A stretch of DNA of 35,419 nucleotides. Source: an uncultured Spartobacteria bacterium (GTDB lineage: Bacteria > Verrucomicrobiota > Verrucomicrobiia > Chthoniobacterales > Terrimicrobiaceae). Positions 1 through 35,419 of the stretch are shown piece by piece; position 1 is the stretch's first letter; each line of letters opens with the position of its first letter. A model generated the notes under the pieces. The model ran no database searches, had not been told where the DNA came from, and worked only from the letters and a program-made list of their open reading frames with translations. A program made the position numbers and the translations under genes. Where the stretch lies: NCBI GenBank assembly GCA_937888355.1, contig CALAPX010000026.1, forward strand, positions 1 through 35,419, read 5' to 3'.

Positions 1-1
1 C

Positions 2-148
2 GCCTCCGATGCGGGTGCTCGGGCGGAGCGTGGGCTTGGATTCCTTATAGGGAGCATCGCGCTGCCCGCCCTGATCATGCACTCGCTCGCCACGATCGAC
101 CTTGCAACGGTCGACCTCGACGTGCTCGCGGCCGTGCTGATCGCCAAA
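2..148 (+). CDS. Fragment resembling an AEC-family (auxin efflux carrier) transporter
   Basis: Read on the plus strand from base 2, the first ~49 codons give a hydrophobic, transporter-like segment containing [13 protein letters not shown] followed by [19 protein letters not shown]. It resembles the early membrane segments of the auxin efflux carrier family, where a Leu-Pro-Ala-Leu helix break is typical. Beyond about base 148 the same frame only reads antisense to accC and makes no sense as protein. Neither a start nor an end is present. The family call is by eye. The better supported point is that this stretch looks coding on the plus strand while the following DNA is clearly accC on the minus strand. 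Confidence 0.35.
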
Positions 149-787
149 GACTTGGAATTCGATGTGATGGGGGTTGACGATGAATTTCTCGATATAGACG
201 GCGCCATTTCCGAAGGCTTTGTCGGCCTCCATACGCGCGGCATGGTAACCTTGGATGAGACTGCCCTCGTTGCTGGCGATCCGCATGCCACGACCGCCAC
301 CGCCGGCGACGGCTTTGATCATGACCGGGAAGCCAATTTTACGGGCGATTTTTAACGCTTCCTGTTCTGTGTCAACAATGCCATCGCTTCCAGGTGAAAT
401 CGGGACGCCTGCGTTGCGTGCGCAGTCGCGTGCAGAGTTTTTGTCACCCATGAGCCGTATGGCTTCGGGGGTGGGGCCGATGAATTTAATATTACAAGAT
501 GCGCAAACCTCGGCAAAATGAGCGTTTTCAGCGAGGAACCCGTAGCCGGGATGGATGGCATCCACGTCGGCAATTTCGGCGGCGCTGATGATGCGATCGA
601 TTTTAAGGTAGCTTTCCGCGCTGTTTGCTGGACCAATACAGATAGCTTCGTCTGCGAACTGGACATGGAGGCTGTCGATGTCGGGCTCGGAGTAGATGGC
701 GACGGACTGAACGCCCAGTTCCTTGCAGGCGCGAATGATGCGAAGAGCGATCTCGCCCCGGTTGGCGATAAGGATTTTTTTGAACAT
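2..787 (-). CDS. accC: Biotin carboxylase subunit of acetyl-CoA carboxylase, N-terminal part
   Basis: AccC carboxylates biotin on AccB using ATP and bicarbonate, the first half-reaction of acetyl-CoA carboxylase in fatty-acid synthesis. The ATG at 787 opens [20 protein letters not shown], a hallmark of the family. [10 protein letters not shown] and the glycine-rich ATP-grasp segment [14 protein letters not shown] follow, then [15 protein letters not shown] at about residues 205-219. After that the frame stays open to the window edge but the expected ERDCS..QRRHQK signature is missing. The last ~43 residues do not look like AccC, so the reliable part is roughly 131-787. The start lies 21 bases after the accB stop, so the two form one operon. 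The C-terminal half is outside the window or lost at the join. Confidence 0.88.
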
Positions 788-808
788 GGCAGCGGGTTGG
801 CCCGAGCG

Positions 809-1264
809 TTATTTAAGGCGAAACATAGCCTGACCAAATTGGACTGGCTTGCCATTTTCTGCGCAAATCTCTGCGATGACGCCGGTGGTCTCCGCCTTGA
901 CTTCATTCATGACTTTCATCGCTTCGATGATACAAACAACAGTCTCAGGAGTGACTTCTTGGCCGACACTCACGAATGGTGGAGTATCGGGGGAGGAGGC
1001 GGAATAAAAGGTGCCAACCATCGGGGATTTGATTTCGGGACCAATCAAGACTGCTGCCGCAGGCGTGGGTGCGGCAGGCGCAGCTGGGAGAGCTTGTGGA
1101 ATGGGATCGCCTATGGCGGACATTAGCGGCTGGCTGACCCGAATTAGGCCGGAAGCCTCAGAAGTTTTCAGGGTAATTTTGAAACCTTCGCGTTCCATTT
1201 TGAAGACGGCAACGCCGTTCTTCTTCATTAGGTCGATGAGTGAGCGTATTTCTTTGATATCCAC
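809..1264 (-). CDS. accB: Biotin carboxyl carrier protein of acetyl-CoA carboxylase
   Basis: This 151-residue protein carries the biotin that AccC carboxylates and that the carboxyltransferase empties onto acetyl-CoA. The N-terminus (MDIKEIRSLIDLMKKNGVAVFKMEREG) is the usual AccB start, followed by an Ala/Pro-rich linker at about residues 58-72. The C-terminal biotinyl domain contains EAMKVMNE, whose Lys is the biotin attachment site, and begins with the typical SPMVGTFYSASSP. The length is normal for the family. The start codon is GTG and no good Shine-Dalgarno sequence is visible before it. The gene sits directly upstream of accC. The preceding 84 bases (1265-1348) separate it from the glycosidase gene on the same strand and may hold its promoter, but I cannot point to clear -35/-10 boxes. 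Confidence 0.95.
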   Translation of the reverse strand: MDIKEIRSLIDLMKKNGVAVFKMEREGFKITLKTSEASGLIRVSQPLMSAIGDPIPQALPAAPAAPTPAAAVLIGPEIKSPMVGTFYSASSPDTPPFVSVGQEVTPETVVCIIEAMKVMNEVKAETTGVIAEICAENGKPVQFGQAMFRLK

Positions 1265-1348
1265 AATAAGGCAGGGTTTTTTACTGAATTTTGATCATGG
1301 CACGTGCTGACTTGCTGGGTCAAGACATGGAATTTCAGGCAAGAAGCA

Positions 1349-2491
1349 TTAATATGAACGAATGGTTTTCAGGATCCCATTGGTATTTTTAGCTAAGGGG
1401 TCGATGTTCCATAGGAGAAAACCCCCACCATTGCGGGGGGAGGTGGATTTTTCGATCTTGAGTTGGTTGTCAATTTCGCGGCGATCCCAGCCATGCGAGG
1501 CCATGCGATCCAGCGCGATCCCTGGCAGGATAGGAACTCCGCGGGGATTGACGGTAGGGTGGCGCCACCAGCGGAGAAGCGAGGAAAAGCTCTGCGGGCC
1601 TGAATCTGGCCAGTAGAGTTGCGGGGCAAGGTAGTCGATCCAGCCTTCCTTCATCCATGCTAGCGGGTCTGAGAACAGTTCATTGTATTGATCAACGCCG
1701 GCTTTGACATCGGGCGGTGAGCCTTTTGTGTAAATGCCGAAAGGGCTCACGCCAAATTGCATATTCGGTCGTATGGAGTGGATGGTGGTATCGAGTTCCT
1801 TAATAAGGGTGTTCACATTGTGGCGCCGCCAGTTGGATTTAGAGAGCGTTCCACCGGCCTTGATGTAGGAGGCATGAGTTTTGTCATCGGGGAACTTCGG
1901 AAGGCCTCCCTTCGGAGAGGGATAGGGATAGAAGTAGTCATCCAGATGAATGCCGGCGAGGCTGTAGCGTGTAATGAGGTCCCGCACGACGTCATTGATG
2001 TGGCGGCGAACTTGTGGAGCTCCAGGATCCATCCAGAGAATATTTCCGATCTTGTAGGCATATTGCGGAAGACGCCGGGAGATATGGTTTGAAGCACGGG
2101 CGTGTGAGGCATTTGCAGCGGCGCGGTAGGGATTGATCCATGCATGAACAGCGAGGCCTCGAGTCTTCGCTTGGGAAATGAAAAATGCCAACGGATCGTA
2201 GCCAGGGGAGCGGCCTTGAGCGCCGGTGAGATATCTGCTCCAAGGCTCAAGGTGCGATTCGTAGAGCGCGTCGCCTTCTGGGCGAACTTGCAGGAGAACA
2301 GCGTTGAGGCCGGCGGCTTTAGCTGTGTCGAGTAAGCGAAGAACCTCGGTTTTCTGGGCTGATTCGGAGAGGCCGGGTTTTGAGGGAAAGTTGATATTAT
2401 GGACGCTGGCAATCCAGGCCCCGCGCATATTGCCCTGAAGATCCAGAGTCAGGAAAAAAATGAGATAGAAGAAAGGAAAGAGCAGTTTCAT
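1349..2491 (-). CDS. Secreted glycosyl-hydrolase-like protein, GHL10/DUF187 type
   Basis: The 380-residue protein starts with a hydrophobic signal peptide (about residues 1-20, no lipobox Cys). It continues with MRGAWIASVHNINFPSKPG and the block LNAVLLQVRPEGDALYES, then LAVHAWINPYRA and GIHLDDYFYPYPS. These are the conserved blocks of GHL10 proteins (YddW-like, PF02638), TIM-barrel enzymes thought to act on glycans, possibly peptidoglycan-related. The substrate cannot be read from the sequence. The Asp pair in HLDDYFYP and the late DYLAPQLYWP segment fit a barrel active site. The start lies 6 bases after the stop of the TIGR03943-type gene, so it is probably last in the permease transcript. 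Why a glycosidase-like protein is paired with a permease is unclear. Confidence 0.85.
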   Translation of the reverse strand: MKLLFPFFYLIFFLTLDLQGNMRGAWIASVHNINFPSKPGLSESAQKTEVLRLLDTAKAAGLNAVLLQVRPEGDALYESHLEPWSRYLTGAQGRSPGYDPLAFFISQAKTRGLAVHAWINPYRAAANASHARASNHISRRLPQYAYKIGNILWMDPGAPQVRRHINDVVRDLITRYSLAGIHLDDYFYPYPSPKGGLPKFPDDKTHASYIKAGGTLSKSNWRRHNVNTLIKELDTTIHSIRPNMQFGVSPFGIYTKGSPPDVKAGVDQYNELFSDPLAWMKEGWIDYLAPQLYWPDSGPQSFSSLLRWWRHPTVNPRGVPILPGIALDRMASHGWDRREIDNQLKIEKSTSPRNGGGFLLWNIDPLAKNTNGILKTIRSY

Positions 2492-2497
2492 TTGGTA

Positions 2498-3298
2498 TCA
2501 ATAGATAAAGGACTCTCGAGGGGGTTCGGTTTCAATGATCCGATTGGCGTGGAGGACGGCCTTGTGGCGGCCGTTCTCTACGGGAAAGGTCGCTGTGCCG
2601 CTGACTTTAACCCAGTCCATTTCCGCAAAATTTAAAGATTCATTTGTTTGGACAATGATGCCAGCGGGGCGTGCATCCGCGGCGCAGCACATGACGAAGA
2701 GTCTGACAAGGTGGAAGCGGTTATTGTCGGGGCTGCCGGTTCTGGCGGGCATGAGTTGGCCGACGACTTCGACTTCACGCCCATCAAAATCGGAGCGCAT
2801 TGTTTCATCCGTCGCGGCATACATGAGATCGACAGTTTCCGCGAGGATTTGGCCTTCAGTATTGGTTTGCAGATATAGGGAGGGGTCCATCATAGTGCCC
2901 TCGCCGACAGTGCCATCGTGTTGAGGGAGGGGCGGGTCGAGGGGAGGGGTGAATGCCGGCAGGTCCTCAATGTGCTCGAGCACTCTACGGTTGAGCACGG
3001 TCGATGCGCTGAAGTGATCCTGCGAGATTGAGGTTGTAGCGAGGATTGGCACCACCAGCATGGCCAGCGAGGGCAGCCCAAGGGCGTGGGATCCGTGGGA
3101 GTCGCAGCAGTGGCCATCGGGCAATAGAAATACTGCGGCGGCAAGGAGCGTCAATATGACTCCCGAGGCAAAGGCGAACCACTGGAAGGAGGGGTGAAGA
3201 TATGAGACGATCCGGCCACTCAGACAGAAATAGAGAATCAGTACTCCCCAAAGAAGAAGAACAGCGGGAATCGACAAGCGGGAAAGGCGTGGATTCAT
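2498..3298 (-). CDS. TIGR03943 (DUF1980) family membrane protein, permease partner
   Basis: This 266-residue protein has two N-terminal membrane helices (about residues 10-31 and 38-58), a short Cys/His-rich loop (DGHCCDSHGSH, about 63-73), another hydrophobic stretch (about 77-90), and a soluble C-terminal domain. The soluble domain contains DFDGREVEVVGQL and RLFVMCCAADARPAGIIV. This arrangement and the CC motif match the TIGR03943/YcgQ family, whose genes usually lie beside a PF03773 permease, as here (ATGA overlap of 4 bases with the upstream gene). The family is linked with metal handling in some bacteria. The Cys/His loop would suit metal binding, but that is inference. The partner identity is well supported by context. 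Confidence 0.85.
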   Translation of the reverse strand: MNPRLSRLSIPAVLLLWGVLILYFCLSGRIVSYLHPSFQWFAFASGVILTLLAAAVFLLPDGHCCDSHGSHALGLPSLAMLVVPILATTSISQDHFSASTVLNRRVLEHIEDLPAFTPPLDPPLPQHDGTVGEGTMMDPSLYLQTNTEGQILAETVDLMYAATDETMRSDFDGREVEVVGQLMPARTGSPDNNRFHLVRLFVMCCAADARPAGIIVQTNESLNFAEMDWVKVSGTATFPVENGRHKAVLHANRIIETEPPRESFIY

Positions 3299-4218
3299 TG
3301 AAACACTATCCCAAGCCTGAGCGCGAGGAGAGCGACGAGGAGGAAGAGACCGACAGCGAGGCCTGCTACAAAGCGGCGCGTGAATACCAAGCTGTAGACG
3401 AAGAGGAGTTTCAAATCGACCATGGGGCCGATAACCAAGAAGGCCAGTTTCGCAACTGCGGGAAAGCTAACGAAGGTAGCGGCAATGAATGCATCTGAAG
3501 AACTGCACAACGAGAGGAGGCCAGCAAGAGTCATCATGGCCGGAATAGCCAGCGTTTCATTTAAAGCAAGGGGTAGGAAAATTTCCTGGTTGATTGAGGT
3601 GCCAAAGAGCGAGGTCACTGCTACGCCGAGCACGAAGTAAACTGCAACATCGAGAAAATCCCGTGTTCCCGAGTGCATCGCGGAGGCGAGGCGTCGCGTG
3701 AATGGCGCATGGGGAGTGAGAGAATGGCTGTCTACATCCCCGCATTGATCAAGGACGGATTTTTTAAGCACGGAGCGAAGGGGTAGGTTTAGAACGGCGA
3801 AGCCTGCGAGAGCTGCAACAAAAAACCCTAGGGAGAGGCGCAGGGTGGTAATCTCCTCCGGCCCCTGGCCGCGAAATGCAGCATAGGTACTGATGGCGGT
3901 GATGGGGTTCACAATAGGTGCCGCGAGCATGTAGGCCACGGCGCTTGAGACAGGCAAGCCCTTGGCGACAAGACGGCGGATCACCGGGACGATCCCGCAT
4001 TCGCAAATGGGGAAGACGAGGCCCATCAGGGCGCTAACGCAAATGCCCGCAGCCGGATTTCGGGGAATAAGCCGCGTCATGACACGTGCCGGGAGAAATT
4101 GGTCGATCACTCCAGAGAGTAGTGTGCCGAAAAGAATGAAGGGAATGCCTTCAAAGAGGATACTCAGGAAGGAATATGAAAAATCGGTGAGGGTGAATGA
4201 AAACCAGGGGCCGCTCAT
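3295..4218 (-). CDS. Permease of the PF03773 (DUF318/ArsP-like) family
   Basis: The 307-residue integral membrane protein has about eight hydrophobic segments. It contains GIPFILFGTLLSGVIDQFLP early and the signature PICECGIVPVIRRLVAKGLP at about residues 70-89, followed by AYMLAAPIVNPITAIST. These mark the PF03773 permease family, which includes the arsenical exporter ArsP and YcgR-type permeases. The Cys pair in CECG is conserved in the family. The gene is the first of a three-gene minus-strand run and overlaps the TIGR03943 gene by ATGA, implying translational coupling and a two-part transporter. The substrate is unknown; metal-related or organoarsenical transport are the established precedents. 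Confidence 0.88.
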   Translation of the reverse strand: MSGPWFSFTLTDFSYSFLSILFEGIPFILFGTLLSGVIDQFLPARVMTRLIPRNPAAGICVSALMGLVFPICECGIVPVIRRLVAKGLPVSSAVAYMLAAPIVNPITAISTYAAFRGQGPEEITTLRLSLGFFVAALAGFAVLNLPLRSVLKKSVLDQCGDVDSHSLTPHAPFTRRLASAMHSGTRDFLDVAVYFVLGVAVTSLFGTSINQEIFLPLALNETLAIPAMMTLAGLLSLCSSSDAFIAATFVSFPAVAKLAFLVIGPMVDLKLLFVYSLVFTRRFVAGLAVGLFLLVALLALRLGIVFQ

Positions 4219-4276
4219 TGGGAGATCTTAGAGGGCAGACTGGAGGCGATAGCCTGCTACCCTGGTGGCAGCTGCG

Positions 4277-5830
4277 TTATGCCGCAACATTCTCAAGCGG
4301 GCGTGGATCAACTGCGGGCGCGGTTTTTTTTCGACGAGTGTAGGGCCGGCGTTTGCGCGGCGCTTCTTTTTCCGGGGCCGCAGTTTTTTTGGAATCGGGT
4401 GCGGTCTTTTTCCGGCGAGTGTAGGGTCGGCGTTTGCGTGGCGCTTCGGGAACGGCCGCAGTTTTAGTCTTAGACGCACTAGAAATGCGGGTTTTCCTTG
4501 CTGGAGGCTTGGCTTTGACTGTGGTGCGAGCGATCGACTTTCGACGTGCCGTGCGAGTGGCAGGGGGAAGTAAATCCCGGGCACTCAGGAGTGTGGGCAC
4601 CGGCATGGATTCATCTTCAAGGCCCTCGAACTGCCTGGTACGCGTCTCGGTGCCTTGCACATAATCTCCAGCGGCTTCAAGAAGGCGGGTGACATTCGTC
4701 TCCCAGGTGGAGTGTTCGAGAAAGGCGTCCCACTCAGGCTCGGAAAGGTCACCGTGAATCAGTGTCGCCATGCCGTCTGCAATGGCATCGCTTGAATCGG
4801 GAGTAATATAAATTCCCAACCCGAAATGCTGAACGAGATCGCGCATGGGGCTCGTACCGCTAGCGGCAAGGACAGGTCGGCGTGCTTGGGCCGCCGTGAT
4901 CAAAGTGCCTGATTGAGAATGGTAGGACGAAGAATAAGTCATCAAAATGAAATCAGCAGCGGAGAAATACGCGACACGTTTTTCCTCCGATACGAATTCA
5001 TCGGAAATGAAAACCCGCTTTGACACCCCCAAATCGTCTGCGAGCATTTGATAATATTTCAATGGGCGATCGCGGTGGGAGGAGACGGCGCCTAGGACGA
5101 CGAGATGGGCTTTGGGGTTGTCGAGGAGGGCGCGAATGGCAAGATCGATATTCTTGTGGTTTCTGACGCTTCCATAGGAGAGGAAAACTTTGCAGCCTCG
5201 GGGAACCAGCCAGCTTTTGCGGATCTGCCTTGCACTTTCCTTGGAGTGAAGAACGGGATCTGGGCCAAGAGGCACCTCCACAGTGCGAATAAATTTAGGG
5301 ATCGGAGAGGGTGGAGGAAATCGCTTGTGGGCGATGGCAATACGGTACGGCTTGTACGCGATGCTAGAGGAAAAGTTTTGCCACCATACCGGGCCCAGCT
5401 GGTTGTCTCTAACCGGGAGGTGAAGGTTCATGGTGTAGATTACCTTATGAAAGAGAGCCAAAAACAGATGTGGCCATATCCATAGCGCTGCTTGGGCATC
5501 CACATGGCTGCCGGCAAGCACGACGGCTGGGCGTTTTTGAAATACTTGCCATGCAAAGTGGAATTGATTGCGAATCGTTTGGATCGCCTTGCTCAGCTTA
5601 CGAGAAGTGAGGTTGGAAGAGTTGCCGGTCGCGCCCTCTGCCATGCAATCCATGACTGGATAAGCAGCATTTCTAGTACGAATGAAGCCAGGTGCGCATA
5701 GAAGAAGCACACGAATACCGAGTTCATGAAGAGCGGTAGCCTGCCGATGGATCTGGTCGGGAATGACGCCATGGGAGCCAGGGCAGTGGATCAGGACATC
5801 AATCGTCGCGCGGCGTTTAGGGCTGGACAT
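4277..5830 (-). CDS. Glycosyltransferase with a duplicated basic C-terminal tail
   Basis: Residues 1 to about 395 form a two-lobed GT-B-like enzyme. The N-terminal lobe runs from DVLIHCPGSHGVIPDQIHRQ. The C-terminal lobe has VFLSYGSVRNHKNIDLAIRA and an acceptor/nucleotide region DFILMTYSSSYHSQSGTLIT, typical of GT4-related transferases. The usual E-x7-E motif is not obvious, so the exact family is open. From about residue 420 the protein becomes a Lys/Arg/Pro/Ala-rich tail of nearly 100 residues. It includes two identical copies of EAPRKRRPYTRRKKTAP at residues 462-478 and 489-505. No membrane segment is seen. The gene stands alone, divergent from the BASS symporter gene. A role in surface glycan or glycoprotein synthesis is plausible but not shown. 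Confidence 0.75.
   Translation of the reverse strand: MSSPKRRATIDVLIHCPGSHGVIPDQIHRQATALHELGIRVLLLCAPGFIRTRNAAYPVMDCMAEGATGNSSNLTSRKLSKAIQTIRNQFHFAWQVFQKRPAVVLAGSHVDAQAALWIWPHLFLALFHKVIYTMNLHLPVRDNQLGPVWWQNFSSSIAYKPYRIAIAHKRFPPPSPIPKFIRTVEVPLGPDPVLHSKESARQIRKSWLVPRGCKVFLSYGSVRNHKNIDLAIRALLDNPKAHLVVLGAVSSHRDRPLKYYQMLADDLGVSKRVFISDEFVSEEKRVAYFSAADFILMTYSSSYHSQSGTLITAAQARRPVLAASGTSPMRDLVQHFGLGIYITPDSSDAIADGMATLIHGDLSEPEWDAFLEHSTWETNVTRLLEAAGDYVQGTETRTRQFEGLEDESMPVPTLLSARDLLPPATRTARRKSIARTTVKAKPPARKTRISSASKTKTAAVPEAPRKRRPYTRRKKTAPDSKKTAAPEKEAPRKRRPYTRRKKTAPAVDPRPLENVAA
4316..4447 (-). repeat. Tandem duplication coding for the basic glycosyltransferase tail
   Basis: Two 51-base units at 4397-4447 and 4316-4366 encode the same 17 residues, EAPRKRRPYTRRKKTAP, separated by ten residues (DSKKTAAPEK). 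The DNA copies differ at several third-codon positions, so the duplication is not recent, or the protein repeat has been held by selection. The Arg/Pro/Lys pattern is reminiscent of AT-hook or histone-H1-like DNA-binding tails. Confidence 0.85.
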
Positions 5831-6089
5831 CAGGTAAAATGGCGGAGCTCAAGGACGCCGCACAAGAGTAGTCCACATGCTTGAGAGGTGGAAGGCGGTT
5901 TTCGGCCTAAAGGCCAGTTGGTTGCGGGCGTGATAATCCATCGCGGTTACTGAAAGCATCGGTGAAGGGTTTGTAAAGGTGCGCCGTGAGGATTCGACCA
6001 TCAAGTTTTTTCTGCCTATGCCATTGGGATAACCGGAACGGGTCAAATGTGGCTTTGCTCATTTGTGGCGGGAAGCTTTACTCTAGCAT

Positions 6090-7016
6090 ATGGCAATTCG
6101 TTTTCTTGCGGCCGCCAACTGGTTTCCTGCTTGGCTGATTATCTTTTGCTGCGCGGCGCTCTTGCGGCCGGATGCATTCACTTGGTTTTCGGGGCCATGG
6201 ATTGTGTGGGCATTGGCATTTATTATGTTGGGCATGGGGGTCACCTTGGATGCGGGAGCGTTCAAAGCGGTCGCGCGGACTCCAGGAGCGCTGGTTGTTG
6301 GGTTTCTTGCCCAGTTTTCCATCATGCCCGCGGCGGGGTGGGCTATTGCGTCACTGCTGAGCTTGCCGCCAGACCTTGCGGTGGGATTGATTTTGGTGGC
6401 GTGCTGTCCGGGGGGGACGGCATCAAATGTGGTTGCATTTATCGCCCGAGCAAATGTCGCCTTGTCCGTTGTGATGACTTTTTGTTCCACAGTGACAGCA
6501 GTGGTTGTGACTCCTTTATTAACGCATTGGCTGGCTGGGGCTTGGTTGCCAGTTGACGGGTGGGGAATGGTGTTTACTGCGATGCAAGTGGTGGTGGCAC
6601 CGGTGGTAATTGGAGTTTTTTTGCACCACCGACTCCCGCAGTTGGCGGGACCTGCAGGAATGGTTGGGCCGCTTGTGTCCGTCGTGCTCATCAGCATGAT
6701 CTGCGCAAGCATCATTGGCCGTAACCGGGAAGAAATTTTGGATAATGGGTTATTGCTCTTTGCTGCAGTTGGTCTTCTGCACGGGGTGGGTTTTATTTTG
6801 GGATGGCTTGCTGCTCGGATCTGCCGTCTGGGGCGGCCTGAAGCTGAGGCTGTCTCGATTGAGGTGGGGATGCAAAACTCTGGACTGGCTGCGGTGCTGG
6901 CGCGAACCCATTTCGCAGCAAATCCGCTGACGGCCGTCCCCGCAGCCCTGTCGAGTGTGGTTCACAGCCTGATCGGCAGCGCCCTAGCCGTCTATTGGAG
7001 GCGCAATAAACAGTAG
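6090..7016 (+). CDS. Bile acid:sodium symporter (BASS) family transporter
   Basis: The 308-residue protein is hydrophobic throughout, with roughly nine or ten membrane segments. It carries the family blocks FIMLGMGVTLDAGAF, QFSIMPAAGWAIAS and the signature VACCPGGTASNVVAFIARAN (about residues 104-123), followed by LSVVMTFCSTVTAVVVTPLL. A second conserved crossover region is EVGMQNSGLAAVLARTHF. BASS proteins move organic anions with sodium across the inner membrane, with bile acids, pantoate and pyruvate among known substrates. The substrate here cannot be predicted. The ATG at 6090 is chosen by homology; the Shine-Dalgarno site is weak. It converges with the next gene, the two stop codons lying 3 bases apart. 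Confidence 0.9.
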   Translation: MAIRFLAAANWFPAWLIIFCCAALLRPDAFTWFSGPWIVWALAFIMLGMGVTLDAGAFKAVARTPGALVVGFLAQFSIMPAAGWAIASLLSLPPDLAVGLILVACCPGGTASNVVAFIARANVALSVVMTFCSTVTAVVVTPLLTHWLAGAWLPVDGWGMVFTAMQVVVAPVVIGVFLHHRLPQLAGPAGMVGPLVSVVLISMICASIIGRNREEILDNGLLLFAAVGLLHGVGFILGWLAARICRLGRPEAEAVSIEVGMQNSGLAAVLARTHFAANPLTAVPAALSSVVHSLIGSALAVYWRRNKQ

Positions 7017-7019
7017 CTC

Positions 7020-8054
7020 CTAATCAAGCGTCGGCGCGCCCGGCTGAGTATGATCGGCATGCAATAAGTTGGAGTTCGCGCTGGGGTGGAGCTTGGGCAT
7101 TACCGAAAGCGTAATGGGATTTCCATCTCTCACGACTTCGATCTGAGTTGGTTCGCCAGCCGTGAGAAAATATGATGCATCTAAAATATCCTCGCAGGTA
7201 GCAACCGGCCGCCCTCCGATGCTCAGGATAATATCGCCTACGCCTAGGCTTGGGGACTCGCCGGGATCTGCGGAGACAAGTCTAGAAATGCGCGCAGTCG
7301 AGCCCCTGATAGGCTCGATATCATCCTCGACCTCGGCACCGACCCAACCGGGCCGAATCTCCCCGAAGCGAAATATATCCTGCCGCACTTTTTCCGCAGC
7401 TTCGATTGGAAGAATAAAGCAGGAGGCACCACCTCCAAGTTGGGAGATGACAATGCCAACAACCCGCCCATCCAATCCGAGAACAGGGCTTCCTCCCTGT
7501 CCCCGGTGCACAGCTAGGTTCGCGCGGAGGTGGGAAGTTGAAAAAAAACGGCCCATGTGGTGCTTGTCGCGAGCTGCTATCATGCCCAAGCAGGGGGTCG
7601 CATCAAAATCTTCCGGGTAACCGATAGAGATCACAGGGGTGCCTTGCTTGACGCTGAGTGAGTTGCCTATGGAAAGAAACGGACTAATGCAGTCGGTTTT
7701 CAGCATAGCGATGCCGCTTCGTTCATCGGCTGCAAGGACAGTGGCTACCAGGGACCGGCCGTTGAAAATGACGCGAACTTCATGAGCTTTCGTGACAACA
7801 GCGGAGTGAGTATAAATTGTGCCCACGGGATCGATAAAAAATCCGCTTCCAAATCGGACACCAAGGTCATCGCACGCCCTTACCCGAACAACAGCTGGAC
7901 AATTTCTTTTGAAGACACAATCGATTTGCGCCTGAAATCCAGAAGCTTCTGATGTTGACAGCTGGGCTTGCGCCGACTCCATCGTTCCTAGCACCAAGAT
8001 ACCTAGGGACAGCAGAAAAAATGCCGCAGGGTTAGAAACTGCGTGACGAGACAT
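7020..8054 (-). CDS. HtrA/DegP-like PDZ protein lacking the catalytic triad (pseudoprotease)
   Basis: The 344-residue protein has a signal peptide (about residues 1-30, ending AQA), a trypsin-like fold (about 45-215) and one PDZ domain (about 232-325, PGWVGAEVEDD to LSVMPKL). Aligned by eye to DegP, the catalytic His of TNNHVV is Ala85 (THSAVV), the Asp of SDIAL is Gly114 (SGIAM), and the Ser of GNSGG is Gly187 (GQGGSP). All three residues are therefore absent while the fold markers around them remain. It should act in the periplasm, perhaps as a peptide-binding sensor or chaperone, not as a protease. It is third in an operon with an ECF sigma gene and overlaps the membrane-protein gene before it by 23 bases. 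The reading frame is intact, so I do not call it a pseudogene. Confidence 0.82.
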   Translation of the reverse strand: MSRHAVSNPAAFFLLSLGILVLGTMESAQAQLSTSEASGFQAQIDCVFKRNCPAVVRVRACDDLGVRFGSGFFIDPVGTIYTHSAVVTKAHEVRVIFNGRSLVATVLAADERSGIAMLKTDCISPFLSIGNSLSVKQGTPVISIGYPEDFDATPCLGMIAARDKHHMGRFFSTSHLRANLAVHRGQGGSPVLGLDGRVVGIVISQLGGGASCFILPIEAAEKVRQDIFRFGEIRPGWVGAEVEDDIEPIRGSTARISRLVSADPGESPSLGVGDIILSIGGRPVATCEDILDASYFLTAGEPTQIEVVRDGNPITLSVMPKLHPSANSNLLHADHTQPGAPTLD

Positions 8055-8454
8055 AACTAATCGGTCTTCCCGGGAGAATATATTGCACAGAACCCAAGGG
8101 CTTTTCTGGGCGTATGGATATTTGCGGGAGAGTAAGCGACGATGCAGCAGCGGCTAAGCTAAAGGAGGGGAACTCGGTGGGGGCCACAAGAGCCACTTCA
8201 CTTTCAGGGTCAACAAACAAGGCACTGGCTAGCGCAACCACTGCGACAGAAGTCGCCAAGGCAAAGCGGGAGACCACCGGCAGAGCAAAAAACCCCGATG
8301 CCCTATCACAAATAATTGACCATAATGGCCTTTGAATTACTTCGGCGCGTTGTCGGCATTGAAACTCTGCAAGAAAATCCTCAAAATAACCGGGCGGTGG
8401 TTGTTCGTAGCGTTTAAGCCGAAGAAGGCGGGAGACGCTTTCATTTGGTTCCAT
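8032..8454 (-). CDS. Small single-pass membrane protein, candidate anti-sigma factor
   Basis: This protein of about 140 residues has an N-terminal charged part (EPNESVSRLLRLKRYEQPPP, then GYFEDFLAEFQCRQR), one membrane helix (about residues 60-80, FALATSVAVVALASALFV) and a short outer part without recognisable domains. No zinc anti-sigma HxxxCxxC motif is present. Its place between an ECF sigma gene and a secreted HtrA-like gene is that of an RseA-type anti-sigma factor, and that is the only basis for the functional guess. The ATG at 8454 is used. A TTG at 8463 overlapping the sigma stop as TTGA is an equally plausible coupled start. Its 3' end overlaps the HtrA-like gene. Confidence 0.7.
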   Translation of the reverse strand: MEPNESVSRLLRLKRYEQPPPGYFEDFLAEFQCRQRAEVIQRPLWSIICDRASGFFALPVVSRFALATSVAVVALASALFVDPESEVALVAPTEFPSFSLAAAASSLTLPQISIRPEKPLGSVQYILPGRPISYVSSRSF

Positions 8455-8459
8455 ATCGA

Positions 8460-9044
8460 TCAACGGTTAATAAACTCCTGGAGGTAGATTTGCAACTGCT
8501 TGTGGGCATAAAATAGACGGGATCGCACAGTCCCCTCTGAGACTTTTAGGATTTTTGCTATTTCCGCATGAGGGATTCCTTGGATATCAAACATGGTGAC
8601 GACGGCTCTGTGATCATGGGACAGCTTCAGGAGGGATTCGTTCAGTTTTTTTTGCAGTTCTCCAAGATTTGCTTCGCTGCTGGGATCATTTGAGCTGGTA
8701 GCTTCAATGAAATCGGGATCATTGAGAACACCATTATTGATGTCATCAAGGCTCATCGCGCGCCGACGGTTCCTTTTTTTAAGGAAGTTGATTGTCATGT
8801 TCACTGAGATTGTGTGCATCCAGGTATGAAAGGAGGATTTACCCTGGAATCCTTTAATCGAGCGGTAACCCTTGGCGAAGATATCCTGCAAGAGGTCGTT
8901 TGTGTCCTCATGGCTCGAAGTCATATTGTAGACCAACCCGTATAGGCGGGGGCTGAATCTCCTCACCAGCTCGTCATATGCTCGGGCATCACCCGCCTTG
9001 GTACGGGCGACGAGTTCATGATCTGAAGGTTCGAGCGTTTCCAT
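8460..9044 (-). CDS. ECF-type RNA polymerase sigma factor, RpoE-like
   Basis: The 194-residue protein has the two ECF domains. Region 2 (about residues 10-85) includes YDELVRRFSPRLYGLVYNMT, EDTNDLLQDIFAKGYRSI and FHTWMHTISVNMTINFLKKR. Region 4 (about 130-190) includes DIQGIPHAEIAKILKVSEGTVRSRLFYA, the helix-turn-helix that reads the -35 box. Such sigma factors direct RNA polymerase to stress promoters and are usually held by a membrane anti-sigma. The two genes behind it fit that plan. The stop at 8460 abuts or overlaps the next start. Autoregulation is likely in this group, but I could not identify a convincing ECF promoter upstream. Confidence 0.92.
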   Translation of the reverse strand: METLEPSDHELVARTKAGDARAYDELVRRFSPRLYGLVYNMTSSHEDTNDLLQDIFAKGYRSIKGFQGKSSFHTWMHTISVNMTINFLKKRNRRRAMSLDDINNGVLNDPDFIEATSSNDPSSEANLGELQKKLNESLLKLSHDHRAVVTMFDIQGIPHAEIAKILKVSEGTVRSRLFYAHKQLQIYLQEFINR

Positions 9045-9501
9045 GTGTTGCCGGCATCGTGAATGTATCGATCAGGCTGCCTCAAGCGGAGAAAAATCGA
9101 TTGTCGGACGGCTGCAACGGGCATCACCGCATGCGGCATGAAAAAACATCTCTGGATCCGGACAGCCCGGGCCCTCCAGACCTCGCTGATTTTCAGGCGA
9201 AACCAAAGGCCAAGGCTGCGCAGAAATTTTTTTAAGAAGTTGGGTGATTCGAAAATTGAAGCCTGGCACCAGATCTCCACGACCAGTATTGCCTTTGCCA
9301 GCTGGGCCTCTGTGGCGTCTCTCGAGGCCAATTGCTTCGAGTCGCGAGATGCGTTAACGCACCGCTAATAACAATGACAACGTGAGTTGTGCCGGCAGCC
9401 ACTTTTTAGAGCCAACGCAAACGCTCGCAAGTCGCCAAGGGCGAGTGATTCGATGTTGAAAAGGGTGGAGGGAGGGAGCATGGTTTCAACGTTTTTTGCA
9501 T
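9045..9501. other. 457-base gene-poor gap
   Basis: This gap lies between the divergent sigma-factor and FmdB-like genes. I see no tRNA, no clear terminator and no convincing gene. A 76-codon plus-strand frame from ATG 9138 starts with a very basic stretch but has no ribosome site and no recognisable domain. A purine-rich GGAGGGAGGGA at about 9468-9478 sits just before an out-of-frame ATG (9480) and 24 bases before the likely FmdB-like start. Promoters for both flanking genes must lie here, but none stands out. Confidence 0.5.
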
Positions 9502-10029
9502 ATGCCCATCTACGAATTCCACTCGCCCGATACGAACAGGATCTACTCATTTTTCGCCCGAAGCCTCTCGATGGCCGATAAAACGCCTCGTTGCCCAGAT
9601 GATACAAGTGCCAGGATGGAGCGCGTCGTCTCGCGATTTGCCGTTACGGGACGAGCGAAGGAGGCGCCACAGGATAGCGCAGGGGCAATGGACGACCCTC
9701 GAATGGAGCGCATGATGGCAGAAATGGAGCGCGACATGGCGGGCTTGGATGAAAACAACCCCGACCCCAGGGCCCTTGGGCACATGATGCGTAAAATGAC
9801 CGAGGCCACAGGCCAGCGGATGCCGGGCGAGATGGAGCACATGATCCGGCGGCTTGAGGCCGGCGAGGACCCCGAAAAGCTCGAGGAAGAATTCGGCGAC
9901 GCGTTCGACAACATTGATTTTCCAGGGATGGAAGCGGCTGGAGAGGGAGAAGGCGTAGCCCGAGCAGTCAGAGTGCTCCGCCAACCCGAGCGTGACCCCA
10001 AGCTTTACGATTTTTCAGATTATCTATGA
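9502..10029 (+). CDS. FmdB-like small regulatory protein without zinc-ribbon cysteines
   Basis: The start MPIYEFHSPDTNRIYSFF copies the opening of FmdB-type zinc ribbons (MPxYEYxCxxCG). At the first Cys pair it has Ser and Thr, and at the second pair (CPDD) only one Cys remains. The rest (about residues 60-175) is acidic and Met-rich, with EMERDMAGLDENNPDP, LGHMMRKMTEATGQRMPGEMEHM and a C-terminal PERDPKLYDFSDYL. It looks helical and has no known domain I can name. The protein has about 175 residues. I chose the ATG at 9502 because it gives the exact family start; an in-frame TTG lies two codons upstream. The function is unknown. It converges with the NfeD-type gene. Confidence 0.65.
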   Translation: MPIYEFHSPDTNRIYSFFARSLSMADKTPRCPDDTSARMERVVSRFAVTGRAKEAPQDSAGAMDDPRMERMMAEMERDMAGLDENNPDPRALGHMMRKMTEATGQRMPGEMEHMIRRLEAGEDPEKLEEEFGDAFDNIDFPGMEAAGEGEGVARAVRVLRQPERDPKLYDFSDYL

Positions 10030-10041
10030 CGATACAGGAAA

Positions 10042-11493
10042 TCAGGGGGCCCTTCCGACAACGATATTTGAAGAGCTGACTGCAAGCACTTCGATGGGGG
10101 AGCCGGCGTCGAGGAATTCCCCGCTGGTCATCACATCGAACATTTCTGCACCAATTTTTGCGCGGCCTGAGGGGCGGAGGATAGTGATCGCAATGCCTCT
10201 GTCGCCGACAACAACGGCGGCTTCGGTGCCCAATTCTGTAACGACTTTAGCCGAGGAGCCCTCTGGCATTTTTGAGGAAAGATACAAGCCATGCAGAAAT
10301 GGCAACGAGGGTAAAATGCGTCCCAACAGGGCAATGCCAAGCACAGATCCACCAATTGCCAGACTGAGGTTCAGCATGGGCGTTCGGAACATTTCATAGG
10401 ACACCTCGATCGGCTGGGCAGGATAAAAGTCCGCCATCGAGAAGAAAAGCGCCACGACGACCATGATCGCCCCCCCGAGCGCCAAGACCACAACGCCTGG
10501 AAAGAAGATGATTTCGAGCAGAATGAACACCACCCCAAGAACGAAGAGGGCAATCATTTCAAAGCCAGTGAGTCCCGCGATGTAGTGCCCGCCAAAGAAT
10601 AGCAGGAAACAAACCCCTGCGAGGATGCCTGCCGCTCCAAACCCGGGAGCCTTGAACTCAAGCCAGGCGCCCATTACTCCTCCCAGCAGGAGAAGCGGAG
10701 CAAGCATCGTAAGCCACTGGGCCGCTGTCTCGAATCCGGACGGCTCAATGTGCACGATACGCTCCGGGTCTAACCCACAGATAGTTGCAACAGATGGTAG
10801 ATCTGCCGCAATACCTGAGGCTAGCAACGGCTTACCAGCGATTTCGCGGGTGGCCTCCTGGGCGCTCAAGGTCAGGAGCGAGCCCTTGGGATTGATGAGT
10901 TCGCCGGCGATGATGACCTCCTTGTCGAGGTTCATGAATCCATCGACCAACTCAGGATGGTAGCCGTTTTTATGCGCCACGCTTCGGAAATAGCCTGAGA
11001 AATATGAGACGATTTTTGCGTTCATCGTCTCAGGAATTTCCTGGCCCGAGCCTGCTACTGGTGCGGCGGCTCCGATGGCACTAATGGGGGCCATGATCAC
11101 TTTTGAGGTGCCAAGGGCGATCAGCGCCCCAGCGGAGCCCGCGTTGGTGTTCACATAAGTGAAACTTCTCACGGGGGATTTGGTAAGCATTTGCACGATT
11201 TTCTCTGTGGCCTTCAAGTCGCCCCCCGGCGTGTCCATATCAAGGATGACAGCCGAAGCAGCTACTGCCTCGGCGTCTTTCAAGGCGCGCCGCAGGAAAA
11301 AAAAGCGTGCTTCGGTCACTGGGCCTTTGACGGGGAGAACAACCACTGAGCCAGAGGTGGGTTTTACCTCCGCTCCACTGGCTGACAGCATCTGGAAGGC
11401 CCAGGAAAACAACACAAAAAACCAATGCATGGTGGCGGCGCGCGATGGCCTGCCGCCATGCCTTTTCGGGGTGAAAAATGCATTGAGTTTCAT
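10042..11493 (-). CDS. NfeD-type membrane-bound ClpP-like serine protease
   Basis: The long form of NfeD has a ClpP-class protease domain, a multi-helix membrane part and a C-terminal OB-fold domain, and is thought to act in membrane protein quality control. Here about 483 residues run as signal segment (about 23-40), protease domain (about 48-245), about four or five helices (from WLTMLAPLLLLGGVMGAWLEF), then the OB domain (GTEAAVVVGDRGIAITIL to SSNIVVGRAP). DTPGGDL and NAGSAGALIALG are conserved. Ser120 and Lys160 are candidate dyad residues, spaced as in the archaeal homologue PH1510. The ATG at 11493 is preceded by GGGAG about 12 bases away. The frame extends further upstream, but that would run into dnaG and add no family sequence. 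Confidence 0.88.
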   Translation of the reverse strand: MKLNAFFTPKRHGGRPSRAATMHWFFVLFSWAFQMLSASGAEVKPTSGSVVVLPVKGPVTEARFFFLRRALKDAEAVAASAVILDMDTPGGDLKATEKIVQMLTKSPVRSFTYVNTNAGSAGALIALGTSKVIMAPISAIGAAAPVAGSGQEIPETMNAKIVSYFSGYFRSVAHKNGYHPELVDGFMNLDKEVIIAGELINPKGSLLTLSAQEATREIAGKPLLASGIAADLPSVATICGLDPERIVHIEPSGFETAAQWLTMLAPLLLLGGVMGAWLEFKAPGFGAAGILAGVCFLLFFGGHYIAGLTGFEMIALFVLGVVFILLEIIFFPGVVVLALGGAIMVVVALFFSMADFYPAQPIEVSYEMFRTPMLNLSLAIGGSVLGIALLGRILPSLPFLHGLYLSSKMPEGSSAKVVTELGTEAAVVVGDRGIAITILRPSGRAKIGAEMFDVMTSGEFLDAGSPIEVLAVSSSNIVVGRAP

Positions 11494-11544
11494 AGAAATG
11501 AAATCTCCCTCGCTCCCGTTTGACCCGCAAGGTAAATTCCCCGC
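11494..11544. promoter_or_regulatory. Divergent promoter region between the NfeD-type gene and dnaG
   Basis: Only 51 bases separate the two divergent start codons, so promoters of both genes must overlap or extend into the opposite gene. An AAGGT element at about 11529-11533 could serve as ribosome site for the dnaG GTG start, and a GGGAG reads toward NfeD. No -35/-10 pair can be assigned with confidence. Confidence 0.4.
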
Positions 11545-13341
11545 GTGGGACTCATCGCTGAAGAAACAATCCAACGTGTCGCGGATGCCACGGACATCGT
11601 CGACCTTGTTGGATCCTACTTCCCGCTCAAACGCGCGGGAACGAGCTTTCGCGCGCTGTGCCCGTTCCATCGGGAGAAGTCCCCATCCTTCCATGTGAAC
11701 CCTGCGCGGCAGTCATTTCATTGTTTCGGGTGCGGTGCCGGGGGAGGGGTATTGCGCTTTGTCATGGATTACGAGCATGTTGATTTTCCCACAGCTGTGC
11801 GCCGCTTGGCCCAGCGTGCAGGGATTCCCGTGGTCGAGGATGCACCGACCGCTGACGATGCGAAACGTCACGGCCAGCGTGAGCGCCTCTTGGCCCTGCA
11901 TGCCGAGACCGCCTCATGGTTTCATCGGAATTTGATGAAATCGCCCGATGCGGCGCATGCCAGGGACTACTTAAAAACACGAGGGATCGGTGTCGCTACC
12001 GCCAAAACTTGGCAACTCGGTTACGCGCCGGATTCTTGGGACGCGCTACTGGCGCATCTTCGCGAGCGGCGATTTTCAACCGAGGAGATCATGCTGGGAG
12101 GGTTGGCTTCATCTAAGGAAGGGGATGATGGAGCGCAGGGCCGGATTTACAGCCGTTTCCGCGGTCGCCTTATGTTTCCGATCAACAACGACTATGGTGA
12201 GGTTGTCGCTTTCAGCGGACGGGTTCTGCAGTCAGAATCCAGTGGTGCAAAGTATGTGAATTCACCTGAGACTCCGCTTTTTACGAAGGGGCGAGTGCTA
12301 TTTGGATTGGACAAAACAAAACGGGATCTCATCGAAAAAAATGCGGCCATCGTGTGCGAAGGCCAACTCGATCTCATCACCGCATTTGAGGCTGGAGTAA
12401 GAAATGTGATCGCTCCGCAGGGAACAGCCTTCACGTCCGATCAGGCTAGGTTACTCAAGAGGTATGTCGAAACAGTCTTCCTGTGCTTCGATTCCGACAT
12501 TGCTGGGAAAAAAGCTGCTGACCGTTCGCTTCCGGCATTGTTTTCACAGGGCTTGCTGGTGCGCATAGTGAGTCTTCCGCAGGGGGACGACCCCGATTCA
12601 CTGATCCGACGTGAAGGGCCCGAGGCTTTTCTTGAGAGAGTCGAGAACGCGCCGGATTATTTTGAGCATAATATCAATGAGGCAGGGCGCTCAGGGGAGC
12701 TTATCGATGCGACCGCAAAATCCCGACTTGTCCGGCGCCTGGCTCCTGCTCTTGCGTTAGTCGGGGATGCCGTGTTGCGTGAGTCCACACTGGGAAAAAT
12801 GGCCAGCCGACTGGGAGTTCCCCAAAGCACAATCCGTCAGATCATGAAAGCCCCCCCCCAAGCGAATGAGGCCCAGCCCGAGGGATCACCTTCCACAGAT
12901 ACGACTTCGCTCGAATTATCTCCCGGAATGCAGATTCTTTGCCGGCTTGCCATTCAAAGTGCCGACGTGCGTGCTTGGCTTCGTGGCCAGCAGCCGCTAG
13001 CCCGATTCGAGTCTGCTGGTGATCTTGTTGACAAAGTGGCACGTGCGGAATTCGAGGAAGGAGTCCCTTTACCAGCCGCATTTCTTGCAACGTTAGATCC
13101 CTCGGAGGAACGCGTTCTCGCTGCGTTAGCAGGTGCCCGCGCGATGCCGGAAGCGCTTGAGCGCGCTATGCAAACAGCTCAAGGAATGTTGGCCAGGCAG
13201 CTGAACCAGCAAATCGAAATCCACATGGCGGAAGTCTCAAACCGTGAATTGACAACAGAGGAACGGCAAAAAATCCAAAAACAAATTCTTGACCTGAAAA
13301 TCCGCGTGGCTGATGTTCATCGGCCCTTTGAACAGGCCTAA
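11545..13341 (+). CDS. dnaG: DNA primase
   Basis: DnaG makes the RNA primers for chromosomal replication and binds the replicative helicase. The CHC2 zinc-binding domain is complete: Cys39, His42, Cys60 and Cys63 ([12 protein letters not shown] and HCFGCGAGG). The core follows, with [27 protein letters not shown] and a TOPRIM domain ([14 protein letters not shown] at about 271, then [13 protein letters not shown]), whose Glu and Asp residues bind catalytic metal. The C-terminal ~150 residues correspond to the helicase-interaction domain and are less conserved. Length (598) is normal. The start is GTG. The gene is 11 bases upstream of rpoD, preserving the dnaG-rpoD pair of the macromolecular synthesis operon; rpsU is not present before it. 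Confidence 0.96.
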
Positions 13342-13352
13342 AGGAAAGCAAC

Positions 13353-15563
13353 TTGAAAACAAAATCCACCTCTTCGAAAAGCAAGCCACGTAAAGCGACA
13401 AAGCCGCAAAAAAGCATAAAGCCCTCCAACCTTGCTAAAAAAGCAGCTCAGCCAGCCAAAGCCAAGCCACCTGCAAGGCCGGTAAAAAAACTGCCGAAAG
13501 CGAAAAAGCCGGTCTCAGCAAAATCAAAAGTTGCTAAGGCTACAAAGAGCGTCCCAAAAACTAAAGCCCCGCTCAAAAAATCCGCTCCTTCAGTCAAAAA
13601 GGTAACCAAACCTGCACCCAAGACCCCGGCCAAGCCGGTTAAAGTTGTTTCAAAGGCAACACCTGCACAGAAAAGTTCTAAACCAGTAGCGGCAAAGTCC
13701 GCCAAGCCTGTGCCTCCCGCCAAGACGACAGCAGCCAAAACGGTGCCTATCAAAAACGCTCCCAAGAAAACGGCAGTCGAAAGCACCAACCAAAAAGCCA
13801 AGCCGGCCTCGGTATCGGAGGCGATTAAATCCATAAAAGCCAAGGCGCGCTCTGGAAAATCCGGGTCCACAAAGTCGATCTCTGCACCATTGACTCAGCA
13901 GTTGGCGGCGGTTGACATCCCGCGCATGCTTCAAGACAAGGTGCGCGAGTTGATCCGACTCGCCAAGGAGCAGGGGTATATTACTTACGAGGATTTGGAT
14001 GAGCACCTGCCCGAGGGCGTTAGCGATCCCGATCATCTTGATGTGATCATCAGCCAACTTCGCGGCGTTGAGATCGAGATCATCGAGGCATCCGATGTCG
14101 ATCGCGTAAAAGAAGTCCGAAAGGAGGACGACGAAGAAGACGACAAGGAGGAAAAAGAAAAAGAAGAAAAGGAGGAGAAAGAGGAAAAAGCAGATACCAA
14201 ACTTGATATCCTCGACGACCCGGTTCGAATGTATCTAAAGCAAATGGGTCAGGTTCCTCTGCTCACTCGCGAGCAAGAGGTTGAAATCTCCATGCGAATT
14301 GAGGCGGCCGAGCTTAAAGTGCAGGAAATGCTCTACGGATTTGGTTTTGTTGCTCGCGCGCATATTGATCTCGCCCAGAAACTCATCGACCAGCGTGAGC
14401 GTTTTGACCGCGTCATTCTGGACAAAAAAATCGAAAGCCGCGAGCGTTACATGAAAGCCCTCCCGCGCCTCTGCCAGCAACTCAAAAGGCAGATGGATAC
14501 CGTTTCCAAACTCTACAAGGAGTGCGCCCCTTTTTCTCCGACAAATGAAAAGCGCAAGAAATTCAACAAATCGCTTCAGTCTCTCCAGGCCCTTTATCCC
14601 AAGTTTTTCTTCAAACAAAAAGTCATTGAGGATTTTGTAGTCCTGGTTGAGGAGAACCACCGCGCCATGCTGAACCTGCAGAGCGAACTCAAAAAACATG
14701 CGAAGGATCCAAGTCCTAAGCTGCGGCGCCAACATTCGCTTGAGATCAAGGAGATGCAACAACGCTTCTGGCTAGCGCCAGAGGAGTTGAATGAGAAGCA
14801 CAACGAGTTGAAAGTCTGGCATCGCCGGGCCTTGAAGGCGAAGACCGAGATGGTCGAAGCGAACCTGCGACTGGTGATCTCGATTGCCAAGAAGTACACC
14901 AATCGCGGCTTGTCGTTCCTCGATCTCATCCAAGAGGGCAATATGGGCCTCATGAAGGCCGTGGAAAAATTTGAATACCGCCGCGGGTATAAATTTTCAA
15001 CCTACGCCACATGGTGGATCAGGCAGGCTATCACCCGCTCGATAGCAGATCAGGCCCGCACGATCCGTATCCCAGTCCACATGATCGAGACGATCAACAA
15101 GCTAATCAGGGTACAGAAGCAACTGGTGCAGGAATATGGCCGTGAGCCGTCTCCAGAGGAAATCTCGGACGAAATCCAGTTGCCCGTCGAGCGTGTGCGT
15201 GCCGTTCTTAAGATGGCACAGCAACCAATCTCGCTCCAAGCACCCGTTGGTGACAGCGATGATACTAGCTACGGCGATTTTATTGAGGACAAAGGTGCTG
15301 AAAACCCTGCCGACATGGCCGCAATTGTTCTGCTCAAGGACAAGATTAAGGACGTGCTGGACTCGCTTACTGAGAGAGAGCGCCAGGTGCTGGAACAGCG
15401 CTTTGGTCTTGTGGATGGATATAGCCGCACTCTTGAAGAGGTTGGTCGTCAGTTCAAGGTCACCCGCGAACGCATCCGACAGATCGAAGCCAAGGCCCTG
15501 CGCAAAATGCGCCACCCGACCCGCATCCGCCAACTTGAGGGATTCCTCGACGCGCACGAGTAG
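13353..15563 (+). CDS. rpoD: Housekeeping sigma factor RpoD with a long Lys/Ala/Pro N-terminal tail
   Basis: RpoD directs RNA polymerase to housekeeping promoters. From about residue 185 the protein is a normal sigma-70: region 1.1 ([20 protein letters not shown]), an acidic tract (about 256-280), region 1.2 ([21 protein letters not shown]), region 2 ([21 protein letters not shown] to [17 protein letters not shown]), region 3 and region 4 ([23 protein letters not shown]). In front lies a tail of about 178 residues made almost wholly of Lys, Ala, Pro, Ser, Thr and Val, like histone H1. The start is TTG, supported by AAAGGAAAG about 5 bases before it, which overlaps the dnaG stop. The two genes are thus coupled. 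The tail is in frame with the rest, with no stop or shift. Confidence 0.95.
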
Positions 15564-15612
15564 CGGTTTTTTTTCGCAACTTGTGCAGTATCGGGTTGTT
15601 GAATCTATCAAG

Positions 15613-15939
15613 ATGAATGATTTGCCGGAACAGGATAAATTGTGGGCATTGCTCAGCTTTGGGCCACGGCCCAACATATCCCCGTTTTTTGCCCGCAATG
15701 TTCTTCGATCTATTCGAAATTCCCCTCCGTCGCCCATTTGGTTTGCACTGCCTCGGTGGGTATGCGGAGCCGTGCTCGCGCTTCTTATCGGCGGTTTTGT
15801 GATATGTCTGCCTGAGGCGGGACACCAGCCATCAACCTCATGGGCTGAGGAGGAGCACTTCCTCTTTGATCGTATCGCAGGATTCCACGATCTCGCACGG
15901 GCCGAACCAATCGGGCCTGAGGAATTCGCGGGATTTTAG
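15613..15939 (+). CDS. Small single-pass membrane protein downstream of rpoD
   Basis: This 108-residue protein begins MNDLPEQDKLWALLSFGPRP, continues SPFFARNVLRSIRN (about residues 23-36), and has one membrane helix at about 46-66 (ending LALLIGGFVICL). A short polar tail follows. The PFFARNVLR segment recalls small sigma-adjacent proteins I associate with Verrucomicrobiota; that association is from memory. The layout (short inner part, one helix, short outer part) is similar to the protein at 8032-8454, which also sits next to a sigma gene. The start is 49 bases after the rpoD stop, so it may be cotranscribed with dnaG-rpoD. No function is known. An anti-sigma or membrane-tether role is only a guess. 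Confidence 0.72.
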   Translation: MNDLPEQDKLWALLSFGPRPNISPFFARNVLRSIRNSPPSPIWFALPRWVCGAVLALLIGGFVICLPEAGHQPSTSWAEEEHFLFDRIAGFHDLARAEPIGPEEFAGF

Positions 15940-16075
15940 GGAAAATATTACTTTAAATCATCATCGCCAATACCTGCTTGTGCTGATGAGCATCGAATGC
16001 ACTACACCCACCACTAATTAAAAAATTATTGGAAGAGGCGAATAACTTTCTTCATTTTGCAGGGTTTTTTTAGAC

Positions 16076-17941
16076 ATGCTAACATTATCAGGGGTTACGA
16101 AATCTTTTGGAGGGCGGATTCTTTTCGAGGAGGCCGGGTTACAGGTGAATGCAGGCGATCGCATCGGGTTGATCGGGCCGAATGGAGCCGGTAAGTCCAC
16201 GTTGTTTTCACTACTGCTTGGGCAGGATGAGCCTGACGAGGGGCGTGTGGTGATTCAGCGCGGGGTTCGGGTGGGGTTCCTCCCGCAGGAGACAGCCGCA
16301 GTCGCTGACACTACCGTTATCGGTCTGGCATCCGGGCCTGACCCCGATGGACGCGCTGAGGCCGGAGCTAAGAGGATTCTCGCAGGCCTGGCATTTCGCG
16401 GATCTGATTTCGATCGGCCGCTGGAGGAACTCAGCGGTGGCTGGGTCATGCGCGCGCACTTGGCGCGCTTGCTCGTGGAGGTGCCAGATTTACTCCTGCT
16501 CGACGAGCCAACAAACCATCTGGATCTTGAGACGCTCGGGTGGTTTCAAAACCATCTTTCGTCGTATCCAGGAGCGATTCTTACAATTTCACACGACCGC
16601 GAGTTCTTGAATGCAATCTGCCGAGGGATTGTTGAAATTCGCCACCGCAAGCTCGTGCGCTACAATGGAAATTTCGATGCATGCCTTGAACAAAAGAAGG
16701 CCCGTGAGGAACAGCATCTAGCCGCCTACCGCGCCCAGCAACGCGAAATCGCCCATCTCGAAGATTTCGTGAGAAGGTTCCGTGCGAAGGCTAGTAAGGC
16801 CGCACAGGCTCAGGAGCGCATCAAGCGCCTAGAACGCATGGAGCGGCTTGATCCCCCCGAGGCCGATGAGGCGACGGTGAGCTTTCGGTTCCCACAGCCC
16901 CAGCGCGGGGGACATCGAGTCATTGCCCTCGAAGGAGTACGTCAGTGCTACGGCAACAATGTGATCTATGAGCACCTTGATCTCGAAATCGAGCGTGGCC
17001 AACGGACGGTGCTCGTAGGGCCAAACGGCGCTGGAAAATCAACCTTGCTGAAAATCCTTGCAGGCCAATTGTCGCTTGAGGCGGGAAGCCGCACGCCAGG
17101 CCACAATTGCAGCATTGGTTATTTCGCGCAGCACCGGACAGACGGGTTAGATGTCCGTCGAACGGTGCTTGAGGAAGTCCACTCCATCGCCAGGCCCGTC
17201 CCTGAACAAACTGCCCGCACAGTACTCGGGGCGTTTCTTTTTCGCGGGGAAGATGTATTCAAACCTGTCAGCGTGCTTAGTGGAGGTGAAAAAAGCCGTC
17301 TCGCGCTGGTCAAGTTGCTCCTCGATCCCCCGAATTTTCTGCTGCTTGACGAGCCAACAACGCACCTCGATATGCCCAGTATCGACGCCCTGATCAGGGC
17401 GCTTGAACCTTACGAGGGCACAATTGTCTTTGTGAGCCATGATGTTCATTTCATCCGAGCCCTTGCTGCAACGGTGATCCATGTTCAAGCTGGCTGCCTG
17501 ACTTCATATGCTGGCGGGTTCGATTATTATCTCGAAAAGTCGCGTGTGGTCGGCGGCGGCAGAGAGGGGACAGTCGCTGCGCTTGGAAACCACCAACCCG
17601 ATACATCCCCACCGCCGCTGGGGAGCAAAGAAAAGATTGGAATGAAAGAAGTCCGAGCCCAACGGAGGGCAGAGGCTGAGGCTCGGAAGTCCCTCGCCGC
17701 AGAAAAGCGTGAGAGGGAGCGCCTCGTGACTAAACTGGAAAAAGAAATCCAGTCTCTTGACGCCATTCAAGCAGAACTCACTTTGAAACTCGAGGATCCT
17801 GCCACCTACGAATCGCCCTCACTCGCCATGGAGACGAATCGTCAGCTCGCTGGCATCGCTGAAACGCTTGAGCGCGTCAATGCTCAGTGGCTTGAAGCCG
17901 CGGCGGCTCAGGAGGAGCCCGTCAATGTGGCTCTGATATGA
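16076..17941 (+). CDS. ABC-F family ribosome-associated ATPase
   Basis: The 621-residue protein has two ATP-binding cassettes and no membrane segment, the ABC-F plan (EttA, Uup, YheS). Cassette 1 has Walker A GPNGAGKST (about residue 36), signature LSGGW and Walker B LLLLDEPTNHLD. The interdomain P-site linker (about 205-265) is a charged helix pair containing FRAKASKAAQAQERIKRLERM. Cassette 2 has GPNGAGKST again, LSGGEKSRL and LLLDEPTTHLD. A C-terminal coiled coil (about 520-610, rich in Arg/Glu/Lys) follows, as in Uup and YheS. ABC-F proteins enter the ribosomal E site and relieve stalled translation. The next gene is efp, which acts at the same site. A 136-base gap before it probably holds its promoter. 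Confidence 0.93.
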   Translation: MLTLSGVTKSFGGRILFEEAGLQVNAGDRIGLIGPNGAGKSTLFSLLLGQDEPDEGRVVIQRGVRVGFLPQETAAVADTTVIGLASGPDPDGRAEAGAKRILAGLAFRGSDFDRPLEELSGGWVMRAHLARLLVEVPDLLLLDEPTNHLDLETLGWFQNHLSSYPGAILTISHDREFLNAICRGIVEIRHRKLVRYNGNFDACLEQKKAREEQHLAAYRAQQREIAHLEDFVRRFRAKASKAAQAQERIKRLERMERLDPPEADEATVSFRFPQPQRGGHRVIALEGVRQCYGNNVIYEHLDLEIERGQRTVLVGPNGAGKSTLLKILAGQLSLEAGSRTPGHNCSIGYFAQHRTDGLDVRRTVLEEVHSIARPVPEQTARTVLGAFLFRGEDVFKPVSVLSGGEKSRLALVKLLLDPPNFLLLDEPTTHLDMPSIDALIRALEPYEGTIVFVSHDVHFIRALAATVIHVQAGCLTSYAGGFDYYLEKSRVVGGGREGTVAALGNHQPDTSPPPLGSKEKIGMKEVRAQRRAEAEARKSLAAEKRERERLVTKLEKEIQSLDAIQAELTLKLEDPATYESPSLAMETNRQLAGIAETLERVNAQWLEAAAAQEEPVNVALI

Positions 17942-18003
17942 AGCCATGTGGAATCCCTCCTTGTCAAAACCGCTTGCCGGCTTATTAGTAACGCCTCTTT
18001 TTT

Positions 18004-18561
18004 ATGCCAGCAGCCAATGATCTCCGCAAAGGAATGGCGATCCGCTACAACGGAAACCCAGCCATCGTTCTCGATGTACAGCATCGCACTCCGGGAAACC
18101 TGCGTGCATTTGTGCAATGCATCATCCGCTACCTCGGAACCGGTAAGTCAGCCGACATCAGGTTTTCCTCCACGGAAAAAGTCGATGTGTTGGATGTCAA
18201 TCGCCAACCCCTTGAATTCAGTTACAACGACCATCAAGGATACCACTTTATGGATCCTTCCACTTACGAGACGATCACTCTTCACGAGGACTTGATCGGG
18301 GACTCCAAGCAATACTTGGTCGAGAACCTCAAGGTTGAGGTATTGAGCATCGAGGGGCGCCCCGCGCAGATTGAATTGCCATCCTCTGTGACACTAAAGG
18401 TGGTCGAGTCGCCCGAGGGCGTCCGCGGTGACTCGGCGAACAATGTGCAAAAATCTGCCACTCTGGAAACCGGGAAAATCATTAATGTTCCACTTTTCAT
18501 CAAAGCGGGCGAGTTGATCAAGGTCAGCACGGCGGATGGCACGTATCTGGGCAGGGCGTGA
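18004..18561 (+). CDS. efp: Elongation factor P
   Basis: EF-P binds between the P and E sites and speeds peptide bonds at consecutive prolines. The 185-residue protein has the three family domains: KOW-like domain I (ANDLRKGMAIRYNG to FVQCIIRYLGTGKSADIRF), OB domain II, and the C-terminal domain with GDSANNVQKSATLETGKIINVPLFIKAGELIKVSTADG. At the domain I loop tip, where E. coli EF-P has the beta-lysylated Lys34 in PGKGQ, this one has PGNLR, that is Asn32. It therefore cannot be modified in the Lys way. There is no Shine-Dalgarno before the ATG. The gene lies 62 bases after the ABC-F gene. Confidence 0.95.
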   Translation: MPAANDLRKGMAIRYNGNPAIVLDVQHRTPGNLRAFVQCIIRYLGTGKSADIRFSSTEKVDVLDVNRQPLEFSYNDHQGYHFMDPSTYETITLHEDLIGDSKQYLVENLKVEVLSIEGRPAQIELPSSVTLKVVESPEGVRGDSANNVQKSATLETGKIINVPLFIKAGELIKVSTADGTYLGRA

Positions 18562-18605
18562 GATTGGGTTGACAATCCGCTGCCGCGCGCGATCTTCAAG
18601 CCCTT

Positions 18606-18761
18606 ATGAAAAAACTCGTTCTACTCGCAGCTATTGTGGCCGTATTCACTGTGCCTTCCGTTCTCGCGGAATCCTGCCCAAGTGAATGCGAAGGCAAAAA
18701 AGGCAAAGAGGGTTCGAAGGAATCCGAAAAGCAGACGATGACCGTTGAGGTTTCTCTGTAA
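18606..18761 (+). CDS. Small secreted Lys/Glu-rich protein with a CxxxC motif
   Basis: This is a 51-residue frame: MKKLVLLAAIVAVFTVPSVL followed by AESCPSECEGKKGKEG and a charged end. Residues 1-21 are a textbook signal peptide with Ala at the cleavage site. The mature part is only about 30 residues, with Cys24 and Cys28 and many Lys/Glu. It starts 44 bases after the efp stop and ends 33 bases before a strong terminator-like hairpin, so it appears to be a genuine transcribed gene. I recognise no family. The Cys pair could hold a disulfide or a metal. Confidence 0.6.
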   Translation: MKKLVLLAAIVAVFTVPSVLAESCPSECEGKKGKEGSKESEKQTMTVEVSL

Positions 18762-18794
18762 CGTTTCCTTCGGGAAATTTTCCTTCTAATGAAC

Positions 18795-18831
18795 AGCGCG
18801 GAAGGCCACATGCCGACCGCGCTTTTCTTTT
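18795..18831 (+). terminator. Rho-independent terminator
   Basis: Perfect 7-base arms AGCGCGG (18795-18801) and CCGCGCT (18817-18823) enclose a 15-base loop and are followed by TTTTCTTTT. It closes the transcript that ends with the small secreted protein and precedes yihY on the same strand. Confidence 0.8.
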
Positions 18832-18874
18832 GCCCCTTTCCAATGCGATAGGCTGGTGTGAAGGTGGAAGGCAC

Positions 18875-19753
18875 ATGAATCCTTGGAGGGGAATCAACTT
18901 GTCACGTGCATGGACTGTCACGGCGCGTGCGTTTCAGATTTTCAGCGAGATCGAGGCTGAATCGCGGGCAGCGGCGTTCGCCTACTACGCGCTATTTTCA
19001 TTGTTTCCTCTGTTGGCTTTGTTTCTCACGTTAGGCTCTGCGTTTGTACACCCAGAGGCAGTGGTGGCATCACTCGAGCGATTTTTTCCCATGGAAAAAG
19101 GGCAGCAGGAATTGGTTTGGTCGATGGCAGATGCCCTGCGCAAGGCCCGTGGCGGGGTGGGGTTGGTGGCATTGCTTGCGCTTATTTGGGGTGCTCTACG
19201 TTTTTTTCAGTCGCTCGTGAAGGGTGTGCATCGTGCATGGCACCATGTGCCTCTTCCATGGTGGAAGCTGCCCCTAAAAAATCTAGTCATGATGGCCATT
19301 GTTGCCAGCGCGATGGGTATTGGGCTTGCCGCGCCCGCATTGCTTCAAGCCGCCGGAAATTTACTCCTTCGCTTTCAGGTTTTGCTTTCAGAGGTCTTAC
19401 CCGGCATTCAGTGGCATTTGGTTACACCGGCACTTGCCCTCGGCCAGTTTGCTATTTCCGGAGCGCTTTTGTTTTACGCCATCACCGCGCTCTACATCCT
19501 AGCGCCTGGCAGAAAGATCCTCTTCCGGGAGGTATGGATCCCCGCACTTTTGTCCACGTTGTTCATGCAATTGGGACAAGTACTCTTTGGGCACTATGCA
19601 GTACGGTTCATCGACTATAACGCAATTTATGGATCAGTCGGAGCCCTGATGCTCGGGCTGATGTGGGTCTACATCTCCGGAATGATAATTCTGCTGGGGG
19701 CGTGCTTCAGCGCAGCATCCTTCAAAAAGGAGGCTATTCTAACCAATTCATGA
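18875..19753 (+). CDS. yihY: YihY/BrkB family inner-membrane protein
   Basis: The 292-residue protein has six or so membrane helices and the family's conserved start: a helix, then ESRAAAFAYYALFSLFPLLALFLTLG. It continues with GLVALLALIWGALRFFQSLVKGVHRAW and a C-terminal YNAIYGSVGALMLGLMWVYISGMIILLGACFSAA. These are the YihY (formerly mislabelled ribonuclease BN) signatures. The molecular function is unsettled; transport or envelope roles have been proposed. The ATG at 18875 has a good ribosome site (GGTGGAAGG, 5 bases away). An earlier in-frame TTG lies inside the terminator T-tract and is rejected. The 3' end overlaps a small convergent gene by 20 bases. Confidence 0.9.
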   Translation: MNPWRGINLSRAWTVTARAFQIFSEIEAESRAAAFAYYALFSLFPLLALFLTLGSAFVHPEAVVASLERFFPMEKGQQELVWSMADALRKARGGVGLVALLALIWGALRFFQSLVKGVHRAWHHVPLPWWKLPLKNLVMMAIVASAMGIGLAAPALLQAAGNLLLRFQVLLSEVLPGIQWHLVTPALALGQFAISGALLFYAITALYILAPGRKILFREVWIPALLSTLFMQLGQVLFGHYAVRFIDYNAIYGSVGALMLGLMWVYISGMIILLGACFSAASFKKEAILTNS

Positions 19754-19886
19754 AATTGAAGTTGTCCGAGAGCATCACTGTGACGAGCAGGAAGGCGGTA
19801 AGGAACCCCGAAACAGCCAGAGTGGCGGCAGAAATCAAGATCGTGCGGATCAGCGGGTCTTGCGGGTCGGGTTCGTGATTGGACAT
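19734..19886 (-). CDS. Small single-helix membrane protein (50 residues)
   Basis: The ATG at 19886 gives MSNHEPDPQDPLIRTILISA, then a hydrophobic helix (about residues 15-39) and a short polar end FNFMNWLE. The acidic/proline start, the helix with positive Arg before it, and the clean stop make it look like a real small membrane protein of unknown function. It lies 55 bases downstream of the LolC/E gene on the same strand and could share its transcript. It converges with yihY, whose last 20 bases it overlaps. Confidence 0.5.
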   Translation of the reverse strand: MSNHEPDPQDPLIRTILISAATLAVSGFLTAFLLVTVMLSDNFNFMNWLE

Positions 19887-19941
19887 GGACGGAAGTCAAT
19901 CCAACGCGGCAGGAATTGTCAATCCGCGCACGCGGCGCTAC

Positions 19942-21228
19942 TCAATCATGCCTAAGCGCCTTTACCGGGTCGAGGCGAGCAGCAAACCAAGCGGGAATAA
20001 GTGCCGCGAACGAACAAATTGTGAATGCGCTGGCGCAAATGACAGCCACATCAGAAAAAACAATTTCTGCTGGGATTTCGCTGAATTGGTAAACGGCTGC
20101 TGGGAAAATCTCGATGTTCGTTGCCGCCGATAAGATGGCGCTCAACTCGTTTCGATAGGTAACGGTGGCTATGCCAAGGGCCAGACCAGTTGCTGTTCCG
20201 AAAACTCCAACCACCATCCCCTGGGCGAGAAACACCCCGATGATCTGGTTGGTTTGGGCCCCTAAGGCCTTCATCACGCCAATTTCACGGGTCTTCTGGA
20301 CTGTGACGGTAATTAAGGTGTTCATGATGCCGAATGCCGCTACCAACACAATGAACATGAGAAGGAAAAACATGACGCTCCGCTCCATGCGGATGGCATC
20401 AAACAATTGTTTGTTCATGTCGATCCAGCTCATTGCATAGATTGGCGCAGGGAGGGCATGGTTGAGTTGGTCGCGGACGATATTCGCCCGGTTTGGGTCA
20501 CTGGTTCTGAGAGCAAGACCATGGGCTGCTCCGCCTAGGCTGTAGAGTTCCTGTCCGATATGGAGTGGGACAATCAGAAACTCGCTATCATAGAGATAGC
20601 GTCCACTCTCAAAAATTCCGGCAACTTCCAACTCAGTCGGGAGGATCATTTCCTTTAGGTCGCCAATACCCTTTGATGTGTCACCAGATCGCTCCACTCG
20701 GTCGATCTCTTCGAGGATCTCATTGAAGTTTCCTGGCGAGAATACCGTAACGGTGTCCCCAACTCCTGCCCCGAGCTCGCGGGCCAACTCGGAGCCCAAC
20801 AATGTTTTGTTGCCCTCAAGATCATAGGATCCAGCAACAATGAACGGGCTGATATCGATCACCTCACGTTCCATTTCAGGATCAACGCCACGGATTTTCG
20901 GAGCGAGCCGCCGGTTGTGGAACTCCACGATCACCGGCCCTTGCACAAACGGGGCCGAGCCTTTGACTTCCGGGTTCTCAAGAGCCATAGCGGATGTTTT
21001 CTCCCAATTCTCGATAAGTCCCCCTCCGGCAAGCACCACGTGAGCATCGAAACCAATAACCTTTCGGCGGAGCTCGCGTTCGAATCCGGTCATTACGGAA
21101 ATGACCAGTATCAGCACCATAATCCCCAATGTGACGCCGAGGATCGACACGAGCGTGATGGTTGAAAGAAAAGTGCGCTTTGGTTTTAAATAGCGCAACG
21201 CCAAGAAAAGGCTGAAATGTCGCATCAT
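19942..21228 (-). CDS. Lipoprotein-releasing ABC transporter permease, LolC/LolE type
   Basis: LolC/E permeases, with the ATPase LolD, extract lipoproteins from the inner membrane and hand them to LolA. The 428-residue protein has the family layout. A first helix (about residues 22-46) lies within RTFLSTITLVSILGVTLGIM. A large periplasmic domain follows (about 50-280, ending near IYAMSWIDMNKQLFDAIRME). Three C-terminal helices form the FtsX-like core, with GIMNTLITVTVQKTREIGVMKALGA and FAALIPAWFAARLDPVKALRHD. C and E cannot be told apart by eye; many bacteria have only one. LolD is not next to it in this window. The gene may be cotranscribed with glnB, 80 bases upstream. Confidence 0.92.
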   Translation of the reverse strand: MMRHFSLFLALRYLKPKRTFLSTITLVSILGVTLGIMVLILVISVMTGFERELRRKVIGFDAHVVLAGGGLIENWEKTSAMALENPEVKGSAPFVQGPVIVEFHNRRLAPKIRGVDPEMEREVIDISPFIVAGSYDLEGNKTLLGSELARELGAGVGDTVTVFSPGNFNEILEEIDRVERSGDTSKGIGDLKEMILPTELEVAGIFESGRYLYDSEFLIVPLHIGQELYSLGGAAHGLALRTSDPNRANIVRDQLNHALPAPIYAMSWIDMNKQLFDAIRMERSVMFFLLMFIVLVAAFGIMNTLITVTVQKTREIGVMKALGAQTNQIIGVFLAQGMVVGVFGTATGLALGIATVTYRNELSAILSAATNIEIFPAAVYQFSEIPAEIVFSDVAVICASAFTICSFAALIPAWFAARLDPVKALRHD

Positions 21229-21308
21229 GACATTATCAGCTTACCATGCTGACAACCATTCCCCCCTTAGGTAGTTCCGTAAACAAGGGGCGGTGGATGA
21301 TAGATAAA

Positions 21309-22300
<992 letters not shown>

Positions 22301-22302
22301 TA

Positions 22303-22740
22303 ATGGGAGAAAAATCAACGGCGACGGGCGAGGAGAAAAGTTCCTTTAGCTCACAGATGCATCTCGAGTTTCCGGGAAACACAGGCGAATTGGGCCGAGT
22401 AAGGTCGGTGCTGAGAGAGTTTCTGGCAGAGATTTCGGCTGGTACACACACTGAGCCGATTGTGTTGGCGGTAGATGAAGCGTGCACAAATATCATCCGT
22501 CACGCGCTGGGTGGGGAGTCGCAACCGGTGCGCATGGAGTGCGATTATTCCAGCAAGAACCTGAGGATTGTACTTCGTGATTATGGAATGCCATGCGACC
22601 CCTCCCTCATCAAAGGCCGGGATTTGGAAAACGTCCGCCCCGGTGGCCTTGGGGTTCATATTATCCAAAGTGTGTTCGACTACGTCGAATATGTTCCTCA
22701 ATCCGACGGCACGCGTTTGACGTTGCAAAAGATTCTTTAG
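22303..22740 (+). CDS. RsbW-like anti-sigma regulatory kinase (HATPase_c_2)
   Basis: The 145-residue protein is a small GHKL ATPase of the RsbW/SpoIIAB type. From about residue 25: LEFPGNTGELGRVRSVLREF, the N-box DEACTNIIRHA (about 64-74), the G1 box RDYGMP (about 95-100) and the G2 box RPGGLGVHII (about 114-123). Such kinases phosphorylate STAS-domain anti-anti-sigma proteins and bind sigma factors, or serve in other partner switches. No STAS partner or PP2C phosphatase gene is in the window. It overlaps closely with the DUF2062 gene before it and converges with nadC. ATG 22303 is chosen; a TTG six bases upstream in frame is possible. Confidence 0.85.
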   Translation: MGEKSTATGEEKSSFSSQMHLEFPGNTGELGRVRSVLREFLAEISAGTHTEPIVLAVDEACTNIIRHALGGESQPVRMECDYSSKNLRIVLRDYGMPCDPSLIKGRDLENVRPGGLGVHIIQSVFDYVEYVPQSDGTRLTLQKIL

Positions 22741-22754
22741 GCGGGAGGCCGGAT

Positions 22755-23600
22755 TCAGCGCGCGCGCTTGAAGTCGAGGCCGAAATCAATGGCTGGCGCG
22801 GAGTGCGTCATTGCTCCCACGGAGATGAAATCCACGCCTGTTTCAGCAATTTCACGCACAGTATCGAGGGTAACGCCACCGCTGGCTTCAAGAGTAATGC
22901 CGTGGGGTCGATCCGCAACAACCTTGCGCAGGTCGGCGAGGCTCATGTTGTCGAGAAGAAGCACATCGACTCCTTGGAGTAAGAAAAAAGCAAGAGCCTG
23001 CTCAACAGTGTCGGCTTCGATTTCGATTTTAAGGTGTGGATTTTCGGTGCGGGCACGGGTGATCGAAGCCTGTAAATCCTTGATGCCGGGGCCGAGCGCC
23101 AAATGGTTGTCTTTAACCATGACCATATCGTACAGGCCCATCCGGTGATTGGTCGCCCCGCCGGCTGCAATGGCTTCTTTTTCGAGCGCCCTCATGCCGG
23201 GTGTTGTTTTGCGTGTGTCGAGGATTTTGACCCCTGTTCCGGAAACGGCCTTGGCGTAGGCGCCGGCCATGGTGGCGGTACCGGAAAGACGCTGGATAAA
23301 ATTAAGCGCAGTGCGTTCTGCAGTCAAAATAGATCCGGAGTTACCAAAAACGGAAAGCACAGCATCTCCACTCTGCAGCATGGAGCCATTACTGCGCAGA
23401 ATATTAATCTCCAAAGAGGAATCCACGCGCCGAAAAACCTCAGCTGAAATATCGACCCCGGCCAGACATGCCGCCTGCCGAACGACAATGAGAGCGGTCG
23501 TCGATGCAGTGGGATCGGTGAAGAATTTCACCGTGACATCGCCTAAGCCCACATCCTCAGCCAAGGCAAGGTCAATGATGTCCGGGATCCTTTCAGGCAT
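22755..23600 (-). CDS. nadC: Nicotinate-nucleotide pyrophosphorylase (carboxylating)
   Basis: NadC converts quinolinate and PRPP to nicotinate mononucleotide in NAD synthesis. From ATG 23600 the protein has 281 residues. LALAEDVGLGDVT leads, and ERTALNFIQRLSGTATMAGAYA and KILDTRKTTPGMRALEKEA follow. Then come GGATNHRMGLYDMVMVKDNHL and a C-terminal VLLLDNMSL / LEASGGVTLDTVREIAETGVD barrel end. These cover the phosphate- and quinolinate-binding residues. The ATG is 8 bases after the rnd stop, so the gene is the last of the nuoB-nuoC-rnd-nadC unit. In-frame codons extend further upstream but lie inside rnd and lack family sequence. nadA and nadB are not in the window. Confidence 0.95.
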   Translation of the reverse strand: MPERIPDIIDLALAEDVGLGDVTVKFFTDPTASTTALIVVRQAACLAGVDISAEVFRRVDSSLEINILRSNGSMLQSGDAVLSVFGNSGSILTAERTALNFIQRLSGTATMAGAYAKAVSGTGVKILDTRKTTPGMRALEKEAIAAGGATNHRMGLYDMVMVKDNHLALGPGIKDLQASITRARTENPHLKIEIEADTVEQALAFFLLQGVDVLLLDNMSLADLRKVVADRPHGITLEASGGVTLDTVREIAETGVDFISVGAMTHSAPAIDFGLDFKRAR

Positions 23601-23608
23601 AGGGGGAA

Positions 23609-24685
23609 TCAAGGATTCTTGGGTTTCGCAGGAGTAGCCTCGGCAAGCCCCAGCAATCGTCGCTGCCACGACATGAGGGCTAGGCAATCCGGGTCGGCGG
23701 CAGTCGCCTCCATCGCCGCGCGTGGAGCGATGATCGAGGGATCCAATGAAATCTCTTTCGCGACTATATCGCGCGTTTTTTTCAAAGCCTCAAGGCGCTG
23801 CGTCTGTTCTTTGGTGATCTTTTTGCGCTTGGTCTTTTCAATTTTTGGCCACTCGGATTCCGGAATTTGCATTGCCAGTGCCACGACGACCTCGAAGCTT
23901 TTGCGGCGGCTTCCATTCATGCGCGGGGTGGAAAATGCCCCTCCGTTTGCCATTTGTTGCGCCACGCGGAGCATGTCTTCGTTTCCGATCACATGAAATG
24001 GCGGCCGGTCCCAGGCCCTCGCCTCTGAATCCCTCCAAAACCAAAGGATACGCAAAATCGCCTGTGCGCGTGGCGTCAGAGCATATGAGCCGCTGATACG
24101 CCAAACGGTCGAGTCGTCTCTCTCCTTGACCTCGCGGGCCGATGCGATCATGCGATCGCGGGATTCCGCAAACCATTCCCAACGTCCGAGCTGATGCAAA
24201 TCAGCCTCCAGAGTATCGGCGATCTCAAAGAGGTAGCGAGTATCGTTCAGAGCGTATTCCACCATCTGCGGAGGCAGTGGGCGGATCGCCCAGTTGGCTT
24301 TTTGAGATGCCTTGGATAACTCAACACCAAAGTACTCTTTCACGAGTGAGGCAAGGCCCAGAGTGGATTTGCCCGCAAGGCGCGCGGCAATCATGGTGTC
24401 GAACAAATCCACTGGCTCGAAGGCGCCGGAGCGGCGAAGGAGCCGAAGGTCGTAATCCGCACCATGCAAGACGAGCCTGCGCGAACAAACAGTGTCGAAG
24501 AGAGGTTGCAAGTCGATGCTGGCCAGTGGATCGACCAACACGTGATCCCCGCCCCCGCTGATTTGGATCAGGCAAAGTTTCTCAAAATAGCAGTGCAAGC
24601 TATCCGCCTCGGTATCCAAGGCGATCCGCTTCTGCTCCGACAGCATGGCTGTGAGATCAGCCAGCGCCTTTTCCTCGGCAATCAA
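23609..24685 (-). CDS. rnd: Ribonuclease D
   Basis: RNase D is a 3'-5' exonuclease that trims tRNA and other small RNAs. The 358-residue protein has the DEDD exonuclease domain (about residues 15-190): IALDTEADSLHCYFEKLCLIQ carries the first Asp and Glu, LHGADYDLRLLRRSG the second Asp, and EYALNDTRYLFEIADTLE the Tyr-Asp of the DEDDy class. An HRDC domain (about 205-280) and a basic region (KIEKTKRKKITKEQTQR) follow. The start is TTG at 24685, overlapping the nuoC stop as TTGA. A TTG start places the first motif about 24 residues in, as is normal, whereas the first internal Met would cut into the fold. Confidence 0.92.
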   Translation of the reverse strand: MIAEEKALADLTAMLSEQKRIALDTEADSLHCYFEKLCLIQISGGGDHVLVDPLASIDLQPLFDTVCSRRLVLHGADYDLRLLRRSGAFEPVDLFDTMIAARLAGKSTLGLASLVKEYFGVELSKASQKANWAIRPLPPQMVEYALNDTRYLFEIADTLEADLHQLGRWEWFAESRDRMIASAREVKERDDSTVWRISGSYALTPRAQAILRILWFWRDSEARAWDRPPFHVIGNEDMLRVAQQMANGGAFSTPRMNGSRRKSFEVVVALAMQIPESEWPKIEKTKRKKITKEQTQRLEALKKTRDIVAKEISLDPSIIAPRAAMEATAADPDCLALMSWQRRLLGLAEATPAKPKNP

Positions 24686-25281
24686 GGCTCGGAGCTGGTT
24701 TTTTCAAGGCGGGTCAGATCGCCTGCATGCCGCGCGCGTGGCTCACGCACCTGAGTCGTGCCATCGGTAGGGACTGTCACAAAGGGGCCGCCCGCCAGCG
24801 GGGCCGGTTCTGAAAATGCCACACCTGGCATCTCGGAATGCTTGCCTTCCAACGGGAAGTCTTTGCGCAGGGGGTGGAATGGATATCCTTCCCACATCAG
24901 AATGCGCCGCAAGTCCGGATGTTTCAAAAACCGGATTCCCATCATGTCGTAAGCTTCGCGCTCATGCCAGTCGGCAGTGGGCCAGAGGTCAGAAACAGTC
25001 GCGATCTCACAGGCGTCCTCGCTGACTGTCGTCTTGAGTCGCAGATGAATCCCATGGGCCATCGAATAAAGCTCGTACACAACCTCAAACCTTGGTTCCT
25101 CGCCGAAGTGGTCAACGGAAGAAATGTCGATGAGGTAGTTAAATGCTGACTTCTCTTTCAGGTGAAAACAGATGTCGCGAAGGGAGGCTGCTTGAATAGT
25201 GATAGTCGTTTCGTCTCGAAACGAATGGGTTTTCAATACTGCACTTGGAAAGGCGGTCGATAATTGTTCGGAAATGGTCAT
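24682..25281 (-). CDS. nuoC: NADH-quinone oxidoreductase subunit C
   Basis: NuoC is a peripheral-arm subunit of respiratory complex I. The 199-residue protein has the 30-kDa subunit core: [27 protein letters not shown] and the signature [43 protein letters not shown] (about residues 105-148, given here with its ERE-A-D and HP-L-RKD residues as markers). The C-terminal ~45 residues are less conserved. It overlaps nuoB by ATGA and rnd by TTGA. NuoD is not downstream, as it would be in a full nuo operon; rnd takes its place. Confidence 0.95.
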
Positions 25282-25802
25282 ATGGATTCAAAGAGTTCCC
25301 GCTTCTGGTCTGCCAGAGCTTGTTCGCCCATAATTTTATTCTGAAGTTTCATCAGGCCGTCCAGCAATGCCTCTGGACGTGGAGGGCAACCAGAGATGTA
25401 AACATCTACGGGGATGAGGCGGTCGATGCCTTGAAGCACAGCGTAACTGCGATACATGCCGCCCGATGAAGCGCAGGCCCCCATGGCGATGCACCATTTT
25501 GGCTCAGGCATTTGGTCCCAGATGCGTTTGACAACTAGAGCCATTTTGTAGGTCACGGTGCCGGCGACGATCATTACGTCTGCTTGGCGAGGAGAGAATC
25601 GCATAACCTCAGCTCCAAAGCGTGATATGTCGAAGCGTGCTGATGAGGCAGCCATGAGTTCGATGGCGCAGCAGGCCAATCCCATTGGCATCGGCCAAAG
25701 AGAATTGCTCCGCATCCAGTTGATGGCGGCATCAACCTTGGTGAAAATCACGTTGCCTTCGATTTTGGCATCGTAAGCGACCGGGCTGATTGTTGTGGAC
25801 AT
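25278..25802 (-). CDS. nuoB: NADH-quinone oxidoreductase subunit B
   Basis: NuoB holds the terminal iron-sulfur cluster N2 of complex I, next to the quinone site. From ATG 25802 the protein has 174 residues and shows the four cluster ligands: adjacent cysteines in [11 protein letters not shown], one in GACASSGG and one in [11 protein letters not shown]. Other conserved blocks are [28 protein letters not shown] and [13 protein letters not shown]. The frame runs about 45 codons further upstream, but those would enter the cyclase promoter region and do not resemble NuoB. It is the first gene of the unit; nuoA is missing from its usual upstream place. The 123 bases before it are shared with the divergent cyclase gene. 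Confidence 0.95.
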
Positions 25803-25925
25803 GGGCTGAAGGTATTTTCCCTCTGCTCGGCGGCAAGAGGATTTTTTTAAAATCAGCCCAAGGGGCACCTTGAAGACTTCCTTGAGTTGCGGCGCGGGAG
25901 AGGACACCCTCTGCTGTAACTTCTT

Positions 25926-28184
25926 ATGCGCGGACAACTCGTTTCCATAGCTGCCCTTGCCGTGACCTGCGCGGTTTGGGCGCTCCTGTCACAACTAACC
26001 ATGCTCCACATTCCTGGATACGAACGCTTTCTGGGGCCTGATGGGTTCGTGTCGTTTTTGGAGGAGAAAACGCGCTCGGCCCGCTTTGCCCTTCGGGGGG
26101 GGATGCCCGCGCCGGTCAAGGTATGCTATGTCGATGTGGACAGCCTATCAATCGGGAAGCTCGGAAATTTCCCATGGAACCGCGCACTCCATGGTATGGT
26201 CATTGATGCGCTTTTCCAGCATGGTGGCATCAAGGCGGCGGGGATGGATTTTGTATTTTCCGATGACGGAAGTGCGACTTCGGGCACCGGAGAAATCGAT
26301 GATGGAACAAAGCGTTTTGCGCTTGCAGTCCGCCGCCATAAAAATGTCGTCCTTGCCGCAACCTACGCCTCTCAAAACAGGCCTCTCGGCGATGTGTCAT
26401 ATTTCCCGTTTGTCTTCGAGGCGGGCCATGGGCAATCACAAATTGGGCCCCCTGAACTCCCTGCTTACCCAATAATTGGGCCGGGGTGGGGACATGCAGG
26501 ATTGATCGATGCAGTTGGCGATGGGGTGGCTTTTCTGCCGTTCTTTGCGAAAGCCGACCATCATACCTACTACCCGCTGGCGCTCCAGTTGGCCTTGCTC
26601 TATTGGGAGCTCGACAGCTCAGCGGTGGAGATCGGGAAAAACACACTGACAGTGCGTGGGAGGCATGGTGCCGAGATGGCGAGGATGCCCCTTGTGATGA
26701 GCCAACTTGTGGAGCCAAATTGGTTTAGTGCTTGGATGGCGGATGGGAATAGCCATGCGAGTTTTGTAGAGGTTTTGGCCTATGCGCAGGCCTTGGAAAA
26801 GGGGAGTGCAGAACAACAGGTCGAGGCCGCAGCTTTTTTTGAGAAGTTTCGAGATGCGATTGTGCTGATCGGTCCGGTCGATCCTTTGCTTAAGGACATG
26901 AGCGTGATGCCTCTGAGCGGAGCTCAACCTGTTCCACGGGTGAGTGTTCATGGGAATCTGCTGCAAACAATCGTCTCAGGAAAGTTTCTTCACCGCTCGC
27001 CGGTTTGGGTCAATCTGCTATTAATTTTCAGTCTTGGGTTCGTGGCGGCCTCGTTTTCGATTGTTCGGCCACGGTTTAGCTTACAGGCAAAAGTTTTGGG
27101 GGCCTTCCTTGTGGGAATATACATCGCCGGGGCATTTTATGTATTTGACGTTGCAGGTATTTTGATTCCCTTGGCGGCACCAGTCCTCTCGGCGGGTTCC
27201 TGTGTCTTTGTGGGAGCCTTGATTCAGGTCTCTCGGGAAAAGCGCCAGAAAAACCGGATCAAGGGGATGTTCGGGTCCTACCTATCACCAGCTTTGGTCG
27301 ATGAGATGATCGAAAGCGGAAAAGATCCCCACTTGGGTGGAGTTGATGCCGAGATCACCGCTTTCTTCTCGGATGTGCAGAGTTTTTCCGCCTTTTCGGA
27401 AATCCTCACCCCGCAGCAACTCGTTGCGCTTATGAATGAATACCTGACTGCCATGACCGACATCCTCATGGGGTCCGGTTGCTATGTGGACAAATATATC
27501 GGTGATGCAATTGTCGGGATTTTCAACGCGCCTGCCCCGCTTCAGAACCATGCGCTCCAAGCCTGCATTGCAACCCAACTTCTTCACAAGCGCCTCATCC
27601 AACTGCGAGAAAAATGGGCGACGGAAGGGGACAAATGGCCGCCCATTGTCTCCAGTATGCAGATGCGCATCGGGTTGAATTCGGGGTGTGCAACAGTTGG
27701 CAATATGGGATCAGAAAAACGTTTCAACTACACCATGATGGGCGATACGGTGAATCTCGCTGCGCGGTGCGAGAGCGGATCGAAGAGCTACGGTGCCTAC
27801 ACCATGGTTACAGGCGAAACGATGCGTGCTGCCGTGGCCGCCGGCGGAGAGTGCGTCTTCCGCTATCTCGATAAAATCATCGTCAAAGGCCGGCGTGATC
27901 CTGTGGAGATTCACGAAATCGTCTGCTTGGCGGCGGATTTGAGCCATGAAACAAGCCGGTGCCTAGAAATTTACGCCAAGGGCATGCAGCTCTACATGGC
28001 GAGGGAGTGGGTTGCAGCCATGGCCTGCTTCCACGAATCCGCCGCCTTGGAGACAAACCGCCCCGAAAAGAACCCAGATTCTCCCACCACGCCATCAAAT
28101 GTCATGCTCAGCCGTTGCCAGGTATTGAAAGAGAGTCCGCCGTTACCGGACTGGGATGGGGTATTCAAAATGACCACCAAGTAA
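25926..28184 (+). CDS. CHASE2-domain adenylate cyclase (class III)
   Basis: The 752-residue protein has a signal-anchor helix (about 5-25), a CHASE2 sensory domain outside the membrane (about 40-335, with [21 protein letters not shown] and [15 protein letters not shown]), and two or three helices (about 357-435). A class III cyclase catalytic domain (about 470-645) follows, and then a ~90-residue tail. Metal-binding Asp483 (FFSDVQSFS) and Asp527 ([12 protein letters not shown]) are both present, and [16 protein letters not shown] carries the Asp that usually specifies ATP. It should therefore make cAMP in response to an outside signal. The tail may include a TPR-like helical part ([25 protein letters not shown]). 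Divergent from nuoB. Confidence 0.92.
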
Positions 28185-28200
28185 CCCCGGATTGCAGAAT

Positions 28201-28216
28201 GCGGGATTCCCGTTTT
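28201..28216 (+). terminator. Weak terminator-like hairpin after the cyclase gene
   Basis: A short stem CGGG-ATT-CCCG (extendable by one G-T pair) is followed by TTTT, 16 bases after the cyclase stop and 17 bases before dapF. The stem is short, so efficiency is doubtful and read-through into the dap operon is possible. Confidence 0.3.
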
Positions 28217-28232
28217 AGGCTGTCACTGAACC

Positions 28233-29045
28233 ATGCAACTCCAATTCACCAAAATGAACGGCGCAGGAAATGACTTTGTTGTTATTGATAACCGTTCCCT
28301 CGCCTGGCAACTCGATCGCGGGACTATTCAACGCCTATGTGATCGCCACCGTGGGGTCGGTGCGGATGGGTTCCTGTCACTCGAACCGGCGCAGGGAGAT
28401 GCCGATTTTCGCATGCGCTATTACAATAGCGACGGAGGCGAGGCCGAAATGTGCGGTAATGGGGCCCGGTGCTTCGCCCGTTTCGCCGCGAGACTCATGC
28501 TGGGCGATTCTTTATCGGTCCGCTTTGAAACGCAGGCCGGGATCATCACCGCCTCTCTAGAGGGAGATTTGGTGAGACTCAATATGGGCAGGCCGACCGA
28601 TCATCGCCAACCGCAAACGCTCTCGATCAGCGGAAAGAATATGGACATACACTCGATCAACACAGGTGTGCCTCATGCCGTGGCATTTGTTGAAGATGAG
28701 GAGGAGATCGATATCCGAAAAATTGGATCCGCTGTCCGTCACCACACGGCATTTTCACCGAAGGGAACAAATGCGAATTTTGCAAGGGTTGTTGAGCCTG
28801 GAAGACTCGTCCTGCGCACTTTCGAGCGAGGCGTTGAGGACGAGACCTTGGCGTGCGGGACGGGAGTGTGCGCGGCGGCCCTTATGCACGCCGTCGCCGC
28901 TGGCGTCCGGTCTCCTATTCTTGTCACTGTGCGCGGAGGTGACACCATGAGAGTCGATTTTGAGTTCGATGCCGAAGGGGGATTTGCCGTCGCTCACCTA
29001 ACCGGCCCTGCAGATTTTGTTTTCGAGGGCGTCATTTCCCTGTAA
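28233..29045 (+). CDS. dapF: Diaminopimelate epimerase
   Basis: DapF interconverts LL- and meso-diaminopimelate, supplying lysine and peptidoglycan. The 270-residue protein begins QFTKMNGAGNDFVVIDN, the family hallmark. It has both catalytic cysteines: EMCGNGARCFARFA at about residues 72-85 and LACGTGVCAAAL at about 206-217. GTNANFARV fits the substrate pocket. Length is typical. It is the first gene of dapF-dapA-dapB-folK-panB, with a promoter probably in the 48 bases before it or inherited from the cyclase gene. Confidence 0.96.
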   Translation: MQLQFTKMNGAGNDFVVIDNRSLAWQLDRGTIQRLCDRHRGVGADGFLSLEPAQGDADFRMRYYNSDGGEAEMCGNGARCFARFAARLMLGDSLSVRFETQAGIITASLEGDLVRLNMGRPTDHRQPQTLSISGKNMDIHSINTGVPHAVAFVEDEEEIDIRKIGSAVRHHTAFSPKGTNANFARVVEPGRLVLRTFERGVEDETLACGTGVCAAALMHAVAAGVRSPILVTVRGGDTMRVDFEFDAEGGFAVAHLTGPADFVFEGVISL

Positions 29046-29058
29046 ACGTGTTTGCAAT

Positions 29059-29934
29059 ATGACATTCGCAGGAGCACACACGGCGCTCGTCACCCCCTTC
29101 CGTGACGGCCAATTCGACGAACCAGCATTTCGCCGACTTATTCAACATCAAATTCAAGGAGGGATATCCGGAATCGTTCCTGTCGGGACAACCGGTGAAT
29201 CTCCTACGCTCGATCATAAGGAGCATCTCAAGGTGATCGAAATTGCTGTTCAGGCATCCGAAAAGCGTAGTCTGGTAATTGCTGGGACGGGCTCCAACTC
29301 AACCACTGAGGCAGTGGACTTAACGGTCTCCGCTGAAAAAATCGGAGCGGATGCCGCGCTTCTAGTCGCCCCATATTACAATAAGCCCAGCCAAGAGGGG
29401 CTCTACCAGCACTTTTCAGCCGTCGCGAAAGCGGTCAAAATTCCTATTGTCCTCTACAGTATTCCTGGTCGCTGCGGCATCGAAATCGGTATCGAAACAG
29501 TGGCGCGTCTGGCTCGTGATTACCCCAATATCATGGCTATCAAGGAGGCTGGTGGCTCTGTGGAACGTGTCAACCAACTGCGAGGAGCCTTGCCGGACAC
29601 CTTTGAAATTCTCTCTGGTGATGATTCTCTCACGCTTCCCTTTATGTCGGTCGGGGCGGTTGGGGTGGTCAGCGTGGCATCGAATTTGATCCCCGCAGAA
29701 GTCTCCATGCTGGTCCGACATCAAGCGGAAGGAAATTCCGCCGCGGCTTTGCAGATCCACCGTAAATACTACCCGCTTTTCAAAGATCTCTTCATTGAGC
29801 CTAATCCAGTTCCGGTAAAATTTGCACTCGCCCGCTTGGGCAAGACTACAGCAGAGGTGAGGTTGCCTCTATGCGAGATGTCATCCACCAATGCCATGCG
29901 ATTCGGCGAAACCCTGACAGCTGTGGGCATATGA
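29059..29934 (+). CDS. dapA: 4-hydroxy-tetrahydrodipicolinate synthase
   Basis: DapA condenses pyruvate and aspartate semialdehyde at the entry of the diaminopimelate pathway. From ATG 29059 the protein has 291 residues, the usual size. It shows GTTGESPTLDHKEH (the Thr-Thr of the active-site relay), YYNKPSQEGLYQHF, LYSIPGRCG (with the relay Tyr) and IMAIKEAGGSVERV, whose Lys forms the Schiff base with pyruvate. IPGR is a slight variant of the more common VPGR. It starts 13 bases after dapF and its stop overlaps the dapB ATG (ATGA), so the dap genes are coupled. Codons further upstream in frame lie inside dapF and are not part of the family. Confidence 0.97.
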   Translation: MTFAGAHTALVTPFRDGQFDEPAFRRLIQHQIQGGISGIVPVGTTGESPTLDHKEHLKVIEIAVQASEKRSLVIAGTGSNSTTEAVDLTVSAEKIGADAALLVAPYYNKPSQEGLYQHFSAVAKAVKIPIVLYSIPGRCGIEIGIETVARLARDYPNIMAIKEAGGSVERVNQLRGALPDTFEILSGDDSLTLPFMSVGAVGVVSVASNLIPAEVSMLVRHQAEGNSAAALQIHRKYYPLFKDLFIEPNPVPVKFALARLGKTTAEVRLPLCEMSSTNAMRFGETLTAVGI

Positions 29935-30668
29935 GCACTCGAGTGCTGATCAACGGATCCCGCGGGCGCATGGGACAAGCTCTTCTATCGTGCATAGAGG
30001 CGGATCCTTCTGTCTCGCTTGCAGCTGCCACAGATGTCGGAGACGACCTTCAGTCGATGCTTGGGGGGTGTGATGCTGTGGTGGATTTTTCCCATGCAAC
30101 ATCAACGGCAGGTATTGCTGACATGTGCGCTATTACTGGGAAGGCGCTCATTATTGGCACTACCGGCCATGATGATGAAGCGCGTGGTCACATTGCAGCG
30201 TGCGCAAAAACAATCCCGATTGTTTTCGCCCCGAATTTCAGCGTGGGCGTGAATACCCTGTTCTGGCTGACCCGCAAGGCGGCGGAAATCCTTGGACCGG
30301 ATTTCGACCTTGAAGTCATCGAGATGCACCACCGGCTCAAGAAGGATTCGCCGAGTGGCACTGCCCGCCGCTTGGCAGAGATTCTCGCTGAAGTCCGTGA
30401 TCTTGATTATGCGAGGGACGTGATGCATGGCCGTGAGGGAATGGTTGGAGAGCGAACGGCTCGTGAGATTGGCATGCATGCGATTCGCGGGGGGGATGTG
30501 GTTGGGGATCACACAGTTGTCTTTGCAAATGTCGGTGAGCGTGTGGAACTTACACACAAGGCATCAAGCCGCGACACCTTTGCGAAAGGTGCTCTCCGTG
30601 CGGCCTGTTGGGCCACCTGTCAGCGTCCTGGCCTCTATGATATGCAGGACGTCCTAGGCCTGAAATGA
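29931..30668 (+). CDS. dapB: 4-hydroxy-tetrahydrodipicolinate reductase
   Basis: DapB reduces the DapA product with NAD(P)H. The 245-residue protein opens RVLINGSRGRMGQALLSCI, a Rossmann nucleotide site. It has VVDFSHATSTAGI, IGTTGH, FAPNFSVGVNTLF and the catalytic block EMHHRLKKDSPSGTARRLAE (about residues 138-157), with the His-His pair and Lys. RGGDVVGDHTVVFAN and the C-terminal ELTHKASSRDTFAKGALRAA are also typical. It overlaps dapA by 4 bases and folK by 4 bases, both as ATGA. Confidence 0.97.
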   Translation: MSTRVLINGSRGRMGQALLSCIEADPSVSLAAATDVGDDLQSMLGGCDAVVDFSHATSTAGIADMCAITGKALIIGTTGHDDEARGHIAACAKTIPIVFAPNFSVGVNTLFWLTRKAAEILGPDFDLEVIEMHHRLKKDSPSGTARRLAEILAEVRDLDYARDVMHGREGMVGERTAREIGMHAIRGGDVVGDHTVVFANVGERVELTHKASSRDTFAKGALRAACWATCQRPGLYDMQDVLGLK

Positions 30669-31168
30669 GGGCTGGTATCGCGCTGGGGTCGAATCTTGAA
30701 GACCGTCTTCAGTGCCTGCAACTTGCCCGCACCCATCTTCGTGCGTTGCATCTCGAGGGGGCCCCCTTCCTTTGTTCACGTATCTACGAGACCGCTGCCG
30801 AAGATTGTCTTCCTGGCTCTCCGGCATTTCTTAACGCCGCCATCGAACTATCTACAACGCTTCCGCCGCTCGATTTTCTGATGAAGCTTCAGGAGATCGA
30901 AGAATGTCTCGGCCGCCCACGCAGTCATGGATACCATGAACCAAGAACCATCGACCTCGACCTGTTGTTTTTTGATAATCTTGTGCTGCATCTTCCTGAA
31001 CTCGAGCTGCCACATCCTCGTATTGCCTCTCGCAGCTTTGTGTTAAAGCCATTGAGTGATATTTGTCCCAGGCGAATGCTTCCGGGTTCGAAGGCATGCA
31101 TCGAAGACCTCTTGAAAAGCCTTCCGTCATCCAGCGTGGCCCGGGCTGTGTCGACGTTCTCCAACTGA
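30665..31168 (+). CDS. folK: 2-amino-4-hydroxy-6-hydroxymethyldihydropteridine pyrophosphokinase
   Basis: FolK transfers pyrophosphate from ATP to hydroxymethyl-dihydropterin in folate synthesis. The 167-residue protein starts GIALGSNLEDRLQCLQLA. It has SRIYETAAE, FLNAAIELSTTL, LQEIEECLGRPRSHGYHEPR and the signature PRTIDLDLLFFD (about residues 97-108), which includes the metal-binding Asp pair, then LPHPRIASRSFVLKPL. It begins inside the dapB stop (ATGA) and ends overlapping the panB start by one base (TGATG). Confidence 0.96.
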   Translation: MRAGIALGSNLEDRLQCLQLARTHLRALHLEGAPFLCSRIYETAAEDCLPGSPAFLNAAIELSTTLPPLDFLMKLQEIEECLGRPRSHGYHEPRTIDLDLLFFDNLVLHLPELELPHPRIASRSFVLKPLSDICPRRMLPGSKACIEDLLKSLPSSSVARAVSTFSN

Positions 31169-31935
31169 TGAGCTCCGTCAAACCGCCAATCTCCTCATTT
31201 CGCGAGTTAAAACTGGATGGCCGTCGTCTTGCCACGCTCACTGCTTACGATTATCCGACAGCACGCCTGCTCGATGGATGCGGTTTGGATTTTCTGCTCG
31301 TTGGCGACTCATTGGGAATGGTTGTCCTCGGCCATCCCGATACCACGCAGGTGACCATGGCCGATATGATCCACCATACAAAGGCGGTCGCTTTGGGTGC
31401 AAAATACACACCGGTTATTTCCGATATGCCGGCGGGGAGCTGCGTGTCGCCGGCCACAGCCCTCGAAAATGCCCGCCAGTTGTGCAGCTCTGGAGCCGAT
31501 GCCGTTAAAATTGAAGGGGGCTGCGACCTTCTTCCTGCGATTAAGGCGATTCTTTCAGACGGCATTCCGGTCATTGGACATCTCGGCATGCTTCCCCAGC
31601 AAGTAGTCCAAGAAGGAGGCTACCACATCAAGGGCAGGAACGCCCCGGAGGCGGATCGCCTGCTGGCGGATGCCGTTGCCCTTGATAAGGCCGGGGTGGG
31701 CGCAATCGTGCTTGAGTTGGTTCATCCACCGATTGCCGAAGCCATCAGCGCAACTCTCTCCTGTCCGACTATTGGAATCGGGAGCGGCGATAGATGCGAT
31801 GGAAACATCCTTGTTCTTCACGATTTGATCGGGCTTTTCCCTTGGTTTCGACCGAAATTTGCCAAGCCCCGCGCCGATGTCGCTGCAGAGATTTGTCGTG
31901 CCGTCCGGGAATTTGTCGAAGACTCGAAGGGCTGA
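31168..31935 (+). CDS. panB: 3-methyl-2-oxobutanoate hydroxymethyltransferase
   Basis: PanB makes ketopantoate from 2-ketoisovalerate and methylene-tetrahydrofolate, the first step of pantothenate synthesis. The folate cofactor links it to the preceding folK. The 255-residue protein has TLTAYDYPTARLLDGCGLDF, LVGDSLGMVVLGHPDTTQVT (Mg-binding Asp), DMPAGSC, VKIEGG, VIGHLGMLPQ and CPTIGIGSGDRCDGNILVLHDLIGLF (with its GIG-SG and VLHDLIG residues as markers). ATG 31168 overlaps the folK stop. A longer frame extends into folK but is not needed. panC and panD are not present. The stop codon lies inside a hairpin shared with the convergent gene. Confidence 0.96.
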   Translation: MSSVKPPISSFRELKLDGRRLATLTAYDYPTARLLDGCGLDFLLVGDSLGMVVLGHPDTTQVTMADMIHHTKAVALGAKYTPVISDMPAGSCVSPATALENARQLCSSGADAVKIEGGCDLLPAIKAILSDGIPVIGHLGMLPQQVVQEGGYHIKGRNAPEADRLLADAVALDKAGVGAIVLELVHPPIAEAISATLSCPTIGIGSGDRCDGNILVLHDLIGLFPWFRPKFAKPRADVAAEICRAVREFVEDSKG

Positions 31936-31950
31936 GGCTTCTTAAGCCTC
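31934..31950. terminator. Hairpin covering both convergent stop codons
   Basis: Perfect 7-base arms GAGGCTT / AAGCCTC enclose a 3-base loop. The panB TGA (31933-31935) and the TAA of the convergent EEP gene (31942-31944) both fall in or at this stem. There is no T-run on either strand, so it may act as a bidirectional 3' end stabiliser or a weak terminator. Confidence 0.45.
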
Positions 31951-32712
31951 TGCAAACTCAAAGTCCGCGACCAGCGCATGATGGTCGGAGGTGGTAGTTG
32001 GAACGACCTGCCTGTCGAGGCAGCGAATTTGGGCATTGTGGAAAATGTGATCTACCACATAAGGCATGCGCCTCCATGTGGGCTCAGTTGTTTGAACGGA
32101 CTCAAAACCTGCCCTTTGAAATTGCTCAACCAACGTTTCAGCGGGAGCGGAGTTCATGTCGCCGGCTAGAATCGAGGCGCCCGCTTGTTCCCTCAACTTG
32201 AGCTCCACCAAATTCCGCTGGTCCAGGTGTTCGTTGCTGGAAGATTTAATCATGAAAAACGCCTGTAAGTGCGTGTTCAAAATGTTAATGGGCGACCCTT
32301 CAATCATGGTTTTTGCCGAAATCAGCAAACGGCGCGATGCGTTTCGGGTTTTACCTTCAAATTCGAATGTAATAGGGGCTGCAGGCAAATCGGTTCGGGC
32401 GAAACCCGTCAACGTTGTGCGGGAAAAAATCGCCAATCCCAACCCAAAAGGGATCTCTAATTCATTCCGCATCGGATACCCAAAGACTGAATCATAGTTT
32501 GGCAACAACGAGCGCAACATCCCGTAATGCGGAGGGGGTTCCAGTTGCAGGCCGCCGTCAAAGCCGCGCTCAACTTCCTGTAGGCAAATAATGTCTGCGT
32601 CTTGTGATGCCAGAAATTCACACACGCCCTCCAAGTCCACTACTGGTTTGGTGGGTTCGTCGCTCCAAGGTTGGCCATTCTGGATGTTAAATGTGAGGAA
32701 TCGAAATGACAT
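31942..32712 (-). CDS. Endonuclease/exonuclease/phosphatase (EEP) family protein
   Basis: The 256-residue protein has the EEP fold markers in order: FLTFNIQNG (metal-near Asn), ADIICLQEVERGFDGG (catalytic Glu), NILNTHLQAFFM (His), ILAGDMNSAP (Asp-Asn) and TTSDHHALVADF (Asp-His at the C-terminus). Members cut DNA, RNA or phospholipid/inositol phosphates, and no substrate is indicated here. No signal peptide is visible, so it is probably cytoplasmic. ATG 32712 starts right at the fold (MSFRFLTFN). A TTG 39 bases upstream would add residues unlike the family. It is divergent from the fluoride channel genes, 119 bases away. Confidence 0.88.
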   Translation of the reverse strand: MSFRFLTFNIQNGQPWSDEPTKPVVDLEGVCEFLASQDADIICLQEVERGFDGGLQLEPPPHYGMLRSLLPNYDSVFGYPMRNELEIPFGLGLAIFSRTTLTGFARTDLPAAPITFEFEGKTRNASRRLLISAKTMIEGSPINILNTHLQAFFMIKSSSNEHLDQRNLVELKLREQAGASILAGDMNSAPAETLVEQFQRAGFESVQTTEPTWRRMPYVVDHIFHNAQIRCLDRQVVPTTTSDHHALVADFEFAEA

Positions 32713-32831
32713 GGGGGATTCTGACAATTTCACAAATGAATCTCGAATCAATCAACTATTACTTTTTCAGAAGGATACTGAAGGCGCGATCGGGTTGACC
32801 ACAGGGCAGGAGATTTCTAACGTCGCCATCC

Positions 32832-33251
32832 ATGACGCAAAACGACTCGAAAATGAGGCGATTCCATGAATCGCTTTGGGTCGCCACAGGAGGGTCTCTT
32901 GGATCTCTTGCCAGGCATGCAATGGATGTCCTGCAGTTTCCCGTATCAATAGAGAACTTCCGTATCCAATACGTTACATTCGTCATCAATCTTATTGGAG
33001 CATTTATTCTTGGGCTTGTTCTTGCTTGGGCGGCACAGAAGGAAGCCGCTAGGAAGTGGGCTCGATTGTTTGTTGGAATTGGATTTTGCGGTTCATTCAC
33101 TACGTTTTCGAGCATCACGCTCGGGGTTGTTTTTCTTCAAAAATCGGGCGCACTCGCAGAGGCAGTGCTTTATGTATCCGCAACCATCGTGGCGGGTCTT
33201 GCGGCTGCATTCGCGGGCGGAAAAATGATAACATGGATCGCCCATGACTGA
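32832..33251 (+). CDS. crcB: Fluoride channel CrcB/FluC, first subunit
   Basis: FluC channels export toxic fluoride and work as antiparallel dimers. This 139-residue protein has four helices and the family marks: ATGGSLGSLARHAMD, FVINLIGAFILGLVLAW and GIGFCGSFTTFSSITLG, whose Phe and Thr/Ser residues line the pore and Na+ site. Its N-terminus is slightly longer than usual; a second in-frame ATG at 32853 is an alternative start. It overlaps the next crcB by 8 bases, so the two probably form a heterodimer, as in other bacteria with paired genes. Confidence 0.94.
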   Translation: MTQNDSKMRRFHESLWVATGGSLGSLARHAMDVLQFPVSIENFRIQYVTFVINLIGAFILGLVLAWAAQKEAARKWARLFVGIGFCGSFTTFSSITLGVVFLQKSGALAEAVLYVSATIVAGLAAAFAGGKMITWIAHD

Positions 33252-33630
33252 ATTAATAGTCATCGCCTTGCTTGGGGCTGCGGGCTCGCTCTCCCGCTAC
33301 CACTTGGGTGGATACGTCCATATTAAGACTCGCAACCACTCGCTCCCTTCGGAGAGGTCTTTTCCTGCGGGAACGCTTTTGGTGAATGTGGTGGGCTCGT
33401 TTATTCTGGGCCTTGTTACTGGCCTTGGGTTGTCGGGCACCCTTCCCGCGCTTTTGGTAGTTGCTTTTGGTGCCGGATTTTGCGGCGCGTTTACCACATT
33501 TTCTACCTGGGCATTCGACCTGCAGAGCGCGTTGCGAAGAGGATGCTGGCTGGCATTTCTCTCAAATCTGATCCTCCCCATCTTGCTTGGAGCAGCCGCT
33601 GCATGGGCTGGGTTTGTATTAGGGAATTGA
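33244..33630 (+). CDS. crcB: Fluoride channel CrcB/FluC, second subunit
   Basis: The 128-residue partner has the same marks: LGAAGSLSRYHLGGYV, LLVNVVGSFILGLVTGLG and GAGFCGAFTTFSTWAFDLQSA, with four predicted helices. It differs clearly from the first copy (for example SRY versus ARH, and a longer first loop), as expected for an antiparallel heterodimer. The ATG overlaps the first gene. The stop is immediately next to the convergent gatA stop, with no spacer. Confidence 0.94.
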   Translation: MTELIVIALLGAAGSLSRYHLGGYVHIKTRNHSLPSERSFPAGTLLVNVVGSFILGLVTGLGLSGTLPALLVVAFGAGFCGAFTTFSTWAFDLQSALRRGCWLAFLSNLILPILLGAAAAWAGFVLGN

Positions 33631-35091
33631 CTAGGCCGGGAGGCCCGAGCGGGTCAGGATATCGCCGGAACCCTCACGCTCAAAGGCATCGGCAATACCA
33701 AGCAGGCGAGCCTCGTCGAGAGGCTTACCAAGAAATTGGAGGCCAACCGGAAGGCTCGTGCCTTCGTCCTCCACAAGCCCGCAAGGCACACTGATCCCAC
33801 ATATGCCAGCGAGGTTCGTGGCGATAGTGAAAATATCCGCCAGGTACATGCGCAAGGGGTCGTCAATCCGCTCGCCAATCTTGAAAGCAGGATCCGGTGA
33901 TGTTGGGCACACGATGGCATCGACTTTTTCAAATGCATCTGTGAAATCACGGCGGATAAGTGTGCGAACCTTTTGGGCTTTCACGTAGTAAGCATCGTAG
34001 TAGCCGCTCGAGAGAACATAGGTGCCTAGAATGATACGGCGCTTGACCTCGCTGCCAAAGCCCTCTTCACGGCTTCGCATATAGTGATCTAATAGATCCT
34101 TGGGGTCCTTGGCACGGTGACCGTAACGCACGCCATCAAAGCGCGCGAGATTCGCCGAGGCTTCAGCCGTGGCGATGATGTAATACACGCCGACAGCGTA
34201 CGAGGTGTGCGGCAATGAGATCTCCACAAGCTCGGCACCGAGATGCTCGCATTGGCGGATCGCATTCTCGACGCATTCACGAACCCTCTTGTCCATGCCA
34301 TCGACGAAATATTCTTTGGGGATGCCGAGTTTGACGCCTTTTAAATCACCCCCTAGACGAGCGCTAAAATCTTCCGAAGGAAGGTCAAGGGAGGTTGAAT
34401 CGCGGGCGTCTTTGCCTGCAATTACATTCATAATGCTCGCGCAATCCCGCGTGCTGCGTGCAATTGGGCCGATCTGGTCGAGTGACGAGGCAAAAGCAAC
34501 GAGGCCATAGCGGGAAACGCGGCCATAGCTGGGCTTCAGTCCAACGACGCCGCACAGTGAGGCGGGTTGACGGATTGAGCCGCCGGTATCGCTACCGAGT
34601 GTTGCAAATGCCTCACGTGCGGCCACAGCGGCGGCGGATCCGCCACTTGAACCGCCCGGGATACGTGCGGGATCCCAGGGGTTTCGTGTTTTTTGCCATG
34701 CGGAATTTTCCGTTGAAGATCCCATGGCGAATTCATCCATATTCATGCGCCCAAATGGGATAGCTCCAGCCGAACGAAGGCGGGAGATGACCGTGGCATC
34801 ATACGGCGAGCGGAAGCCTTCTAGCATGCGCGAGGCGCAGGTACAGGATTCGCCCTGGACGTTGATGGCGTCCTTGATGCCGATTGGCACCCCGCCGAGA
34901 GGCAGGGTGATGTCGGCTTTTTCAGCGGCAGCAACCGCCGTGTCGAAATCACGGGAGAGATACGCTCCCACAATTGGATCAACAGCACTGATGCGTTCCT
35001 CGAGTGCTCGAAGCACATCCACTGGAGTGAAAGCGCCACAGCGGTATCCCTCTTGCAGACTGGAGATCGTTAAGTCGGTGGGATTGCTCAT
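33631..35091 (-). CDS. gatA: Aspartyl/glutamyl-tRNA amidotransferase subunit A
   Basis: GatA releases ammonia from glutamine for GatB, which amidates Glu-tRNA(Gln) or Asp-tRNA(Asn). The 486-residue protein has the amidase signature and full catalytic triad: Lys73 (PIGIKDAIN), cis-Ser148 (IPGGSSGGSAA) and nucleophile Ser172 (DTGGSIRQPASLCG). Other blocks include MNMDEFAMGSSTENSAW, KPSYGRVSRYGLVAFASSLD and a C-terminal LAGICGISVPCG. Length is typical. The start is 2 bases after the gatC stop, so the two are coupled. gatB is not in the window. Confidence 0.97.
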   Translation of the reverse strand: MSNPTDLTISSLQEGYRCGAFTPVDVLRALEERISAVDPIVGAYLSRDFDTAVAAAEKADITLPLGGVPIGIKDAINVQGESCTCASRMLEGFRSPYDATVISRLRSAGAIPFGRMNMDEFAMGSSTENSAWQKTRNPWDPARIPGGSSGGSAAAVAAREAFATLGSDTGGSIRQPASLCGVVGLKPSYGRVSRYGLVAFASSLDQIGPIARSTRDCASIMNVIAGKDARDSTSLDLPSEDFSARLGGDLKGVKLGIPKEYFVDGMDKRVRECVENAIRQCEHLGAELVEISLPHTSYAVGVYYIIATAEASANLARFDGVRYGHRAKDPKDLLDHYMRSREEGFGSEVKRRIILGTYVLSSGYYDAYYVKAQKVRTLIRRDFTDAFEKVDAIVCPTSPDPAFKIGERIDDPLRMYLADIFTIATNLAGICGISVPCGLVEDEGTSLPVGLQFLGKPLDEARLLGIADAFEREGSGDILTRSGLPA

Positions 35092-35093
35092 GG

Positions 35094-35381
35094 TTATTCG
35101 ATCACTTTAGTGACGATCACAAGGTTGTTTGCGGCGTGGGGGGCGTTGGCGAGTGCGGATGTGCGATCCAAGCCAGGCTTGGGCTCGTCGGCGCGAAGAA
35201 CGTTGAATACTGGATTCGCATGCGCCGTCGGTTCTACTGACGAGACATCAAGTGCATTAAGTTGCTCGACGTATTCCAGCACCCGGCCCAGTTGTGACTG
35301 GAAAGTGGCTGCCTCGACGTCTGTGAGTTCTATGCGTGCCAGGCGTGCGACATCGCGTACATCAAGAATTGGACTGCTCAT
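35094..35381 (-). CDS. gatC: Aspartyl/glutamyl-tRNA amidotransferase subunit C
   Basis: GatC is the small subunit that wraps around GatA and GatB. From ATG 35381 the 95-residue protein reads MSSPILDVRDVARLARIELT, then FQSQLGRVLEYVEQLNALDV and EPTAHANPVFNVLRADEP, all standard family features. An upstream in-frame ATG at 35405 would add eight residues (MNSYLLAR) and has GGGAG only two bases before it, which is too close for a normal ribosome site. I therefore prefer 35381. The gene is followed immediately by gatA. Confidence 0.95.
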   Translation of the reverse strand: MSSPILDVRDVARLARIELTDVEAATFQSQLGRVLEYVEQLNALDVSSVEPTAHANPVFNVLRADEPKPGLDRTSALANAPHAANNLVIVTKVIE

Positions 35382-35419
35382 GCGTGCTAATAGGTAGGAG
35401 TTCATCTCCCGTTTGTCCA

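Follow-up and report, generated by a model that had tools for sequence, protein, structure and literature searches.

What could an HtrA-like protein devoid of all three catalytic residues be doing in an operon with an ECF sigma factor and a small membrane protein? The question is raised by three consecutive minus-strand genes, at the positions first described for them, in a stretch of 35,419 nucleotides (hereafter the window) from contig CALAPX010000026.1 of an uncultured Spartobacteria bacterium, part of a 2.6-Mb assembly of 404 contigs that is 91% complete and yielded no 16S rRNA match (Table 1). The sigma factor gene is directly followed by that of a one-pass membrane protein, so that a sigma-E-type arrangement is present, and the HtrA-like gene starts within the end of the membrane protein gene, with an overlap of 23 nt. 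The start codon of the membrane protein is given as ATG, with an alternative TTG upstream, at 8463, being possible. Taking together the comparative evidence considered below, we are inclined, although not strongly, to see in the operon an old, sigma-E-like switch of Verrucomicrobiota that responds to envelope stress and whose HtrA component serves as a non-cutting guard. Further along the window (10042-15563) lie unrelated neighbours, a gene for an NfeD1b-type membrane protein followed by dnaG and rpoD, the latter two adjoining each other.

Table 1. Coordinates of the operon and of the features recognized in it (positions in the window)
Feature	Positions	Strand	Basis
ECF sigma factor, 194 aa	8460..9044	-	Sigma70_r2 1.7e-15, Sigma70_r4_2 5.2e-11
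Putative membrane anti-sigma factor, 140 aa	8032..8454	-	AlphaFold helices, alignment of divergent anti-sigmas
Anti-sigma TM helix, residues 63-80	8215..8268	-	Predicted helix and hydrophobic sequence
Anti-sigma conserved C-terminal tail, SVQYILPGRPISYVSSRSF-COOH	8035..8091	-	Terminal Phe, proposed PDZ ligand
HtrA-like protein, catalytically dead, 344 aa	7020..8054	-	Pfam domains, alignment, model
Signal peptide, residues 1-30 (AQA-Q cut)	7965..8054	-	Sequence reading; N-terminus low-confidence in the AlphaFold model
Trypsin-fold domain without catalytic triad, residues 53-230	7365..7898	-	Trypsin_2 7.4e-17
Ala85 codon, catalytic His position	7800..7802	-	Alignment with solved HtrAs, orthologues
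Gly114 codon, catalytic Asp position	7713..7715	-	Gly in 48/48 orthologues
Gly187 codon, catalytic Ser position	7494..7496	-	Alignment with solved HtrAs, orthologues
PDZ domain, residues 233-320	7095..7358	-	PDZ_2 6e-8
Promoter-like block, TTTTTCTCCGC-N16-GATA	9066..9096	-	Some 50 nt upstream of the sigma start

So is the HtrA-like protein indeed an inactivated protease? A sequence-only reading had claimed that Ala85, Gly114 and Gly187 replace the triad behind an intact signal peptide and within an intact fold with a PDZ domain, and all of this stands, on firmer ground than was claimed. In an alignment with solved HtrAs, the three residues occupy precisely the sites of the catalytic His, Asp and Ser, within motifs changed from T-N-N-H to T-H-S-A, from D-x-R-S-D to D-E-R-S-G and from G-N-S-G-G-P to G-Q-G-G-S-P; the one other HtrA found in the window genome, a protein of the DegP type, has His, Asp and Ser all present in the same alignment. 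A trypsin-like fold (Trypsin_2 match at residues 69-201) followed by a PDZ domain is found by Pfam and recovered in an AlphaFold model (mean pLDDT 86, pTM 0.81) for which the nearest solved folds in a Foldseek search are DegQ/DegP (E 2e-24), with the DegS-peptide and AlgW-peptide complexes also on the list. The orthologue search covered 58 relatives, in which the HtrA-like group (30-68% identity) is separate from the ordinary DegP-like paralogues (~25-32%), and 48 full-length orthologues were extracted. Among these Chthoniobacterales proteins, the Asp position is always occupied by Gly, the His position never by His (0/48), and the Ser position by Gly, Ala, Gln, Pro or Ile, except in the one protein that has Ser. 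Public genomes of Methylacidiphilales, including Methylacidiphilum, carry the same operon with Pro/Thr/Ser/Asp, Gly and Val/Ile at the triad positions, and 241 genomes drawn from the phylum extend the set to more families of the class and to one additional class, in which Asn stands in place of Asp. The operon-linked copies altogether retain His in 0 of 77, Asp in 0 of 77 and Ser in 1 of 77 cases, counts that do not represent independent events because the sequence sets overlap slightly, with some genomes counted twice. The ordinary HtrAs from these genomes and from relatives in the phylum have the triad intact in 17/17 cases, and a phylogenetic tree splits the operon-linked from the ordinary HtrAs cleanly (support 0.89, branch 0.97). 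Judging from these sequences, the loss of the triad is one ancient event that has been retained ever since. Two orthologues (L060 in G027, and L105) show Ser at the nucleophile position (G-E-S-G-A-P and G-Q-S-G-S-P, respectively), with His and Asp missing.

Neither an error in sequencing nor a pseudogene arisen by chance can account for the protein, given that the substitutions are seen again in all operon-linked relatives, that the frame is open and that dN/dS of the HtrA-like gene is 0.03-0.22 (13 pairs); the latter values indicate that the dead protein is under selection. The corresponding values for the adjacent membrane protein gene are 0.07-0.21 (12 pairs where computable). The sequence-only reading would have been refuted by an active site formed by other residues nearby, but one built from His83, His91 and Ser189, which it named, has to be rejected, since these residues are not conserved (His83 is His in 18/48 orthologues and His91 in 2/48, and Ser189 is Ser in 11/48). 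That the protein still is a protease, acting through yet other residues, seems extremely improbable to us: His175, which is conserved in 92% of the Chthoniobacterales orthologues, would be in its favour, but there is no conserved Ser or Cys suited as a nucleophile: at the Ser position most sequences have Gly, Ala, Val, Ile or Gln, at Ser189 most have Ala, and nothing but Gly or Asn occurs in place of the Asp. Cys212 lies outside the usual active-site loops. Together with Arg177 (95%), Cys212 (90%) and Lys222 (100%), His175 may instead belong to a binding surface within the dead trypsin domain.

Which part of the protein, then, is retained? Most of the operon copies in Verrucomicrobiales have shrunk to about 260-310 aa, and in Pfam searches these yield a PDZ_2 match (1e-8 to 1e-15) with no match to a trypsin model; the PDZ domain thus persists beyond the point at which the trypsin domain can be detected and is the part that is not lost. 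In the window protein, the carboxylate-binding loop of the PDZ domain is GWVGA, at residues 236-240, and it is conserved in the orthologues as GW[VIL]G[VI], with W237 present in 47/48 and G239 in 48/48. This suggests that the protein acts as a grip, not as scissors.

The candidate for what is gripped is the small membrane protein, presumed to be the anti-sigma factor from its position and topology. The window protein has no Pfam or NCBIfam match, hence no RseA-type domain was found, and six of its orthologues show no Pfam match above the cut-off. The AlphaFold model (pTM 0.27, confident for the helices only) places helices at residues 3-15, 23-41, 44-56 and 63-80, with low confidence for residues 85-122, and so the putative layout would be three N-terminal helices, one transmembrane helix, a disordered linker and a conserved tail. 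The aromatic C-terminus of this tail, which the sequence-only reading did not consider, is the nearer candidate for a PDZ ligand. The last residue is Phe in all 48 Chthoniobacterales orthologues, within the motif YVLPxRPVSYxSxRSF or variants with the end [FYLI][SR]F. In the window's own family, Arg occupies the second position before the terminal Phe, where the E. coli motif has Tyr, a point against the guard reading. The anti-sigmas of Methylacidiphilales end mostly in -AF and those of two other families mostly in -[VI]Y, and in an alignment of 30 divergent anti-sigmas (15-61% identity with the window protein) no positions other than R34, R36 and the terminal Phe (F140) are invariant. Conservation of the Phe merely through the gene overlap can be discarded: it persists where the genes are 5 to 174 nt apart, and the 48 orthologues encode it by TTC in 26 cases and by TTT in 22, so it is the residue and not the DNA that is conserved.

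The presence of this aromatic end is associated with that of the HtrA gene. With both labels taken from the ORF lists of the loci, a terminal Phe or Tyr of the anti-sigma is found in 91/94 loci that have the HtrA gene and in 7/22 that do not, the latter meaning that there is no adjacent gene, with a copy elsewhere in the genome possible. The Fisher test (p 4e-11) overstates this association because the sigma factor tree shows no more than about six losses of the HtrA gene; the aromatic end disappeared on that tree in or after approximately four of these losses and once with HtrA present, when it changed to Leu. The seven loci in which an aromatic end is kept with no adjacent HtrA (G049, L104, L106, L107, L111, L122 and L124) imply that another PDZ protein may read the tail, and they lend something to the explanation in which the PDZ domain of RseP or that of the active DegP-like protease reads the terminal Phe as a handle for degradation, with the dead HtrA as a competing decoy or a separate chaperone. 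Both the DegP-like protein and an M50 protein, a homologue of RseP-type site-2 proteases (Peptidase_M50 E 2.7e-47 at G000:C307), are encoded in the genome. We consider this explanation improbable nonetheless, given that the aromatic end is missing in 15 of the 22 loci without HtrA although DegP and RseP should remain there. Several Akkermansiaceae loci (L114-L118, L121 and L125-L127) have no adjacent HtrA gene and possess an anti-sigma whose tail, in many cases rich in Pro, is non-aromatic at its end; a YjbQ-like gene, identified by eye, often comes next after the operon in these loci.

The gene order itself is stable: of the 47 Chthoniobacterales loci that include this stretch, 46 have the genes for the sigma factor and the small membrane protein immediately ahead of the HtrA-like gene, and the order sigma factor, membrane anti-sigma, dead HtrA is conserved in Chthoniobacterales, Methylacidiphilales and other orders, while no other neighbour is common to more than 10 of the 48 genomes. 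Neither the sigma factor nor the HtrA-like gene is present in two genomes of 0.9 Mb with a rated completeness of 99%. In G034, the sigma factor gene sits on a different contig, and the genes for the anti-sigma and the dead HtrA remain together (L053, G034:C11, 3397-7304) behind a histidine kinase and a response regulator. DegP-type HtrAs possess chaperone activity as well, and it is conceivable that the HtrA-like protein is simply a product of the regulon, a non-proteolytic chaperone, comparable to a DegP lacking its serine, carried in the operon with no signalling role. We find this quite hard to believe in view of the erosion of the trypsin domain with the PDZ domain staying, the coupling of HtrA with the anti-sigma tail and the joint retention of the two genes in G034 after the sigma factor had moved. 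The earlier proposal of selection for a non-proteolytic, PDZ-based role linked to the anti-sigma is, in our assessment, well supported by the gene order, the purifying selection, the PDZ domain outlasting the trypsin domain and the co-loss with the sigma factor. A promoter-like block, TTTTTCTCCGC-N14..18-GATA, occurs approximately 50 nt upstream of the sigma factor gene in most genomes of the genus, and was considered as a guide to the sigma regulon; the strict pattern has a single match in nearly every genome, the window genome included, and at the sigma factor gene where this was checked, so that it is uninformative on other targets.

How might such a switch work? The PDZ domain of DegS binds YxF C-termini and that of AlgW binds WVF C-termini (PMC8545111), whereas RseB protects RseA against DegS (PMC8103513). 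We infer, as the simplest reading, that the PDZ domain of the dead HtrA holds the tail of the anti-sigma; protection of the tail and its displacement by outer membrane protein C-termini would then follow by analogy. In the resting cell, the PDZ domain would bind the terminal Phe, and the conserved segment YVLP, further upstream, may lie covered in the dead trypsin groove, a hold with no bite, such that the tail would be hidden from a site-1 protease, as RseA is by RseB. Under stress, unfolded outer membrane proteins with aromatic C-termini would compete for the PDZ domain and expose the tail, and the anti-sigma would be cut by the site-1 protease and subsequently by the RseP-like protease, setting the sigma factor free. 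It counts against this scheme that the window genome shows a single intact HtrA, of the DegP type, as a possible site-1 protease. A role of the dead HtrA PDZ domain as a sensor of misfolded C-termini is plausible, and the BamA of the window genome ends in GYQF. Control of the ECF sigma factor by competition for one PDZ groove, in which the anti-sigma Phe is held until unfolded outer membrane protein C-termini release it, remains a tentative proposal, with chances that we put a little below even. The active DegP-like protease of the window genome (L179 1907-3355, minus strand) also has an aromatic end, -ILKF, and could be a PDZ ligand too.

The main rival to the guard reading is a co-activator role, that is, a positive co-sensor in which the dead HtrA, after capture of misfolded C-termini by its PDZ domain, grips the anti-sigma tail and hands it to an active protease, as an adaptor or scaffold. 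The conservation pattern fits this scheme equally, and it has a parallel in MamO, a dead HtrA relative that stimulates proteolysis by MamE, its active partner (PMC4794232). On the other hand, a single PDZ domain could hardly hold the C-termini of an outer membrane protein and of the anti-sigma together, unless the protein is an oligomer, and we regard the co-sensor as rather unlikely.

Comparison with known systems places the guard reading in context. Like the sigma-E/RseA/RseB/DegS system of E. coli and the AlgU/MucA/MucB/AlgW system of P. aeruginosa, the module includes an ECF sigma factor and, encoded immediately after it, a presumed one-pass anti-sigma, together with an operon-borne periplasmic regulator, an HtrA-PDZ protein and aromatic C-termini, here as proposed PDZ ligands (PMC8103513, PMC8545111). 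The differences are that the third gene here encodes a dead HtrA in place of RseB/MucB, no member of that family being present in the window operon; that DegS and AlgW are active enzymes, unlike the window protein; and that the anti-sigma, in contrast to RseA, lacks the RseA domain and bears the aromatic C-terminus itself. Thus, the module resembles the RseA/RseB branch of sigma-E, yet without an RseA domain, RseB or a catalytic triad. From DegP/DegQ (HtrA family S1C), its best fold matches with the same trypsin fold and PDZ, the HtrA-like protein differs in the missing triad, the single PDZ domain and the tie to an anti-sigma gene. The nearest precedent for a repurposed HtrA is MamO of magnetotactic bacteria, which likewise was retained for another role with no catalysis, keeps His and Asp with Thr for Ser, binds metal, having a surface di-histidine site, and functions in biomineralisation (PMC4794232); the window protein, by contrast, has lost all three residues with the PDZ preserved, and differs in its gene context, MamO having no sigma/anti-sigma link. 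No equivalent ECF sigma / anti-sigma / dead HtrA module was found in the literature, mostly within open-access scope, where a search for pseudoproteases with anti-sigmas returned only unrelated work on Clostridioides and sporulation; this agrees with the earlier claim that no system of such make-up has been described. An ECF group number for the sigma factor may already exist.

If the guard hypothesis is correct, HtrA proteins can be pure sensors in sigma-factor signalling, with the HtrA fold sensing in the absence of enzyme activity, and the anti-sigma carries a built-in mimic of the stress signal. Short peptides, the anti-sigma tail against an outer membrane protein C-terminus on one PDZ domain, could probe such a catalysis-free switch. 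The family further offers a case in which catalysis was lost long ago, the loss became fixed and the protease fold then decayed with the neighbouring PDZ domain conserved, and Verrucomicrobiota would gain an apparently undescribed envelope-stress pathway of the sigma-E type.
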